64,000 nt of DNA, from the NCBI RefSeq assembly GCF_011065895.1, contig NZ_JAALCR010000011.1, positions 124,001 to 188,000 on the forward strand, written 5' to 3'. Each line of letters begins with the position of its first letter. Within the stretch, counting starts at the first letter, position 1. Under the pieces are notes generated by a model that was given only the letters and a program-made list of their open reading frames with translations, made no database searches and was not told where the DNA came from. This document shows, one piece after another, positions 1-64,000 of this stretch. The translations under genes were made by a program, and so were the position numbers. The DNA comes from Paludisphaera rhizosphaerae. GTDB taxonomy: Bacteria; Planctomycetota; Planctomycetia; Isosphaerales; Isosphaeraceae.

Positions 1-179
1 GTACCGACCATCGCGACGCCCACGTTCTGGCTGGCGATGTTGGGCAGGGCCGGCGGCGCCGTCCCCCCCAGGTCAATGGACAGCAGGATCTTCGCCTCGA
101 GACTTTCCGCTCGCGGGAGGCACTTCGCAGCCTTGCGCTTCGAAGGGCCGAGCCGAGGTCCGCGCTTGCCAATCAGCAT
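1..179 (-). CDS. LEPR-XLL-type extracellular protein, N-terminal fragment
   Basis: This open frame starts with ATG at 179 and runs off the left edge, so only about 59 residues are visible. AGGGAG lies about eight bases upstream of the ATG. The N-terminus is basic and then reads LPRAESLEAKILLSIDLG, which resembles the LEPR-XLL motif (consensus like LExRxLLS) found at the start of many large planctomycete cell-surface proteins. In that family the motif precedes a variable extracellular region, so the missing part is probably a large secreted or surface protein; this is inference. The region after the motif (GGTAPPALPNIASQNVGV) looks extracellular and proline/alanine rich. It is divergent from the export operon that begins at 591. 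Confidence 0.7.
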   Translation of the reverse strand, partial: MLIGKRGPRLGPSKRKAAKCLPRAESLEAKILLSIDLGGTAPPALPNIASQNVGVAMVG

Positions 180-590
180 CTTGGAGACTCCCTTCTCCCA
201 GGCATCCTTCCGCGTTCCGCCCCGAGTGCTCTCGCACGGGCCTCGCGGCGGGCGTCCCTCGTGAGTCTCGCCCGCACCGGGCGGCTTCAGCCGTCGGCGA
301 GGGCGGGTTCGGCGCGAATCCGCCGCCAAGGGTCCCTTACTACCACTGAGATTTCGGCCTTGACGCGTCTCGGCCTCCACTCCAATCCACCCCGGGCGCA
401 TCCCCTGGAGTGGGAAGCCGTCGCACCTTCGATTCAACTCGGACAATCCGCAGACCCGATACAACCTCTGTCGCGGCCCGCGAGGTCGTCCGCGTCCCCG
501 TTCCCTGGAGGCCCGGGACGCCCGCCGAGCAACGCGACGCGCCCCCACCGGGCGGTTGTCCCACGGGATGCCAGTCGTCGAGGCGAAAAA
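180..590. promoter_or_regulatory. Divergent intergenic region, no gene seen
   Basis: About 410 bases lie between the divergent LEPR-XLL gene and the export operon. The frame of the downstream gene stays open back to 261, but the lipoprotein signal at 591 marks the real start. No confident promoter boxes or RNA gene could be identified. It presumably carries promoters for both directions. Confidence 0.4.
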
Positions 591-3302
591 ATGGCCGAAT
601 TTACGCATAAGACCCCCCGCACGCCCCTCAAGCGGCTGGGCGCCCTGCCGGCCCTGCTCGCAGCGACGCTGGGCGTACTCCCTGGATGCACCCGCGAATT
701 CTTCCGCGAGTGGGCAAACCAGGACGTCTCCGAAGCGGTCTTCGAAAAGAGCCGCGACCCCCGATGGCGGCTGGACACGTTCTCGGTCGAGCCCCCCGCC
801 CTCTCTCGGTTCGCCGACCCCTACGATCAGGAATTCCCGCCAGCCCCTCCTGACGACCCGGCCGCCGAGGCCCTCTCCCCGGTCCCCCAATCGCCGGACA
901 ACCGGCTGATGATCCCGGTCGAGGGGACCGGCTACACGGCCATGCTCGAAGGGTGGCGGGAAGAACGCGAGGCAATGCGCCAGGACGAGCCGACCCCAAC
1001 CGCCCCGCCCGGCCCCTCCGGCGGCCCCTCGCCGTTCTCGCCGCCTAACCCGGCGACCTCAACGCCGGGGCCGAACACGTTAAAGCTCAACCGTCCCGCC
1101 CCCGGGCGAGATCCCAAGGCTTCTCCGGAACTTATGGCCGACGCTCGTACCGGAGGGATCCCTCGGCCACGATCGGCCGAGAGCTTCAAGCCGGTCATCC
1201 CGCCGCCGCAGCGGCAGGGAGACCCGGCCCTGACACGCACAGCCTATCAGGACGCCTTGCAAGACCCGCAGCGTCCCCTCACGCCGGCGCCGGCGGTCCC
1301 CCTGGACCCGAACCCCCGCGGCCGCGACGAGGCCGATCCGAACCTCCCGAGGCCGGGACAGATGGTCCCCGGCCGGGGCGACGGCGCCTTCACTGAGGGC
1401 CAGGCCGCCGAGCTGGCAGGGCTCCTCGTCCCCGAGACGACCCCGCTCGACGAGGAAGTCGCAGGCGGTCTGCCCAAGGGGTCGAAGTACTACAAAGTCA
1501 ACATGCAGCAGGCCTTCACCCTGGCCCTGATCAATAGCCGCTACTATCAGACCAACCTCGAAACGCTCTACAGCTCCGCGTTGGCTGTCACGCTGCAGCG
1601 GTTCGCGTTCCAGCCTCAGTTCTACGCCGGCATGTCGCCCCAGACCTCACCTCTGGGTGCCGGCTTCCCGGCCCTGAACCCCAGCAACGTCTTCAATTAC
1701 CAGACGCGGTACACCCCCGGCGGTCAGGTCTCGGCCTATCAGATCAGCGAGGTCGCCGGCGTCGGCAAACTACTCAACTCGGGCGGTCGAGTCCTGACCG
1801 GATTCGCCAACCAGCTCGTCTTCAACTTCGTGGGGAACAAGCCCTTCCAACCGACCGTCCAGTCGTCGCTCCCGCTGACTTTCGTTCAGCCCCTCCTCAG
1901 GGGAGGCGGCCGAGCCGTCACGCTGGAAGCCCTCACGTTGGCTGAGCGTTCGCTGCTCTACCAGGTCCGCGCCTTCGCCAAGTTCCGTCAGGAGTTCATC
2001 GTCTCGGTGCTCATCGCCGGGTCGGTCCAGAACCTCGGTTCGACGTTCAACCTGGCCGGCTTCTCTAGCGCAGGCAACACCGACCCGGTCGTCGGATTCA
2101 TCCCGCTGGTCCTCGACGCCGCTCAGATCGAGATCGATAAACGGAACGTCGCCACGCTGGAACAGGTCGTCAGCCTGTATGAAGAGTTGATCGACGGCGA
2201 GGCTTCAGGTCTGACGCAGCTCCAGGTCGACCAGGCGAAGAATCAGTTGGCCACCGGTCGTCGCACGCTGGCCTCGGACATCCTGACTTACCGCTACGGC
2301 CTCGATCAGTTCAAGATGCAGATGGGCCTGCCGACGGACACGCCGCTGACCGTCGATCTGGGGATCTACTATCCGTTCCGCGACGTCTTCCGCCAGATCG
2401 ACAACTGGCAGCGAAACCCCAAGCGAGACCTGAAGGAGTTGCCGGACATCGTCGGCAATCTCCCGGACCTGGAAGACGTCGTCCTCGACGGCCGATCGGT
2501 GCTCAGCCCATACAAGGGACCCAACGCCCAGTTGATCTCCGACGAGGACGGCCTCGAAGACATCCTTCAGTCTGGAGTGCGGATCGCCCTGGAGTATCGG
2601 CTCGACATGCTGAACAACCGGGCCCAGCTCTACGACGCCTGGCGACAAATCCGCTACCAGGCAAACTCTCTCAAAGGTATATTGAACGTGGGTCTGACCA
2701 ACCAGGTGTTGACTCCCCCCACGACCACCAACCCATTCGGCTTCATGTCCCAGGCCACTCAGATGAGCCTGGTGCTGAACGCGGAGCTTCCCTTGATCCG
2801 AGTCGCCGAGCGGAACAACTTCCGTCAAGCGATTATCAACTACCAAAGACAGCGTCGCAGTCTCCAAGCCTCGGAAGACGCCCTGAAACTGCAGATTCGG
2901 CAAGACATCCGCTCGATGCAAATCGCCTATATCAACTATGCGATCGCCAAGCAGCAGTTGGAGCTCCAGGCCCGACTGAAAGACCAGGCCTTCGAGCAGC
3001 TGGTGGCCCCGCCCCAGGCGACCTCGGGTCAGAACCTCGCCCAGAACGCCAACGCGGCCACCCAGAACCAGAACTTGCTTAGCGCTCAGAGCGGTCTGAT
3101 CAACTCCGAGGGGACGATCCTCAGCACCTGGCAGTCCTACGAGACCGCTCGACTCACCCTGTACCGCGACATCGGCACCTTGCCGTACGATGAATGGGAG
3201 GCGTTCAGTGAACTTTTCCCTGCAGAATACCGAGGCCCCAGCCTCGGCCCCGGCACAAGCACCCCGCGACCTGCCGCCGCTGCAGCGGCCGAAACGCCGT
3301 AA
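591..3302 (+). CDS. TolC-family outer membrane efflux lipoprotein
   Basis: A 903-residue outer-membrane channel protein of the TolC/OEP type, expected to be the exit duct for the adaptor and ABC transporter that follow. The frame is open upstream to 261, but ATG at 591 begins a lipoprotein signal: basic n-region, hydrophobic stretch and lipobox LPGC with Cys at residue 33. Residues about 35-290 are proline-rich and low in complexity, a long periplasmic or linker segment not found in E. coli TolC. The OEP part starts near residue 297 (KYYKVNMQQAFTLALINSRY) and ends with long amphipathic helices rich in Gln and Ala. The last 95 bases overlap the next gene in another frame. Confidence 0.87.
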   Translation: MAEFTHKTPRTPLKRLGALPALLAATLGVLPGCTREFFREWANQDVSEAVFEKSRDPRWRLDTFSVEPPALSRFADPYDQEFPPAPPDDPAAEALSPVPQSPDNRLMIPVEGTGYTAMLEGWREEREAMRQDEPTPTAPPGPSGGPSPFSPPNPATSTPGPNTLKLNRPAPGRDPKASPELMADARTGGIPRPRSAESFKPVIPPPQRQGDPALTRTAYQDALQDPQRPLTPAPAVPLDPNPRGRDEADPNLPRPGQMVPGRGDGAFTEGQAAELAGLLVPETTPLDEEVAGGLPKGSKYYKVNMQQAFTLALINSRYYQTNLETLYSSALAVTLQRFAFQPQFYAGMSPQTSPLGAGFPALNPSNVFNYQTRYTPGGQVSAYQISEVAGVGKLLNSGGRVLTGFANQLVFNFVGNKPFQPTVQSSLPLTFVQPLLRGGGRAVTLEALTLAERSLLYQVRAFAKFRQEFIVSVLIAGSVQNLGSTFNLAGFSSAGNTDPVVGFIPLVLDAAQIEIDKRNVATLEQVVSLYEELIDGEASGLTQLQVDQAKNQLATGRRTLASDILTYRYGLDQFKMQMGLPTDTPLTVDLGIYYPFRDVFRQIDNWQRNPKRDLKELPDIVGNLPDLEDVVLDGRSVLSPYKGPNAQLISDEDGLEDILQSGVRIALEYRLDMLNNRAQLYDAWRQIRYQANSLKGILNVGLTNQVLTPPTTTNPFGFMSQATQMSLVLNAELPLIRVAERNNFRQAIINYQRQRRSLQASEDALKLQIRQDIRSMQIAYINYAIAKQQLELQARLKDQAFEQLVAPPQATSGQNLAQNANAATQNQNLLSAQSGLINSEGTILSTWQSYETARLTLYRDIGTLPYDEWEAFSELFPAEYRGPSLGPGTSTPRPAAAAAAETP

Positions 3303-5169
3303 GGCCTCCTTCGGCAAGATTTTGGCTCTGGGTCTCGCCTCCCTCCTCGCGATCGGAGGCGTGGCCCTGGTCACCGTCCCGGGGTTGAGCAAGCCGGTCC
3401 GCGGCTTCTTCACCCCGACCACGATGGACATTATCCCCTTCGAGGTCAAACGAGGCGTCCTACCGATCACGGTCACCGAAAAGGGCTCCCTCGAAAGCGC
3501 CAAGAACGAGGACGTGTTCTGCCAGGTCGAGGGGACGACCACGATCATCACGATCCTCCCTGAAGGGACGAGGGTCAAGAAGGGGGACCTGGTCTGCGAA
3601 CTCGACTCGGCGACCCTCAAAGAGTCGCTCATCAATCAGCAGATCTCCACCCGCGGCGCCGAGGCCTCCTTCCAGCAGGCCAAGCTCACCCGCGAGGTGG
3701 CTGAGATCGCCGTTGAGGAATACGTCAAAGGCATTTACGCCCAGGACAAGGCGACCATCAACGGCGAAATCAAGCTGGCTGAATCCGACCTCGCCCGCGC
3801 CGCCGACCGCGTCGAATGGGCCAACCGGATGTTCGACAAGGGCTACGTCTCCCGCGCCCAGAAGGTCTCTGAAGAGCTGAACCTCCAGAAGGCCCAGTTC
3901 GCCCTGGAACAGGCCAACAGCAAGCTCGACGTCCTTGAGAAGTTCACCAAGGAAAAGACCATCAAGGAGTTGCGCTCCGACGTCGAGAAGGCCCTCTCCG
4001 ACGAAAAGGCCAAGGAACAGACCTACATGCTGGAAAAGGAGAAGGAGGCGAAGTACGAGCGGCAGATCTCCAACTGCAAGCTCTTCGCCCCCGGCGACGG
4101 TCTGGTCGTCTACGCCAACGACCCCGGCCGCAACTTCGGCTCCAACACCCCCCAGATCGAGGAAGGCGCGAGCGTCCGCGAACGTCAGAAGATCTTCAGC
4201 CTGCCAGACATCGGCAACATGCAGGTGAACGCCAAGATCCATGAGTCGCAGATCGACAAGATCACGCCCAAGATGAAGGCCAAGATCCGCGTCGACGCCT
4301 TCGCCGATACGGAACTGGATGGGGCCGTCGTCGACGTCGCCCCCCTGCCCGACCCGTCGAGCTTCTTTAGCTCCGACATCAAGGTCTACACCTCGCACAT
4401 CAAAATCGACAGCGCTCTGGCGGGCCTCCGCCCGGGTATGAATGCCGAGGTCGTGATCCTGGTCGACCGCAAGGAAGACGTGCTGACCGTCCCCGTTCAG
4501 GCCGTCCTGGAGTTCAAGGGGAAAGACCACCTCGCCGTGAAGGGGGCCGAGGGCTACACCCGCAAGGAAGTCAGCCTCGGCGCGACGAACGACAAGTACG
4601 TCCAGATCACCGAGGGCGTCACCGCCGGCCAGGTCGTCGCCTTGAATCCGGTCTCCCTCCTGAGCGACGACGAGAAGCGCGAGCTCTTCTCCGTGGGTCG
4701 CGCGGGCTCGAAGAAGGGTGCCGAAGGCAAGGAAGGCGAAGCCAAGGGCGAGGCCGGCCCCGGCGGACCAGTAGCAGCCGGCGGACCGGCCGGCCCTGGC
4801 GGACCCGGCGGGGGATCGCCTGATGCAGCCAAGGCCAAAGGCAAGGGCGCCGGTGCCCGCCGTGGCGGCGCGGGCGGTGGGATGGGCGCCATGGGCGCCA
4901 TCTTCCAGAAGCTGAGCGAGGAAGATCGAAGCAAGCTGCGCACGGCCACCGAAGAGGAGAGGGCCGCCATCCTTCAGAAGGCTGGAGCTACGCCCGAGCA
5001 GATCGACCAGATGCGCCAGATGCGTCAGCAGGGCGGCGGCGGTGGTGGCGGATTCGGCGGCGGTCCGGGCGGTCCGGGCGGCGGCGGCGGCCGTCGCGGC
5101 GGTGGTCCGGGCGGCGGTGGTCCGGGTGGTGGTGGTGGCGGCGGCGGCGAAGGGCCGGGAGGCAACTGA
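3208..5169 (+). CDS. HlyD/MacA-like membrane fusion (adaptor) protein
   Basis: A 653-residue periplasmic adaptor expected to link the TolC-like duct to the MacB-type transporter. GTG at 3208 is chosen because GGGAGG lies six bases upstream; ATG at 3190 is the alternative and has no such site. Order of parts: short cytosolic N-terminus, one membrane helix (about residues 36-60), first half of a lipoyl-like hairpin, a long coiled coil (about 135-280), second half of the hairpin (FAPGDGLVVYAN), beta-barrel and membrane-proximal domains. The last 150 residues are unusual: two Gly/Pro-rich tracts flank a charged helical segment (FQKLSEEDRSKLRTATEEER). It belongs to the same subfamily as the proteins at 14837 and 59970. 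Confidence 0.87.
   Translation: MNFSLQNTEAPASAPAQAPRDLPPLQRPKRRKASFGKILALGLASLLAIGGVALVTVPGLSKPVRGFFTPTTMDIIPFEVKRGVLPITVTEKGSLESAKNEDVFCQVEGTTTIITILPEGTRVKKGDLVCELDSATLKESLINQQISTRGAEASFQQAKLTREVAEIAVEEYVKGIYAQDKATINGEIKLAESDLARAADRVEWANRMFDKGYVSRAQKVSEELNLQKAQFALEQANSKLDVLEKFTKEKTIKELRSDVEKALSDEKAKEQTYMLEKEKEAKYERQISNCKLFAPGDGLVVYANDPGRNFGSNTPQIEEGASVRERQKIFSLPDIGNMQVNAKIHESQIDKITPKMKAKIRVDAFADTELDGAVVDVAPLPDPSSFFSSDIKVYTSHIKIDSALAGLRPGMNAEVVILVDRKEDVLTVPVQAVLEFKGKDHLAVKGAEGYTRKEVSLGATNDKYVQITEGVTAGQVVALNPVSLLSDDEKRELFSVGRAGSKKGAEGKEGEAKGEAGPGGPVAAGGPAGPGGPGGGSPDAAKAKGKGAGARRGGAGGGMGAMGAIFQKLSEEDRSKLRTATEEERAAILQKAGATPEQIDQMRQMRQQGGGGGGGFGGGPGGPGGGGGRRGGGPGGGGPGGGGGGGGEGPGGN
4690..5166 (+). 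repeat. Glycine-rich low-complexity coding tract
   Basis: The 3' end of the adaptor gene is dominated by GGC/GGT/GGN codons giving polyglycine with scattered Pro and Arg, split by one helical block at about 4895-5025. It is a coding simple-sequence tract, prone to length change, and has no counterpart at the C-terminus of the sister adaptors in this window. Confidence 0.75.
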
Positions 5170-5171
5170 TC

Positions 5172-6005
<834 letters not shown>

Positions 6006-6066
6006 CCCTCGTTCGACTCGACAGCCCCGCCCTCCTTCTCGACCGCCACCGTCAAGGATCGAACTC

Positions 6067-7344
6067 ATGCGACGCATCTGGCGCGGCCTGAAACTCGGCA
6101 TGAAGAGCCTGTTGCTGCACAAGCTGCGGTCGGGCCTGACGGTGCTCGGCATCGTCTTCGGCGTCGCCGCCGTTATCTCGATGCTGGCGATCGCCGAGGG
6201 CTCCAGCCGAGACGCCTTGCAACGCATTCAGGCCCTGGGCGCCACCAACATCATCGTCCGCTCGGTCAAGCCCAGCGACGAGGCCCAGGCCACCGGCGGC
6301 CGCCCCTCGCGCATCCTGAATTACGGGCTCAAATACGACGACTACGACCGGATCATGTCGACCGTGCCGACGATTAAAAAGGCGCTGCCGATCCGGGAGA
6401 TCCGGAAGCAGGTCCGTCGTCTCGAATACTTCCTCGACGGCCGCGTCGTGGGGACGACCCCGGATTACGCCGAGTTCAACATGCTCCAAATGGAGCGCGG
6501 CCGGTTCCTCACGGCGGCGGACAACGACAAGTACCAGAACTTCGCCGTGCTCGCCGCGACGACCGCCAAGACGCTCTTCCCCTACGAAGACCCGCTCAAT
6601 CAGACGGTCAAACTGGGCTCCGACTACTACACGGTCGTCGGGGTCACGAGGGAACGCGAAAGCTCCGCGGGCGTCGGCGGCAGTCTGGCGGCTCAGGACT
6701 TCAACAAGGACGTCTACATCCCGTTGAATACCTGCCGCGTTCGGTTCGGCGAGAAGATCGTCAACAACCGCTCGGGCTCCATGGAGGCGGAGGAGACGCA
6801 GCTCTCGCAGATCACTCTCCAGGTGAGCAGCACCGACGAGGTCCAGCCCACGGTTCCCGTCATCAAGGCGGCCTACGAGAGGTGGCACCCGAAGAAGGAC
6901 GTGGAGATGACCGTCCCCTACGACCTGTTGCTGGAGTCGCAACGGACGGCCCGACAGTTCAGCATCATCCTGGGAACGATCGCGGCGATCTCGCTGCTCG
7001 TCGGCGGCATCGGCATCATGAACATCATGCTGGCGACCGTCACCGAGCGCACCCGAGAGATCGGCATCCGCCGGGCCCTGGGGGCGAAGCGCAAGGACAT
7101 CACCCAGCAGTTCCTCATCGAGACGGTCGTGCTCTCCGGCGTGGGGGGCGTGCTGGGTGTTCTCCTCGGGGTGACGATCCCGATGGTGATGGTCTACTTC
7201 ATCCCCGACCAGAAGGCGTTCGTCACCGGACTGTCGGTGCTGCTGTCTTTCGGCATCTCGGTGGCTGTCGGGATTCTGTTCGGTTTGTATCCTGCGCGAC
7301 GCGCCGCGATGATGGATCCCATCGAGGCGCTGCGCCACGAATGA
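6067..7344 (+). CDS. MacB-type ABC transporter permease
   Basis: A 425-residue permease with the MacB fold: one N-terminal membrane helix (SGLTVLGIVFGVAAVISMLA, about 24-43), a large periplasmic MacB_PCD domain (about 45-290), then three C-terminal helices of the FtsX domain (starting FSIILGTIAAISLLVGGIGI). The conserved coupling segment ERTREIGIRRALGAKRKDI follows the second helix. AAGGA lies eight bases before the ATG. It is the last gene of the operon 591-7344, which therefore carries duct, adaptor, ATPase and permease: a complete MacAB-TolC-like exporter. Such exporters use the ATPase to drive periplasm-to-outside transport; the cargo is unknown. Confidence 0.92.
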   Translation: MRRIWRGLKLGMKSLLLHKLRSGLTVLGIVFGVAAVISMLAIAEGSSRDALQRIQALGATNIIVRSVKPSDEAQATGGRPSRILNYGLKYDDYDRIMSTVPTIKKALPIREIRKQVRRLEYFLDGRVVGTTPDYAEFNMLQMERGRFLTAADNDKYQNFAVLAATTAKTLFPYEDPLNQTVKLGSDYYTVVGVTRERESSAGVGGSLAAQDFNKDVYIPLNTCRVRFGEKIVNNRSGSMEAEETQLSQITLQVSSTDEVQPTVPVIKAAYERWHPKKDVEMTVPYDLLLESQRTARQFSIILGTIAAISLLVGGIGIMNIMLATVTERTREIGIRRALGAKRKDITQQFLIETVVLSGVGGVLGVLLGVTIPMVMVYFIPDQKAFVTGLSVLLSFGISVAVGILFGLYPARRAAMMDPIEALRHE

Positions 7345-7356
7345 TTCGAGCGACGT

Positions 7357-7386
7357 CCCGCGGCCGACGTCGACGTCGGCCGCGGG
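7357..7386 (+). terminator. Perfect 30-bp palindrome after the export operon
   Basis: The half-site CCCGCGGCCGACGTC is followed directly by its exact reverse complement, giving a perfect 30-bp palindrome twelve bases after the permease stop. It could fold as a very stable GC hairpin and end the operon. There is no T-run after it, so it is not a textbook intrinsic terminator; a dimeric protein-binding site is the alternative. The rest of 7387-7686 holds no gene and no confident promoter. Confidence 0.55.
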
Positions 7387-7686
7387 GGATCCCCGGGTTG
7401 GGCTTGCGTCGCTGTACAGGGATTACTAGGCTTGATTGCAGATGGACGTCACCGGATGCGGCCTACGCATTCGGCCGTCTCATTTTTTTTGTCCGGGGCC
7501 GTCCCCGGAGCCACACGGAGATCAGGGCCAAACCGCCGTCGTCCTTTGTCCGAGCCCGCTTCCCGGACCCGTAAGCTGGACGACGCCTCAACCCCACCGG
7601 CCGCATGAAGCGCGTCGCCTTTGCGGCGGCTGTCGTGCGATTCGCACATGTAACGACGACGAAGACGAAGATGGGAGCAGTTCGGC

Positions 7687-8166
7687 ATGTCCACAGACCG
7701 CATTCCGATGTCGAAGGAAGGCTACGAGAAGCTCAAGGCCCAACTCGACAAGATGAAAAATGAGGACATGTCCCGTATCGCCGAGCAGATAGCCCAGGCC
7801 CGCGGCTACGGCGACCTCTCTGAAAACGCCGAGTTCGACGCCGCCGTCGAAGCCCAGGGCATGCTCCAGGCCCGGATCAACGACCTTCAGGACAAGCTCT
7901 CACGCGCCTTCATCGTCGATAAGACGAACATGCCGACCGACCGCGTCGTCTTCGGCTCCAAGGTTCGCGTCCTCGACGTCGACATGGGCGATGAAGAAGA
8001 CTTCGTCCTTGTCGGCCCTGGCGAGGAAGACTACGACCGGAACCGCATCCTCCTGACCAGCCCGATCGGCCAGGCCCTCGTCAACAAGCGCGTCGGCGAC
8101 GAGGTCGAGGTGCCGATCCCCAAGGGGACGCTCAAGCTGAAGGTCGTCGAGATCGGCGTCGAGTAA
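7687..8166 (+). CDS. greA: Transcription elongation factor GreA
   Basis: A 159-residue protein matching GreA in length and layout. The N-terminal coiled coil carries the conserved block RGYGDLSENAEFDAA, whose acidic tip residues stimulate RNA cleavage by backtracked RNA polymerase. The C-terminal FKBP-like domain follows (VVFGSKVRVLD to GTLKLKVVEIGVE), with the usual SPIGQALVNKRVGDEVEV segment. GGGAGC lies about ten bases before the ATG. It stands alone on the plus strand and meets the pseudouridine synthase gene tail to tail after ten bases. Confidence 0.97.
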   Translation: MSTDRIPMSKEGYEKLKAQLDKMKNEDMSRIAEQIAQARGYGDLSENAEFDAAVEAQGMLQARINDLQDKLSRAFIVDKTNMPTDRVVFGSKVRVLDVDMGDEEDFVLVGPGEEDYDRNRILLTSPIGQALVNKRVGDEVEVPIPKGTLKLKVVEIGVE

Positions 8167-8176
8167 GTCGGCTCGC

Positions 8177-8908
8177 TCATATTCGCTTCGGATCGATCCC
8201 CCGCTCCCGCCATGACGGCGGCGGCGGGGCGGTCAGAATCAGCGGCCTCGACGTCGAGGGATGCCGCACCTGTAAGGACTGAGCGTGCAGGGCGATCCCC
8301 GGCGCGAAGTCTGATCGAGCGCCGTAGAGGGCGTCTCCCACGATCGGCGTCCCTCGCGCTGCGGCCTGCACTCGCAGTTGATGCGTGCGGCCGGTCTCGG
8401 GCCAGAGCCGCAGCCAGCGGAGCCCGTCTGGAAGAGTCGCAGACGCGTCGACCGAGACGCGCGTTCGCGCTTCGCGGGCTCTTGGCATACCCTCGGCGAC
8501 GACGTGAATCAGCCCGGCCGCATCGGTTGCGACGGTCAGCCAGTCCAGCCAGACGTCGCCGATGGGCGGCAGCGGCGACGGCCTTTCAACGGCCGTCGTT
8601 TCATCGGGCGTCTCGACGATCGCCCAGTATTCCTTGACCGTCTGCCGCTTCTCGAACTGGCTCGCCAGTCGTCGCGCGGCTTTCGGAGTCTTGGCCCAGA
8701 GCAAGACCCCCGACACCGGCCGGTCGAGGCGGTGAACGATGCCTACATAGGCTGATTCGGGTGAATTGGGAGCCAGGTGAAGCCGCACGTCCTGTTCAAG
8801 GGTGGTCTCGCCGGCGGGAGCCCACGTCCCCTGCGTCGGTTGGCCGGCCGGCTTGAACACGCCCAGGCAATGCTCGTCCTCAAAGAGGACGTGGAGGCCG
8901 GCGTTCAT
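8177..8908 (-). CDS. RluA-family pseudouridine synthase
   Basis: A 243-residue enzyme expected to convert uridine to pseudouridine in rRNA or tRNA. The catalytic block HRLDRPVSGVLLWAKT contains the expected Asp62. Later blocks GRTHQLRVQAA and VGDALYG are also typical of the RluA/RluC/RluD family. There is no N-terminal S4 domain; the protein begins directly with the catalytic fold (HVLFEDEHCLGVFKPAGQPT). The ATG at 8908 overlaps the stop of the upstream lipoprotein gene (ATGA), so the two are translationally coupled. The modified site cannot be named from the sequence; the target specificity within RluA-type enzymes varies. Confidence 0.9.
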   Translation of the reverse strand: MNAGLHVLFEDEHCLGVFKPAGQPTQGTWAPAGETTLEQDVRLHLAPNSPESAYVGIVHRLDRPVSGVLLWAKTPKAARRLASQFEKRQTVKEYWAIVETPDETTAVERPSPLPPIGDVWLDWLTVATDAAGLIHVVAEGMPRAREARTRVSVDASATLPDGLRWLRLWPETGRTHQLRVQAAARGTPIVGDALYGARSDFAPGIALHAQSLQVRHPSTSRPLILTAPPPPSWRERGIDPKRI

Positions 8909-9369
8909 TGGGGGGCGTCGGACGGTGGGTTCGCCCTGAGATCCTTCGTCAGCGACTGCGAGCCGGTTTCGTTCGACCGCATCAAGCCCTCGGCCAGATC
9001 GGCGGGAGTGGCGTCCTGAGTTGGGTCGAGGCCCGATGTGCCCGGCGGGCCGTACTTGTTCGAGGTCGGTTGCGCAATCCTCTCGCCGGCCGTCGGAGTG
9101 CCGAAGATCGCCGGCTTCGAAGCGCGGACGAGGCGGTCGTCGCCGGAAGCCCCCGGCGCGGCGTTGAACGAGTTCATGTTCGAGGGGCCGACGGCGGGAT
9201 GGGGTTCGTTGCTGAAGCCGACGGTAGGGGGGGCCCCGCCTGTCCGGGAGTAAGCCCTGCCGGGCGGAACCTCGCTCTTGGTGCTCCGGCAGCCGGCCGC
9301 CGCCATGATCGCCAGAACTAGGACGCCCCCGATCCGAAGACGCATGAAAGGAACGTCGGGTCGATCCAT
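8905..9369 (-). CDS. Small hypothetical lipoprotein
   Basis: A 154-residue protein with a lipoprotein signal (RIGGVLVLAIMAAAGC, Cys27), followed by a Pro/Gly/Ser-rich tail without a recognisable domain. ATG at 9369 is preferred over ATG at 9345 because GGAGG lies eight bases upstream. The low-complexity mature region (residues 28-154) suggests a disordered periplasmic or cell-envelope protein. Its stop overlaps the start of the pseudouridine synthase gene; that coupling does not suggest a shared function by itself. Confidence 0.75.
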   Translation of the reverse strand: MDRPDVPFMRLRIGGVLVLAIMAAAGCRSTKSEVPPGRAYSRTGGAPPTVGFSNEPHPAVGPSNMNSFNAAPGASGDDRLVRASKPAIFGTPTAGERIAQPTSNKYGPPGTSGLDPTQDATPADLAEGLMRSNETGSQSLTKDLRANPPSDAPQ

Positions 9370-9394
9370 CGACGGAACCTCCAACCACCCGCGA

Positions 9395-9436
9395 AACGCA
9401 AAACGGACGCTCCGGGCGCAGCGGCCCGGGCGTCCG
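9395..9436 (-). terminator. Intrinsic terminator of the superoxide dismutase gene
   Basis: On the minus strand, downstream of sodA, CGGACGCCCGGGC pairs with GCCCGGAGCGTCCG around a six-base loop, and the stem is followed by TTTTGCGTTT. Stem plus T-rich tail fits a Rho-independent terminator. It separates sodA from the lipoprotein gene that starts at 9369. Confidence 0.7.
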
Positions 9437-9493
9437 GATGATAGCGATCGCGAGGAGGCGGTCAAGTCAGGCCGACCAGCCCCCGTTGCGGGC

Positions 9494-10111
9494 TCACTTC
9501 TTGGCGGCCTCGTAAAGCCGGCCGACCTCGGTCCAGTCGATCACGTTCCAGAAGGCCGTGATGTATTCAGGCCGACGGTTCTGATACTTGAGGTAGTAGG
9601 CGTGCTCCCAGACGTCGAGACCGAGGAGCGGGGTGGCCCCTTCCATGATCGGACTGTCCTGGTTGGCCGTCGAGGTGACGGCCAGCTTGCCGTCCTTGCC
9701 GACCGACAGCCAGGCCCAGCCGGAGCCGAACCGAGTCGTGGCGGCCTTGGTGAAGGCCTCCTTGAACGCGGCGAAACCGCCGAGTTCCGAGGCGATCGCG
9801 TCGGCCAGGGCGCCCTTGGGCTCGCCGCCGCCGCCGGGGCCAATGATCTTCCAGAAGAACGAGTGGTTGGCGTGTCCGCCGCCGTTGTTCCGCACCGCCG
9901 TCCGGATCGACTCAGGGACCGCGTTCAGGTCGGCGATCAGTTCCTCGATCGGCTTCCCCTGAAGGCTGGGCTGGTCCTTGAGGGCGGCGTTGAGGTTGTT
10001 GACGTAGGCGGCGTGGTGCTTGTCGTGGTGGATCTCCATCGTCTTGGCGTCGATGTGAGGCTCCAGCGCGCCGAAGTCGTAGGTCAGCGGGGGCACGGTG
10101 TATTCGGCCAT
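9494..10111 (-). CDS. sodA: Superoxide dismutase, Mn/Fe family (Mn-type residues)
   Basis: A 205-residue enzyme that converts superoxide to oxygen and hydrogen peroxide. Metal ligands are visible in [15 protein letters not shown], in [10 protein letters not shown], and in the signature [18 protein letters not shown]. The Gln in TANQDSP is the second-shell residue typical of Mn enzymes, so Mn or cambialistic use is more likely than strict Fe. The ATG at 10111 is the one that gives the usual start ([20 protein letters not shown]); AAGGAG lies ten bases upstream. No secretion signal is present, so it acts in the cytoplasm. A terminator follows at 9395-9436. Confidence 0.96.
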
Positions 10112-10261
10112 AATCCTGTCGCTCCTTGTTCCCTGGGGCTGCGGCCCCCGGCCGGCCTGATCGCCGCCGGCGGGCGGGCCCAACGTCCCGGACAAACTAC
10201 CATAGCCCGGACCGGTTCTCCAGGAATCGGAGGCAAGTCCCGCGCCGCCCGTCGCTTCCGA

Positions 10262-11935
10262 TCAGGCCGTCGCCGACCGCAAAGCCAGAGCCCAGGCGTC
10301 GGCCGCGGCGCGAGCCGTGAGGGCCGGCGACGCTTCCTGACGAGCCGTCCGACGAACCGTGGTCGCCGACTTGCTGATGCTCAGCGAGTAGCTGGCGACG
10401 CTCGATCCGTCCGATGACTGGATCCGGACGATCAACGACGAGTTCCTCGGTGCGTTGGTTCTGGCCGAACCGCTCCCCTGAGCGACGACCCGCCCTCGAC
10501 CGTTCAGGATCTGCACCACGGTCCCCGGCGCCGAAACCTGATAGACGCCGGCCGCGCCGGCCTGGAACGAGTAGTAGTCGACGTCGCCCGTCGTCAGCGT
10601 GAGGCTGGCGATGGTCGTCGAAACGGTCTTCCCCAGCTTGGTGGCCCTGGACGTGGTGTTGTTGGACTCAAAGCGATCGGCGGAGACGACGACCGGCGTG
10701 TAGATCGGCCCCGAGGGGGTCGACGTGACGGGCGTTGTGGTCGGACTCGTGACGACCGGCGAGGGAGTCGAGGTGACGGGCGTTGAGACCTGAGGCGCCT
10801 TCGACATCGAAACCGTCAGGCTGTAGGCGCCGACGGAGAAAACGTCGCGTGTAGCCCCCGTCACAGCCACGTAGTAGCGATGGCCCGCGACGATCGACCC
10901 CATGGAAGCCTTGGCGTCGTTGCTCCACTTGCTCGCGTCGGAGGCCTGGCCGAGCAGCGTTCCGTTCTCGTCGAAGACCTTGACCAGCGGGCTGAGCATG
11001 CTCACGTTCGAGGCTGAGGCGATGACCTGCCAGGAGCCGCTCGCGTAGCTCGGGGCGACGAAGCTGAACCACTCCACGTCGCCGATCGCCGTGAGGGACG
11101 CACCGTACGCGGTTGACGTCTGAGTCGTCTGAACGGCGGGCGATAGGTCGATGGGCTTCGCGGCGCTGAGCCCGTAACCGGCGTTCTGGTAGACGTCCAG
11201 CTTGCGGGCGCCGTAGATGGCCTGGATCCCCGCGATGTCGCCGTCGTCCAGACCGCCGACCTCGCCGCCGTAGACGGGACGCATCACTTCCTGATCGTTG
11301 GGCGTGTGGGCCAGCCCCAGCGCGTGGCCGGTCTCGTGCAGGACAACGCTGTACAGGTCGTACTGGGTCCCAATGGAGTATGACATGCCGAGATTGATCT
11401 CAACATCCCCGCCGGCCGTCGATCCCATCGGCGGCGGATAGTACGTCTGGGCGAGGGTCTGCGTGTCGTTCACCAACACATCGCCGCCGATCCGGATGTC
11501 GCCGAAGCGGGAGTCTCCCTGCTGCGCTCCGGGCATGTTCTCCGGGTAGGCTCCGTCCAAAACTGGAACGATGTTGATGTTCGCCGACGCCTGCCAGGTG
11601 GCCAGGGCCCGGGCGATCTCGCGCTGCCACACCCCGGCCCCGAACTTGGCGTTGAACGCCGAGTTGATCCCGTTCGTGCCGCTGATCCACTGGACGCCGT
11701 CCGGCGCGATGCTGTAGGTGATCCGGGAGGGGTTCGCCCAACTGGCGCCCGAAAGGACGTAATCGTACCCCTCCGTCGCCATCAGCGCCCGGACTTCAAG
11801 CACCTCCAACGCCGAGGGCCAACGACGCGGCACTCGCTGGAGTTTCGCCTCGCCCCATCCTCTAACCCGCCGCACAACCTCCTTGTACGTCTTCCAGGAC
11901 CTCTCTCCGAGAGCCCGCATGGGAAGCCCAAGCAT
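10262..11935 (-). CDS. Matrixin-like secreted zinc metalloprotease with PPC-type domains
   Basis: A 557-residue extracellular protease. The N-terminus has a basic stretch and LEVLEVRALMA, a variant of the planctomycete LEPR-XLL motif, and no ordinary signal peptide. The catalytic domain spans about residues 60-245 and carries HETGHALGLAH, the HExxHxxGxxH zinc site of metzincins, followed by the Met-turn candidate EVMRPVYG. Two PPC-like beta domains follow (about 260-385 and 425-520), separated by a Thr/Pro/Ser linker at about 390-420. The start is uncertain: GTG 11941, ATG 11935 and ATG 11920 are all possible, and none has a good ribosome site. Confidence 0.85.
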   Translation of the reverse strand: MLGLPMRALGERSWKTYKEVVRRVRGWGEAKLQRVPRRWPSALEVLEVRALMATEGYDYVLSGASWANPSRITYSIAPDGVQWISGTNGINSAFNAKFGAGVWQREIARALATWQASANINIVPVLDGAYPENMPGAQQGDSRFGDIRIGGDVLVNDTQTLAQTYYPPPMGSTAGGDVEINLGMSYSIGTQYDLYSVVLHETGHALGLAHTPNDQEVMRPVYGGEVGGLDDGDIAGIQAIYGARKLDVYQNAGYGLSAAKPIDLSPAVQTTQTSTAYGASLTAIGDVEWFSFVAPSYASGSWQVIASASNVSMLSPLVKVFDENGTLLGQASDASKWSNDAKASMGSIVAGHRYYVAVTGATRDVFSVGAYSLTVSMSKAPQVSTPVTSTPSPVVTSPTTTPVTSTPSGPIYTPVVVSADRFESNNTTSRATKLGKTVSTTIASLTLTTGDVDYYSFQAGAAGVYQVSAPGTVVQILNGRGRVVAQGSGSARTNAPRNSSLIVRIQSSDGSSVASYSLSISKSATTVRRTARQEASPALTARAAADAWALALRSATA

Positions 11936-12569
11936 GTGCACCCCGCTGGTCGTCGGGCTCGGCTGAGGATCCGGGTGCAGGAGAGTTTTGAACCATCCGA
12001 CCGCCGCCGAGTTCCAAGACGCCTGGATCGCGTCTCAAACCGTCGATGACCGTGGATCGTCCCCGTCTCCTTGGCCCTTTCGCCAGCCCTAGCCGCTTCG
12101 CCTGCATCAGCCCTCCCTGTTCCAAGCCCCACATCCCTGGCAAAGCCAATCGCCGTCGCCGGCGGCGCTTCCCCTTGGGGGTTTCCCATGACTGTCGAGA
12201 AATCGAGATACACAGAGGTTTTCGATTACAGCGATCTCGACCGCATTACCGCATGCCCGAGGACTGCCGAATTTCCCTGTGATTCCTCCGATACAGGAAA
12301 ACTAGAGCGCGATTCCAGAGATCATCTAAAGAATCCGGAGAGGCCCGCCGACACAGGCCGGACGACCCTACCCCACCGCGCCGACGGTACCGGTCATGCG
12401 GATTGCTCCAACGCGATAGTGAACACACCGTCATTGGCTCATGGGGCCAATTCATCAACCGCCGCCCGGGCCGTTCCCCGAAGACTTGCGACGCCCTGTC
12501 GGGAGGGATAGGTTGAGCGTGTCCGTCGCCTTTTCCGTCGGCGACGCCCCACTCGCGTCGAGGCCCTGC
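11936..12569. promoter_or_regulatory. Divergent intergenic region
   Basis: About 630 bases separate the divergent protease and hydrolase genes. Several short frames are open here but none has a recognisable protein or a good ribosome site, apart from GGGAGGG at 12501, which could serve TTG 12513 or GTG 12519 as earlier starts of the hydrolase. The stretch near 12290-12345 is AT-richer than its surroundings. No RNA gene was recognised. Confidence 0.35.
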
Positions 12570-14591
12570 ATGCGAGCCAACGAACCGGTCGATCCTCGCG
12601 ACGCTTACGGAGCCTTCATCCGACGTCAGCCCAAACCGTCGCCCCCGCCGACGAACGCCTCGGGCTGGGACGAACATCTGAGAAAGGTCCGAAAGGGCCT
12701 GTACGAAGCGCTTGGCCTCGACCACGTTAAGGGCTGCGACCTCGCTCCCGAAGTCCTCGGGGTGGTGGAGCGGGACGACTACGTCATTGAACGACTGACG
12801 TTCCAGAGTCAGCCGGACGTACGGGTTACGGCGAACCTTTACCGTCCTCGACGCCAGGACGGACCCGCTCCCGGCGTGCTCTGCGTCCACGGCCACTGGC
12901 CCTGGGCCCGAATCGATCCGACCGTGCAAGCTCGTTGCATCGGCCTGGCGAAGCTCGGGTACATCTGTCTCTGCGTCGACGCCTTCGGAGCCGGGGAACG
13001 AGCCCCGATCCCGGCGCGGGGGACTTACCACGGCGGCCCCCCCGCGGGCATGCTCTGGGCGGCCGGCGTCCCGCTCATCGGGCTTCAGGTTCACGATAAC
13101 CGCCGGGCCGTCGACTACCTGACCTCCCGCGCGGAAGTCGATCCCACGCGGTTGGCGATCACCGGCGCTTCCGGCGGCGGCAACCAGACGCTCTACGCCG
13201 GGGCTCTCGACGATCGCTTCACGGCCGTCGTCCCCGTCTGCGGCGTCGGAACTTATGAGGCCTACCTGGAGACCGCGTGCTGCGTCTGCGAGGTCGTCCC
13301 GGGCGGCCTGAAGTTCGCCCGCACCGGCGACGTTCTGGCGATGATCGCGCCTCGGGCCCTGCTGGTCGTCAGCGCTCTTCAGGACTCTCCCCAGTTCAGC
13401 TTTGGGGAAGCCGCCAAGAGCGTCGCCCGCGCCCGGTCTCGCTTCGAGGCACTCGGCGCGGGGGATCGCCTGCGACACGTCGGGATCGATTCCAAGCACG
13501 ACTACAACCAGCCGATGCGCGAGGCCATGTACGGCTGGCTCGACCGATGGCTGCGCGGCAAGGGAGATGGCTCGCCCGTCGCCGAACCGATGATCGTCAC
13601 CGAGGACCCCGAGACGCTCCGGTGCTACCCGGACGGTCCGTCACGGCCGAAGTCGATCGTCTCCGTCCCGGAATTCGGCCGTCGCCAGGCCGCGGCCCTA
13701 CTCGCCGCCCTTCCGCCGCCGCCCGACCATCGAGAAGCCTGGGAGGCCGAGGCCGCAACCCTCCGCGCCGATTTAGCGGAGGTGCTCGGCGGCCTGCCGG
13801 AAACGGCGCCGAGAGTCTTGCGAACAAGCTACGACCCCGCACGACGACTCGCGACGATCGAGATGGAACCCGAGCCCGGACTGATGCTTCGGGGCTACCT
13901 ATCACTCCCTGAGCCCTCCGCCGTCGATCCGCCGAGCGTCGTGATCCACGCGAGCGAGGAAGAGGTTACGGCCGAGGCCGCTCAGGAACGGGGCATGCGT
14001 CGAACCGGCAAGGCCGGCCTGGCCGTCGCGACCGTCGAGCTGCGAGCCCTGGGGAGACTCAAGCCGGCGACCTCCCGAGTGGCCAACGCGGCCGACCACA
14101 ACGAGGCCGAATGGGGGGTCTGGATAGGCCGCCCCCTGCTCGGCCAATGGGTCTATGACCTGCTCCAGTGGATCGAAGTCGTGACAGACGTCGTCGACCG
14201 GCTGCCAGAAGCGGCGAGTTTCCGCCGAGCGCCGATTTCGCTCCAGGGCCAGGGAGTGGCCGGCATCGCGGCCATCCTCGCGTCGCCGTACGCTCCGGGC
14301 GTCGCGAACGTGACCGCCGACTTCGCTCCAGTGCAACTTGCCGAAGGCTCGCCGACGGCGCAGAAATCGATCCGAATGGGTGCACTCGCCCCTAACCTCT
14401 TGAGGCTTGGCGACATCGGCCGACTGGCCTCCCTCGCGGCGCCGCGAGGGCTAGAGGTCTCTTACGACGTGGGGCCCGACGGGGCTTCCCTTTGGCCGTT
14501 CGAGATCCTTCCGGAGTTCGCTCACACCCAGGCCGTCTATCGGCTCTATGACGCGGAGGATCGGTTCTCGATCCAGGCTCCCGGGAAATGA
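12570..14591 (+). CDS. Two-domain alpha/beta hydrolase (acetyl xylan esterase-like)
   Basis: A 673-residue protein with two alpha/beta-hydrolase halves. The first (about residues 1-330) has an oxyanion-type HGHWPW, the nucleophile elbow GASGGGNQ and a late His in DSKHDYNQPM, so it should be an active serine esterase; similarity in style is to AXE1/Abhydrolase_7 proteins of planctomycetes. The second half (about 400-673) keeps the fold outline, but its elbow reads GQGVAG with no Ser. No clear signal peptide is visible from ATG 12570. Earlier starts at TTG 12513 or GTG 12519 have a better ribosome site (GGGAGGG) and would add 17-19 residues. Confidence 0.78.
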   Translation: MRANEPVDPRDAYGAFIRRQPKPSPPPTNASGWDEHLRKVRKGLYEALGLDHVKGCDLAPEVLGVVERDDYVIERLTFQSQPDVRVTANLYRPRRQDGPAPGVLCVHGHWPWARIDPTVQARCIGLAKLGYICLCVDAFGAGERAPIPARGTYHGGPPAGMLWAAGVPLIGLQVHDNRRAVDYLTSRAEVDPTRLAITGASGGGNQTLYAGALDDRFTAVVPVCGVGTYEAYLETACCVCEVVPGGLKFARTGDVLAMIAPRALLVVSALQDSPQFSFGEAAKSVARARSRFEALGAGDRLRHVGIDSKHDYNQPMREAMYGWLDRWLRGKGDGSPVAEPMIVTEDPETLRCYPDGPSRPKSIVSVPEFGRRQAAALLAALPPPPDHREAWEAEAATLRADLAEVLGGLPETAPRVLRTSYDPARRLATIEMEPEPGLMLRGYLSLPEPSAVDPPSVVIHASEEEVTAEAAQERGMRRTGKAGLAVATVELRALGRLKPATSRVANAADHNEAEWGVWIGRPLLGQWVYDLLQWIEVVTDVVDRLPEAASFRRAPISLQGQGVAGIAAILASPYAPGVANVTADFAPVQLAEGSPTAQKSIRMGALAPNLLRLGDIGRLASLAAPRGLEVSYDVGPDGASLWPFEILPEFAHTQAVYRLYDAEDRFSIQAPGK

Positions 14592-14836
14592 GCATCGGCC
14601 GCAAATCGAAGCGGTTCGGCGACGTCCTGGTCCGACCGAGGGGGTTTTGACGCCGATAAAGAGGAGCTTCGCGCGCCGGGCGCATTGACGGGTGTCGGGG
14701 ACTTCCGATAATTAAAGAGATATCGGGAAATGTGCCCTGTCGCCCGGTCGAGGTTCCTTGTCCCTCGACCGGAATGCGAGCCCGCGCGGATCAGCCCGTC
14801 CCCATTCGATCCCGCTCTCCCCATCTCGGACGGCCC

Positions 14837-16804
14837 ATGCAAGACCAACCGATCTCAATCCCTCGCATCGATCTGGAACGCCCCCCCGCTCGTTCATCGA
14901 TCTTGGGACGGCTCGCGGGGTTGCTCAGCGTGCTCGGTGTGCTCGGGGCCGGAGCCTGGGCGTGGGAGCAAGGTTATCGCCCCTCGTGGCTCCAGAGCAA
15001 CCAGGCCCTCCCGTTCGAACTGGTCGAGGTCGACCGTGGCGACATCGCCGATTACGTCGTCGAATACGGAACCGTGGAGAGCGCGTCGGACGCCGTCGTT
15101 CGTTGCCAGGTTGAAGCTCTGATCGGCCTGGTCGGCGGCAGTAATTCGAACGGCACGACCAAGGGCTCAGGCTCGACCTCTGGCTCGACTCAATCGTCGA
15201 GCTCTCAATCCACGACGCCCACCACCACAACGTCTTCCACCAAAAGCTCATCCTCGTCGACGGCCAAGAGCGGATCGAGTACGAGCGGGTCGAGTACGAG
15301 CAAATCGAGCACGAGCGGGACGTCCGGGACGAGCTCTTCAAGCACCACGTCCTCAAGCTCCAGCACTTCGTCCTCAAGCTCCTCGGGAACCTCGACGAGC
15401 AAGAAGCCGACGATCCGCAGCTTCAACTACACGGTCGCCAAGTACACCCCCCTGAAGCGGACGACCGCGACCTCGAAATCATCGTCGACGTCCGGCAGCA
15501 ATTCCGGTTCGAGTGGTTCGGGCGGCGGCGGAGGAGGCGGCGGCGGCCGAGGCGGTCGCGGCGGCGGAGGCGGCGGCGGGATGGAGGAGAAGCCCGGGTC
15601 GACCCGAATCATCTCGATCCTCCCTGAGGGAACTCACGTCAAGCCGGGGGACGTGGTCTGCGAGTTGGACTCGGCCTCTTATCGCGATGAGGTGAAGGCT
15701 CAGCAGGTCCGCTGGCTCCAGGCCAAGTCGTTCGTCGAACAGGCGAATGCGAACCTCGCCGTCAACGAGATCACCTTGCGCGAGTATCGCGACGGGATCT
15801 ATCCGCAGGACATGCAGCTCATCCGTCAGTATGTGCAAACCTGCGAGATCGACCGCGACCGCGCCGCCCGCAACGTCGAGTGGTCGCGCACGGTGCAACA
15901 AAAGGGCCTCCGCACCAGCTCCCAGCTCAAGGCCGACGAGCTCTCCCTCGACCAGACCGATTTCGTCCTCAGCGAGGCCAAGGGGATGCTCGAACGGCTG
16001 GAGAAGTACACCGGCCCGAAGAACCTCAAGGAACTTGAGGCCAAGCTAGCCTCGATCCGCGCGGACAAGCTCGCCCAGGACGCCAGCTTCGCCCTCGAGG
16101 ACGAACGCCTCCGCCGGCTGGAGAAGAACGTCGCGGCCTGCACCCTCCGCGCGCCGGGCGAGGGCATCGTGGTTTACGTCAACCAGACTAACGGCTGGGG
16201 ACGCACCGAAGCAGGCATTCAGGAAGGGGTGACGGTCCGACAGGACCAGCCCATCTTCCAGCTCCCCGACCCGAAGCGGATGCGGATCAAGGCCCGAATC
16301 AACGAGACGAAGGTTTCACTCCTGCGTCCGGGACAGGGCTGCACGATCCGAATCGATGCATTCCCCGACCGCCCGCTTCAAGGCAAGGTGACCGACGTCA
16401 CGGCAATCGCAGCCCCGGTCAACGGCCCGTTGTCCGACGTCCGCGGCTATTACGCCCTGATCGACGTCGTCGACGGCTTCGAGGACCTTCGCCCCGGCCT
16501 CAGCGCTGAGGTCTCCTTCCTGCACGACCGTCGTTTGCATGTCGAGCGCGTCCCCCTGAACTCCGTCCGCCAGGTTGGAGGCCAGTCGTTCGTGGCCGTT
16601 CATGAGCCGGCCTCTGGCCCCGAGGGTAAGCCGGCCTACCGATGGCAAAAGGTCGACCTGGGCCTGAGTGATTCGGATTACGTCGAGGTCGTCTCGGGCG
16701 TCCGCCAGGGAGACCGCGTGATCGCCGACCCGACCACGCTGGCTCCCCCCTCCCCGACCAAGCCCGGTTCGTCGGGCTCGGAGGTCGCTTCCGTCTCGCC
16801 TTGA
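14837..16804 (+). CDS. HlyD/MacA-like adaptor protein with a large low-complexity insert
   Basis: A 655-residue paralog of the adaptor at 3208, sharing the sequence VxCQVE, ILPEGTxVKxGDxVCELDSA, the coiled coil and the APGxGxVVYxN hairpin. A membrane helix is at about residues 22-44. Unlike the sister, about 160 residues of Ser/Thr then Gly repeats (94-253) interrupt the first half of the lipoyl-like hairpin, exactly between its two conserved blocks. ATG 14837 is chosen because the coding of the membrane helix follows soon after; an upstream in-frame ATG exists at 14732. No ABC or TolC gene is adjacent, so it may share the pump of the 591-7344 operon or use one elsewhere. Confidence 0.83.
   Translation: MQDQPISIPRIDLERPPARSSILGRLAGLLSVLGVLGAGAWAWEQGYRPSWLQSNQALPFELVEVDRGDIADYVVEYGTVESASDAVVRCQVEALIGLVGGSNSNGTTKGSGSTSGSTQSSSSQSTTPTTTTSSTKSSSSSTAKSGSSTSGSSTSKSSTSGTSGTSSSSTTSSSSSTSSSSSSGTSTSKKPTIRSFNYTVAKYTPLKRTTATSKSSSTSGSNSGSSGSGGGGGGGGGRGGRGGGGGGGMEEKPGSTRIISILPEGTHVKPGDVVCELDSASYRDEVKAQQVRWLQAKSFVEQANANLAVNEITLREYRDGIYPQDMQLIRQYVQTCEIDRDRAARNVEWSRTVQQKGLRTSSQLKADELSLDQTDFVLSEAKGMLERLEKYTGPKNLKELEAKLASIRADKLAQDASFALEDERLRRLEKNVAACTLRAPGEGIVVYVNQTNGWGRTEAGIQEGVTVRQDQPIFQLPDPKRMRIKARINETKVSLLRPGQGCTIRIDAFPDRPLQGKVTDVTAIAAPVNGPLSDVRGYYALIDVVDGFEDLRPGLSAEVSFLHDRRLHVERVPLNSVRQVGGQSFVAVHEPASGPEGKPAYRWQKVDLGLSDSDYVEVVSGVRQGDRVIADPTTLAPPSPTKPGSSGSEVASVSP
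15116..15595 (+). repeat. Ser/Thr and Gly simple-sequence insert in the adaptor gene
   Basis: The tract encodes runs of Ser and Thr (about 15150-15420), a short non-repetitive piece (IRSFNYTVAKYTPLKRT, about 15412-15465) and a Gly-rich run (15480-15580). Codons such as AGC, TCG, ACG and GGC recur with small changes, as expected of slippage growth. It is in frame and has no stops. Confidence 0.8.
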
Positions 16805-16815
16805 GCGTTGGCCGA

Positions 16816-17727
16816 TTAGAGATCGTCCGTTCCAGCCGCCGCGGCGACCAGATCGGCGACCGTCTCTTCCAGCAGAGGCTCGCCCCCGAAGGTCATGCCC
16901 AGCACCTGGATGCGGTCGGTCGCGATCTGATTCCGGGGCCGCGTGATCTCGCCCTCGATCGGTCCGTTCGTCCCGGAGAACCGTTGCGCCAACCGGGCGA
17001 CCTCATACTCGGAGACGTAGCGATCACAGCAGTTGAACATGCGTCCCGAAACGGCCGAAGCATCCGCCTTGAGCAGCACCTCGACGGCTCGCGCCACGTC
17101 GGCGGCGTGGACCTCCTTGCCCCCCTTCCGACATTCGACCGGACGCCCCGCCACGACGTTGCGGATCAGCCTGAACCACTTGGAAGCCGTCGCCGGCCGC
17201 GCCATTCCGTAGACGCCGCTCGGCCGCAGCGAGCAGACGTTCAAACGCCCGCTCAATCCATAGCTGGCGACGAACGACTCGACTGCGGCCTTGTGCGCGC
17301 CGTAGTGGTTGCTGCTCCAGGTCGGGTGGGTCTCATCGAGGGGCCGGTCGGGCAGGATCTCGTCGTGCACGGCGCAAGAGGAGATGAAGACGACGCGGCC
17401 GACGCCCGCCTCGCGAGCCCGCTCGAAGAGTCGAATCGTCCCCACGACGTTGCGTTCGACGAACTCGACGACGTCCCCCTCCCCACCGCGAAAGGCTTGC
17501 CCCGGGCGGTCGAGCGCGGCGTGGACGAGGGCGTCGGCGCCACGGACCAACTCGCGGGCCGACCGATCATCGTCGAGGCCGCCTTCGATCCAGAGGATGT
17601 CGTCGGGGAGTCCGGCCAGATCGCTCGAAGGCCGCTGCCAACAGATAGGCTGATGTCCCAGAGCCGCCAGATGTGAGACGATGTAACGACCCACGAAGCC
17701 GGTCGCGCCCGTGACTGCGATCCTCAT
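16816..17727 (-). CDS. NAD(P)-dependent epimerase/dehydratase (extended SDR)
   Basis: A 303-residue enzyme of the extended short-chain dehydrogenase family. It starts with the Rossmann motif TGATGFVGRYI, carries Ser in ISSCAVHDE and the YxxxK pair in NHYGAHKAAVE, as in UDP-glucose epimerase-like proteins. The substrate is not evident; nucleotide sugars are the commonest for this fold. ATG 17727 is used since the fold starts at once (MRIAVTGATG) and GGGAGGG lies upstream. It is divergent from the SGNH hydrolase gene with only 63 bases between starts. Confidence 0.88.
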   Translation of the reverse strand: MRIAVTGATGFVGRYIVSHLAALGHQPICWQRPSSDLAGLPDDILWIEGGLDDDRSARELVRGADALVHAALDRPGQAFRGGEGDVVEFVERNVVGTIRLFERAREAGVGRVVFISSCAVHDEILPDRPLDETHPTWSSNHYGAHKAAVESFVASYGLSGRLNVCSLRPSGVYGMARPATASKWFRLIRNVVAGRPVECRKGGKEVHAADVARAVEVLLKADASAVSGRMFNCCDRYVSEYEVARLAQRFSGTNGPIEGEITRPRNQIATDRIQVLGMTFGGEPLLEETVADLVAAAAGTDDL

Positions 17728-17790
17728 CAAACTCACCCTCCCTGCCCCTCGATCCGGCGGGCGGCGACCGCGAAGTCGGAGACGACGACC

Positions 17791-19125
17791 TTGGACCCCG
17801 CCCCACAGCCCGCCCCCGCCAATCAACCGTCGTCCACGCGGATCCGACGGTTCAAGCGGTTCATCTTACTCGCCACGCTTGCCGCCGTCGCCCTGACGAT
17901 CGCGTCGTTCCGTGTCGGTCGCTACTATGCGGTCGAGACCTGGAACACCGTCCGCCGGGCCGTCATCTATCAAGTCACCGGCCTCACCCCGGACCGCGCC
18001 GAGATCGAGGCCGACTGGAAGCGCCGACGCAATCTGACGCTCCAAAGCACAGAGGAAACACTCCGGAAATTCTACGACGGCACCGATGAGAACATGCGGG
18101 CCCTCTTCCGCGTCGCGGGGATGGACCCCGAACACGGCCTGGTCCGATACGGCCGCGCGGACCAGACGTTCCTCATCTCCTCCAAGGTCTTCGAACGCGA
18201 CGACTCGGGACGATCGTATCGATTCCTGCCCAATACGCGGTCGATCTGGCTCCGCCAGGTGGTGCTCCTCAACGGCCCATTCAGCCTCCTCCTGGTCCCC
18301 AACACCCCCGAGGTCCGCGAGGCCGCCGGCCGCGCGGGGGCGATCGTCGACGAGCCCTCGGCCACGACGACCAACTCATGGGGACTGCGAGGACCCGAGC
18401 CCGATCCCAGCGCCCCGCTTCGAGGGGTGATCCTGGGCGATTCGTTCATGCAGGGGATGTTCAGCCCCGACGATCAGACGCCGCCGGTCCACCTGGCTCG
18501 CCGCCTCTCCGAACTCCGCGGAACGGCCGTCTCCGTGGCCAACACCGGACATATGGGCTACTCGCCGGAACAGTATTTCTACTCGCTCAAGGAATACGGC
18601 GAGCGGATGAAGCCGCACTTCGTGGTGGTCAGCGTCTGCCCCAACGACTTCGGCAGCGAGTTCGACATTCTCCAGGGCCGTCCCGACTGGATCGCCGAGG
18701 CCGAATACTGGATCGAGCAGATCTACGGCTGGTGTCGGGCGCGGAATGTGACGTGCTTGGTCGTTCCGATCCCGAGCTTCCCGCAGGTGGAAAGCACGCG
18801 CAAGGACGGCTTTTACCCGGGGCTGGTGAACAACATCTTCCACGGGCCGCCCGCGAGTTACTGCGATCCGCTGGAACGATTCATCAACGAGAATTTGAAG
18901 CTGAAGATCAAGACGAGGGCCTCGGGCGGTTCCTTCTCCCGAAGCCCGCTGTACAACCGCCATATCGACGACGAACATCTGTCGCCGAAGGGCGCCGAGG
19001 TCTGGGCCGACGTCGTCGCGGAGCGGCTGTCGTTGTGGATGACGGCGACGGCGGACGGATCGCCCGCACCGCCGCCGCCGTCGGCGGTCACTTCTGGCTC
19101 ATCTGCGAGCGAGCCCCGTCAATGA
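17791..19125 (+). CDS. Membrane-anchored SGNH/GDSL-type hydrolase
   Basis: A 444-residue protein with one N-terminal membrane helix (about residues 23-44, FILLATLAAVALTIASF) and a periplasmic SGNH-like domain. The nucleophile block is VILGDSFMQG; the Asp/His block near the C-terminus is DDEHLSPKGAEVW. The Asn/Gly blocks are less clear (ANTGHMGYSPEQY, VCPNDFG). Known members act as esterases or as O-acetyl transferases on sugars and peptidoglycan; the exact activity is unknown here. The start is TTG 17791 with CGGAG upstream. Its last 38 bases overlap the convergent amidase gene. Confidence 0.75.
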   Translation: MDPAPQPAPANQPSSTRIRRFKRFILLATLAAVALTIASFRVGRYYAVETWNTVRRAVIYQVTGLTPDRAEIEADWKRRRNLTLQSTEETLRKFYDGTDENMRALFRVAGMDPEHGLVRYGRADQTFLISSKVFERDDSGRSYRFLPNTRSIWLRQVVLLNGPFSLLLVPNTPEVREAAGRAGAIVDEPSATTTNSWGLRGPEPDPSAPLRGVILGDSFMQGMFSPDDQTPPVHLARRLSELRGTAVSVANTGHMGYSPEQYFYSLKEYGERMKPHFVVVSVCPNDFGSEFDILQGRPDWIAEAEYWIEQIYGWCRARNVTCLVVPIPSFPQVESTRKDGFYPGLVNNIFHGPPASYCDPLERFINENLKLKIKTRASGGSFSRSPLYNRHIDDEHLSPKGAEVWADVVAERLSLWMTATADGSPAPPPPSAVTSGSSASEPRQ

Positions 19126-20092
19126 GCAGATCCCACTGGAAGGCCGGACCGGGGTCAGTCTTGTTGGTCTGAACGTGGTAGTGCCCCAGAACGCCCTGGT
19201 AGGCGTCGAACTCGGGCCGCGAAAGCGTGTCCAGCCGCAGCTTGCCCGAGGAATCGCGGGGATAGTCGCACTTGAGCTTGGGGAAGACGGTGCAAAGCGT
19301 CGCCGTGAGCTTGGTCAGGGCGTCGTACTGGGCCTTCGTGAGGTCGTACTGCTCCAGCGTCTCGCCGCGGATCTTGCCCGTGACGGGCTCGTTGCGGGCG
19401 GGGGCCAGCAGCGCGGAGGGGTTGTGGATGCCGTTCGCTTCCGGAGTGCCGGGGAGCTTGATCTTCACCAGGCCCTGGGCGTCCTTCTCATACCAACGGT
19501 CGCGGGATTCGGTCCGCCCCGGCGGATAGGCGCCCATGTTGGCGATCTCGATGCCGATCGACCGGCCGTTGGCGATCGTGGCGTGCCAGGCGGCCTCCTT
19601 GAGGTCGAGCGTCTGGTAGATCGTGCCGTCGACGTCGAGCATGAAATGGACGCTCAGCCCGCGATCGTCGTGGAGCACGCGGAAGCAGCGCTGGCTGGTG
19701 CCGCAGACGTCGTAGTGGATCACGAACTGGTCGACGACCCGCTGGAGCAGCGGCAGATCCCAGCCGCCGGACTGCACCTGCTTCAGCTCGGCCTCAGAGA
19801 GCCCCGCCTTGCGGACGCCGAAGCGCGTCGCCGGCAGATCGGCCTTCTTCTTGTCGGGCGCGCTGAAGTGGGGATCGACGCGATAGGCGTCATACCCGCC
19901 CGGATCAGTCCAGAGGACCACCGGCGTCGAGGTGTGGAAAAGCTGGCCGGCGACGACGATCTCGTCGCCCTGACGTTCCAGCCGAGCGCCCGGCTTCGGG
20001 GCGTCGGCGGCCTGCGCGGCGGCCGCGAAGGCCAGAATCCCGAAAGCCGCGGCCAAAGCGCGAGGCAACGTTCGAAACGAGGAAGGGAGCAA
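19088..20092 (-). CDS. Secreted N-acetylmuramoyl-L-alanine amidase (Amidase_2)
   Basis: A 334-residue protein. The start is TTG at 20092: AAGGAG sits six bases upstream, and it gives a clean signal peptide (LPRALAAAFGILAFAAAAQA, cut before ADAPK); the ATG at 20224 would put unrelated sequence in front. The Amidase_2 zinc-hydrolase fold is seen in VIHYDVCGTSQRCF, GLSVHFMLDVDGTIYQTLD, AAWHATIANGRSIGIEI and the late HYHVQTNKTDPGPAF. The family cuts the amide between muramic acid and L-Ala of the peptidoglycan stem. It shares a 120-bp divergent region with the beta-lactamase-like gene at 20213, also a peptidoglycan-type fold. Confidence 0.9.
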   Translation of the reverse strand: MLPSSFRTLPRALAAAFGILAFAAAAQAADAPKPGARLERQGDEIVVAGQLFHTSTPVVLWTDPGGYDAYRVDPHFSAPDKKKADLPATRFGVRKAGLSEAELKQVQSGGWDLPLLQRVVDQFVIHYDVCGTSQRCFRVLHDDRGLSVHFMLDVDGTIYQTLDLKEAAWHATIANGRSIGIEIANMGAYPPGRTESRDRWYEKDAQGLVKIKLPGTPEANGIHNPSALLAPARNEPVTGKIRGETLEQYDLTKAQYDALTKLTATLCTVFPKLKCDYPRDSSGKLRLDTLSRPEFDAYQGVLGHYHVQTNKTDPGPAFQWDLLIDGARSQMSQK

Positions 20093-20212
20093 AACGATCT
20101 CCTTGCTTGCTTCCGGCGTTGAGGCGGGACTGACGAGGAGGAGGCATGGGGCTGGACTCGCGGCCGGGCGCGAATCACAATTGATTTTCAGCCGGAGCGA
20201 AGGACGAAACAA

Positions 20213-21244
20213 GTGGAATTGCATACCATGATCGAATCAACCGTCTTGCAGATCTTCAAGCGACGCCTTCCTTCGGCTCGGCGGCGCGCCGTCGCGGCCG
20301 CCACGATAGCGGCCCTGATCCTGACCGCCGCCGGGGCCTCGGCGCAGCAGGCGACGCCCTCAACGACCCCTCCGGCGGAGCTTGGCGCCCGCATCGAAAA
20401 GCTCGTCAAGGAGCACAAGGGGAAGGCGACGGTCGCGCTGAAGAACCTCAAGACGGGCGAGACCTTCTCGATCAACCCCGACGAGCCGATGCCCACCGCC
20501 AGCCTCATCAAGTTCCCGGTCATGGTCGAGGCCTACCGCCAGGCCGCCGAGGGAAAGATCGACCTGAACGCGCCGGTCACGCTGCGCAAGAAGGACATGG
20601 TGCCGGGCTCGGGCGTCCTGACCTACCACTTCTCCGACGGCGCCACCTTCCCGCTCGTCGACGCCGTCCACCTGATGATCACCTACTCAGACAATACGGC
20701 GACCAACATCGTCCTGGACGCGGTCGGCATCGGCTCAACGGCCGCGACGATGGAGAAGCTCGGCTATCCCAACACCAAGATCCACTCCAAGGTCTTTCGT
20801 CGCGACACGTCGGTCTTCCCCGACCGCAGCAAGGTCTTCGGCCTGGGGAGCACCACGGCCGGCGAAATGGTCAAGCTGTTCGAGGCGCTCCAGGCCAAGA
20901 AGCTCGTCGATGAGAAGTCCAGCGAGGCCATGTGGAAGCACCTGCTCACCTGCGACGACAAGGCCAAGTTCCCCCGCTTCCTGCCGGCAGGCACGAAGGT
21001 GGCGTTCAAGACCGGCAGCGTTGACGAGGCCCGCACCTGCGCCGGGGTCATTGAGACCAAGGGGGGGCCCGTCGCTCTTTGCGTCATGACCAACGCCAAC
21101 GAGGACCAGAGCTGGGGAGACGAGAACGCCGGCAACGTCCTCTGCGCCAAGACCGCCCGCGAAGTGTACGACTACTTCACGGCCAAGGCCCCCCCCTCCC
21201 CGACCGCCGCCGCATCCTCCGGCGAGGCCGCCGCGACCAAGTGA
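20213..21244 (+). CDS. Class A beta-lactamase-fold serine hydrolase
   Basis: A 343-residue exported protein. The signal peptide ends at GASA (about residue 44). Three of the class A motifs are clear: S97-LIK-100, SDN (159-161) and KTG (266-268). The omega-loop Glu (Glu166 in TEM numbering) is not recognisable in the expected region, which reads KVFRRDTSVFPDRSKVFG, so deacylation of penicillins may be poor. A peptidase or esterase role, or penicillin binding, is possible. GTG 20213 is chosen since AAGGA lies eight bases upstream; ATG 20228 is the alternative. The C-terminal 20 residues are Ala/Ser/Pro-rich. Confidence 0.85.
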   Translation: MELHTMIESTVLQIFKRRLPSARRRAVAAATIAALILTAAGASAQQATPSTTPPAELGARIEKLVKEHKGKATVALKNLKTGETFSINPDEPMPTASLIKFPVMVEAYRQAAEGKIDLNAPVTLRKKDMVPGSGVLTYHFSDGATFPLVDAVHLMITYSDNTATNIVLDAVGIGSTAATMEKLGYPNTKIHSKVFRRDTSVFPDRSKVFGLGSTTAGEMVKLFEALQAKKLVDEKSSEAMWKHLLTCDDKAKFPRFLPAGTKVAFKTGSVDEARTCAGVIETKGGPVALCVMTNANEDQSWGDENAGNVLCAKTAREVYDYFTAKAPPSPTAAASSGEAAATK

Positions 21245-21263
21245 CGACCGTTCCGCGGAACCA

Positions 21264-21293
21264 CAGCCGGCCCGCAATGCGCCGGGCCGGCTG
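21264..21293 (+). terminator. GC-rich hairpin after the beta-lactamase-like gene
   Basis: CAGCCGGCCCG pairs perfectly with CGGGCCGGCTG around an eight-base loop, twenty bases after the stop at 21244. There is no T-run, so it may end transcription with Rho, or only stabilise the 3' end. The next gene starts at 21317 on the same strand. Confidence 0.5.
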
Positions 21294-21316
21294 CACTCAA
21301 CAGAAGAGGCGACGCC

Positions 21317-21793
21317 ATGGGCTTTCTCAGCACGCTCCGGCACCTGCTGACCGACCATTCCCACGCCGAGCGCTCTGAGGAGTCGCTCGAACGGTTCCGC
21401 AACGCCTGGGGCCTCGACGACGAGGCCGCCGTCGCCGGCGATTCACCCGCCGACCAGGTCGCCTCGGAATACGACCGGACGCAGTGGCGGCGCAAGCTGC
21501 ACCACATCTTCGAGAAGGACCCCGCGTCCGACACCGAATGGCCCACCCTCATGCGCGAGGCCAAGGCCCTGAACCTCGACGACGCCTGGGTCGACGCCGC
21601 CATGCGCGAGGAGTTCACGATGATGATCCGAAGCCTGATCGCCGACCGACGCCTCAGCGAGGACGACCAGGAACGCCTCGAGGCCGTCCGCAAGCGCATG
21701 GAGATGACCGAGGAAGAAGCCGCCGGCCTCGTTCAGTCCGTCGTCGCCGACGCCCGCCGCTTCTTCGGGGGAGACGTCGTCATCGAACATTGA
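21317..21793 (+). CDS. Small cytosolic protein, possibly TerB-like
   Basis: A 158-residue hydrophilic, mainly alpha-helical protein. The C-terminal part (FTMMIRSLIADRRLSEDD onward) has the spacing of TerB-like helical domains (tellurite-resistance and related stress proteins), but the acidic metal residues are not clear and I am unsure. No signal peptide or membrane helix is present. Its 3' end is ten bases from the convergent thioesterase gene. GAAGAGG precedes the ATG. Function is unknown. Confidence 0.6.
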   Translation: MGFLSTLRHLLTDHSHAERSEESLERFRNAWGLDDEAAVAGDSPADQVASEYDRTQWRRKLHHIFEKDPASDTEWPTLMREAKALNLDDAWVDAAMREEFTMMIRSLIADRRLSEDDQERLEAVRKRMEMTEEEAAGLVQSVVADARRFFGGDVVIEH

Positions 21794-21802
21794 GGAGACG
21801 GG

Positions 21803-22189
21803 CTATTTCAAAGTTCCCGGCAGCGCCTGCGGCTTCCCCTCGCGGTCGACGCAGGCGAGCGTCGTGCGACCCTCGGCGAGCAGTTCATTCTCGCGGAACA
21901 GCTTGTATTCGTGAACGATCTTGACGTGCGTCACCCGCGCGACCGACGTGCGCAACGTCAAGAGGTCGTCGTAGCGGGCCGAGCGCCGGAACTTGCACTC
22001 CAGGTCGACGATGACCAGGAAGAAGCCGGCGTCCTCGATTTCCCGATAGTTTTCACCTCGGGCGCGCAGCAACTCGGTACGGCCGATCTCGAAGTAGACG
22101 GCGTAGTTGGCGTGGTGCAAAAGCCCCATACGGTCGGTCTCGGCGTACCGAACCCGAATCTGAGTCTCGCAGCTATCGACCTCGCTCAT
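21803..22189 (-). CDS. YbgC-family acyl-CoA thioesterase (4HBT hotdog fold)
   Basis: A 128-residue hotdog-fold enzyme that hydrolyses acyl-CoA thioesters. The block [20 protein letters not shown] matches the YbgC consensus, with the catalytic Asp in TDRMG. ATG 22189 is preceded by AAAGG seven bases upstream; GTG 22192 just in front is an alternative. In proteobacteria ybgC sits with tol-pal; here no tol genes are near, so its physiological substrate is open. Confidence 0.85.
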
Positions 22190-22235
22190 CACCTCGCCTT
22201 TCGCAACAGATCGAACACCCCGGACGGCCTGCGGC

Positions 22236-22952
22236 TCATCGCCGCTCAGCCCCGGCAGCCTGGGCGGTCGGCCCGGCGTCGGGGGGAGTCACCACGATGA
22301 GAGGGTACGGGTCGTACGGCCAGGCCTCGCGGCTGGGGTTGCCGGGACGATATCCCGATTCGACCCAGCGCCGAAACGCCGTGGGATTATGCTCCAGGCC
22401 CTGGCTCTTCAACCAGGCCTCGTACTGGTCGACCGCCTCGGACATGATCCGACCGTCGCCGACCGGAACGTAAAGGTATCGAACCGTGAACTGGGCGCGT
22501 GCGTCCTCAAGGGTCGAACCCTCGCGGAGCAGTTCGGCGATCGCCGAGACCAGGCCCGTCCGTTCCGAGCCCCAGGCGCAATGGATCAAGACCGGGGGAC
22601 GCATCTCGTCGAGCGCCTTCACCAGCGTCCGAAGCTGAACGCGGGACATCCAGACGCACGAGGAAAGCGAGACGTCGACCTGCGTGGCTCCGGCGGAGGT
22701 CGTCGCGTCGCGCTCGGCGCGATACCAGGCCTCGTCCGGATTCGGCCCACGAAGGTTCAGGACGGTTTTGACGCCGTGCTCACGAATGGTCTTTGAGAGC
22801 CTGCCCGACGACATCTGAGCCGATCGGAGGATCTTCCCCGGCTGCACGGTCCCGAAGTTGTCGTTCGCCAGGTCCCAGCCGATCCAGGCCGCCGCCGCCA
22901 GGAACGGCAAGGCGATCGTCGCCAGGATCCTGCGGACGAGCCGCCTGCGCAT
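22236..22952 (-). CDS. Membrane-anchored protein tyrosine/dual-specificity phosphatase-like protein B
   Basis: A 238-residue protein with an N-terminal membrane helix (about residues 9-26) and a cysteine phosphatase fold. The P-loop is [10 protein letters not shown], with Cys and Arg in place; the general-acid Asp is less certain. ATG 22952 has GGGAG eight bases upstream. Its first 173 bases overlap the 3' end of the upstream paralog gene in another frame. Tandem duplication of the gene is likely. Families of this size in bacteria dephosphorylate proteins, inositol phosphates or lipids; target unknown. Confidence 0.75.
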
Positions 22953-23625
22953 GCTTGCCACTCCCGACCTCCCACGAATCCTTTTCCGGGTCGGGCGTGA
23001 GCGTCGCCTGAACCCTTGCGAACTCTTCGATCAAGAACTGGTCGTTCCGGTCAACCAGGGCGTCGGGCCGAGCCCAGGGATAGGCCGAGATCGTCTCCCA
23101 GGCCTGCTTCGCCGTATAGCCCTGGTGGCGGATGAGGTAGGCCGCGTGGGCCAGGCTGGTCCGATGGTGGCCGGCGACGCAATGGAAGAAGACCGGCTGT
23201 CGATCCGGGTCGGCCAGCAGGTCGGCGGCGATCGCCATCTGCTCGACCGTCGCCCGAGACCCGCGCATCGGCACGATCACCCAGTCCAGTCCCTGGTCGC
23301 GGACAACGCGACTCTGCCCGACGAACTTCTCGTCCGTGGTGTTGATCGCCGTCAGGGTGACGATCGTCTTGATCTTCTCGCGCGCGACAATCCGGCGCAG
23401 GGGGCCGGGCTGCTGCCAGGCGCCGCGAACCAATCGGCCGGGCTCGACGATCTGGACCCGTTTCTCGACCCAGTAGTCGCGGGAGGCGACGGCGAGAGCC
23501 GCTACGGCCGCGATCGTCAGACCGAGCGCGCCGAGAATCCAGGGAAGCGATCGGCGACGAACCACGCTGGCTCCTTCCGGCGGGGCGGCGGGCGCGGGCG
23601 ACGGCCTTGCCGCCCGAGGATCCAT
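22780..23625 (-). CDS. Membrane-anchored protein tyrosine/dual-specificity phosphatase-like protein A
   Basis: A protein of 281 residues with a membrane helix at about residues 29-47 and the P-loop HCVAGHHRTS. The phosphatase domain ends near residue 220 (EEFARVQATLTPD); the last 60 residues ([19 protein letters not shown] onward) are just another-frame translation of the start of gene B and look non-native (Gly/Asp/Arg-rich). A lost stop codon or a frameshift near 22955-22985 could explain this, as could a true overlap. ATG 23625 or ATG 23634 are both possible starts; neither has a strong ribosome site. Confidence 0.65.
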   Translation of the reverse strand: MDPRAARPSPAPAAPPEGASVVRRRSLPWILGALGLTIAAVAALAVASRDYWVEKRVQIVEPGRLVRGAWQQPGPLRRIVAREKIKTIVTLTAINTTDEKFVGQSRVVRDQGLDWVIVPMRGSRATVEQMAIAADLLADPDRQPVFFHCVAGHHRTSLAHAAYLIRHQGYTAKQAWETISAYPWARPDALVDRNDQFLIEEFARVQATLTPDPEKDSWEVGSGKHAQAARPQDPGDDRLAVPGGGGLDRLGPGERQLRDRAAGEDPPIGSDVVGQALKDHS

Positions 23626-23696
23626 CCTCGGCATCAGCCCGAGTCCGCGGGCATTGTAGCCACGGGCCTTGCAGCGGCAAGATCAACCTCGCCGCG

Positions 23697-23733
23697 CAAA
23701 GAAACGGCCCCCGAGATCGAGGGCCGAAAAAAA
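23697..23733 (-). terminator. Intrinsic terminator after the XRE regulator
   Basis: CGGCCC and GGGCCG pair around a ten-base region that can extend the stem; on the minus strand the stem is followed by TTTCTTTG, and AAAAAAA lies on its other side. It begins about 17 bases after the regulator stop and could act in both directions. Confidence 0.65.
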
Positions 23734-23750
23734 GTTCAGCAGTGGTGCGG

Positions 23751-24254
23751 TCACTCGCCGGAGGGCTGCGTCTGGCGCGGGGTCCGCGGGCGACGAGTCG
23801 GCTCGGCGTCCATCGCGGCCAGATAGCGGGAGGTCTCGCTCTGCACGGGCGGCGGGATGATCGGCAGAAGACGGAATGATTCCTCAACGATCCGAGCGAT
23901 GCCGTCGGCCATCGGCGAAGCCAGCAGGAGCCGGAACTTTTCGATCAGTTCCTCGCCGCGCTCCGAAGAGGGAAGACGATCAACGGTCACCAGAGTTCCA
24001 AGATGGGTCGATCCCACCGTCGACTCTCCGGTCTCACCCTGGTCGCCAAGCAACGGGGTCGAATCCAGCAGAACTTCAAGCGGCACTCCCAAGGCTCGGG
24101 AGATCCGCCGCAGCGTCCCCGCCTGAGGCTTGCTCGTATTGCCGCGCTCGATCTGATAGAGGGCCGTCCGGGAGATCTTCGCGCGGCTTGCCAACTCGTC
24201 GGGGCCCCACCCCTTGGCGTAACGCAGATCGCGAATCCGTTTTGCAAGGTTCAT
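23751..24254 (-). CDS. XRE-family HTH transcriptional regulator
   Basis: A 167-residue DNA-binding protein. The helix-turn-helix spans about residues 4-62 (LAKRIRDLRYAKGWGPDELA through RISRALGVPLEVLL), a typical Cro/CI-type repressor fold. The rest (about 65-167) has no recognisable ligand domain; the C-terminus is basic. ATG 24254 (MNLAKRIRDL) is chosen since the HTH begins at once; a longer frame from 24326 adds no conserved sequence. A terminator follows at 23697-23733. The upstream 800 bp are free of genes and AT-richer, so autoregulation there is possible. Confidence 0.82.
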   Translation of the reverse strand: MNLAKRIRDLRYAKGWGPDELASRAKISRTALYQIERGNTSKPQAGTLRRISRALGVPLEVLLDSTPLLGDQGETGESTVGSTHLGTLVTVDRLPSSERGEELIEKFRLLLASPMADGIARIVEESFRLLPIIPPPVQSETSRYLAAMDAEPTRRPRTPRQTQPSGE

Positions 24255-25053
24255 GGAACGTCTCGTTTCTTCCCGCAGGATGCAAAAGCCAGGAGATCGA
24301 GATGACTGAAAAGGGGGAAGATCCACAGCCCCGTCCGCATCTCTACCTTATGAATGTGATATTACGACGGCTCCAAAAAAAATCAATTGCGAAACGAGTC
24401 AAATCGCCTAAGAAGTGGAGTCGCATCAATAAAATTCCGCTAATACACAACCAAATCAACTCCACGATGCAAGCAGTCCCCTTTCCTGCCAGTTCCTCCT
24501 CCCGGCCCGTCTCGATTGTCGGGGCGTTTCAACGAAAGTCCAATCGGGATGTAGGATTTCGACGCCGAGCACGCATATTCCGACCTTATTCGGAGGGGGT
24601 CCTAAGGCTCTCTCCCCCTGGATCGAATCCAGACAGCCGAACCCCTTCGGCGTGTCCCCCTGAGGTGGGTGCCGAGATCGGTATCCATTCGACTTTCTTT
24701 AGCAAATTCTCAGATCGGCTTGGATGACTGCAAACAAAAGGCATCGCTTTCTGCACAGTGCTGCGTAGGCGCGATTCGACATGGATCATATCGAATCGTA
24801 TGGTTGTGTCCGATGTCATCTGGATGGCTCCTGGGGGGCGTCCAAGATTTCGGCGAATTCTTTGTAATATTCGCAGCGGCCTTGCGTTGAAGTCGGAGGA
24901 TGACGCCCGTTTGACCAAACAGTGACAGCAGTTGGAGACGTCGCCGCCTCGTGGTTTTGGACCGTGGTCCCCATTGAGACGGACATGACGACCAGAGTCG
25001 ATCCCGGGACGTGGATGGTTCTCGGGAAGACGTCAAACCTGGACGAGGTCGAG
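24255..25053. promoter_or_regulatory. 800-bp AT-richer intergenic region
   Basis: No convincing gene lies here; frames that are open are extensions of neighbours or short. Compared with the flanks it is clearly richer in A and T, mainly at 24330-24480 and 24690-24870, which is where promoters would lie. An inverted repeat GATTCGA...TCGAATC is present at 24773-24797. I could not assign a -10/-35 pair with confidence. Confidence 0.4.
24773..24797. promoter_or_regulatory. Inverted repeat, candidate operator
   Basis: GATTCGA and TCGAATC are exact 7-bp inverted arms separated by eleven bases, in the AT-rich region between the XRE regulator and the gene at 25054. Arm length and spacing suit a dimeric HTH protein, but similar repeats occur by chance and no second copy was seen. 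Confidence 0.3.
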
Positions 25054-25665
25054 ATGAAAACCCATAACCGGTTGGTCCCGACGTTCCCCTGGCCCCGGGT
25101 CACGACGACGACCGAGGAACCCCAAGTCCCCGCCTATCGCGTCGGAGAGTTGTTCCAGGATGGTCGCGTCCGTTGGCCGGAATGCGTTCATTATGGCTAC
25201 GGACCCTATGGTCATGAACTGACCCTGTTCGTCGCCGATCCGACCCATGAGGAAATCGACGACGTGCGCCAGGGTGACGCCCAATTCGCCCTAACCAACC
25301 TCGGTCCCGTTTTCTACTTCGCCTTCCGTTTCGGCGATTCGGCCGCCTGGCGGGACGTCCCATACGCCTGGCATGTCCAGCATCCCGAATCCCGAGCGAC
25401 TCCGTCGGAGGCTGGCGCTCCGGAAGAACGGGCCCTCCTCTGGATCTCGCTCGTCGGCGCCGACGACGGCGTCATCCGCGCTCAGCGCGGAGTGACCCTC
25501 AGCCCGTCCTTCACCCGGACGCTCCACTGGGCCATCCTCGACCAGGTGAACACTCCTTTCGATCCCCTCGAGTGCACCCTGGCGATCGCCGAGACGTGCC
25601 GACTCCGGCCCAACGCCTCCCTGCGGCTCGTCCGGGCCTCCGCCTGGTCGCGCGGCAACTCCTGA
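25054..25665 (+). CDS. Hypothetical protein
   Basis: A 203-residue soluble protein that I do not recognise. It has no signal peptide or membrane helix. Acidic and aromatic residues are frequent in the first half (YRVGELFQDGRVRWPECVHY, YGYGPYGHELTLF). ATG 25054 is chosen because GAGG lies five bases upstream; the frame is open back to 24922, with ATGs at 24985 and 25015 as other options. It ends six bases before the convergent glycosyltransferase gene. Confidence 0.6.
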   Translation: MKTHNRLVPTFPWPRVTTTTEEPQVPAYRVGELFQDGRVRWPECVHYGYGPYGHELTLFVADPTHEEIDDVRQGDAQFALTNLGPVFYFAFRFGDSAAWRDVPYAWHVQHPESRATPSEAGAPEERALLWISLVGADDGVIRAQRGVTLSPSFTRTLHWAILDQVNTPFDPLECTLAIAETCRLRPNASLRLVRASAWSRGNS

Positions 25666-25671
25666 CGGTCG

Positions 25672-26844
25672 TCAACCGGCACTGAAGCCAAGCACGGCCG
25701 CCCAGAGATCCTCATATCGCTCGACCATCCGGGGGATTGAAAACTCCTCCTCGACGCGAAAGCGCCCCGCCTGGCCCAGGCGACGGCGCGTTTCGCGGTC
25801 GGCGGCGGCCTCAACGACCGCCGCCGCCAGGCTGCGCGGATCTCGGGCTGGGACGAGCCAGCCCGTCCGCCCAGGAACGACCAGTTCGTCGGTCCCCTCG
25901 ACGGCCGTTGCGACCACCGGCAGCCCAGCGGCCATCGCCTCAAGAACGACGTTGGGCATCCCCTCCCAGTGGGAGGCGTGGATGAGCAGGTCGGCCGCCT
26001 TCATCAAAGAAGGGACGTCATCGCGACGTCCCAGGACGACGACCCTGCTCGACAACCCCGGCCGTCCGGCGACGTTCGACTCCAGCCAGCCGCGCAGGGG
26101 ACCGTCCCCGACGATCGCCAGCCGGAGTCGGGGCGCGATCTTCGAGGCCTCCTCAACCGCGTCCAGCAGGTCGGGCAATCCTTTCTGAACGTCGAGCCGT
26201 CCCACGGTCAGAGCGAGAACGTCGTCGGTCGAAACTCCCAGATCGCCGCGTCGCGAGGGCGACGCGACATCAATCCGCCCAAGATCGACGCCGTTGGGGA
26301 TGACCCTCAGCCGCGCGGGGTCGAGCCCTCCCTCCTCCACGCTGAAACGCCGAACTCCCTCCGAGACGCAGACCGACCCGCAACCCAACCGGCTGGTCAG
26401 TCGATCAACCGTCAAATGCCAGCCCTTCTGACGCTCGGCCACCCGCAATCCGCCCAGAACCCACGGGGATCCGGCCATCGGTGCGGCCAACCGCGACAGG
26501 ATGTTGGCGTGGAAGAGAAAGCTCTGAACCAGAGCCGGCCGATGCCGTTTCAAGGTCGAAGCCAGCCTGGCGGCCCCTCGCAACAAACTGCGACGTCCCA
26601 GGCCCAGGCTTGTAACCGGAATGCCGGCCGATCGGATGCCCTCGGCCAGCGCCCCCTCGCCGCTGAGATTCACGACAGCGGGCGACCACCGACGCCGGTC
26701 CAGGCCGAGCGTCAGGCTCGTCAAAGCCCTTTCCGCCCCGCCGACGTCCAGATCGGTGATCGTCAAGGCGATGGGAACCGGGGCGTCGGGCCAGGGAAGA
26801 GGCGATCTCCGCGCGATCTCCAGGCGTCGCTTCAGGCTCTGCAC
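25672..26844 (-). CDS. Glycosyltransferase, GT4-like (GT-B fold)
   Basis: A 390-residue retaining glycosyltransferase of the RfaB/GT4 type. The N-terminal Rossmann half begins with DLDVGGAERALTSL; the C-terminal donor half has VIPNGVDLGRI, LTVGRLDVQKGLPDLLDAV, IVGDGPL and the EGMPNVVLEAMAAGLPVV block with the E-x7-E motif. It should transfer an activated sugar to a lipid- or polysaccharide acceptor at the cytoplasmic face. The start is GTG 26844 with a weak ribosome site. Divergent from queA by 100 bases. Confidence 0.88.
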   Translation of the reverse strand: MQSLKRRLEIARRSPLPWPDAPVPIALTITDLDVGGAERALTSLTLGLDRRRWSPAVVNLSGEGALAEGIRSAGIPVTSLGLGRRSLLRGAARLASTLKRHRPALVQSFLFHANILSRLAAPMAGSPWVLGGLRVAERQKGWHLTVDRLTSRLGCGSVCVSEGVRRFSVEEGGLDPARLRVIPNGVDLGRIDVASPSRRGDLGVSTDDVLALTVGRLDVQKGLPDLLDAVEEASKIAPRLRLAIVGDGPLRGWLESNVAGRPGLSSRVVVLGRRDDVPSLMKAADLLIHASHWEGMPNVVLEAMAAGLPVVATAVEGTDELVVPGRTGWLVPARDPRSLAAAVVEAAADRETRRRLGQAGRFRVEEEFSIPRMVERYEDLWAAVLGFSAG

Positions 26845-26944
26845 GGTATACTCGTCACTTCGAATGGGAGGCCGGGCGGCGACGTCGGCGTCCGCCCCGT
26901 CCCGATCTTACCTGGGATCCGCAACGAGAGAGAGCCCGGCGGCC

Positions 26945-28000
26945 GTGTTGACCTCGGAATACGACTTCGACCTCCCCGACGAACTGATCGCCCAGCATCC
27001 GGTCGAGCCTCGCGACGCCTCTCGGTTGATGGTCGTCGATCGCCGGGCGGGGACGATCGCCCACCACCGGTTCGCCGAACTCCCAAGCCTGCTCTCGCCC
27101 GGCGACATCCTCGTTCGCAACGACTCCCGCGTCATCCCTGCGCGTCTGATCGGCCGACGAGCCGCGACGAAGGGTCGGTGGGAAGGCCTGTTCCTCGACG
27201 ACCGGGTCGACGGAACCTGGGAAGTCCTGGCGCGGACCCGCGGCCGACCGGCCCTCGGCGAAAGCGTCGAAGTCGGTCCCGATCCCGGCCTGGCCCTCGT
27301 TCTGGAAGGACGCGGAGCCGGGGGCTCCTGGATCGTCCGCCCACGCCCTGGTCTCTCAGAAGATGCCGGTGCGACAACCTTCGATCTCCTGGCGAAGTAC
27401 GGCCTGACTCCCCTGCCCCCCTACATCCGGCGCGGGTTGGGGACGGCCGAAGACATGGAACGTTACCAAACCGTCTACTCGCGAGCCCCCGGTTCGGTCG
27501 CCGCGCCGACGGCCGGCCTGCACTTCACGGACGAGGTTTTCGCCCGTCTCGCCGCTCGCGGAATCCCGACGGCCGACGTCACGCTCCATGTGGGCGTCGG
27601 CACGTTCCGGCCGATCGAGGTTGAGTCGATCGAGGCCCACAAGATGCACGCGGAGTGGGCCGAGGTGACGGCCGAAACGGCCGAAACGCTCGCCGCCGCA
27701 CGTGCCGGCGGGGGCCGGATCGTGGCCGTGGGTACGACCTCGACCCGGACCCTGGAGACGGCCGCGGCGATGGGGGGGCTGCAAGCTTTCCGAGGGCGGA
27801 CCGACATGTTCATCCGCCCTGGCCACGTCTTTCGAGCAGTCGACGCTCTGGTGACCAACTTCCACTTGCCCAAGAGCAGCCTGCTGGTGCTGGTCTCCGC
27901 TCTGGCGGGGACGGAATTGATCCGAACCGCCTACGCGGAAGCCATCCGCGAGCGATACCGCTTCTTTAGCTACGGCGACGCCATGCTGATCCTCGGCTGA
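26945..28000 (+). CDS. queA: S-adenosylmethionine:tRNA ribosyltransferase-isomerase QueA
   Basis: A 351-residue enzyme of queuosine synthesis; it transfers the ribose of SAM to preQ1 in tRNA to form epoxyqueuosine. The typical blocks are present: YDFDLPDELIAQHPVEPRD at the start, VAAPTAGLHFTDEVFARL, LHVGVGTFRPIEVE and NFHLPKSSLLVLVSALAG. GTG 26945 is the start that fits the family N-terminus. The queD gene of the same pathway is at 57779, not linked; other que genes are not in the window. It ends 17 bases before the convergent sigma gene. Confidence 0.96.
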   Translation: MLTSEYDFDLPDELIAQHPVEPRDASRLMVVDRRAGTIAHHRFAELPSLLSPGDILVRNDSRVIPARLIGRRAATKGRWEGLFLDDRVDGTWEVLARTRGRPALGESVEVGPDPGLALVLEGRGAGGSWIVRPRPGLSEDAGATTFDLLAKYGLTPLPPYIRRGLGTAEDMERYQTVYSRAPGSVAAPTAGLHFTDEVFARLAARGIPTADVTLHVGVGTFRPIEVESIEAHKMHAEWAEVTAETAETLAAARAGGGRIVAVGTTSTRTLETAAAMGGLQAFRGRTDMFIRPGHVFRAVDALVTNFHLPKSSLLVLVSALAGTELIRTAYAEAIRERYRFFSYGDAMLILG

Positions 28001-28016
28001 GGCGGACTGGCCGGCC

Positions 28017-28877
28017 TCAGGTGCGAGGGACCAACTCGCCCATGCCGTCGACGTCGTGGGTGAGTTTGCGAAGGGCCTGGCTCTCAAGCTGCCGGACGCG
28101 TTCGCGGGTGAGGCCCAGTTGCTCGCCGACTTCGCGGAGAGTCATCGGATCAAAAGGTTCCAGGCCGAACCGCATCCGAACCACCGCGGCCTCGCGGCAG
28201 TCGAGCAGCTCCAGACGGCCGAAAATCTTCTCCAGGTCGTCGGCCTCGATCATCAATTCCTCGGGCCCTCGACCGCGGTCGTCGGTCAGGACGTCGTCGA
28301 GGATCTGCTTCTCGTCATCGGAACCTTCCATCTGGTGCGTCAGGTTGTTGACGCGAATCGCCTTGGTGACGATTCCGATCTTCTTCTTGGAGAGCTTCAG
28401 GGCCTTGCCGATCTCCTCGGGCGTCGGCTGCCGGCCGAGGCGATCGCCCAGGATGTTCGAGGCCCGCTTCCACTTCGCCAACAGACTGACCATGTACGCC
28501 GGGAGCCGGATCGGCTTGCCGTTGTTCATCACGGCGCGTCGAATCGATTGCTTGATCCAGTAGCTGGCATAGGTGCTGAAGCGGGTGTCCATCATCCCGT
28601 CGAATCCCTCGACGGCCCGCATCAAACCGAGATTCCCTTCCTCGATCAGGTCTTCCAGGTTCAGGCCCTTGCCTAGATAGCCCCGGGCGATATTCACCAC
28701 GAGGCGGAGGTTGGCCTTCACCATGTGCTCGCGGGCGTAGGGATCGCCGGCGGCGACGCGTTCGGCGAGGGCCCGTTCCTCTTCGGCGGAGAGGAGCGGA
28801 GTTTCGTTGATGTCCTGGAGATAGATCTGCAACGGCGACCCGCCCAGGTCGCGCCGGCTGGTGCTCTTCGTGGGCAT
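28017..28877 (-). CDS. RNA polymerase sigma-70 family factor (RpoD/RpoS-like)
   Basis: A 286-residue sigma factor with regions 1.2 to 4.2 but no region 1.1, the length of a group 2 or group 3 factor. Region 1.2 begins PLQIYLQDINETPLLSAEEE; region 2 has NLRLVVNIARGYLGKGLNLE, TRFSTYASYWIKQSIRRA; region 4.2 ends LREVGEQLGLTRERVRQLES. The full promoter-binding segments of region 2.4 and 4.2 suggest recognition of a housekeeping-like promoter. ATG 28877 has AGGAG ten bases upstream. It probably serves as an alternative (stress or growth-phase) factor rather than the main one, judged by size only. Confidence 0.94.
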   Translation of the reverse strand: MPTKSTSRRDLGGSPLQIYLQDINETPLLSAEEERALAERVAAGDPYAREHMVKANLRLVVNIARGYLGKGLNLEDLIEEGNLGLMRAVEGFDGMMDTRFSTYASYWIKQSIRRAVMNNGKPIRLPAYMVSLLAKWKRASNILGDRLGRQPTPEEIGKALKLSKKKIGIVTKAIRVNNLTHQMEGSDDEKQILDDVLTDDRGRGPEELMIEADDLEKIFGRLELLDCREAAVVRMRFGLEPFDPMTLREVGEQLGLTRERVRQLESQALRKLTHDVDGMGELVPRT

Positions 28878-29164
28878 GATGAGGATGCTCCTGATGTCGT
28901 CCACGGCCCCGTGGCCCCCCGGCCCGGCCCGTCCGTTGATTACCGTAAGACGTCCTCAGCGCCGGTCAACTCGCCCCGCGATTGCATGGAAGAATTCATC
29001 CCGTCGGATCGACCGGGAGGCCGGCGAGGGGTCGGCGGAGGGGCAGGCTGGGGGATTTCGGCTCATCGTCGGTCGCAAGGCCTGCCGATGATCGGTGACG
29101 GACACGCCCTGGATCGGGGGCAGGAAGAAGCCGATCGAGCCGCCCTCAGGAGAAGGGATTCGTC

Positions 29165-29551
29165 ATGTTCAAACTACGACACGCGGTGGCGGCCGTCGCC
29201 CTGGCCACGGGCGGGATCGGCTGCGCGACGTTCTGCGACGAGTGCGACGACTTTCCGATCCCCGGGCAGTTCGCCGCGATGCCGGGGTCCTATACGGGTC
29301 CGCCCCTGCAGGGCGACGCCCGCCGAGACGACGTGACACTCACGATGCCATCGCCCACCACCGCACGGGGCGTCGCGGAGTCGTTCGTCCCCAACGCCCC
29401 CCAGAGCGACGACGGCTCCGGCTCCAGCACGGGCGGCGCAGCCGCGAACATCCGTGGCGAGGGCGTTGCGCCTCCTCCCCCTCCGCCGATGCGGCCGCTG
29501 GAGCCCGTCCTGCCAAGGACGCCGGACGCGAACCTCCCCCAACTCCCCTGA
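29165..29551 (+). CDS. Cys-rich small lipoprotein
   Basis: A 128-residue protein with a lipoprotein signal (AVAAVALATGGIGC, Cys20). Right after it come Cys23-type residues in ATFCDECDDF, a CxxC pair that could bind metal or form a disulfide. The remainder is Pro/Asp/Ser-rich and disordered, ending in a proline run (PPPPPP) and NLPQLP. AGGAGAAGGG precedes the ATG. It is followed after 29 bases by another lipoprotein gene, so the two are probably one transcript. Confidence 0.72.
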   Translation: MFKLRHAVAAVALATGGIGCATFCDECDDFPIPGQFAAMPGSYTGPPLQGDARRDDVTLTMPSPTTARGVAESFVPNAPQSDDGSGSSTGGAAANIRGEGVAPPPPPPMRPLEPVLPRTPDANLPQLP

Positions 29552-29580
29552 CCCCGACTCCGGTCGGAAGGAACCGAGCC

Positions 29581-29757
29581 ATGGCCAGGAAGGCCCTCGT
29601 CGGACTCTCGTGCTTCGCCCTGGCCCTCGGCCTCACGGGTTGCACCTGGACTGGAAGCTATCAAGACTATCCGGCGTCGATGAACCGCCCGTACTCGGCC
29701 GCGCAGCATTCGCACGACCACGTTCAGGGGCACGGCCACAGCCACGACGCGGAGTGA
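29581..29757 (+). CDS. Tiny His-rich lipoprotein
   Basis: A 58-residue lipoprotein: signal LSCFALALGLTGC with Cys21, then a short mature part with a His-rich tail, HSHDHVQGHGHSHDAE. Seven His in 14 residues suggest binding of Zn, Ni or Cu. AAGGA lies eight bases before the ATG. It follows the Cys-rich lipoprotein at 29165, so a metal-related envelope pair is a reasonable guess; no transporter or sensor is next to it. Confidence 0.75.
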   Translation: MARKALVGLSCFALALGLTGCTWTGSYQDYPASMNRPYSAAQHSHDHVQGHGHSHDAE

Positions 29758-29885
29758 CGCGATCCTCGGTCGATCCCGGGATTCCGCCAAGCCCCGATTG
29801 ACGCCGAGTACGGCCCTGTTCGAAAATCGACGCCCTGGGCGCGGCGTCCGCGTCCTGAATCCTCCGCGCCCGGGGCCGGACCTCC

Positions 29886-30233
29886 ATGAAGCTCATCATC
29901 GCGATCATCCAGCCCACCAAGCTCGAAGCCGTCAAGGAGGCCCTTTCCAAGGTCGAGGTCTTTCGACTCACGATCATGGACGTCCAGGGCTTCGGCCGGC
30001 AAAAAGGCTACACGGAGGTCTACCGCGGCCATGAGGTCACGGTGAACCTCCTGCGCAAGATCGAGCTTCAAATCGCGGTCAACGAGGATTTCGTCGAGCC
30101 CACCGTCAGCGCCATCCTCGAAGCCGGCCGCAGCGGCCCCGACGGCAAGATCGGCGACGGCAAGATCTTCATCCTGCCGCTCGACGACTGCATCCGCATC
30201 CGCACCGGCGAACGCGGGCCGGAGGCCATCTGA
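29886..30233 (+). CDS. glnB: PII-family nitrogen regulator without Tyr51
   Basis: A 115-residue trimeric signal protein of the GlnB/GlnK family. The usual motifs are FGRQKGYTEVYRGHEV (T-loop), GRSGPDGKIGDGKIFIL (B-loop) and CIRIRTGE (C-loop). The T-loop Tyr51, site of uridylylation in E. coli, is Val here, while Tyr46 is present; thus uridylylation is not expected, although ATP/ADP and 2-oxoglutarate binding residues are largely kept. No amtB or glnA is adjacent. The ribosome site is weak (upstream CCGGACCTCC). Confidence 0.9.
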   Translation: MKLIIAIIQPTKLEAVKEALSKVEVFRLTIMDVQGFGRQKGYTEVYRGHEVTVNLLRKIELQIAVNEDFVEPTVSAILEAGRSGPDGKIGDGKIFILPLDDCIRIRTGERGPEAI

Positions 30234-30278
30234 AGCCGCCCCCGCCGCCCCCCTTGCAGCCCCCCTGGTGACGCCCTC

Positions 30279-30980
30279 ATGATTTCCGCCGTGATCTTCG
30301 ACTTCAACGGCGTCCTCGTCGACGACGAGTACGTTCACTTCGATCTTTTCCGCGAAGTCCTGGAGCAAGAGGGAGTCATCATCTCCTACCAGGACTACCA
30401 CGACCGCTACCTCGGCTACGACGACGCGGGCTGCTTCGAACACGTCCTGGAAGATTTCGGCCAGACCTACGACGCCGCCCGGATCGCGGACATGATCGCG
30501 CGCAAGGGCCGTCGATACTTCGAAGTGGCTGAGAAGGGCCTGAAATACTTCCCGAATGCCGCGGAAACCGTTCGCCGCATGGCCGACCGCTATCCAGTGG
30601 CGATCAACTCGGGCGCGCTGCGGGCCGAGATCGAATTCACCCTCGACCGCCTGGGCCTGCGCGACTGCATCTCGGCCATCATCGCAGCCGAGGACGCCCA
30701 CCACTGCAAGCCCGACCCCGCCGGCTACGTCCAGGCGTGGGAAGCGCTCCGCGCGAAGTACCCCGACCTGAACCTGGAAACGGCCGACTGCCTCGTGATC
30801 GAGGACAGCACGGCCGGCATCCAGTCGGCCAAGGGGGCCGGGATGAAGGCCGTGGGGATCACCCAGACCTACCCCGCCGACGATCTCCTCCGCGCCGGCG
30901 CCGACGCCACGATCGACGGCCTGGCCGCACTGACCCCTTCGTGGATCGACGAGACGTTCGCCGACGTCCCGGCCCGCTGA
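30279..30980 (+). CDS. HAD-superfamily phosphatase (beta-phosphoglucomutase-like)
   Basis: A 233-residue HAD subfamily IA protein. Motif I is DFNGVL with nucleophile Asp8 but Asn10 at the place of the acid/base Asp; motif II Ser111 in INSGAL; the Lys of motif III in HCKPDPAGY; motif IV VIEDSTAGIQSAKGAGM. The helical cap lies between (residues about 15-85). With Asn at D+2 the usual phosphatase chemistry may be slow or changed. Six members such as the phosphoglucomutase and haloacid dehalogenase groups cannot be told apart by this alone. It is 45 bases after glnB and 28 bases before the next gene, so an operon is likely. Confidence 0.82.
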   Translation: MISAVIFDFNGVLVDDEYVHFDLFREVLEQEGVIISYQDYHDRYLGYDDAGCFEHVLEDFGQTYDAARIADMIARKGRRYFEVAEKGLKYFPNAAETVRRMADRYPVAINSGALRAEIEFTLDRLGLRDCISAIIAAEDAHHCKPDPAGYVQAWEALRAKYPDLNLETADCLVIEDSTAGIQSAKGAGMKAVGITQTYPADDLLRAGADATIDGLAALTPSWIDETFADVPAR

Positions 30981-31008
30981 TCCTGCGATGACGACGAAGG
31001 AGGCCGCC

Positions 31009-31389
31009 GTGCCGGACGCCCCCCCCCCGACGGGCCTGCTCTTGAGTCGCGACCTGATGTTCACGGTCAAGATCACGGGGACCGCCCGCGAGCTTGGCCG
31101 TGAGGTCAAGGTCGCGGGCGACGCCGATCGGGCCTCGGCCCTGATCGCCGAGCTTAATCCTCGCGCCGTCTTTGTGGACCTGGCCGCCGGTCCTCTCGCC
31201 GCGCCCGAGATCGTCACGAAGCTGCGAGGCGAGGCCGGCGACGACGTCCCGTTCATCGCCTTCGGATCGCACGTCGATACCCAGGCTCTGGCGGCGGCCC
31301 GTGAGGCCGGCTGCCAGGAGGTCATGCCTCGCAGCAAGTTCACCATGCAGTTGCCCGACCTGATCCGCCGTTACCTGGCCGTCGACTGA
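31009..31389 (+). CDS. Receiver-like (CheY-fold) single-domain protein
   Basis: A 126-residue protein that looks like a single response-regulator receiver domain. Position-wise: Asp in SRDLMFTVK near the N-terminus, a candidate phosphoacceptor Asp in AVFVDLAAG, and Lys in PRSKFTM. The second acidic N-terminal residue is unclear, so it may be a degenerate receiver. GTG 31009 has AAGGAGG five bases upstream; the upstream ATG 30988 has none. It has no output domain and no adjacent kinase. Its 3' end overlaps the convergent HEAT-repeat gene by 19 bases. Confidence 0.6.
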   Translation: MPDAPPPTGLLLSRDLMFTVKITGTARELGREVKVAGDADRASALIAELNPRAVFVDLAAGPLAAPEIVTKLRGEAGDDVPFIAFGSHVDTQALAAAREAGCQEVMPRSKFTMQLPDLIRRYLAVD

Positions 31390-32192
31390 ACGGCCGGCTT
31401 ATCCGACCAGCCCACCTTCGGCGCGGGGACGTCGTCGCCGACCGGCGTCGGCGCCGCCTCGCCCGGCCGAGGGTTATAGCGGTCGACGGGAACCGTCGGC
31501 GGCGCGAGTCGACGATAGCCGTTGGGATCGAACCGCGACGGTCCGACCGGCGGCCGAGCTGGGAATCCAGCATCGTCGACCGGTACGAACGGCGATGGCG
31601 TCGGCGGTGCGATCGGCGTCGTGAACGTGGTGGGCGCGAGCGGTTCCAGGGTTGTCTCCGGAACGACCGACGAGCCCTGGGGCATCGTCGGCAACGGCGA
31701 TAATCCGGGTTCCTCGCGGAACGGCGGGATCTCATCGCCGAACTCGACGTCTCCCTCGCAGACGTCGCAGGGCTCGATGCACGACTTGCCCACGGCCTTC
31801 AACGCCTTCTTCGCGGCGCAACGGGCGATCAGGCTCGGGTCGTCTTCGGCCGCGTGGGCGAGCGTTTCATGGGCGACGGGCAAGCACGGCTTCATCTTGC
31901 CCAGCGACTCGGCGGCCTCCTGGCGAACGAGACACTGGCGATCGCATCGGACGGCGTCCGCCAACGCCTCGACGGCTTCGGGATGTCGACGCCAGTCGAA
32001 CGCCCTCAAGGAACGGGCCGCCTTCCGCCGCACGATCCAGTGCGAGGAGGTCCGAAGTTTGTCCACCTTCTCCTGCACCGCTGCCTGTTCGGCCCCGCAG
32101 TCAGAGCACTCGGCGACGACCCGATCATGCCCCCCGTGAATCGTCCCGATTGAGGCCGCCAGAACCACGCCAAGACCAAACGCCGCCATCAT
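31371..32192 (-). CDS. Secreted HEAT-repeat protein with Pro-rich tail
   Basis: A 273-residue exported protein. The N-terminus has a hydrophobic signal-like segment (MMAAFGLGVVLAASIGTI). Then come Cys-rich parts (AECSDCGAE; IEPCDVCEG) around HEAT-type repeats (RRKAARSLRAFDW, VRQEAAESLGKMK, ARCAAKKALKAVG; about residues 50-135). The C-terminal half is Pro-rich and disordered. The start is uncertain: ATG 32192, ATG 32189 or TTG 32216. A scaffold role is possible; function unknown. Confidence 0.65.
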   Translation of the reverse strand: MMAAFGLGVVLAASIGTIHGGHDRVVAECSDCGAEQAAVQEKVDKLRTSSHWIVRRKAARSLRAFDWRRHPEAVEALADAVRCDRQCLVRQEAAESLGKMKPCLPVAHETLAHAAEDDPSLIARCAAKKALKAVGKSCIEPCDVCEGDVEFGDEIPPFREEPGLSPLPTMPQGSSVVPETTLEPLAPTTFTTPIAPPTPSPFVPVDDAGFPARPPVGPSRFDPNGYRRLAPPTVPVDRYNPRPGEAAPTPVGDDVPAPKVGWSDKPAVQSTAR

Positions 32193-32387
32193 AGATGTGC
32201 TCGCGAAGAGGCTCAATTGGAGCGAAGCGATTTCTCCGCCTGCTCCAATCCTGCCGCACTATTCTTCGCAATCAACCCATTTTATCTAAAGTTTGCGAGA
32301 CTTGAGGGCAATTTGTCCGGCCCAGGCGAGCCGACACGCGTTATGCGGATTGCAAGGGCTTTACCGCCTGTCAGCCTTGAAGGGGAT

Positions 32388-33803
32388 TTACTCAGGCGGT
32401 GCGCCGGTGGCGACGACCTGCAAGTCCTCGTAGATCTGGGCCAGGATGAGGCTGCCGTTGGTGGCGACTTCCTCGCCCGCCTTAAGGCCGTCGTGGACGA
32501 TGACGACGTCGGTGTTTTCCTGGGCGGGGAAGATGCGCCGGCGTGCGAAGAGCTTGGTCTTGCCGTCCTTCTCGGCGGCGGTGTCGCGAACGAACACGAA
32601 GGGATCGCCGTGGAGCATCACCATGGCGATTCTCGGAATGGCGGTCTGGCCTTCGACGGGCGGGACCTCGACGATGGCCTTGACGAGCATGTCGGCCTTG
32701 AGTTGACCGTCCGGGTTGGAAATCGAGGCGCGGATCTGGAAGGCCCGCGAGTCCTTCGAGACCTCGCTGGAGACATACTCGACGGTTCCCGGGAAGGTGC
32801 GTTCCAGGAACGGGAACTGAATGTTCATCCGCTGGCCGAGCTTCACCTTGGACTGGTCGCGCTCGAAGACGTTCGCCCAGATCCAGAGCTGATCCAGGGG
32901 GGCGATGATCATCAGGACGTCGTTGTTGTCGTAGAGGTTGCCGGGGACGACCTCACGCTGAATGACGATCCCGTCGACCGGCGACCGCAGGGTCAGCTTC
33001 GCCTTGTCGCTGACATTGAGGAGATCGTTGCTGGAGCTGGCGTCGCTGAGGTTGGCGGTCAGAGGCTCGATCTCGGATTCGGGGACGCCGAGGATCCGAA
33101 GGTTCTCCAGAGCGGTGATGTAGTCGAGACGGCTCTTGCTCTCGTCGTTGACCGTGTCCACATACGCTTGCTCAGAGACAGCCCCGGTTTTGACCAGTTT
33201 CTCGCGGACTTTCAGAAACCGAAGGTCGTGCTGCCACTGAACGTAGTTGATCTGAAAGGCGTTCTTGGCCTTCGCCAACTCGGTGCTGTACAACTCGACG
33301 AGGGGGTCGCCCTTCTTGACCCGCCGCCCCTTCTCGGCCAGCACTCCCTCGACGAGGGTGTCGAACCTGGGGCGGATCTTGGTCAGCGAGTTCTCGTTGT
33401 AGGCCGTCCGGCCCGTGAGCGCCAGCTTGATCGGATCGGTTTGGGCCATGACGGGAACGACGTGTACCCCGACCGCCGCAATCTGATCGTCGCTCAGGCC
33501 GACCAGTCCGTTCCAGGGCTCGGCGGACTTCTTCGGCGACGCCGGAGCAGCGGGCGTCGCCTCCCCGTGTCCCTCTGGTTTCACGGGCAAGAGCCGGGCC
33601 AGGACCTCGGTCACTTCCTTCGGAGCCCTTCCCGTGTACACGAGCCACGCCCCGCCGCCGACCAACGCCGCGAACACCAGAAACTTCAACAGCCCCCAAA
33701 GGAACGAGGTCCTGGCTATGGGCGGCTGCGTCCTGGCCTGGACCGTCCGTGAAACCGACGAAGGCTGGGGCGAAGAAGGCACGGATTCACCAATGACGGT
33801 CAT
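32388..33803 (-). CDS. Orphan RND-type efflux adaptor (CusB/HlyD-like)
   Basis: A 471-residue periplasmic adaptor. A membrane helix at about residues 31-55 is followed by a linker, the first lipoyl-like half (IRPRFDTLVEGVLAEKGRRV), a coiled coil (about 165-240), the second half (LRSPVDGIVIQREVVPGNLY) and barrel domains. The style is that of CusB-type heavy-metal or RND adaptors and differs from the three MacA-like paralogs in this window. No RND pump or TolC gene is adjacent. ATG 33803 is preceded by GAGGA at six bases. It follows the M29 peptidase gene with a 173-bp gap. Confidence 0.83.
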   Translation of the reverse strand: MTVIGESVPSSPQPSSVSRTVQARTQPPIARTSFLWGLLKFLVFAALVGGGAWLVYTGRAPKEVTEVLARLLPVKPEGHGEATPAAPASPKKSAEPWNGLVGLSDDQIAAVGVHVVPVMAQTDPIKLALTGRTAYNENSLTKIRPRFDTLVEGVLAEKGRRVKKGDPLVELYSTELAKAKNAFQINYVQWQHDLRFLKVREKLVKTGAVSEQAYVDTVNDESKSRLDYITALENLRILGVPESEIEPLTANLSDASSSNDLLNVSDKAKLTLRSPVDGIVIQREVVPGNLYDNNDVLMIIAPLDQLWIWANVFERDQSKVKLGQRMNIQFPFLERTFPGTVEYVSSEVSKDSRAFQIRASISNPDGQLKADMLVKAIVEVPPVEGQTAIPRIAMVMLHGDPFVFVRDTAAEKDGKTKLFARRRIFPAQENTDVVIVHDGLKAGEEVATNGSLILAQIYEDLQVVATGAPPE

Positions 33804-33976
33804 GGGGATTCCTCGGCAGGACGCTGCCGACCGACGGGAGAGAATGAAGAAAACTTCATCCCACAATAGCAACTGGCGACCACGAATCGTATAGGACGTC
33901 GGCGCGTTCGTCGAGTTTTACGACGGGTTTCCGGCCGGGGTTCGGGGTTTGCGACCTGAAATGTGGATCAGCGTGG

Positions 33977-35092
33977 TCATCGGGCATCGAGCGGGCGGAG
34001 GTCGTCGACGACGAATCGGCCGTCGACGCGGATGGGGACGCCGTCGAAGGCGATGACGCCGCCGCCGTATTCCGGACGCTGAATCTGCACCAGATCCCAG
34101 TGGATCTTCGATCGGTTGCCGTTGTCGGCCTCGTCGTACGCGTTGCCGGGGGTGAGATGGAAGCTCCCGGCGATCTTCTCGTCGAAGAGGATGTCCCGCA
34201 TCGGCGACATGATCCGCGGATTGCAACCGATCGACCATTCACCTGTATAGCTCGCCCCTTCGTCGGCGTCGAGGATCTTCCGGAGCTTCTCGACGTCTCC
34301 CCCCGCGCAATCGGCCTGGACGATCTTTCCCTTCGAGAATTCCAGCCGGACGCCGTCGAACGAGGCACCCTGGTAGATGGTCGGCGTGTTGAACCGGATG
34401 TGGCCCTCGATCGAGTCGCGGACCGGGGCGGTGAAGACCTCGCCGTCGGGGATGTTCATCGTCCCGGCGCACGGCACGACCGGGATTCCGGCGATCGAGA
34501 ACGATAGGTCGGTTTCCGGGCCCGTGATCCGGACGTCCTTCGCCGCGTTCATCCGCTCGACCAGCGGCTTCAAGTCCTTGGCCATCTTGGAGTAATCGAG
34601 CGTGCAGACGTCGAAGTAGAAGTCCTCGAACGCCTCGGTGCTGGTTGCGGCCTGCTGGGCCATGCTGGCGTTCGGCAGTCGCAGAACGCACCATTTGGTG
34701 TGAGTCACCCGACGCTCGAAGTGGACGGGCTTCTGGTAGAGGGCGTTGTAGGCGTCCAGCCGATCGGCGGGGATGTCGCTCATCTCGCTGATGTTCCAGG
34801 CCCCACGGAGTCCCAGGTAGGCCTGGACCTGGTCCATCCGCGCCCGGTCGATCCGGCCCCACGTCGCGATCGCCTCGGGGGAGCCGCGCAGCACCAGCTC
34901 GCGGAGAATCCGCTGGTCGCGAGTCTCGACGAGGGCTATTCCCCCTCGCTCGGCGGCCTTCTTGACGAGGAGCCGGGGGAGCGTCGAGTCGGCAAGGTCG
35001 AAGCACTCGATGAGGAGCGTCTCGCCGGCCTGAAGCCGGACGGAGTGGTCGATGAGGATGTCGGCCAGGGTTTCCCAGCGAGGGTCGGGCAT
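33977..35092 (-). CDS. M29-family aminopeptidase (AmpS/AmpT-like)
   Basis: A 371-residue metallopeptidase of clan MQ that removes N-terminal residues. The two-metal signature region is clear: GEWSIGCNPRI, then DEKIAGSFHLTPGNAYDEAD, and SKIHWDLVQI with the expected His/Asp ligands. The N-terminal half matches (LADILIDHSVRLQAGETLLI). ATG 35092 has GGAG nine bases upstream; the frame is open to 35242 but that part has no conserved sequence. It is cytosolic, with no signal peptide. Dimeric enzymes of this family use Zn or Co. Confidence 0.9.
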   Translation of the reverse strand: MPDPRWETLADILIDHSVRLQAGETLLIECFDLADSTLPRLLVKKAAERGGIALVETRDQRILRELVLRGSPEAIATWGRIDRARMDQVQAYLGLRGAWNISEMSDIPADRLDAYNALYQKPVHFERRVTHTKWCVLRLPNASMAQQAATSTEAFEDFYFDVCTLDYSKMAKDLKPLVERMNAAKDVRITGPETDLSFSIAGIPVVPCAGTMNIPDGEVFTAPVRDSIEGHIRFNTPTIYQGASFDGVRLEFSKGKIVQADCAGGDVEKLRKILDADEGASYTGEWSIGCNPRIMSPMRDILFDEKIAGSFHLTPGNAYDEADNGNRSKIHWDLVQIQRPEYGGGVIAFDGVPIRVDGRFVVDDLRPLDAR

Positions 35093-35296
35093 CGCGGCGG
35101 ACTCCGAGACGCCCTCATGGACGCGAGCCGGGCCGGTCTCGGCCCGCTTGCCCGCGAAGGGGACGTCGATTAGCCTTTCGAACGAGGAGATCGAAGCGCG
35201 TGGGCGCAACGGCCTCCGGAACAGACTTGCTTCATGATCCAACCTTCGCGCCGAGACGGCAAGACGGCCCGGCGCGTCGGGAAAGGGAACGGTTCC

Positions 35297-36064
35297 TTGA
35301 GCCTCTTCGACCTGACGGGGAAGACCGCGATCATCACCGGCGGCAACGGCGGCATCGGCCTGGGCATGGCCATGGGCATGGCCGAGGCCGGCGCATCAGT
35401 CGCCTTGGTGGGACGCAACGCCGAGAAGACCCGCGCCGCCGCCGAGAGCGTGACGAGCCAAACCGGCGCCAAGGCCCTGGCGGTCGTCGCCGACCTCAGC
35501 AAGCCGGAAGACGTTGAGCGGGCCGTCGCCGAGGCCGGCGAGCACTTCGGGCGGATCGACGCCCTGTTCAACAACGCCGGCATCAACATCCGCAAGCCGC
35601 CCCAGGATCTTTCGCTGGACGAGTGGAACCAGGTGATGAACGCCAACATCACCTCGGCGTTCCTGGCCTCCAAGGCCGTCTACCCCTGGATGAAGAAGCA
35701 GGGGGGCGGCAAAATCGTCAACACCGGCAGCATGACGTCGATTCTTGGCTCCCCCTTTGCGACCGCTTACGCCGCGTCGAAGGGAGCGATCGTCCAGCTC
35801 ACCAAGAGCCTGGCCCTCTCATGGGCGGCCGACAACATCCAGGTCAACGCCATCCTCCCCGGCTGGTTCGACACCGAGATGACCATCGCCGCGCGCCAGC
35901 AGGTTCCCGGTCTGCACGAGCGCGTCGTCGCGCGGATCGCCTACGGCCGCTGGGCCAAGCCCGAGGACATGGCCGGCGCGGCCGTCTTCCTCGCCAGCAA
36001 GGCCAGCGACTACATTACGGGCGTCGCCCTCCCCGTCGACGGCGGCTACCTCGCGGCCCTCTGA
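35297..36064 (+). CDS. Short-chain dehydrogenase/reductase (classical SDR)
   Basis: A 255-residue NAD(P)-dependent oxidoreductase. The cofactor motif is TGGNGGIGLGM, then NNAGIN, the catalytic Ser in VNTGSMTS, and Tyr-x3-Lys in YAASKGA. It closely resembles gluconate 5-dehydrogenase and KduD-type enzymes in length and layout, but the substrate is unknown. TTG 35297 gives the usual SDR start (SLFDLTGKTAIITGG); the ATG 35234 alternative adds 21 residues of Lys/Arg/Gly-rich sequence with no ribosome site. Its 3' end faces the decarboxylase gene after 27 bases. Confidence 0.88.
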   Translation: MSLFDLTGKTAIITGGNGGIGLGMAMGMAEAGASVALVGRNAEKTRAAAESVTSQTGAKALAVVADLSKPEDVERAVAEAGEHFGRIDALFNNAGINIRKPPQDLSLDEWNQVMNANITSAFLASKAVYPWMKKQGGGKIVNTGSMTSILGSPFATAYAASKGAIVQLTKSLALSWAADNIQVNAILPGWFDTEMTIAARQQVPGLHERVVARIAYGRWAKPEDMAGAAVFLASKASDYITGVALPVDGGYLAAL

Positions 36065-36091
36065 GGCCGCGAGTCGTCCCCGCCGAGAGCC

Positions 36092-37264
36092 TCACTCTGT
36101 CGCCGGCGCGATAAAAACATCCTTGCGCGGGAACTTCTCGAAGAGCGAGGCCGGCTTCGAGAAGTTCGTCGCCAGGACGTCGACCGGATTGCCGGCGATC
36201 CACTGCGAGAGGTCGATCGTTTCGTAGACGCCTGTGTTGAAGCCGATCAGCAGTCGGCAGGGTTTGTCGCCGACGTTCTCCACCGAATGCCCATACCCCT
36301 GGGGGATGTAGCCGACGTCCCCCTTCGACAGCGTCTCGGTGCGGTACCGGCCGTGCGAACCGAACATCGTGACGCTCACGTCCCCCTCGATCACGTACTG
36401 CCACTCATCGGCCGTCGGATGCCAGTGCAGCTCGCGGAGCCCCCCCGGGTCGAGGTCGAGGATCACGCCGGTCACCGTCTTGGAGATCGGGAAGGCCTTG
36501 GAATCGACCCGCCATTCTCGCCCGCCGTTGAACGTCCGGTGCGGCGGGCGTTTCAGCAGTTCGTACTTATGCGTCAGCGGCGGCTGGACCCAGCCCTCGA
36601 TCGGCTTCTGCGGAGTCTCGGGAGGCTTCGGCCCCCTCGCGAAGTAAACTTCCTCCTTCGGGAACCCGTCGAAGGCCGACTCCGGCAGGCCGAAGTTCTT
36701 GGCGAGAAGCGGCTTCGGGACGTGGCCGATCCAGTCGCTGATGCTGAACGTGCCGAACTCTGAGAAGTAGCCGTTGTCGAAGATCAGGATGAAGTGGCAC
36801 GGCTCGTCCCCCAGGCACTCCAGCATGTGGCCGTGGCCGCGCGGGAAGTACCAGACGTCGCCGGGCTCGAAGTCGTTGGTCTCCGAGCCGCCGTTGGGGT
36901 CGATGACGGTCGTCCGGACGCGGCCATCCAGGACGAAGGCCCATTCGGCGGCCGTGGCGTGCCAGTGAAGCTCGCGCATCGCGCCGGGCTCCAGCTTCAT
37001 CGAAACGCCGGCGATCCCCTTGGAAACCGGCAGTTGCAGAACCGTCGCCTCCTTGCCGTAGCTGCCGCCGATCACCTTGCCGTGCGACTTCTCCAGCTCG
37101 AACTTGAAGGTCGGCAGCTCCTCGCCGGCGAGAACCGGGTCGGGGACGTTGTTCATGAAGGTGGGGTCGCCGGCCTCCGCTCGCCTGGACGCCGCCGTCG
37201 CGGCCGCAGCCGCCGCGGCGATCCCCGCGCCCGCCAGAAATTCTCGCCTCGGTAGCGTGGCCAT
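36092..37264 (-). CDS. Bicupin oxalate decarboxylase-like protein with Tat signal
   Basis: A 390-residue two-cupin protein. Residues 6-9 (RREF) and a following Ala-rich stretch form a Tat-type signal, so it is exported folded. Cupin 1 ligands are His100, His102, Glu107 and His146; cupin 2 ligands are His280, His282, Glu287 and His326, all fitting Mn binding. The lid of oxalate decarboxylase normally reads SENS with a catalytic Glu; here SEFG (168-171) keeps the Glu169. This supports decarboxylase over oxidase chemistry. AAGGAG sits six bases before the ATG. It is transcribed with the peroxidase gene upstream. Confidence 0.88.
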   Translation of the reverse strand: MATLPRREFLAGAGIAAAAAAATAASRRAEAGDPTFMNNVPDPVLAGEELPTFKFELEKSHGKVIGGSYGKEATVLQLPVSKGIAGVSMKLEPGAMRELHWHATAAEWAFVLDGRVRTTVIDPNGGSETNDFEPGDVWYFPRGHGHMLECLGDEPCHFILIFDNGYFSEFGTFSISDWIGHVPKPLLAKNFGLPESAFDGFPKEEVYFARGPKPPETPQKPIEGWVQPPLTHKYELLKRPPHRTFNGGREWRVDSKAFPISKTVTGVILDLDPGGLRELHWHPTADEWQYVIEGDVSVTMFGSHGRYRTETLSKGDVGYIPQGYGHSVENVGDKPCRLLIGFNTGVYETIDLSQWIAGNPVDVLATNFSKPASLFEKFPRKDVFIAPATE

Positions 37265-37314
37265 GTGAAACTCCTTGAAAATCTCGATCCGATCCTGGGC
37301 GTACAATTTCCATC

Positions 37315-37332
37315 CCCCGGTTGATGCCGGGG
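37315..37332 (-). other. Short hairpin between peroxidase and decarboxylase genes
   Basis: CCCCGG and CCGGGG pair around a six-base loop in the 110-bp gap between the peroxidase stop and the decarboxylase start. It could be an intergenic attenuator or RNA-processing site that sets the ratio of the two products. No T-run follows, so termination is not expected. Confidence 0.35.
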
Positions 37333-37374
37333 TCGCGAGCCAGATCGAATTGACCATCAAAATAACCAACTGGA

Positions 37375-38412
37375 TCAGCGTCGGCCGGATTCCGTCGGAA
37401 ATCCGCCCGAAGGAAGCGTCGGCACCTTTTGGTACTCCGCGGGTTCGGCACCCGTCAGGCTGCCGAGGAAGGCGGAGATGGATGCGACGTCGTCGTCGGA
37501 CAGCTCCTCGCCGAGCTGGACTTTTCCCATGACGCGGACGGCCTTCGGCAAGTCGGCGACCGAGCCGTCGTGGAAGTAGGGCGCCGTCGCCTCGACGTTG
37601 CGGAGGCCGGGGACCTTGAACTTGAAGCGGTCGCCTGGATTGTTGGTAACGCCGAAGCGGCCCTCGTCGTGCACCGTCGAGCCGGTCGCCGTCCAGTAGT
37701 CGGCCACGACGCCGAACTTGCGGAAGCCCTCGCCGCCAACGCCCACGCCCTTGTGGCAGTCGACGCAGCCGATTTCGATGAACTTCTGAAGCCCCTTGCG
37801 CTCGGCGGGAGTGAGGGCGTCGGCCCTGCCGTCGAGATACTCGTCGAACCGCGATCGCGAGATCAGCGTCCGCTCGAACGCCCCGACGGCCTTGCCGAAG
37901 TTCTCGTCGTTGATCGGATCGACCTGGCCGGGGAAGGCCTCGCGAAAGAGCGGCGCATAGCCGGGAATCGCCTCGAGCCGGGCCTTCACGGCGTCGAAAC
38001 CCGAGTTGCCGAAGCCCTTGCCCGCGACTCCCGTCCTGGCCTGATCCTCGACAGTCGGGAACCGTCCGTCCCAGTGCTGAGAGGAATGCAGCGCCGCGTT
38101 GAAGACCGTGGGGGCGTTGCGCGGAAGGTGAAAGTCCAGGGCCCCGATCGATCGCGGAAGCCCGTCGATCGCCGGCAGCGTCGGCAGGTGGCACCGCGAA
38201 CAGCTCGTCGTGCCGTCGGCTGAGATCCGCGGCTCGAAGAACAGCGCCCGGCCCAGGCGGACCCGTTCGGGGGTGGTCGGCGCGTCGGCGGTCGCCATGT
38301 CCTTGGGGAGCGATCGGAAGCGGTCGCGGGCCTGTCCCAGGAGTTCGTCGTCCGCGTCGACGGCGACCGCGAGCAGCATCATGAAGCCGAAGAAGCGCCA
38401 TCGCATCGTCAT
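37375..38412 (-). CDS. Di-heme cytochrome c peroxidase (CCP/MauG family)
   Basis: A 345-residue exported enzyme with two CxxCH heme sites, CSRCH (about residue 70) and CVDCH (about residue 215), in the layout of the bacterial cytochrome c peroxidases that reduce hydrogen peroxide with cytochrome electrons. Other expected parts are FEPRISADGTTSCSRCH, RNAPTVFNAALHSSQHWDGR and LRNVEATAPYFHDGSV. The N-terminus has a weak signal-like helix (WRFFGFMMLLAVAVDA). ATG 38412 has GGGGAG upstream. It is the first gene of a two-gene unit with the oxalate decarboxylase; the pair is divergent from the sigma/kinase operon. Confidence 0.9.
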   Translation of the reverse strand: MTMRWRFFGFMMLLAVAVDADDELLGQARDRFRSLPKDMATADAPTTPERVRLGRALFFEPRISADGTTSCSRCHLPTLPAIDGLPRSIGALDFHLPRNAPTVFNAALHSSQHWDGRFPTVEDQARTGVAGKGFGNSGFDAVKARLEAIPGYAPLFREAFPGQVDPINDENFGKAVGAFERTLISRSRFDEYLDGRADALTPAERKGLQKFIEIGCVDCHKGVGVGGEGFRKFGVVADYWTATGSTVHDEGRFGVTNNPGDRFKFKVPGLRNVEATAPYFHDGSVADLPKAVRVMGKVQLGEELSDDDVASISAFLGSLTGAEPAEYQKVPTLPSGGFPTESGRR

Positions 38413-38578
38413 GATCCCGTCTCCCCACGTCTCGCGTCCGATTCGACACCTCGCCCGCCGCAAGGGACGCGAGGAATCTCGACGCGACCCTTCATCGGCT
38501 TGCCGAGTTCTCGCAAGTCCTGGAAAATGTTCGTCTGAAACAGCGAGGGCCGACAATCAAATTCCACGGGGAGTTGTG

Positions 38579-39154
38579 ATGGAACCGGGCGGCGAGGTGA
38601 CCCAGATCCTCGGGCGAGCGCGCGGCGGCGACGAGCACGCTCGGGACGAGTTGCTCTCACTGCTCTATGAGGAGCTGCGCCGGGTGGCCGGCCGGATGAT
38701 GACGCGAGAGCGTTCCGACCACACGCTCTCGCCGACGGCCGTCGTCCACGAGGCCGTGATCCGGCTGCTGGGCGAAGAGGTCTTTGAAAAGGCCGACGAC
38801 CGCGGCTTCCTGCTAGCCTCGGCGGCGCGGGCCATGCGCGAGGTCCTCATCGACCACGCCCGCCGACGCGCTGCGGGGCGTCGCGGCGGCAAGTGGAAGC
38901 GGGTGCCGATGGACGGCGTCGTGGACTATTTCGAGCAGCAAGGGCTCGACGTGATCGCCGTTCACGAGAGCCTCGACCGCCTGGCGAAGATGAGCGAGCG
39001 GCAGGCGCAGGTGATGACCCTCCGCTACTTCGCCGGGATGACCGTCCCGGAGGTCGCCGAGGCCCTCGGGGTGGCCGTCGTCACCGTCGAGCGCGACTGG
39101 CGGCTGGCGCGGGCCTGGCTGGGCGAACAGCTCCGCGGGGGCGAAGAAGGATGA
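38579..39154 (+). CDS. ECF sigma factor (TIGR02999-like)
   Basis: A 191-residue ECF-type sigma factor with regions 2 and 4. Region 2 has LLSLLYEELRRVAGRMM, HTLSPTAVVHEAVIRLL and FLLASAARAMREVLIDHARR; region 4 has LRYFAGMTVPEVAEALGVAV ending VERDWRLARAWL. The sequence style is that of TIGR02999 family factors, widespread in planctomycetes and often next to kinases. GGGGAG sits five bases before the ATG. Its stop overlaps the start of the kinase gene (ATGA at 39151), so they are made together and the kinase is likely the switch for this factor. Confidence 0.93.
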   Translation: MEPGGEVTQILGRARGGDEHARDELLSLLYEELRRVAGRMMTRERSDHTLSPTAVVHEAVIRLLGEEVFEKADDRGFLLASAARAMREVLIDHARRRAAGRRGGKWKRVPMDGVVDYFEQQGLDVIAVHESLDRLAKMSERQAQVMTLRYFAGMTVPEVAEALGVAVVTVERDWRLARAWLGEQLRGGEEG

Positions 39155-40989
39155 ACGACGCCCGCTGGCGGCGCGTCGCCGAGTTGTTCGACGAGGCGGT
39201 TCAGCTTCCCGTCGCCGATCGCGACCGCTGGCTGCAATCCGCCTGCGGCGAGGATCTCGAGCTGCTGGAGGAGATCCGACGCCTCGTCCGACAGGATGAA
39301 CGCGCGGAAGGGGACGGCTTCCTCTCGCTCCCCGAGGAATCGGCCTCGACGACCTGGGTCCGTCCGCGAGGTCGGGAACCCGAGGAATCCTCCACGGAAT
39401 CGAACGAGGGCCGAGGGGGCCGGCGCGGCTTCACGCCCTATGAGGCGATCCGGCACGCCTCGGCCTCTCATTCGATCGGGGGACGCGACCTCGCCCGCCG
39501 CCGCCTGATCGGGCTGACGACCACGTGCCTGGTTATCACGCTGTTCATTCTGGCCTGGAAATTCACCGTCGTCCGCGACCCGAACCCCTGGCAAGCTCTG
39601 CCGTATTCGCTGCTCGTCGTCGCTCTTGGGACGCTCGTCCTCGTCCTCAACGGTCCGCGTCTCTTCACGCTCTCCGAGTTCCGGGCGATCGAGCTGGGGA
39701 TGATCGGGACGGTCGCCGTCGTCTACGCGTTCGCCCAGTATCAGACGATGCTCGATTTCTCGCTCCGCGACGACCCGGACCGGGCGCAGCTCGTGTTCAA
39801 CCATCGGGTCCTGATCGCGACCATCCTGATCATGTCGTACGGCATCTACGCGCCGACAAGCTGGCGACGAGCCGCGCTGGTGGTCGGCTCGATCGCCCTG
39901 CTGCCGTTCGTGACGCTCGTCATCCTGCTCATGCGGCACCCCGGGCCGATGACCTGGATGGCTCAACTGGGCCGGGAGCGCGGCAGCACGCCGCTGGCGC
40001 ACTTCGGCTTCGACGCCGTCCTGCTGCTGATCCTCGCCGCCTGGTCGACGCACGGCGCCTACACCATCACCCGACTCCGTCGCCAGGAGCGCGAGGCCCG
40101 CCGGATGGGCCAGTACCGCCTGATCCGCAAGCTGGGAGCCGGGGGGATGGGCGAGGTCCACCTGGCCGAGCACAAGTTCCTCAAGCGGCCTTGCGCCTTG
40201 AAATTGATCCGCCCCGGCGTCGTCGCGGACGCCCGGACGCTGGAGCGGTTCGAGCGAGAAGTCCGGATCACGGCCGAGTTGTCTCACCCCAACACGGTCG
40301 ACGTCTACGACTACGGCCGCACCGAGGACGGCGAGTATTTCTACGTGATGGAATACCTGCCGGGCCTGAGCCTGGAGGATCTCGTCCGCCGCCACGGCCC
40401 GCTGCCGCCGGGGAGGACCGTGCACCTGCTGCGGCAGGTTTGCATGGCGCTCGCGGAGGCTCACGACGCCGGCCTGGTCCACCGCGACATCAAGCCGTCG
40501 AACATCTTCGCCACTCGCCGGGGGGGCGTCGACGACGTGGCCAAGCTGCTCGATTTCGGCCTGGTCAGGATCCCCGACGCCCGTTCGGCCGACCTGAGCG
40601 GCGAAGGGCGGATCCAGGGGACCCCCGCGTTCATGGCCCCCGAACAGGCCACCGGCGACGCCGAGGTCGACGCCCGCAGCGACGTCTATTCCCTGGGTGC
40701 GGTCGCCTACTTCCTGCTCACCGGCGAACCCCCTTTCGCCCAGGGAAGCGCCGTGGCGATCTTGATCGCCGCCGCCCGCGATACGGTTACGCCCCCCTCG
40801 AAGCGCCGTCCGGGCGTCCCCGAGGATCTGGAGCGCGTCGTCCTCCGCTGCCTGGAGAAGCGACCCGAGGATCGCTACCAGAACATCCGCGACCTGGAGC
40901 GAGCCCTGGCCGCCTGCTCCTCGGCAAACGAATGGGGCTCGGAACGCGCCGCCCTTTGGTGGCGCGAGTCCGAGCCCACGGCTTTCTGA
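39151..40989 (+). CDS. Six-helix membrane Ser/Thr protein kinase
   Basis: A 612-residue protein coupled to the ECF sigma gene. The first 115 residues are cytosolic and start WRRVAELFDEAVQLPVADRD, a segment seen before many planctomycete and acidobacterial kinases. Residues about 118-312 form six membrane helices (LIGLTTTCLVITLFILAW, LPYSLLVVALGTLVLVL, AIELGMIGTVAVVYAFA, VLIATILIMSYGIY, ALVVGSIALLPFVTLVILL, AVLLLILAAWSTHGAYTI). The C-terminal Hanks-type kinase has GAGGMGEV, catalytic Lys in CALKLI, HRDIKPSN, DFG and APE motifs. The order (membrane part before kinase) is not the common PknB order. Confidence 0.92.
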   Translation: MNDARWRRVAELFDEAVQLPVADRDRWLQSACGEDLELLEEIRRLVRQDERAEGDGFLSLPEESASTTWVRPRGREPEESSTESNEGRGGRRGFTPYEAIRHASASHSIGGRDLARRRLIGLTTTCLVITLFILAWKFTVVRDPNPWQALPYSLLVVALGTLVLVLNGPRLFTLSEFRAIELGMIGTVAVVYAFAQYQTMLDFSLRDDPDRAQLVFNHRVLIATILIMSYGIYAPTSWRRAALVVGSIALLPFVTLVILLMRHPGPMTWMAQLGRERGSTPLAHFGFDAVLLLILAAWSTHGAYTITRLRRQEREARRMGQYRLIRKLGAGGMGEVHLAEHKFLKRPCALKLIRPGVVADARTLERFEREVRITAELSHPNTVDVYDYGRTEDGEYFYVMEYLPGLSLEDLVRRHGPLPPGRTVHLLRQVCMALAEAHDAGLVHRDIKPSNIFATRRGGVDDVAKLLDFGLVRIPDARSADLSGEGRIQGTPAFMAPEQATGDAEVDARSDVYSLGAVAYFLLTGEPPFAQGSAVAILIAAARDTVTPPSKRRPGVPEDLERVVLRCLEKRPEDRYQNIRDLERALAACSSANEWGSERAALWWRESEPTAF

Positions 40990-41001
40990 ACGGCGAACGA
41001 C

Positions 41002-41973
41002 TCAGACGCCGACCGGCTGGCCGATCATCTTGGAGACGAGCTTCTCCAGGCTGACGATGTCGGCGGCGAACTTGCGGATGCCGTCGGCGAGCTTCTCAGT
41101 CGCCATGGCGTCCTCGTTGAGCATCCAGCGGAAGCCCTTCTCGTCGAGCGAGATCTTCGGCTCGGATTCGCCCTCGGCCTTGGGGGAGAGCTTGCGAACG
41201 AGCGTCTCGTCGGTCGCTTCCAGCTCCTTGAGAAGGTCGGGGGAGATGGTCAGCAGGTCGCAGCCGGCCAGCTCGACGATCTCGCCGATGTTCCGGAAGC
41301 TGGCGCCCATGACCTCGGTCTTGTAGCCGTGGGACTTGTAATAGCGGTAGATCCGCTGCACCGACTCGACGCCCGGGTCCTCGGTCGGCGGGATCGACTT
41401 CACGCCTCGGTCCTTCAGGTGCCAGTCGAGGATCCGGCCGACGAACGGCGAGATCAGGGTCACGCCGGCCTCGGCGCAGGCGACGGCCTGCGGGAAGCTG
41501 AAGAGCAGCGTCAGGTTGCAGTGGATCCCTTCCTTCTCCAGCCGCTCGGCGGCCCGGATCCCCTCCCAGGTGGAGGCGATCTTGATGAGGATCCGATCCT
41601 TGTCCACCCCCTCCGCCTTGTACAGGTCGATCAGGTGGCGGGCCTTGGCGATGGTCCCCTCGACGTCGAACGAGAGCCGGGCGTCGACCTCGGTCGAGAC
41701 GCGCCCGGGGACGATCTGGAGAATCTCCTTGCCGAAGCCGACGGCCAGCTTGTCCATGCAGGCTTCAAGCTGGGCCTTGGGATCGTCTTCGGTCGACTGA
41801 GCGAACGAGACGGCGGCGTCGACGATCCGCTTGTACTGCGGCATCTGGGCCGCTTTGTAAAGGAGCGATGGGTTCGTGGTGGTGTCGCGGGGCTTGTACC
41901 GGGCGATCGCTTCGATGTCACCAGTGTCGGCCACCACCACCGTCATCGCACGCAACTGGTCAAGCAGGCTCAT
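41002..41973 (-). CDS. tal: Transaldolase
   Basis: A 323-residue enzyme of the non-oxidative pentose phosphate path that moves a three-carbon unit between sedoheptulose 7-phosphate and glyceraldehyde 3-phosphate. The Schiff-base Lys131 lies in [12 protein letters not shown]; other typical parts are [32 protein letters not shown] and [10 protein letters not shown]. Length matches TalB of E. coli. It converges with the kinase gene after 12 bases and is divergent from the HAD-IIA gene. Confidence 0.96.
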
Positions 41974-42164
41974 TCCGCGTTCCTCGCTCGCTGGCGTTCA
42001 AGGATGCATTCGACATCGTGTTCCACGTCGCTTCCAGAAGGCATTATAGCGATGGGCGACTGTTGGGAACATCGCTCGCTGGGCGATCGGGTAGGGCCGG
42101 CGGGCCGAACGTGGTAGACTCTCACGCTCGGGGGGAAGCCGACGGAGCCGGAGGGGAGGAGCCT

Positions 42165-42974
42165 TTGACGAGCCTGCGAACGATCCGGGGATTCGCGTTC
42201 GACCTCGACGGCACGATCTGGGCCGGCCCGCGTTTGCTTCCGGGTGCGGCGGAGATCGTGGCCGCGATGCGGGACGCCGGGCTGGCGGTCGTCTTCGCGT
42301 CCAACTCCTCGCGCAAAGGGGCGACCGCGCTGGCCCGCGAGCTGACTCGCCTGGGAGTGCCGGCCACGGCCGCCGAGGTCGTCGCCGCCTTCGACCTCAC
42401 GGCCGCGGAGTTGCTCGAGCGGGTTGGTCCGGTCCCCGTGCTGGCGATCGGGACCGACGACCTGTCGGACTCGCTGGCCGACGCCGGCCATACCCCGATC
42501 CCCCCCGAACGCTGGACCGAGGCCCGAGCCGTGGTCGTCGCCAACGACCCGATGTTCGACTTCGGCCGGCTCCGAGCCGCCTCGCGAGCCGTGGCCGCCG
42601 GAGCGGCCTTCTTCGCGGTGAACCTGGACGCCCGCTATCCCGTCTCCGACGGATTCGACCCCGGTTGCGGCGCGCTCGTGGAGGCGGTGGCCACCGCCTC
42701 GCGGGTTCGGCCCATCGTCGTCGGCAAGCCCCATCCCCGGCTGTTCGAAGAAGCTGTCGCCCGGCTGGGCTGCTCGGCGGCCGAGGCGGCGATGGTCGGC
42801 GACAGCCAGGCCTCGGACATCGTCGGCGGCCGGGCGGCGGGGATGTTCACCGTCTGGGTCGCTCCCCATGAGGACGTTCCCGCCCTCGTCGAGCCCAGCC
42901 TGGCCGTCGACGGCCTCCCCGACCTGCTCCGCCTCTGGCGCGAGGCTGCGGAAGGGGCTTCCTCCGCCCGGTAG
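42165..42974 (+). CDS. HAD-IIA (NagD-type) phosphatase
   Basis: A 269-residue HAD phosphatase of subfamily IIA. Motif I is FDLDGTIW, motif II ASNSSRKG, the Lys in VVGKPHPRLFEEAV, motif IV MVGDSQASDIVGG; the C2-type cap is in the middle. TTG 42165 is the start: GGAGGGGAGGA lies a few bases upstream and it gives the usual HAD-IIA length. The likely job is dephosphorylation of a small metabolite such as a sugar, glycerol phosphate or p-nitrophenyl-like substrate. Confidence 0.85.
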   Translation: MTSLRTIRGFAFDLDGTIWAGPRLLPGAAEIVAAMRDAGLAVVFASNSSRKGATALARELTRLGVPATAAEVVAAFDLTAAELLERVGPVPVLAIGTDDLSDSLADAGHTPIPPERWTEARAVVVANDPMFDFGRLRAASRAVAAGAAFFAVNLDARYPVSDGFDPGCGALVEAVATASRVRPIVVGKPHPRLFEEAVARLGCSAAEAAMVGDSQASDIVGGRAAGMFTVWVAPHEDVPALVEPSLAVDGLPDLLRLWREAAEGASSAR

Positions 42975-43031
42975 AATCGGGGCGAGGCGTCGCTGCGACG
43001 CCTCACGTCCTACCCTCCACCGGAGCCGACA

Positions 43032-43610
43032 ATGCGTGCACTCGCGACGACCTCGGGCCTGCTGGCCGCCGTTCTGAGCCTGGCGACGACCTCCTCCGCG
43101 CAGGCGGCCGACAAGTACACCGTCGACCCCGCCCACACCGCGACGGTTTTCAAGGTCGAGCACGGCGGCTTCAGCTGGACCTACGGCCGCTTCAACGACG
43201 TCTCGGGCTCGTTCACGATCGACGCCCAGAACGCCGAGGCCTCCAAGTTCCAGATCGTCGCCAAGGTCGACAGCCTCGACACCGGCAACGCCCAGCGCGA
43301 CGGGCATCTCAAGAGCCCGGACTTCTTCAACGCCAAGCAGTTCCCCGCCATCACCTTCGTCAGCACCTCCGTCTCCAAGCACGCCAACGGCCTGCAGGTC
43401 GTCGGCGATCTGACGCTGCACGGCGTCACCAAGCCCGTCACCCTCGTCCTGGTCGGCGGCAAGACGGGCGAGTTCCCCAAGGGCGTCCAGCGCACCGGTT
43501 ACTCCACCGAGATCTCAATCAAGCGGTCGGAGTTTGGCATGGACAAGATGATCCCCGCCGCCGGCGACGAGGTCGTCATTCAGATCAGCTTCGAAGGCAC
43601 GAAGTCCTGA
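43032..43610 (+). CDS. YceI-family exported protein
   Basis: A 192-residue protein with a signal peptide (ATTSGLLAAVLSLATTSSAQA) and the YceI lipocalin-like fold: YTVDPAHTATVFKVEHGGF near the start, GHLKSPDFFNAKQFPAITF and DLTLHGVTKPVTL in the middle. Members bind isoprenoids or similar lipids in the periplasm. CGGAG lies six bases before the ATG. The membrane protein gene begins seven bases after its stop, so the two are one operon. Confidence 0.92.
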   Translation: MRALATTSGLLAAVLSLATTSSAQAADKYTVDPAHTATVFKVEHGGFSWTYGRFNDVSGSFTIDAQNAEASKFQIVAKVDSLDTGNAQRDGHLKSPDFFNAKQFPAITFVSTSVSKHANGLQVVGDLTLHGVTKPVTLVLVGGKTGEFPKGVQRTGYSTEISIKRSEFGMDKMIPAAGDEVVIQISFEGTKS

Positions 43611-43617
43611 TCGCCCC

Positions 43618-44553
43618 ATGCCCGACCCCGTCCTAATCCTGGAATCGATCGCGGCTGCCCTGCTCGTCTCGGCCCTGGTGGTCGCGGCGGGCCGATGGCT
43701 CGATCGCCGCTGGGCGGGCGTCGCCCAGGCCCTCGCCATCGCCCTCGGGGCGTGCGCGGGCCTGTTCGTCCTGGACGTCCATCCGAAATGGCCGCCCCGA
43801 GAGGACCAGGACCGCTTCCTGCTCCTGGTCCTCCCGGCCGTCCTGCTGCTGGACGCGGCGGGGAACACGCCTCGAGCTTCCCGAGCCGTGAAGATCGTCG
43901 TGCGGCTGGTCGCCTCGATGGCCGTCGCGCCGGTGTTGCTCTACGGGTCGAGCTACGTCGCCGACCTGGCCGGGCCGGGCTCGGCCGAGTGGCCTCCGGC
44001 GATTCGCTACTCGATCCTCGCCGGCCTCGGCCTGGCATTGTTCGCGGGATGGTCGCTGCTGGAATGGACGACCAAGCGGTCGGCCTCGACCCTTCGCGTG
44101 CCGTTCGCCCTGGCGGTCGCGGTCGGCGGCGCGAGCCTGGCCGTGATGCTCTCGGGGTACGCCTCCGGCGGCATGAACGGACTCCCTCTGGGAGCGGCAT
44201 TGGCCGGCGGCTCAATCCTCGCGGCCCTCTGGCGGGGTGACGACCGCGACGCCCTCCCCGGCGCGGGCGTCGTGATCCTGTTCGGCCTCTTGCTCGTCGG
44301 CTATTGCTTCGGTGAGTTGAAGCCGGACGCCGCCGCGATCCTCTTCCTCGCCCCGATGCTCGCCGCACTCCCCGAAGTCCTGCCCCTCGCCAGATTCCGA
44401 CCGTTCGTCCGCACGATCCTCGGCCTGACGCTCGTCGCCCTCGCCACGGCGGCGGCGGTTGGTTTGACGGTCCATCGGTTCCAGACCAAAGAGGCCGCCG
44501 CCGGCGTCAAGGTTGACGGTCCCTCGGTAGACGACTACAGCCAGTTCCGCTGA
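43618..44553 (+). CDS. Polytopic membrane protein, unknown
   Basis: A 311-residue protein with about eight hydrophobic segments (e.g. AAALLVSALVVAAG, LLLVLPAVLLLDAAG, AVGGASLAVMLSGYASGG, GVVILFGLLLVGYCFGEL, LAPMLAALPEVLPLA). I do not recognise a family. The C-terminus is short, hydrophilic and probably cytosolic (DGPSVDDYSQFR). The start at 43618 is seven bases after yceI. No catalytic motif is visible. Confidence 0.72.
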   Translation: MPDPVLILESIAAALLVSALVVAAGRWLDRRWAGVAQALAIALGACAGLFVLDVHPKWPPREDQDRFLLLVLPAVLLLDAAGNTPRASRAVKIVVRLVASMAVAPVLLYGSSYVADLAGPGSAEWPPAIRYSILAGLGLALFAGWSLLEWTTKRSASTLRVPFALAVAVGGASLAVMLSGYASGGMNGLPLGAALAGGSILAALWRGDDRDALPGAGVVILFGLLLVGYCFGELKPDAAAILFLAPMLAALPEVLPLARFRPFVRTILGLTLVALATAAAVGLTVHRFQTKEAAAGVKVDGPSVDDYSQFR

Positions 44554-45033
44554 CGGCCCTCTCACCGCCCGCCCATCGCTACTGCCATCAAAATCCTCAT
44601 ATCCCACCGCGCAAGCCGGGCCGAAGGCGTTTTATCCCGATCGCAATCGCGGTCTGGGAGCCCTGATAGAGATGGAGAACGCGGGTGCGGACCGCCACCG
44701 AGCGGCACCACGGCGTCCCCATGACCTCGAGCCGCCAACGGCAACCACTACGAAAGCCGTCAAACGAAGCCGCCGCTTGGCCGCAACGCAAACACCGTGA
44801 TCATCAGTCTTTACACCGCCGCTCACAGGTTCAACCCCCAGACGGACGAACCCATTTCGGACCCAATCGAGGCGGTCTGCGAAGAGTGAGGGACGGTGCG
44901 GCGTAAGGCTCCTCTTTGACAATTCGGTGGGATCGAGCACGTTGCCGCGGCATGCGGGAGGAGAGAGTGTCGCCCCAAGGCATCAGGGCATCGACCGAAC
45001 TCCTACTACTCGTGGGAGTTGAACCTTGGGTGC

Positions 45034-45057
45034 CATGGCCACGCAAGCGTGGCCATG
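45034..45057. repeat. REP-like palindrome, copy 1
   Basis: A 24-base palindrome: arms CATGGCCACGC and GCGTGGCCATG around the two-base centre AA. The copy is preceded by CCTTGGGTGC. A second identical copy lies at 45095-45118. Such stable intergenic hairpins resemble bacterial REP/BIME units, but only two copies are in the window. Confidence 0.7.
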
Positions 45058-45094
45058 AACCGGCGTAGGACGGTTGCAGGACCGTCGCCAATCG

Positions 45095-45118
45095 CATGGC
45101 CACGCAAGCGTGGCCATG
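45095..45118. repeat. REP-like palindrome, copy 2
   Basis: Identical to copy 1 over 24 bases, 37 bases downstream of it. It is followed by GCACCCTTGG, which mirrors the sequence before copy 1 (two mismatches), so the two units plus flanks form a larger inverted arrangement, as in a BIME. Between them ACGGT and ACCGT form another small inverted pair. Confidence 0.7.
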
Positions 45119-45277
45119 GCACCCTTGGCTACTTTCCTCGGCGAATACTGGGCGAGAACGGTCGCGAAAGCACCCGAACGAAGCCAGCGCCTCACGAAGC
45201 AAAACGCGTTTTCCGCCAAGGACTTGCGACGCTGTCACATCACGCGAACAAAGCCAAATCGAAGCCGACGCCCCGCT

Positions 45278-47185
45278 TCACTCCGGCAGGGCGAAGGCCA
45301 CGAAGGCGTCTCCCGCCTTCGTCCTCAACTTTCCCGCGCCTCCGGCGGCGATGACGACGAACTGGCGGCCCTTCGCGCGGTAGGTCGAAGGAGTGGCGTA
45401 GCCGCCGGCGGGGAGGTCGTGCTCCCAGAGAAGTTGGCCGGTCTCCTTGTCGAAGGCGTGGATCCGCTCGTCGAGCGTGCCGGCGATGAAGACCAGCCCG
45501 CCGGCCGTGACGATGGAGCCGCCGAAGTTCTCGGTGCCGGTGAGCGGGATGCCCCGCTCGGTCAGCTTGGGGTGCTCACCCAGCACCGACCGCCAGGCAA
45601 AGTCGCCGGACTTGAGGTCGATCGCGTTCAGCAGTCCCCACGGGGGCTTGATGGCCGGGTAGCCCTCATGGTCGCGGAACTGGATATATCCCTTGTGGAC
45701 GAACGGGCCGTGCTGGACGACCTTGGCCGCCTCGGTCTCGGTCATCGTGATGATGTTGGGCATGTTCGTCGAGTTGACGTACAGCCGCCCGGTCGTCGGG
45801 TCGAACGACGCCCCCGACCAGTTCGCCCCGCCGTGGAAGCCGGGGACGAGGACGGTCCCCTCGCGGCTCGGCGGCAGGAAGGCCGGGCCGTACTTCAGAC
45901 CCTTGAGCTGTTCCAGGACCGACTTCCGGTTCGCCTCGCCGATGTCGGTCACGTCGGACTCGTCGAACTTCTGGGCGGCGAACGGCGGGGGTTTGACGGG
46001 GATCGGCTGAGTCGTCGCGGCGAGTTCCCCGGTGATCTCCGATTTCGCGACGGGGACGTCCTGGATGTCGAACAGCGGCTTGCCCGTGACGCGGTCGAAG
46101 AGGTACAGGAAGCCCGTCTTGGTGACCTGCGCCGCGGCGTCGATCTTGCGGCCGTCGCGTTCGACCGTGACGAGGACGGGATAGGTCGGCAGGTCGTGGT
46201 CCCAAATGTCGTGGCGGAGCGTCTGGAAGTGCCAGGCGCGACGGCCTGTTTTCGCATCCAGGGCCAACACGCAGTTGGCGAAGAGGTTGTCGCCCGGCCG
46301 GTCGCCGCCGTAGAAGTCGAACGAGGCCGAGCCGAGCCCGGCGAAGACCATCCCGCGCTCGAGGTCGACGCTCAGCCCGCTCCAGGCGTTGGCCCCGCCG
46401 CGGTCCTTCCAGGCCTCCGCCCCCCAGGTCTCGGCCCCGAACTCGCCGGGACGAGGAACCGTCCGGAACGACCAGGCCTGGGCCCCGGTTCGGACGTCGA
46501 ACGCCCGGACGTCGCCGGGAGCCGCGATCCCCGGGCCTTCGCCGCACGAAACGCCCACGACCACCAGGTCCTTCCAGACCGCCGGCGCCGAGGTCGGCCC
46601 ATAAGGGAGCTTCGCAACCTTCGGATCGAGTTCTGCATGCATGTCGCGGACGCCGTCCTCGCCGAACTTCGGGTCGAGCTTTCCCGTCTTCGCGTCCAGC
46701 GAAAACAGCCGACCGTCAGACGTCCCGTGCAGGATCCGACGCTCGCCGTCCGGCTTGCCGTCCGACCAGAAGGCGCAGCCTCGATTCACGCCCCCCGAGG
46801 AGAACGGATACTTCGACGGCTTCTCCGTCAGCGGGTCGAACCGCCACTTCTCCTCGCCGGTGGCCGCATCGAGAGCCACGACCTTGAGGTTCCCCGTCGT
46901 GAGATACATGACGCCGTCGATCACGATCGGCGTGCACTCGATCGTCTTGCCGTTCCCCTTCTCGTCCAGCTCCTTCGTGTGGAACGTCCAGGCCGGCTTC
47001 AACCGCGAGACGTTCCCCCGGTTGATCTGATAGAGGTACGAATACCGCATCGCCCCCGGATCGTTCCCAACCCTCGGCCAGTCGCCGGCCGGGTCCGTCT
47101 GGGCCGAGGCGCGGCCGACCAACAGCAAGACGCAAGCGAGGCCGAGCACGAGCCAACCCCGACCGATTTGCCTACTTGTTCCCAT
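45278..47185 (-). CDS. Secreted PQQ-dependent dehydrogenase (glucose dehydrogenase-like)
   Basis: A 635-residue exported quinoprotein. The signal peptide ends at RASAQ (WLVLGLACVLLLVGRASAQ). The mature part forms an eight-blade propeller with repeated tryptophan-docking motifs such as ALDAATGEEKWRF, ALDAKTGRRAWHF and AFDKETGQLLWEHDLPAGG. The segment LRHDIWDHDLPTYPVLV resembles the catalytic Asp region of membrane glucose dehydrogenase. It lacks the N-terminal membrane helices of that enzyme and has no heme motif. No pqq biosynthesis genes are in the window. It is divergent from the PVC-type dehydrogenase with 159 bases between starts. Confidence 0.92.
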   Translation of the reverse strand: MGTSRQIGRGWLVLGLACVLLLVGRASAQTDPAGDWPRVGNDPGAMRYSYLYQINRGNVSRLKPAWTFHTKELDEKGNGKTIECTPIVIDGVMYLTTGNLKVVALDAATGEEKWRFDPLTEKPSKYPFSSGGVNRGCAFWSDGKPDGERRILHGTSDGRLFSLDAKTGKLDPKFGEDGVRDMHAELDPKVAKLPYGPTSAPAVWKDLVVVGVSCGEGPGIAAPGDVRAFDVRTGAQAWSFRTVPRPGEFGAETWGAEAWKDRGGANAWSGLSVDLERGMVFAGLGSASFDFYGGDRPGDNLFANCVLALDAKTGRRAWHFQTLRHDIWDHDLPTYPVLVTVERDGRKIDAAAQVTKTGFLYLFDRVTGKPLFDIQDVPVAKSEITGELAATTQPIPVKPPPFAAQKFDESDVTDIGEANRKSVLEQLKGLKYGPAFLPPSREGTVLVPGFHGGANWSGASFDPTTGRLYVNSTNMPNIITMTETEAAKVVQHGPFVHKGYIQFRDHEGYPAIKPPWGLLNAIDLKSGDFAWRSVLGEHPKLTERGIPLTGTENFGGSIVTAGGLVFIAGTLDERIHAFDKETGQLLWEHDLPAGGYATPSTYRAKGRQFVVIAAGGAGKLRTKAGDAFVAFALPE

Positions 47186-47344
47186 GAGGGCGACCCCGAA
47201 GGTATGAGTCCGATCGACGACTGCGGTGGGTTCGAGACGGCGATCCTACCATAGCGGGCGCGGGGGCTTGCCGCACGAGCGTGGAGGGATTAGCGTCTGA
47301 ATTCTGTAACCGGCTCATCCTTGTCGTCACCCGGGAAACGTGCC

Positions 47345-50300
47345 ATGCGTCGAGCCTCGTTCATAGGCCGGATCGGGATCCTCGTTCTGGTCCTCGCGTC
47401 GGCGGCCCGGAGCGACGACTTTCCCCAGGTGATCGACACCGATCCCGACAAGTCGCCGCCGATGCCCGCCGACCAGGCGGCGGCCGGGTTCAAGGTGCCG
47501 GACGGGTTCCACGTCTCGGTGTTCGCCGCCGAGCCCGACGTCCGCAACCCGATCGCCTCGGCCTGGGACGCGCGCGGGCGGCTCTGGATCGCCGAGAACT
47601 ACACGTACGCCGAGCGTTCCGCCCGGTTCGACCTGCGGTTCCGCGACCGGGTGCTGATCTTCGAGGACGCCGACGGCGACGGCCGGTTCGACAAGCGCAC
47701 GGTGTTCACGGACGACGTGCAGATGCTGACGAGCGTCGAGGTCGGCCGCGGGGGCGTCTGGCTGATGTGCCCGCCGAAGGTCCTCTTCATCCCCGACCGC
47801 GACGGCGACGACCGCCCCGACGGCCCGGCGGAAACGGTCCTGGACGGCTTCACGGTGCCGCAGGAGAACTACCACAACTTCGCCAACGGCCTGCGGTGGG
47901 GTCCTGATGGCTGGCTCTACGGCCGTTGCGGGGCGTCGAGCCCCGGGCGGATCGGCGTCCCCGGCACGGCCGACGCCGACCGCATCCCGATCGCCGGCAC
48001 GATGTGGCGGTTCGACCCCCGCTCGAAGCGGTTCGAGGCCCTCGCCCAGGGGACCACGAACCCCTGGGGCCACGACTGGGACGCTCGCGGGGAGTTGTTC
48101 TTCATCAACACGGTCAACGGCCAGCTCTGGCACTCCATCCCCGGCGCCCACTACGCCCGCCCGCACACCGTGGACGCCAACCCGCATTCCTACGCGTTGA
48201 TCGACCAGCACGCCGACCACTACCACTGGGACACCGCCAAGGACTGGACCGACTCGCGATCGGCCTCGGGCGAGCACGGCCGGCTCGGCGGCGGGCACGC
48301 CCACAGCGGCGTCATGATCTACCAGGGGACGCAGTGGCCGGCGGCCGACCGCGGCAAGCTCTTCACCCTCAATTTCCACGGCCGTCGTGCGAACGTCGAG
48401 CGCCTGGAACGCTCCGGCGCGGGGTTCGTCGGCAAGCATGAGCCCGATCGGTTCTTCTCCCCCGACCTCAAATTCCGGGGCATCGACCTGACGGCCGGTC
48501 CCGACGGCGGCGTCTACGTCCTCGACTGGAGCGACGCCGGCGAATGCCACGACAGCACGGGCGTCGTCCGGACCTCGGGCCGGATCTTCAAAATCACCTA
48601 CGGCAAGCCCACCCCAGCCCGACCGATCGACCTGACGAAGGCCAGCACCCTCGAACTGGTCGGCATGCTCGCCAGCGAGGACGGCTGGCGGTCGCGCATG
48701 GCCCGGCTGCAACTGGTCGACCGCGCGGTGAAGGGCGAGGATACAACCCACGTTCGCACCCTCCTCACAACAGCCGCGATCGCCAAGTCGGAACTGCGGC
48801 TCCAGGCCCTCTGGACGCTCGCCGGGATCGGCCGACTACAGGACGGGTTGCTCATCGTCTTACGCGGCGACGAAAACGAGGCCGTCCGCGCCTGGGTGAT
48901 TCGGTTGCTGACCGATGCATGGCCGCTCGATACGGCAGTCGGCGACCGGCCCAAGCGGAAACTCGAGCCGGCAGATGAAGGCGTAGCGGAAGCCACGGCC
49001 GAGATCGTCCGGCCCGAGTTCATTCGCATGGCCCGCGAGGACCGCTCGGGCCTGGTCCGCCTGACCCTCGCTTCGACGCTCCAGCGGCTTCCGGTGGAGC
49101 ATCGTCCGGCGCTCGCCGCGGCGCTGGTCTCGCGGGCCGAGGACGCCAACGACCACGATCTGCCGCTCATGGTCTGGTACGGTCTGATCCCCGTGGCCGA
49201 CGCCGATCCCTCGGCGCTCGCGAAGATCGCCATCGGCTGCACCTGGCCGACGACCCGGACCTTGATCGCCCGACGGCTGGCGGAGAGTCTGGACAAGCAG
49301 CCCGCCCCGGTCGACGCCCTGATCACGGCCGCGGCCGATTCGTCCGACCCGGCCTTCCGCGCCGACATCCTCCAGGGCCTGCTCGACGGCCTCCGAGGCT
49401 GGCGGAAGGCCCCCAGGCCGGCGGGCTGGGAGGCGGCCTCGGCGAAGCTCGCCGCCGCGACCGATGATGCGACGCGTGCCAGGGTCCGCGACCTGGGAGT
49501 TCTCTTCGGCGACGGCCGGGCGCTCGACGAGATCCGCCGCCTCGCCCTCGACGGCAAGGCCCCCCTCGACGTCCGCCGCTCGGCGCTCCAGACCCTGATC
49601 GCCGACCGTCCGGCCGACCTCCGCTCGATCTGCGAGAAGCTCCTGGGCGTCCGCTTCCTCAACTCGACCGCGAGCCGAGGCCTGACCCTGTTCGACGACC
49701 CGGCCATCGGCCCGACGCTCGTCCGCAGCTACAAGTCGTTCCACCCCTCTGAGCGACCCGCCCTGATCGACGCCCTCGTCGCGCGGCCGGCCCTGGCGAA
49801 GGCCCTGCTCGACGGCATCGCCGCAGGAGCGATCCCCCGCGGGGACCTCTCCAGCTACCAGGCCCGGCAGATCCGCACGCTGAACGACGCCGACCTCTCG
49901 CGCAAGCTGGCCGAAGCCTGGGGCGAGATCCGCGACACGCCGGACGACAAACGAGCGGCCGTCGCCAGGATCAAGGCCGAGCAGACCCCGGAGAACCTCG
50001 CACACGCCGACCGCTCCCGCGGCCGCGCCCTGTTCGACAAGACCTGCGCCGCGTGCCACACCCTGTACGGCCAGGGAGGGAAGGTCGGCCCCGACCTCAC
50101 CGGCGCGGGGCGAGACAACATCGACTACCTGCTCGACAACATCGTCGACCCCGGCGCCGTCGTGAACGCCGAGTTCCGCGTCGCCGTCGTCGCGACGACC
50201 GACGGCCGCACCCTCAACGGCCTCGTCCGCTCGCCGACCGACAAGACCATCACCCTCGTCTCCCAGAACGACCCCGTCGTCCTCCGCCGCGACGAGATCG

Positions 50301-50431
50301 AGGAGATCCGCCAGACCCCCGCCTCCCTCATGCCCGACGGCCTCCTGGACAACCTCACCCCCGACCAGATCCGCGACCTCTTCGGATACCTCATGGGCAA
50401 ATCCCAGACGGCCCTGCCCGCCGCGCCTTAA
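47345..50431 (+). CDS. PVC-type membrane-bound dehydrogenase fused to cytochrome c
   Basis: A 1028-residue exported protein with a signal-like helix (ASFIGRIGILVLVLASAARS), the planctomycete/verrucomicrobial dehydrogenase domain (TIGR02604-like, about residues 35-430), a helical HEAT-like middle (about 440-880) and a C-terminal single-heme domain (TIGR02603-like) with CAACHTLYGQGGKVGPDLTG. The combination occurs widely in planctomycetes, and may oxidise sugars with electrons going to the heme. ATG 47345 is used; an in-frame TTG at 47321 adds eight residues without a signal. It is divergent from the PQQ enzyme, whose electrons it could share. Confidence 0.92.
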   Translation: MRRASFIGRIGILVLVLASAARSDDFPQVIDTDPDKSPPMPADQAAAGFKVPDGFHVSVFAAEPDVRNPIASAWDARGRLWIAENYTYAERSARFDLRFRDRVLIFEDADGDGRFDKRTVFTDDVQMLTSVEVGRGGVWLMCPPKVLFIPDRDGDDRPDGPAETVLDGFTVPQENYHNFANGLRWGPDGWLYGRCGASSPGRIGVPGTADADRIPIAGTMWRFDPRSKRFEALAQGTTNPWGHDWDARGELFFINTVNGQLWHSIPGAHYARPHTVDANPHSYALIDQHADHYHWDTAKDWTDSRSASGEHGRLGGGHAHSGVMIYQGTQWPAADRGKLFTLNFHGRRANVERLERSGAGFVGKHEPDRFFSPDLKFRGIDLTAGPDGGVYVLDWSDAGECHDSTGVVRTSGRIFKITYGKPTPARPIDLTKASTLELVGMLASEDGWRSRMARLQLVDRAVKGEDTTHVRTLLTTAAIAKSELRLQALWTLAGIGRLQDGLLIVLRGDENEAVRAWVIRLLTDAWPLDTAVGDRPKRKLEPADEGVAEATAEIVRPEFIRMAREDRSGLVRLTLASTLQRLPVEHRPALAAALVSRAEDANDHDLPLMVWYGLIPVADADPSALAKIAIGCTWPTTRTLIARRLAESLDKQPAPVDALITAAADSSDPAFRADILQGLLDGLRGWRKAPRPAGWEAASAKLAAATDDATRARVRDLGVLFGDGRALDEIRRLALDGKAPLDVRRSALQTLIADRPADLRSICEKLLGVRFLNSTASRGLTLFDDPAIGPTLVRSYKSFHPSERPALIDALVARPALAKALLDGIAAGAIPRGDLSSYQARQIRTLNDADLSRKLAEAWGEIRDTPDDKRAAVARIKAEQTPENLAHADRSRGRALFDKTCAACHTLYGQGGKVGPDLTGAGRDNIDYLLDNIVDPGAVVNAEFRVAVVATTDGRTLNGLVRSPTDKTITLVSQNDPVVLRRDEIEEIRQTPASLMPDGLLDNLTPDQIRDLFGYLMGKSQTALPAAP

Positions 50432-51171
50432 TCCGTCCGAGGTTCGCCCGATGACTCCGGAGTCAGCCCCTGTTCATCCTTGCCCGACGCCCCCCAGATG
50501 GGTTCCCCGTTCTCGTTGAATCCGACCCACATCTCGTGTTCGCCGCTACGATTCGTCAGGAACATTCTCGGCTCGCCCGAGGGCCAGGTGTCCATGACAA
50601 CTCGCATCTTGCTCGATTCGTCACCCATCCGGAGGCTCGGCTTGCCATCGCTCCCAATGCCCGCGACGAGCCAGGTGTTCCCCGTTTGATCACAGAGTTC
50701 CAGGAAGCACTCCCCCTCGACAATCCCCAACCTCAACCGGGTCGCTGACGTGGCGTCCGTGGCCATTAGGACCGGTCCAGTCCCTTTGAGCAAGGTGGCC
50801 GAGAGCCGAGACTCCCCCTTGCTATCGGTCATCCAGAAAGACGTCTGATCATCAGAACCGACACCCGCCCCAAGGCGAATCCGAGAGTTCTCATCCATAA
50901 GCACCAGCCCAGGATTGTCGTCGTCGATCAAGCCGAGAGTCGCCCACCCATGTTCTTCGCAATCACCGAACGAGAGCCTGATCACATCGTGGTCGATCGA
51001 AATCCGATCCCGGCCCTCCTCATCCCTGAAAACGGCCCCAGTCGAGAAGCGTAGACGACGGTTCGCGAACACGAACAGGATGGTCGCCGACACCACGAGC
51101 AGACCAAGAGTCCCCCCAAGGACGCTGGCGATGATCTCAAGTCGATGGATGCGACTCGCGAGTTCTTCCAA
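50428..51171 (-). CDS. Membrane-anchored beta-repeat protein, copy 2
   Basis: A 247-residue protein with a membrane helix near residues 16-36 (SVLGGTLGLLVVSATILFVFA) and then seven units of about 22-23 residues with the pattern hydrophobic-x-Asp-x-x-Gly/Ser-x-x-Arg-hydrophobic, for instance LMDENSRIRLGAGVG, MTDSKGESRLSATL and LCDQTGNTWLVAGIG. The repeat suggests a beta-solenoid. TTG 51171 starts it, with GGGGAGG five bases upstream. Paralog of the gene at 51244; it overlaps the preceding convergent gene by four bases. Confidence 0.72.
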   Translation of the reverse strand: MEELASRIHRLEIIASVLGGTLGLLVVSATILFVFANRRLRFSTGAVFRDEEGRDRISIDHDVIRLSFGDCEEHGWATLGLIDDDNPGLVLMDENSRIRLGAGVGSDDQTSFWMTDSKGESRLSATLLKGTGPVLMATDATSATRLRLGIVEGECFLELCDQTGNTWLVAGIGSDGKPSLRMGDESSKMRVVMDTWPSGEPRMFLTNRSGEHEMWVGFNENGEPIWGASGKDEQGLTPESSGEPRTD

Positions 51172-51243
51172 GTCAACCTCCCCGATTGACCCAACGGCTC
51201 GGCTCCACCGAGTGCGCCGAAGCGTTCCGATGAAGGTTTGAGA

Positions 51244-52020
51244 CTACGCTGATTCGTCTCCGGCTGGTGTCTCGTCTGGAGGGCTCGGAGAGTCATTCTC
51301 CTCACCTCCTCCAAACGGTCCCCAGATCGGCTCGCCCTTCTCATTGAATCCGACCCACATGTGACAGTCGCCGCTACGATTCGTCATGCGTAGCGTCGGC
51401 TCTCCCGAAGCCCGGGTGTCCATCGCCACGCATGTCTTGCATGACCCATCCAGCAGGTAGAACGAAGGCCCTGCGTCGTTGGCCACGGCTGCGACGAGTT
51501 GGACGTCGCCGGATGGATCGAGCAACTCGAAGCTGGAATCGCCCTGGAGAGTGATTCCCAACCTCACCCGGACGGCTCCCGTTTCGTCAGTCGCCTGCAA
51601 AACCGGCCCGACGCCCTCGCGCATGAACGCCGAAAGTCTCGGCTCCCCCTTATCGTCATTCATCCAAAGAGCCGCGCTGCCGTCGGTATCGATCCCTACA
51701 ACGAGGCGGGGCCGAGACTCAGCGTCCATGAAGGCCAGCGTCGGACGATCTCGGTGAACACCAAGAGCCATCCGCACCCGCTCCCCCTGATCCCGAAAGT
51801 TCAGCATGCTCGAGTTCTCGTTCAGGTCCATCGAAATCCGGGCCTTTCCCAGACGATCCCTGAAGACCACTCCACCCTTGAACCGTAATCGTCGGATCAC
51901 TTGCACCAAGGCCAGGATCGTCGCCGCCGCCAAGAGCACGCAGGCGACGCCGAGGACCGCCACGATGATTTCAAGTCGGTGGGATCGCGCAGCGAGTTCG
52001 TCCAGCGTCGAGCCGTTCAT
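51244..52020 (-). CDS. Membrane-anchored beta-repeat protein, copy 1
   Basis: A 258-residue paralog of the protein at 50428: membrane helix near residues 20-44, then the same repeats (VFRDRLGKARISMDL, FMDAESRPRLVVGID, MNDDKGEPRLSAFM, TDETGAVRVRLGIT, LDPSGDVQLVAAVA) and the shared ending MWVGFNEKGEPIWGP. Function unknown; it is not similar to any enzyme I recognise. Gene order on the minus strand is copy 1 then copy 2, with 72 bases between. Confidence 0.72.
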   Translation of the reverse strand: MNGSTLDELAARSHRLEIIVAVLGVACVLLAAATILALVQVIRRLRFKGGVVFRDRLGKARISMDLNENSSMLNFRDQGERVRMALGVHRDRPTLAFMDAESRPRLVVGIDTDGSAALWMNDDKGEPRLSAFMREGVGPVLQATDETGAVRVRLGITLQGDSSFELLDPSGDVQLVAAVANDAGPSFYLLDGSCKTCVAMDTRASGEPTLRMTNRSGDCHMWVGFNEKGEPIWGPFGGGEENDSPSPPDETPAGDESA

Positions 52021-52150
52021 CGATCCGCCCCTTCCGTCCGCGAACTTCCCGCCCCTCGGATTGCTCCAATCGTCGGCCGGGACTTATGATTGGAGGTCAG
52101 CCCTCGCCCCGCCGGCGAGGGGCGGGTCGTGGCTTGGAGCTTGGTTTGAC

Positions 52151-52786
52151 ATGCGGATCATCGCGGGGCAGAAGCGCGGGCACAAGATCGAGGGCCCGCG
52201 CGCGACGGCGAACATGCGGCCGACAAGCGACCTGGTGCGCGAGTCGCTGTTCAACATCGTCGGCGCGATGATGCCGGGGAGGACGGCCGTCGACCTGTTC
52301 GCGGGGACGGGAGCGATCGGCCTGGAAGCCCTCAGCCGGGGCGCCGAGGGGGCCGTGTTCGTCGAGAAGGATCGCGAGGCCGTCGCCCTGATCCACACCA
52401 ACGTGAACAAGCTCCGGTATCAGGACCGAAGCCAGATCCGCCTGGCCGACGCCTACCGATGGGCCCGGGTCCACGCCGCGGAGATCGGTCGGCCGCTCGC
52501 CGTCTTCCTCGACCCGCCCTATCGCGATTACGAAACCGGCGTGAAACGCATCCGCGCCACGCTCGACCATCTCGTCGAGCATCTCCCCGAAGGCTCGATC
52601 ATCGCGCTGGAGGCCGGCCGGGTCCTGGACGATTCGATCCTCCCCGACTTCGACCGCTGGGACATCCGCCGCTACGGCGACACCCAGATCGCGTTCTGGA
52701 CCCGCGACGGCGTCGAGGTCGACGAGGGGTCGGAAGCCGAAGAGGTCGCCGAGGAGGGGGCCGGCGAGGAGGTCGGCGATGGCTGA
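52151..52786 (+). CDS. rsmD: 16S rRNA (guanine-N2)-methyltransferase RsmD
   Basis: A 211-residue SAM-dependent methyltransferase that modifies G966 of 16S rRNA. Key parts are MRPTSDLVRESLFNIVG, the SAM site DLFAGTGAIGLEALSRGA, and the catalytic DPPY in FLDPPYRDYE. The C-terminal tail (about residues 185-211) is acidic and not typical of the family. ATG 52151 has GGAG eleven bases upstream. The last eight bases overlap the next gene. Confidence 0.93.
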   Translation: MRIIAGQKRGHKIEGPRATANMRPTSDLVRESLFNIVGAMMPGRTAVDLFAGTGAIGLEALSRGAEGAVFVEKDREAVALIHTNVNKLRYQDRSQIRLADAYRWARVHAAEIGRPLAVFLDPPYRDYETGVKRIRATLDHLVEHLPEGSIIALEAGRVLDDSILPDFDRWDIRRYGDTQIAFWTRDGVEVDEGSEAEEVAEEGAGEEVGDG

Positions 52787-54119
52787 TCCCCGCGCCCGCC
52801 GCGAGTTCGCCGAGGAGATCGTCGTCCGTCTCCGCCGCGCCGGCTATCAGGCTCTGTGGGCCGGCGGTTGCGTGCGCGACATCCTGCTGGGGCTGACGCC
52901 GGCCGACTACGACGTCGCCACCGACGCCACGCCGGAACAGGCCACGGCCGCTCTCCCCTTCCGCTCGCTGACGATCGGGGCGTCGTTCGGCGTCGTGAAA
53001 GTGCGACATCCCCGGATGAAGGGGAACGAGGTCGAGATCGCCACGTTCCGCAGCGACCTGGCGTACATCGACGGCCGTCGACCGAGCGGCGTCGTCTTCA
53101 GCTCGCCTCGCGAGGACGCCGAGCGTCGGGACTTCACGATCAACGGCATGTTCATGGACCCGATCGGCGGCGAGGTCGTCGACTACGTCGGAGGCCGCGC
53201 CGACCTTGAAGGCAGGCGGCTGCGGGCCATCGGCGACCCCTCCGCGCGGTTCGCCGAGGACAAGCTGCGGCTGCTTCGCGCCGTGCGGTTCGCCTCGCGG
53301 TTCGACCTGCACATCGAGCCGACGACGCTGGCGGCGGTCAGCGCGATGGCCGCCGAGGTGAACATCGTCTCTCCCGAGCGGATCGCCCAGGAGATGCGCC
53401 GGATGCTCACCCACCCGAGCCGTGCGCGGGCCATGGACATGCTGATGGACTGCGGCCTGATGGCTGCGGTGCTGCCGCCGCTCGTCCGGGCGAAGGGGCT
53501 CTTCCAGGGCAAGCCGATGCAGCCCGAGGGGGACCTTTGGGACCACCTCCTGCTGACGCTCTCGCTGCTCCCCCACGACGCGAGCTTCCCCCTCGCATTG
53601 GCCGGCCTGCTGCACGACGTCGGCAAGCCGTTCTCGAAGCAGGTCCAGGAGGGAGGGCGGGTCAGCTATCACAATCACGAGTCCGTCGGCGGTCGGATCG
53701 CGGACGACATGGCGCGTCGGCTGAAGCTCTCCAACGCCGAGCGCGAACGCCTCGCATGGCTGGTGACGTTCCACCAGTACCTCGGCGAGGCCGAACGCCT
53801 GCGCGAGTCCAAGCTCAAGCGGATGCTCGCCAGCCCCGGCGTCGACGAACTGCTGGCGCTCCACCGCGCCGACGCCCTGGCGACGGTCGGCAACGCCCGC
53901 CACGTCGACTATTGCGAATACTACCTCGAACACCAGCCCGCCGGCCCGATCAACCCCCCCCCGCTCCTCACCGGCCACGACCTCGTCCGCCACGGCCTCA
54001 AGCCCGGCGAACACTTCGCCACGATCCTCGAAGCCGTCCGAGAAGCTCAACTCGAATCGCGCATCCACAACAAACGCGAGGCCCTGGAACTCGTCGACCG
54101 GGAACTGACCACGATGTAA
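52779..54119 (+). CDS. cca: CCA tRNA nucleotidyltransferase with HD domain
   Basis: A 446-residue class II nucleotidyltransferase that adds or repairs the CCA end of tRNA. The catalytic motif GGCVRDILLG and the DYD in ADYDVATDA fit the polymerase-beta-like palm; the ERRDFTINGMFMDP and DKLRLLRAVRFASRF segments follow. An HD domain with LAGLLHDVGKPF sits in the C-terminal part, so phosphohydrolase activity is possible. A poly(A) polymerase cannot be excluded. The ATG lies within rsmD (8-base overlap), so the two genes are coupled. Confidence 0.9.
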   Translation: MADPRARREFAEEIVVRLRRAGYQALWAGGCVRDILLGLTPADYDVATDATPEQATAALPFRSLTIGASFGVVKVRHPRMKGNEVEIATFRSDLAYIDGRRPSGVVFSSPREDAERRDFTINGMFMDPIGGEVVDYVGGRADLEGRRLRAIGDPSARFAEDKLRLLRAVRFASRFDLHIEPTTLAAVSAMAAEVNIVSPERIAQEMRRMLTHPSRARAMDMLMDCGLMAAVLPPLVRAKGLFQGKPMQPEGDLWDHLLLTLSLLPHDASFPLALAGLLHDVGKPFSKQVQEGGRVSYHNHESVGGRIADDMARRLKLSNAERERLAWLVTFHQYLGEAERLRESKLKRMLASPGVDELLALHRADALATVGNARHVDYCEYYLEHQPAGPINPPPLLTGHDLVRHGLKPGEHFATILEAVREAQLESRIHNKREALELVDRELTTM

Positions 54120-54187
54120 AGAGTGATCCCCGCCCCTCACGAGACGCCTGTCGGTCGTCCATGGCCCGCGATCGGAGTCTCCTGGAT

Positions 54188-55237
54188 ATGGACGCGAACC
54201 ATGTTCGATGTCGCTGGGTGAATCGCCTCGTAAGGCGATGGAGCGTCCGGGGTCTGCTCGTTTTCGTCGCACTTACGGCCAGCGTCCTGGGCTGGGTCGT
54301 CAACAGCGCCCACATTCAGCGCAACGCCGTACATGTCATCGAGACAGCCGGTGGAACCGTCGGGTACGACATCGAGTATCACGGACGACCACCAGACCCC
54401 GATGCGCAGGAACTGAGTCTCCCTGCCTGGCTGCTCGACCAGCTCGACCCGGACTATGTGGGACATCCGACCTATCTGGAAGCGTGGGATTCCAACTTCG
54501 GCGATCGGGAGACGGCCGCCGCCGGCGACCTCGACCGTCTCCAATCGATTCGGTTGAGCGAACCATCGGTGTCGGACGAGGGACTGGCACCTCTGGCGAA
54601 CTTGGATGTACTGCTCGACCTAGAGCTGCGTTACGCCAGGATCGGTGATCAGGGGCTTGTTCGGCTCTCGGGATTGAAAAGCCTCCAGGGACTGAGCCTG
54701 TTCGGAACCTTGGTTACCGACGAAGGGCTCCGCCATCTTTCGCGTCTGAGCGAACTCCGATCTCTCGGTCTCGGTGAAACCAAAATCACGGATGCGGGAC
54801 TCGTCCACCTGCGTCCCCTGTCAAAGTTATCGGGTCTCTATTTGGACAACACCCGGATCACGGATGCGGGCCTCGTCCATCTGCGTCCCCTTTCGAGTCT
54901 CACGACTCTCAGCTTGCAAGACACGCACGTCTCAGATAGAGGGTTGATCCATCTCAAAAACCTGCGGAATCTCGTCTACCTGCATCTTGCTGGTACGAGG
55001 GTCACCGACACGGGCCTGCCCTATCTGTGCGACCTGTCGAGGCTTGAGGTCCTCACTCTAAATTGCAGCCAGATCTCCAACGCCGGGTTGGAGACTCTTC
55101 AGAGATGTCCCTCCCTGAAGAGAGTCCAGATCTGGAACGCCCCCGAGTGCGACGGAGCCGATCGTCACAAATACACGCACGAAGCCGCTGGGGCCTTCCG
55201 CCGAACAGGCTCGAACGTCTTCCTTCAGCTTCATTGA
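54188..55237 (+). CDS. Leucine-rich-repeat protein with membrane anchor
   Basis: A 349-residue protein with an N-terminal membrane helix (about residues 18-40, WSVRGLLVFVALTASVLGWVV). About eight 24-residue leucine-rich repeats follow (about 120-330), each ending in the planctomycete-type ITDAGLVHLRPL pattern, forming a curved solenoid that usually binds proteins. ATG 54188 has GGAG ten bases upstream; ATG 54161 is the alternative. Binding partner unknown. Confidence 0.8.
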   Translation: MDANHVRCRWVNRLVRRWSVRGLLVFVALTASVLGWVVNSAHIQRNAVHVIETAGGTVGYDIEYHGRPPDPDAQELSLPAWLLDQLDPDYVGHPTYLEAWDSNFGDRETAAAGDLDRLQSIRLSEPSVSDEGLAPLANLDVLLDLELRYARIGDQGLVRLSGLKSLQGLSLFGTLVTDEGLRHLSRLSELRSLGLGETKITDAGLVHLRPLSKLSGLYLDNTRITDAGLVHLRPLSSLTTLSLQDTHVSDRGLIHLKNLRNLVYLHLAGTRVTDTGLPYLCDLSRLEVLTLNCSQISNAGLETLQRCPSLKRVQIWNAPECDGADRHKYTHEAAGAFRRTGSNVFLQLH

Positions 55238-55333
55238 CCTCATGTGCCTCGCCGCCCGAAGTCTTCGGATCAGAGAACGCCGACGGATTCTTCCTGTCGG
55301 CGCCCAAGGTGTCGGAGGTAGACCCTGGGATCG

Positions 55334-55681
55334 TCAGTCGCCATCGATCGGAGCGCTGCTGAGCTGATAGACGTAGGCGTCGACAATCGTGCCGTCCTGG
55401 CGTCTGGCCGACGTCAGGACGCGCTCGTACCCCGGCCCCTCGAACTCATCGAGACGGCCCCAATGCTGCGGAAGGCTCTCGGAGGCGAAGCGAAGGCCCG
55501 AGACCTCCTCGCCCTCCGGCTCCAGGACGATTCCAGGATAACCGGCCGCTGCCCCCCAGCCCTCCGGATACAGCCTGCCTCGAACCGTCGCCGGCTCCCA
55601 TTCGCCGGGAATCGGCGCGAGGATGTGTTCGTTGGGCCTGCCGGGGGCCAGGGTGCCGTAGACAAAAAGTCGATGGGTCAT
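55334..55681 (-). CDS. Gamma-glutamylcyclotransferase-like protein (GGCT fold)
   Basis: A 115-residue protein with the GGCT/YtfP fold: MTHRLFVYGTLAPGRPNEHI at the start, the YGTL substrate loop and the catalytic Glu in LDEFEGPGYER. The family cuts gamma-glutamyl peptides to 5-oxoproline or a related product. ATG 55681 has GAAGG at a suitable distance. It shares a 47-bp gap with the secreted protein gene at 55729, in the same direction. Confidence 0.85.
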   Translation of the reverse strand: MTHRLFVYGTLAPGRPNEHILAPIPGEWEPATVRGRLYPEGWGAAAGYPGIVLEPEGEEVSGLRFASESLPQHWGRLDEFEGPGYERVLTSARRQDGTIVDAYVYQLSSAPIDGD

Positions 55682-55728
55682 GCTACCTTCAGGTCGGATT
55701 GGAACGCTCTTCCTCAGTCCACTCAAGT

Positions 55729-56430
55729 TCAGTCGCCCAGATCCTCGGTCTCGGAGGGTTCGGCGACGTAATCCGGCGACTTGCGTTCGGCCTGACGTAT
55801 TCGCTCCCAGGTCTTCAGCGCATTCGGTTCGCCGGCCGCATTCAGGATGGCTCGACAGAACGCCTTATACGACTCCCCCGTCGTGCATCCCGCCCGATCG
55901 ATGACATGGTATTCGCCGTTCCTCACGCCTTCGATCACGATCACATCGCCGTCCCCGATCCCTCGGCCTTCCTTGACCGACACGGGAGCCTTCCAGAACT
56001 TCGTCTTCTCAAGTGAATCGACGATTCGCCTCCCCTCGTCGAACTTCAGCTTCAATTCCTTGTCGAGTCGCAACCGCGCCTCGGTCGCCTGCGGCGGCTT
56101 GTCATGACTCTTGACGTTCAAAACGACGTCATCCCCGGAACGGGTGAGGCGAAGGCTCATCGGATGCTCGTTCGCCGCGATCCACAAGAACCTGTAACTG
56201 ACCACCGTCCGGTTCTCCCGCGACAGTTTCCAGAGCGACGGCTCCTTCAACGCTCGAAGATTGATCGTCGTCAATTCATCAATCAAATTGTTGAGACCCT
56301 CGACTTTGGGCGCGAAGATCAACGGGGGGAAATACGCATCCTGCGCCACGGAACGATCCACGACCATGAGACTCGCGACGATCAGAGCTGTCGTGAAAGC
56401 CGCCCGCATTCCGACCCTCTCGGCCCTCAT
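55729..56430 (-). CDS. Secreted hypothetical protein
   Basis: A 233-residue protein with a signal peptide (AAFTTALIVASLMVVDRSVAQ) and a mature part that I do not recognise. It is rich in charged residues and shows no repeats. Its beginning (DAYFPPLIFAPKVEGLNNLI) and end (SPDYVAEPSETEDLGD) give no clue. ATG 56430 has GGGAG seven bases upstream. It may be co-transcribed with the GGCT gene at 55334. Confidence 0.65.
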   Translation of the reverse strand: MRAERVGMRAAFTTALIVASLMVVDRSVAQDAYFPPLIFAPKVEGLNNLIDELTTINLRALKEPSLWKLSRENRTVVSYRFLWIAANEHPMSLRLTRSGDDVVLNVKSHDKPPQATEARLRLDKELKLKFDEGRRIVDSLEKTKFWKAPVSVKEGRGIGDGDVIVIEGVRNGEYHVIDRAGCTTGESYKAFCRAILNAAGEPNALKTWERIRQAERKSPDYVAEPSETEDLGD

Positions 56431-56504
56431 GGTCGGACTCCCATCTCATAACCCAGACGCCCCCCTCCGCTTCAGCCTGTTGCAATCCTAGCAATCGCAC
56501 GCCC

Positions 56505-57689
56505 TCACTGGAATCGCTGCACCTCGTCCGGCCCCGGAGTCGCGTAAGCCGGGTCGAGGGCGCGGATGGAGACTTCGTCGTCGGGGAGGAGTTTCACGTC
56601 CAGGGGGACGATCGTCACGCCCTGTTCGTTGATGGTCTGGGCGTTGTCGCGGAGGTCGCGGGTTTCGATGCCCTCGCGGGGGAGCGGCGGGACGTTGCCG
56701 TTGAAGAAGGCCGTACACCACCAATGGCCGTCGCGGTCCCGGAAGGGGGTGCCGTGGCCCAGGAAGCGGCCGGCGAACTTCCGGGGGCCGTAGGGGCCGG
56801 TGATCTTGTCGGCCGTGCAGTAGTAGAGGTTGTACGAGCCTCTGCGGCCGCGATCTGTCGACCAGGCCGTGCCGAGGTGGACGTACTTCGGGCCGACCTT
56901 GATCATCGTCGCCCCCTCGTGGCCGATCCGGCTGATCGGCGTTCCCTGGGGGCCAGGGCGGCTGCCGGCGGGGTCGATCCGGACGGGGTCAGCCGTGTAG
57001 TGCGTGAAGTCCTTGCTGAGCGGCGCAATGAGGGTGTTCAGCCAGAGCAAATACCAGGTGCCGTCGTCGTCCTTGAACAGCGAGGGGTCGTGGCGCTCGC
57101 CCAGGGTTCGGCCCATCGGATGAGTCCATGGCCCCTTTAGCTCGGGCCCGTTCGTGAGTGCGAGGCTCGCCAGGGCGGCCGGGCAATGGACGAGGGCCCA
57201 GCGGTCGCCCAGCCAATGGACCTCGGGCGCCCAGATGAAGGGCTCGACCGGCTTCTTGCCGGCCTCGCGGACGTGGAACGAATCCGCCAGCGTGTAGGGC
57301 GTCCCCAGCGACTCCCACTGAATGAGGTCGCGGCTGCGGTAAAGGCGTACCTGATCGCCGACGATGCTCGCCTTCCCAAGGCCGATGTTGTAGGGGTCGG
57401 CCGCCTCGCGAGGATCGCCCTCGTTCGGCTGGGTGCCTGTCAGGTAATAGAAGTCGTCGGGGCCGAGCGTGATGTAAGGATCGCGGATCCAGCCGGCCTT
57501 GATGTGGAGGGCCCGATCGCGGCTCTTCAACCCGGCGCGGATCGTCTCGGCGTCCATCACCGGTTGCGGCCGGCGGTCGGTCTTCTCGACCTGGAATTGA
57601 GGGTTGGTCTCGACCACCTGCGCGGGGCTGGAGACGGTCGTCGCGATCACGAACGCACAGCCAAGAACGAATCGAACGGGCCTGAACAC
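56505..57689 (-). CDS. Secreted glycoside hydrolase family 43 enzyme
   Basis: A 394-residue exported enzyme with a five-blade propeller of GH43 type (arabinofuranosidase/xylosidase group). Candidate catalytic residues are Asp in AGWIRDPYITLG, the Asp in GERHDPSLFKDDDG and the Glu in IGHEGATMI. The signal peptide is VRFVLGCAFVIATTVSSPAQ. GTG 57689 has GGAGG seven bases upstream. It suggests breakdown of plant or algal polysaccharide; neighbours are not carbohydrate enzymes. Confidence 0.88.
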   Translation of the reverse strand: MFRPVRFVLGCAFVIATTVSSPAQVVETNPQFQVEKTDRRPQPVMDAETIRAGLKSRDRALHIKAGWIRDPYITLGPDDFYYLTGTQPNEGDPREAADPYNIGLGKASIVGDQVRLYRSRDLIQWESLGTPYTLADSFHVREAGKKPVEPFIWAPEVHWLGDRWALVHCPAALASLALTNGPELKGPWTHPMGRTLGERHDPSLFKDDDGTWYLLWLNTLIAPLSKDFTHYTADPVRIDPAGSRPGPQGTPISRIGHEGATMIKVGPKYVHLGTAWSTDRGRRGSYNLYYCTADKITGPYGPRKFAGRFLGHGTPFRDRDGHWWCTAFFNGNVPPLPREGIETRDLRDNAQTINEQGVTIVPLDVKLLPDDEVSIRALDPAYATPGPDEVQRFQ

Positions 57690-57778
57690 GAGCCGTCCTC
57701 CGAGGTTGGGTCCGCTTGCCGCCGCTCGGGCGAAGTCTAAGATGGAGGGACCACGACCGCGAGCCCAGGGAGCCCGCC

Positions 57779-58192
57779 ATGTATCGAGTGACCCGCCAGA
57801 TCGAATTCTGCTACGGCCACCGCCTGCTTGAATACGCAGGCAAGTGCCGGCACCTCCACGGCCACAACGGGCTCGCCGTGGTGACGCTGGAGGGGAAGGA
57901 GCTCGACGCTCAGGGGATGCTCGTCGACTTCGGCGAGATCAAACGGAAGCTCCAGCGCTGGATCGACGAGGAGCTGGACCACAACATGATCCTCCGCCGC
58001 GACGACCCGATCCTCCCCCTGCTCCAGGAGCGCGGGGAACGCGTCTTCGTGATGGACGTCAATCCCACGGCGGAGAACATCGCCCGGCTGATCTACGACC
58101 AGGGAAAGGCCGCCGGCCTGCCGATCGTCGAGGTCGTGCTGTGGGAAACCCCCAACTGCTTCGCCACTTACACCGGCGCGGGCGAGGTTTGA
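57779..58192 (+). CDS. queD: 6-carboxytetrahydropterin synthase QueD
   Basis: A 137-residue zinc enzyme of queuosine and pterin synthesis that converts dihydroneopterin triphosphate to 6-carboxytetrahydropterin. Zinc ligands are His14 (CYGHRLLEY) and the His pair in GKCRHLHGHNG; the Cys of GKCRH is the expected catalytic residue. The late WETPNCFATY is also typical. The related queA is at 26945, not linked. The start ATG 57779 is supported by the conserved first residues (YRVTRQIEFCYGH). Confidence 0.92.
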   Translation: MYRVTRQIEFCYGHRLLEYAGKCRHLHGHNGLAVVTLEGKELDAQGMLVDFGEIKRKLQRWIDEELDHNMILRRDDPILPLLQERGERVFVMDVNPTAENIARLIYDQGKAAGLPIVEVVLWETPNCFATYTGAGEV

Positions 58193-58225
58193 GCCCTCGC
58201 CCGGTTCGGCTTCGTCCAGCTTGCC

Positions 58226-59110
58226 TCAGTGCCCGCCCGCATGGCCGTGGCCGTCGTCGACCTTCTTCTCGGGGAGAGCGGCCGTCTTCGGCTTATAGGG
58301 ATAGAGGACGTCCTCAATCCACCACTCGTACGCGTTCTTGTTCTCAGGCACCATCCCCTTGATGACGGCGAGAGCATAGTCGTCGTGGGGCTCCTGGTGC
58401 TCGTGCTTGTGCTCGGCCTCCCCCTCCTTGGCCGCTTCGCCCTCCTTGTGCTCGTCCTTGATCTCGCCGACGTGCACGTCGAAGAGGGCGAGGGCGACGA
58501 GGGTCAGGTCCTCACGCTCGAGCTTCTCGATCGAGTTGAACTTGATGGTGCTCTCCGGCGAGCCGTGCAGATCCTGAGACAACTTGCGGAGAGCGCCGTA
58601 CTTCATGTCCATCATCGGCGCTTCCGAGGCCTGGGACTGCATCTGCTTGAGGTTATCCTCGGGCGTGACGTTGGCGCGCTGTTGCGGAAGCAGACCGATC
58701 CAGTAGAGCTCGGCCAGCGAGCCGGATTTCAGCCGTTCGCCGTACTCGACGGCAAAGGCGGCGGCCTGGCGCTTCGCCAGGAAATGCTGTACGGCCGAGA
58801 TCGTGAAGATCGACAACCCGAAGATCAGCCCCATCGCCATCGCCGCGCGGGCGAGCCCCTGCCCTGTGAGGACGTCCGACCGTTTTTGGATCGACCGGTC
58901 CGCCAGGAAACCCAGCACGACGGCGACCGCGGCGCAGAGGTAGAAGGCCCAGTGGGTGAAACTCAGAGCGCCCAGAAGGCCGAAGAGGACCGCAACAACG
59001 GCAAGGCTGCTGACGGCCCGGTAGGTCGGGATCTCGTTCTCGATGGCCGACCTGCGAAGCATCTTGAGGTCGGATTCGTCGGGTCGGGTAGACTCGTGCT
59101 CGATGGCCAC
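58226..59110 (-). CDS. Membrane protein with His-rich C-terminus
   Basis: A 294-residue protein with two or three membrane helices near residues 34-110 (AVSSLAVVAVLFGLLGALSF, WAFYLCAAVAVVLGFLA, AMGLIFGLSIFTISAV), then a soluble part. The C-terminus has His-rich pieces, HKHEHQEPHDD and DGHGHAGGH, which may bind metal. GTG 59110 is chosen; it gives the start (AIEHESTRPDESDLKMLRR) and has AGGAG upstream. The ORF is open further but without sense. No recognised family. Confidence 0.65.
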   Translation of the reverse strand: MAIEHESTRPDESDLKMLRRSAIENEIPTYRAVSSLAVVAVLFGLLGALSFTHWAFYLCAAVAVVLGFLADRSIQKRSDVLTGQGLARAAMAMGLIFGLSIFTISAVQHFLAKRQAAAFAVEYGERLKSGSLAELYWIGLLPQQRANVTPEDNLKQMQSQASEAPMMDMKYGALRKLSQDLHGSPESTIKFNSIEKLEREDLTLVALALFDVHVGEIKDEHKEGEAAKEGEAEHKHEHQEPHDDYALAVIKGMVPENKNAYEWWIEDVLYPYKPKTAALPEKKVDDGHGHAGGH

Positions 59111-59263
59111 TTTGAGGAAGCTCCTGGAGCGCCCGACCCGGACGACGATGAGTCGATGCGACGATGTCGAAAACGGAAGCGAAAAGCCGGCGCGCAGGAT
59201 GTCCGGGTTATGGGCGTGCGTCGTGCCATCGAGGCTAATCGCTGCGGTGCCGAGCGTCAAGGA

Positions 59264-59791
59264 TCACCGCAGCGCCAGACCGGCCAGGGGCCCACTCCCC
59301 GACGCCAGGGCCCAGGTCGCAAAGGCGAGCCCGACCCAGAACAGCCCCAGAGCCCAACCGGTCACATTCGTCCACGACCAGTCGCGCCCCGCCAGTCCGG
59401 AGCGAAGCCCTGCGAGAAGCACCGCCAGAATGATCAGGCCCATCGCACGAGGGCCAAGAGGCGTCGCCCAGTCGATCGACCGGAAATCCCCCCGGACGAC
59501 GCACTCCAGGTTGAAAATCCAGATCAGGAGCCCGCCCGTCATCCAGATCAGCTCCCCCAGGCTCCCCGCCGCCTTGCCGGAACGGGCCAGGATGACCGGG
59601 CCGACCAGCGCCAGACAGCCGGCGACCGTCGCCAGTGAGGAGAGCAGCCGGACGGGCGGCCAGGCCAGCATCCCTCGATGGACGAGCATCGCGAGCGCCC
59701 ATCCCAGGGCTCCGACGACGAGGAGCGCGGTGACGAGGGGATGCGCGCCGGCACCCGATGGAGAACCGCCGTTGTTGCGTTTTGGAGGCAT
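59264..59791 (-). CDS. Small polytopic membrane protein
   Basis: A 175-residue protein with about five hydrophobic helices (PLVTALLVVGALGWALAML, LLSSLATVAGCLALVGPVI, IWMTGGLLIWIF, AMGLIILAVLLAGL, GWALGLFWVGLAFATWALA). No family is recognised. ATG 59791 is the first suitable start; it has no clear ribosome site, so a different start is possible. It lies between a His-rich membrane protein and the adaptor gene, all on the minus strand. Confidence 0.6.
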   Translation of the reverse strand: MPPKRNNGGSPSGAGAHPLVTALLVVGALGWALAMLVHRGMLAWPPVRLLSSLATVAGCLALVGPVILARSGKAAGSLGELIWMTGGLLIWIFNLECVVRGDFRSIDWATPLGPRAMGLIILAVLLAGLRSGLAGRDWSWTNVTGWALGLFWVGLAFATWALASGSGPLAGLALR

Positions 59792-59969
59792 GAGGGCGTC
59801 GAGGGAGTCTTCTCGGGGATGGAATCGAGGGTCGGGCTCGCGACGACGGCCGAGCCGGAAGCGACGAACCTCGACTTCATCCTTTTTCGGCCTCAACGCC
59901 CGAGGCTCGTGAGCTCGATCGACGACCCGACGAGCGGTTTCGACGCCCTCGTCGGCGCCTCCGTCGCGA

Positions 59970-61457
59970 TCAGTGCAAAGCGGCGATCGGGCCGTCCGGT
60001 TGAGCGGCCGAGGTCGGTTCGGCGGCCGGAACGGGGACGGGCTCGGCCAGGTCGTCGGCCAGCTCGTCAGGACGGGGGTTGAGCACGACCTGCTCCCCTT
60101 CTTCAAGCCCCTGGGAGACCTCCAGGAGGTCAAGGGTCGCCTGGCCGACGGCCACCCGACGTTTCTCCAGGCTCCCACCGTCACCGCGAACGACGTAGCA
60201 GTAATCGCCGTCCTGCTCGGTCGCCACCGCCTCGACGGGAACGGCCAGGACGTTGCTCTTGGGAGGCATGGTCAGGTCGACTCGCGCAGTCATTCCCGGC
60301 ATCAACTCGCGGCCGGCTCCCTGGTCGAGCCTCACAATGCTCTCGAAATAGCGAACGTCGGAGCGGTCGTCGAAAACGGGAAGGGGCGAGACCGAGGTCA
60401 CGCGGCCGGTGACCGATACGTCCGGGGCCCCCTCGAAGGCGATCCGGGCCCTCATCCCTCGCTTCACCCGATCGACCACCGACTCGTGCAGCATCGCCAC
60501 GACCTCCATCTGCGAGAGATCGGGCAAATAGAAGAGGTCCTGCTTCTGGTGCACTGACATCCCCGGCTCGATCACGATCCCGCGGCGGGCGTCGCTAGCG
60601 TAGATCAGGTAGCCGTCGTGCGGGGCCCGAATGGTGCAAAGCTCAACCTGCTTTTCCAGCTTCGCAAGACGGTCGAGGTTCCGGGCCAGCCGCGTGTCCT
60701 GATAGCGAAGGTTGGCCTCCTTGGCCAGCATCGCCCCCTCAAGCTGCTTGATGACCTTGGACGCCGTGAAGCGTTCGAAGAGGGTGAGAGCGCCCTTGGC
60801 CCTGTCGAGCGCCACCTGGGCCTTGGCGTTCGTCTGGGTTTCCGTCTTCAGGACGCTGGCGGCGACGTAGCCCTTGGCGTTCATCTTGGTCGCCCAGTCG
60901 AGCCGGTCCTTGCTGCGGCTCAACTCGGACTCAGCCAGGGCGATCAGACGCTGATGATCCTTGACCGTCTCGGCCATCAGGCCGTTGCGGTATTCGTTGA
61001 TGGCCAACCTGGCCACATCCAGCTCAAGCTCGCCCTGGTGGTGATCGGCCCGAGAGCGTTCGACGGTCATCCGTTGCTGGCGAAGGAGTTCCTCGTAGCT
61101 CGAGGAATCGAGAGTCGCCAGGACGTCCCCCTTCTTCACCCGGCTGCCGTCGGGGACGACGGTCAGCAGCGTCGACGCTCCGCCGGCGGAGAGGGCGCGG
61201 CCCATCACGCCGATGCTGATACTCTCAAGTTCGCATTCGACGACCGTCCGCTTGGAGCTTTCCAACCGGCCGGGAGTCGTCAACGACCCCTCCAGAACGG
61301 TTCGGCTCACCGGCGCGAACTGATACTTCACCGTGAGGTCTCGCGGGCGACCAGCGCCCGGCAGGCGATATCCCGCAGCGTACGCCCAGATCGAACCGGC
61401 CGCGACGGTCGCCGCGATCAGGCCGAGAGACGTGGAGACTCTCTTTGAGGCGGGCAT
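59970..61457 (-). CDS. HlyD/MacA-like adaptor protein, third paralog
   Basis: A 495-residue adaptor of the same subfamily as those at 3208 and 14837. It has a membrane helix (about residues 9-27), VECELES and VVPDGSRVKKGDVLATLDSS (first lipoyl half), a coiled coil (about 125-255), IRAPHDGYLIYASDARRG (second half), and barrel and membrane-proximal domains. Between the two parts of the first lipoyl half there is an insert of about 15-20 residues (GVMGRALSAGGAS), a smaller version of the one at 14837. AGGAG lies seven bases before the ATG at 61457. No ABC, RND or TolC gene is adjacent. Confidence 0.87.
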   Translation of the reverse strand: MPASKRVSTSLGLIAATVAAGSIWAYAAGYRLPGAGRPRDLTVKYQFAPVSRTVLEGSLTTPGRLESSKRTVVECELESISIGVMGRALSAGGASTLLTVVPDGSRVKKGDVLATLDSSSYEELLRQQRMTVERSRADHHQGELELDVARLAINEYRNGLMAETVKDHQRLIALAESELSRSKDRLDWATKMNAKGYVAASVLKTETQTNAKAQVALDRAKGALTLFERFTASKVIKQLEGAMLAKEANLRYQDTRLARNLDRLAKLEKQVELCTIRAPHDGYLIYASDARRGIVIEPGMSVHQKQDLFYLPDLSQMEVVAMLHESVVDRVKRGMRARIAFEGAPDVSVTGRVTSVSPLPVFDDRSDVRYFESIVRLDQGAGRELMPGMTARVDLTMPPKSNVLAVPVEAVATEQDGDYCYVVRGDGGSLEKRRVAVGQATLDLLEVSQGLEEGEQVVLNPRPDELADDLAEPVPVPAAEPTSAAQPDGPIAALH

Positions 61458-61874
61458 CGGGTGACTCCTCTTCCATCGCATGTTCAGGCCGCACGTCGCA
61501 AAGGGGGGCGGGGCGACGCGCTTCAGTCGGCGGGGGTCGAGGACGACGGCTTAAGGGCCCTCGTCCGGGGGGAAGCGGTCGAGGGGATTCCGGCTTCGGA
61601 ATCCACCATCGACTTCAGAATGTATCGGATCCCGACCGCCTTACCAAGAGTTCGCTCCTCAAGACGTTCGGCGATCCTTCACGTCGTTTGACTATCTTCA
61701 TCTTACCCACGATTGTAAAACAAAAATCTTACAGACGCAAGCCCAACGCAACGACCAGTACGCTCGCGCCGATTGCAGCGGGTTCCCTTGAGGGATTGAC
61801 CTCCAGGGCCATAATGGAAGGAATACGGCGCGCCGTCGGCGAGCCGGGAGTGATATCCAACCGGGGTCGGCAAC
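61458..61874. promoter_or_regulatory. Divergent intergenic region
   Basis: About 415 bases between the adaptor and the U32 peptidase genes. The block 61680-61745 is AT-richer than its surroundings (including AAACAAAAATCTTACAGA) and is the best place for promoters of either direction. No RNA gene or repeat was recognised. Confidence 0.35.
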
Positions 61875-64000
61875 TTGAGCGCAGCGGCGACGGGCATCGA
61901 AGCGGGCGTGGCGGTCGGGACGGGAACCGTTGCGGGGGCGCTCGCGCGGGTGAAGCCCGAGCTGCTGGCGCCGGCCGGCGACCGCGAATGCGTCCGCGCG
62001 GCCGTGGCCAACGGGGCCGACGCGATCTACTTCGGACTGAAGCGGCACAACGCCCGAATCCGAGCCTCCAACTTCGACGGGCTGGACCTCTCGGAAACGA
62101 TGGCCTTCCTGCGACGCCACGGCGTCCGGGGCTACGTCACGCTCAACACCCTGATCTTTCCCAAGGAGCTGGCGGACGTGGAGGCGACCCTCCGCGAGTT
62201 GAACGACGCCGGCGTCGACGCTGTGATCGTTCAGGACCTCGGCCTGACCCGGCTGATCCGCGCGGTCGCTCCCAATCTGGAAATCCACGGCTCAACCCAG
62301 ATGTCCATCACCAGCGAGGAGGGCGTCCGCCTGGCCGCCGAGCTGGGATGCTCGCGGGTGATCCTGGCGCGAGAGCTGTCGCTGGACGAGGTCCGCCGGG
62401 TCCGCGCGGAATCGACGATTCCGGTAGAGGTCTTCGTCCACGGGGCCCTCTGCGTCGCCTACTCGGGTCAATGCCTGACCAGCGAGGCCCTCGGCGGTCG
62501 TTCCGCGAATCGCGGCGAGTGCGCCCAGGCCTGCCGAATGCCCTACCAGATCGTCTGCGACGGCGAGGACGTCGATCTCGGGAAGACCCAGTACCTCCTC
62601 AGTCCGCAGGACCTCGCCGCCTACGATCTGGTCCCGGATCTGATCGGAGCGGGGGTCGCCAGCCTGAAGATCGAGGGCCGGCTCAAATCGCCCGAGTACG
62701 TGGCCAACATCACCCGCCACTATCGAAGGGCGATCGACGAGGCCTGGGAGGGCCGCACCGTCGCCTTCACGCCTCGCGAGGTCGAGGACATGGAAATGTC
62801 CTTCTCCCGAGGCTTCAGCCACGGTTTCCTCGACGGAGTCGACCACAAGATCCTGGTGCGCGGGGATTACGCCAAGAAGCGTGGGGTTCTTCTCGGCGAG
62901 ATCCACGGCCTCGCCCGCGCGGGGGTCCACCTGAAAGCCGTCACCGGGATCAAGCCCGGGGACGGCCTGGTCTTTGACGGCGACGAGGCGATGGGCGTCC
63001 CCGAGCAAGGGGGCCGCGTCTATGAGGTCGTCCCGATCGCCGGCCGACCGGACCTCGTCGAGCTTCGCTTCGGCCGAGGCGACATGGATTTTTCCCGCCT
63101 GCACCCGGGCCAGCGGGCCTGGAAGACGGACGACCCCGAGTTGACCGCCCGTCTGCGGAAGACGTTCGAGGGCCCTTCGCCCCGGCAGGTGGGGCTCGCC
63201 ATGAAGGTTCGCGCGGCGGTCGGCGAGCCGATCCGCGTCGAGGCCCGCACGGCGACGGGACTGGTCGCGGAGGCCCTCGGCGACGCCCCGCTCGCCGCCG
63301 CCCAATCGCGCCCGGCGGACGACGCCCTGCTCCGCGAACAACTCGGCCGCCTCGGAGGGACCGCGTATCGGCTGGATGACCTCGAAGCCGAGATCGAGGG
63401 GGCCCCGATGGTCCCCAAGAGTCTCCTCAACCAGATTCGCCGCGACCTGACCGCCCGCCTGGACGCCCTCGCCGACGCCCCCCCTCCCCGGCCGATGGCC
63501 GCCGAGCCGGTCCTCCCCGGGCTGCTGGCGCCCATCCGGGCCGAGGCCGATCGCCAGCTTCAGGAGCGTCTCGCGGACCAACCGCCGCGTCTTGTCGCCC
63601 TCTGCCGGCGGACCGACCAGATCGCCGCCGCCGCGGCCGCTGGGGCATCGGCGATCTACGCCGACTACCAGGACATCAAGGAATACAAGGACGCCGTCGC
63701 CGAGGCCCGCCGCGTCGGGCTGCCGATCCACGTCGCCAGCCCTCGAATCGAGAAGCCGGCCGAGCGGAACCTGTTCAAGGCGCTGGTGAAGTCCGGGGCC
63801 GACGGCCTCCTCGTCCGCAACGCGGGCGGGCTGGCCTTCTGCGCCGAGACGGGCGTCCCGTTCGTCGCCGATTTCTCGCTCAACGCGTCCAATCCGCTGA
63901 CTGTCGCCCTCTTCCGCGAGCGCGGGGCCGAGCGCGTGGCGGCCTCGTACGACCTCGACGCCGGCCAGCTCTTCGACCTGATCGAGGCGACCCCGACCGA
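61875..64000 (+). CDS. U32-family peptidase, C-terminus cut by the window edge
   Basis: A coding region open to the right edge (about 708 residues visible). The U32 signature is near the start (KPELLAPAGDRECVRAAVANG, with YFGLKRHNARIRASNF) and continues in VRGYVTLNTLIFPKE, EIHGSTQMSITSEEG, FVHGALCVAYSGQC and NRGECAQACRMPYQ, the conserved Cys-rich segment. The segment SHGFLDGVDHKILVRGDYAK and what follows is the U32-associated C-terminal region. E. coli relatives (RlhA, TrhP) act in RNA hydroxylation rather than as proteases, so an RNA-modifying role is as likely as peptidase. The start TTG 61875 has only a weak ribosome site; GTG 61950 is a later option. Confidence 0.87.
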   Translation, partial: MSAAATGIEAGVAVGTGTVAGALARVKPELLAPAGDRECVRAAVANGADAIYFGLKRHNARIRASNFDGLDLSETMAFLRRHGVRGYVTLNTLIFPKELADVEATLRELNDAGVDAVIVQDLGLTRLIRAVAPNLEIHGSTQMSITSEEGVRLAAELGCSRVILARELSLDEVRRVRAESTIPVEVFVHGALCVAYSGQCLTSEALGGRSANRGECAQACRMPYQIVCDGEDVDLGKTQYLLSPQDLAAYDLVPDLIGAGVASLKIEGRLKSPEYVANITRHYRRAIDEAWEGRTVAFTPREVEDMEMSFSRGFSHGFLDGVDHKILVRGDYAKKRGVLLGEIHGLARAGVHLKAVTGIKPGDGLVFDGDEAMGVPEQGGRVYEVVPIAGRPDLVELRFGRGDMDFSRLHPGQRAWKTDDPELTARLRKTFEGPSPRQVGLAMKVRAAVGEPIRVEARTATGLVAEALGDAPLAAAQSRPADDALLREQLGRLGGTAYRLDDLEAEIEGAPMVPKSLLNQIRRDLTARLDALADAPPPRPMAAEPVLPGLLAPIRAEADRQLQERLADQPPRLVALCRRTDQIAAAAAAGASAIYADYQDIKEYKDAVAEARRVGLPIHVASPRIEKPAERNLFKALVKSGADGLLVRNAGGLAFCAETGVPFVADFSLNASNPLTVALFRERGAERVAASYDLDAGQLFDLIEATPT

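Follow-up and report, generated by a model that had tools for sequence, protein, structure and literature searches.

The lipoyl domains of 2-oxo acid dehydrogenases carry a short loop between their strands β1 and β2. In the available part of PMC6270654 this loop is described as a prominent, exposed site of partner recognition, which lies close to the lipoyl-lysine turn and matters for the binding of E1p. In periplasmic adaptor proteins the α-hairpin replaces the lipoyl-lysine turn or grows from it, according to the excerpt of PMC4446572. Variation among adaptors is described, in the excerpts of reviews that we used, as differences in hairpin length and as whole domains added or missing. The excerpts of PMC8277102, PMC4446572 and PMC13328181 mention no insert at the β1-β2 position of adaptors, and none at this place is described in the titles and abstract beginnings of open-licence PubMed Central papers that were searched, which is no proof of absence. 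Other adaptor loops are disordered or act at ring level: EmrA has a long disordered loop in its β-barrel (PMC4158417), and the gating loops of MacA work at the level of the ring (PMC13328181). These loops are placed elsewhere than the one considered here, and the excerpts describe no conserved island on linkers in them. HlyD-domain proteins of planctomycetes are also mentioned beside a second SecA in the excerpt of PMC4452313, with no bearing on the present gene.

The gene in question, which we call the c1 adaptor, occupies positions 14837–16804 of the + strand in a 64,000-nucleotide stretch of Paludisphaera rhizosphaerae DNA (the window) and encodes 655 residues in one frame. Its translation matches the Pfam families HlyD_D23 and HlyD_3, with 36.9 bits for PF16576 (cut-off 30) and 36 bits for PF13437 (cut-off 22.2), and scores 70.6 bits with TIGR01730, below the cut-off of 94.9; all three paralogous adaptors of the window belong to the HlyD/CusB families by Pfam. 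The AF2 model of c1 matches EmrA (4tko) with Z 17.4 over model residues 70–564 and MacA (9qgy_G) with Z 16.4 over residues 70–638, and AcrA and MexA entries are also among the matches. By profile and fold, c1 is a periplasmic adaptor protein of the HlyD/MacA/AcrA superfamily, with the same domain order and fold as MacA, EmrA and AcrA/MexA. However, where MacA has a tight turn without extra residues, c1 proteins carry 101–249 of them, and, unlike the loop of 2-oxo acid dehydrogenases at the same position of the fold, these form a peptide between two disordered arms. Neither the place nor the kind of this insert appears in the review excerpts or in the titles and abstract beginnings searched.

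The hydrophobic N-terminal segment of residues 23–44 (14903–14968, +) is modelled as a helix with low confidence. It is a probable membrane anchor, and would leave the remainder of the adaptor in the periplasm. Helices 280–355 and 361–433, with pLDDT mostly >90, are predicted between strands 256–277 and 436–475 and make up the α-helical hairpin between the lipoyl halves (residues 280–433; 15674–16135, +). An NGWGR loop (window 16184–16213, residues 450–459) is found in the second lipoyl half of c1 orthologs and contains a c1-specific Trp in 93% of c1; the alignment would place it approximately at the Gln209 loop of the MacA gating ring, as that loop is described in the excerpt of PMC13328181. 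The core match of two orthologs (G034:C617 and G037:C149, loci L046 and L050) holds one TGA, outside the insert; the protein may end early there, or the base may be a sequencing error.

In c1, 160 residues in one open frame (residues 94–253; 15116–15595, +) separate CQVE from PGSTRIISILPEGT, in the β1-β2 loop of the lipoyl domain. The insertion point, between VxCxVE and GxTxIIxILPEGT, is shared by the three paralogs. The c2 paralog (3190–5169, +) reads VFCQVE followed at once by GTTTIITILPEGT, so that the two blocks touch between 3531 and 3532 and the insert has 0 residues. The c3 paralog (59970–61481, −) reads VECELE, then SISIGVMGRALSAG, then GASTLLTVVPDG, with the 14 residues of SISIGVMGRALSAG (61182–61223, −) between the blocks. 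A preliminary description of this DNA had reported 0, about 15–20 and about 160 extra residues at one insertion point; the common point and the values 0 and 160 stand, and the third is 14.

The same description regarded all 160 residues as low-complexity sequence, which holds for the two arms but not for a conserved stretch between them nor for the edges. The conserved left edge VVRCQVEALIGLVGG (residues 87–101; 15095–15139, +) includes β1 of the lipoyl domain. It is followed by the left low-complexity arm (residues 102–189; 15140–15403, +), Ser/Thr-rich in the window copy, then by the conserved island KPTIRSFNYTVAKYTPLK (residues 190–207; 15404–15457, +), which is seen in the ortholog alignment, the profile and pN/pS, and by the right low-complexity arm (residues 208–249; 15458–15583, +), Gly-rich in the window copy. 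The conserved right edge EEKPGSTRIISI (residues 250–261; 15584–15619, +) contains the beginning of β2. The edges of the insert, EALIGLVGG and EEKPGSTRI, are also kept among c1 orthologs, and pN/pS of the left edge is 0.23 within the genus. The island, which the preliminary description had missed, is the part of the insert most likely to act.

The position of the insert in the fold was obtained in two ways. When the three paralogs and two orthologs are combined in a profile, it matches E. coli MacA with E 2.6e-25 and places the site in the turn after β1 of the lipoyl domain, between S69 and G70 of chain 9qgy_G. In the AF2 model of c3 (mean pLDDT 72), which is better determined than that of c1 and where the hairpin is formed, the loop 89–100 lies with pLDDT <50 between β1 (78–82) and β2 (103–108) and holds most of the 14 insert residues. 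Since the site is the β1-β2 turn in both the MacA mapping and the c3 model, the insert lengthens this loop and breaks no packed strand. Hence the site is not the normally tightly packed part that had been supposed at first; its counterpart in 2-oxo acid dehydrogenase lipoyl domains is the exposed loop of PMC6270654 (available part). The supposition that the insert loops out agrees with the c1 model, calculated from 7 alignment rows, in which residues 90–254 have pLDDT <50 and are predicted to be disordered. Strands 87–89 and 256–261 flank the insert there, with a block pLDDT of only 53 and 54–72, so that the lipoyl hairpin of c1 is modelled, though not firmly. As the loop is near the lysine turn and the α-hairpin replaces that turn, the insert would be expected to leave the domain close to the foot of the hairpin.

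The length of the insert was followed in 45 family genomes, the window's own included, and in relatives outside the family, with part of the matches fetched; the lengths for c2- and c3-type matches, fetched in part only, are those of the fetched rows. The c1 insert has 101–249 residues in all 37 rows with both edges readable. Seven of the 44 rows were left out of this count because the contig ends before or within the site (L026, L051, L054, L057, L064, L066, L076). L006 (wrong frame) and the second partial frames in L109 and L119 were also dropped from the length table. In the c2 group the insert is exactly 0 in 33/33 family rows, and the seven other-family rows of the c2 table have 0–6 residues. 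In the c3 group it is 14 in 17 of the 19 rows, 13 in one and 5 in another (L005, distant). Adaptors of other families have 0–6 residues at the site in 16/16 loci; these come from the best non-family matches that could be made into loci, and L154 and L155 among them repeat the genes L028 and L027, respectively, of the length table. Of the 101 core sequences placed in a tree, the 43 rows of c1 form one clade (support 100/100), the 18 rows of c3 another (100/99), and the 33 c2 family rows group together (98/99); with the seven other-family rows included, the c2 label is not one clade (2 changes). Thus, among the relatives fetched, insert length follows ortholog group, and the site, whose emptiness in all orthologs would have overturned the preliminary description, is filled in all readable c1 orthologs. 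Plasmid records gave 59 entries with distant adaptors only, all <60% identity, and viral contigs gave no further relatives for a deeper alignment.

In many rows the c3 insert (loci L108–L123; window 61182–61223, −) reads xIG[VI]xGxxLxAG and is of near-constant length, unlike that of c1. Its left half resembles the left edge EALIGLVGG of c1, and the sequences may have a common origin. The c2 adaptor ends in a long Gly/Pro-rich tail (residues about 500–659), another low-complexity arm. The c1 ortholog of G008 (L026, L077) has a second insert of ~25 residues right after EGTEVKP, in the next turn (β3-β4); its three Cys, two of them as CxxC, could bind metal.

The arms of c1 change from species to species. 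In the 36 orthologs with both arms, the left arm, counted from the left edge, has 61–196 residues (median 101.5) and the right one 20–66 (median 43.5), with Ser+Thr ranging over 5%–61% of the arms and Gly over 11%–66%. All six genomes of the genus differ, their inserts being 124, 132, 141, 154, 160 and 170 residues long. One of these species is Paludisphaera soli (record L012, Isosphaeraceae), and the identical protein (100% identity) occurs in G004. The shortest c1 insert, of 101 residues, is that of copy L068 in G006, where the arms show little repetition by eye and the island is still there. The arms look like linkers because their length and composition drift across orthologs; they would be selected, if at all, for flexibility. 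An assembly error or frame noise is an unlikely source of the insert, its frame being open in 37/37 orthologs with both edges.

The window copy taken alone invites another explanation, in which a Ser/Thr periplasmic arm, glycosylated or passive, has grown by slippage and has no docking role. Its left arm consists of 47% Ser and 22% Thr, and lengths vary among species of one genus, as such growth would have it. In other orthologs, however, the arms are Gly- or Ala-rich, and Ser+Thr falls below 20% in 11/36. Because the arms change so freely in length and composition, a glycosylated Ser/Thr arm, suggested in the preliminary description, is not a common feature. That description had also expected slippage-prone DNA to produce length variation. 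Lengths do differ between species, but the insert DNA is weakly repetitive (a 15-mer present 3.4 times, a 21-mer and a 12-mer twice each, and a single GGC-like run, 59 bases long), and the arms of the window copy mix their Ser codons (TCG 18, AGC 14, TCC 10, TCA 6, AGT 4, TCT 4). With all six in use, slippage of a single codon is insufficient as an explanation. A passive arm also leaves unexplained why an 18-residue island is kept in every readable ortholog, and we consider this reading improbable.

The island has the consensus KPxIRSF[ST]YxVxP[HY]xPLR and is present in 42/42 c1 orthologs with the region readable, in 40 by pattern and in two (L063, L071), which escaped the pattern, by eye; two of the 44 loci were excluded, L075 because it is a c2 paralog and L076 because its contig is cut. 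The island's Pro, Ser and Phe are invariant in all 42, while Arg is found in 39, Val in 38, Tyr in 35 and Ile in 35. Conservation is looser in the PHxPLR half: Pro in 26, His in 26 or Tyr in 16, Pro in 35, Leu in 32, Arg in 29 or Lys in 8. In the named records L012 and L013 the island is kept though everything around residues 190–207 changes. Codons at its conserved positions vary synonymously. Within the genus the island has a pN/pS of 0.29 and the folded core one of 0.275; for 14 members of the family the values are 0.44 and 0.55, with synonymous sites near saturation. Purifying selection thus acts on the island much as it does on the core.

A profile of 24 positions, derived from 24 islands of family members, was used to find further copies. 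In 13 family genomes it marks one place each (two in G006, both c1) and no place outside c1 frames at E <0.01; weaker places, with E 0.04–0.49, occur in G003, G010, G012 and G014. No copy of the island elsewhere, which might act as a competing partner, was thus seen in these 13 genomes at that threshold. At E 0.001, among 297 genomes of the class, the profile finds the island in 43/45 family genomes and in 0 of the 252 non-family genomes sampled. The two family genomes with no match, G033 and G036, have assemblies that are 83% and 77% complete. G041 gives a second place, in a 357-aa frame, and the place in G032 lies in a 409-aa frame on a contig other than that of its core match. Because the profile was built from the family's own islands, matches in the source genomes arise by construction, and what is informative is that genomes carry close to one copy each and that the 252 others give no match. 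The island is restricted to one clade and, in this sample, to one family.

Tethered short linear motifs consist of a conserved short segment between fast-changing disordered linkers, and the c1 insert has this form. The tether-like architecture guessed at in the preliminary description is thus borne out, as a conserved peptide between variable arms, and because the island lies between free arms we read it as such a motif. We suggest that c1 is a MacA/EmrA/AcrA-like adaptor anchored in the inner membrane, and that its β1-β2 loop has been enlarged into a tethered peptide, in which the 18-residue island stands between a long disordered arm on the left and a shorter one on the right. Both arms would serve as entropic linkers, with little depending on how long they are or what they are made of, and the island would be the working part. 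The pattern I-R-S-F-[ST]-Y-x-V, with its alternation Phe-x-Tyr-x-Val, followed by PHxPLR, suggests a short β-strand and an extended Pro segment, which would dock on the surface of a partner. Candidate partners are the adaptor subunit next to it, the transporter encoded in the linked MacB-type operon and some other protein of the envelope; docking would help to assemble or to hold the pump. We give about an even chance to a docking peptide tethered on two disordered linkers, with the island as its working part.

Conservation of the island could equally come from docking inside the same chain. The island would then be a structural strand at the edge of its own lipoyl or β-barrel domain, and the arms would be the loops that allow it to reach there. 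The alternating F-x-Y-x-V pattern and a selection resembling that of the core are both in keeping with this, and the conserved left edge EALIGLVGG could be the pairing strand. Against it, a local strand would hardly call for arms that reach about 200 residues, and the c1 AF2 run shows the island as coil with pLDDT near 27 and no pairing, though the alignment of 7 rows is shallow. The island is moreover absent from the c2 and c3 paralogs and from the outgroup adaptors examined, and the hairpin of c3 is modelled all the same. The docking reading has points against it as well: the c1 run places the island on no surface, its second half is less strict than the first, and the 11 c1-specific conserved positions of the core form no evident cluster that could be taken for a docking site. 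We regard a strand of the same chain as possible but on the unlikely side; docking in trans is somewhat more likely, because such long arms are hard to explain otherwise.

A further alternative starts from the ring. Lipoyl-domain loops form gating rings in MacA and in MFS adaptors, according to the excerpts of PMC8277102 and PMC13328181, and the c1 insert is in another loop of the same domain. Six arms per hexamer might thus fill or gate the duct at the lipoyl ring, with the islands cohesive or gating like the gating-ring loops of MacA. About 1000 disordered residues inside the duct would, however, hinder export, and we find this the least probable of the readings. Glycosylation, duct gating and plain slippage are all less likely than the tethered docking peptide.

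The surroundings of c1 single out no partner. A set of linked pump genes at 261–7344 (+) comprises an OEP/TolC-like gene (261–3302), the c2 adaptor (3190–5169), an ABC ATPase (5172–6005) and a MacB-like permease (6067–7344), and this order is the same in the window and in six fetched stretches (L134–L139). In all of them the permease is followed by GreA, a pseudouridine synthase, an Fe/Mn superoxide dismutase and then c1; gaps of the ORF filter account for the synthase missing from the listing in L135 and L139 and for GreA, the synthase and c1 missing in L136. L134 differs in that its dismutase gene is on the opposite strand. Genes for an M10 peptidase and an AXE1-type esterase stand between the dismutase and c1 in the window's genus (window, L139), and both are also beside c1 in L012 and L013. 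By hand count among the matches listed, c1 lies ≤22 kb from a c2-type adaptor in 21 of the 22 genomes that have both on one contig, and far from it, still on one contig, in G030; in the remaining genomes the two are on different contigs or one is absent from the matches listed. No transporter gene adjoins c1 (14837), and the adaptor encoded within the linked MacB operon is c2. A MacA-like placement beside a MacB-type transporter and an outer membrane factor is therefore not seen for c1. The proximity of c1 to the MacB operon is linkage and no proof of a shared machine.

We also consider, tentatively and as a doubtful extension of docking in trans, that the adaptor throws out the peptide from its lipoyl ring on two disordered arms, six per hexamer, and that trans β-strand addition to a second machine links or regulates pumps. 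Possible examples of such a machine are the MacB-type pump nearby, which has an adaptor of its own, and a scaffold of the envelope that only this family has. Docking in trans is directly testable, because the peptide has only 18 residues and the arms look exchangeable.

The locus illustrates that a conserved motif can hide inside low-complexity sequence that is apparently junk. In 43 of the 45 family genomes, one ortholog group of adaptors carries a conserved peptide on disordered arms, in a lipoyl loop that should lie beside the foot of the hairpin. Should docking in trans prove true, this would be a new way to assemble, couple or control export machines.
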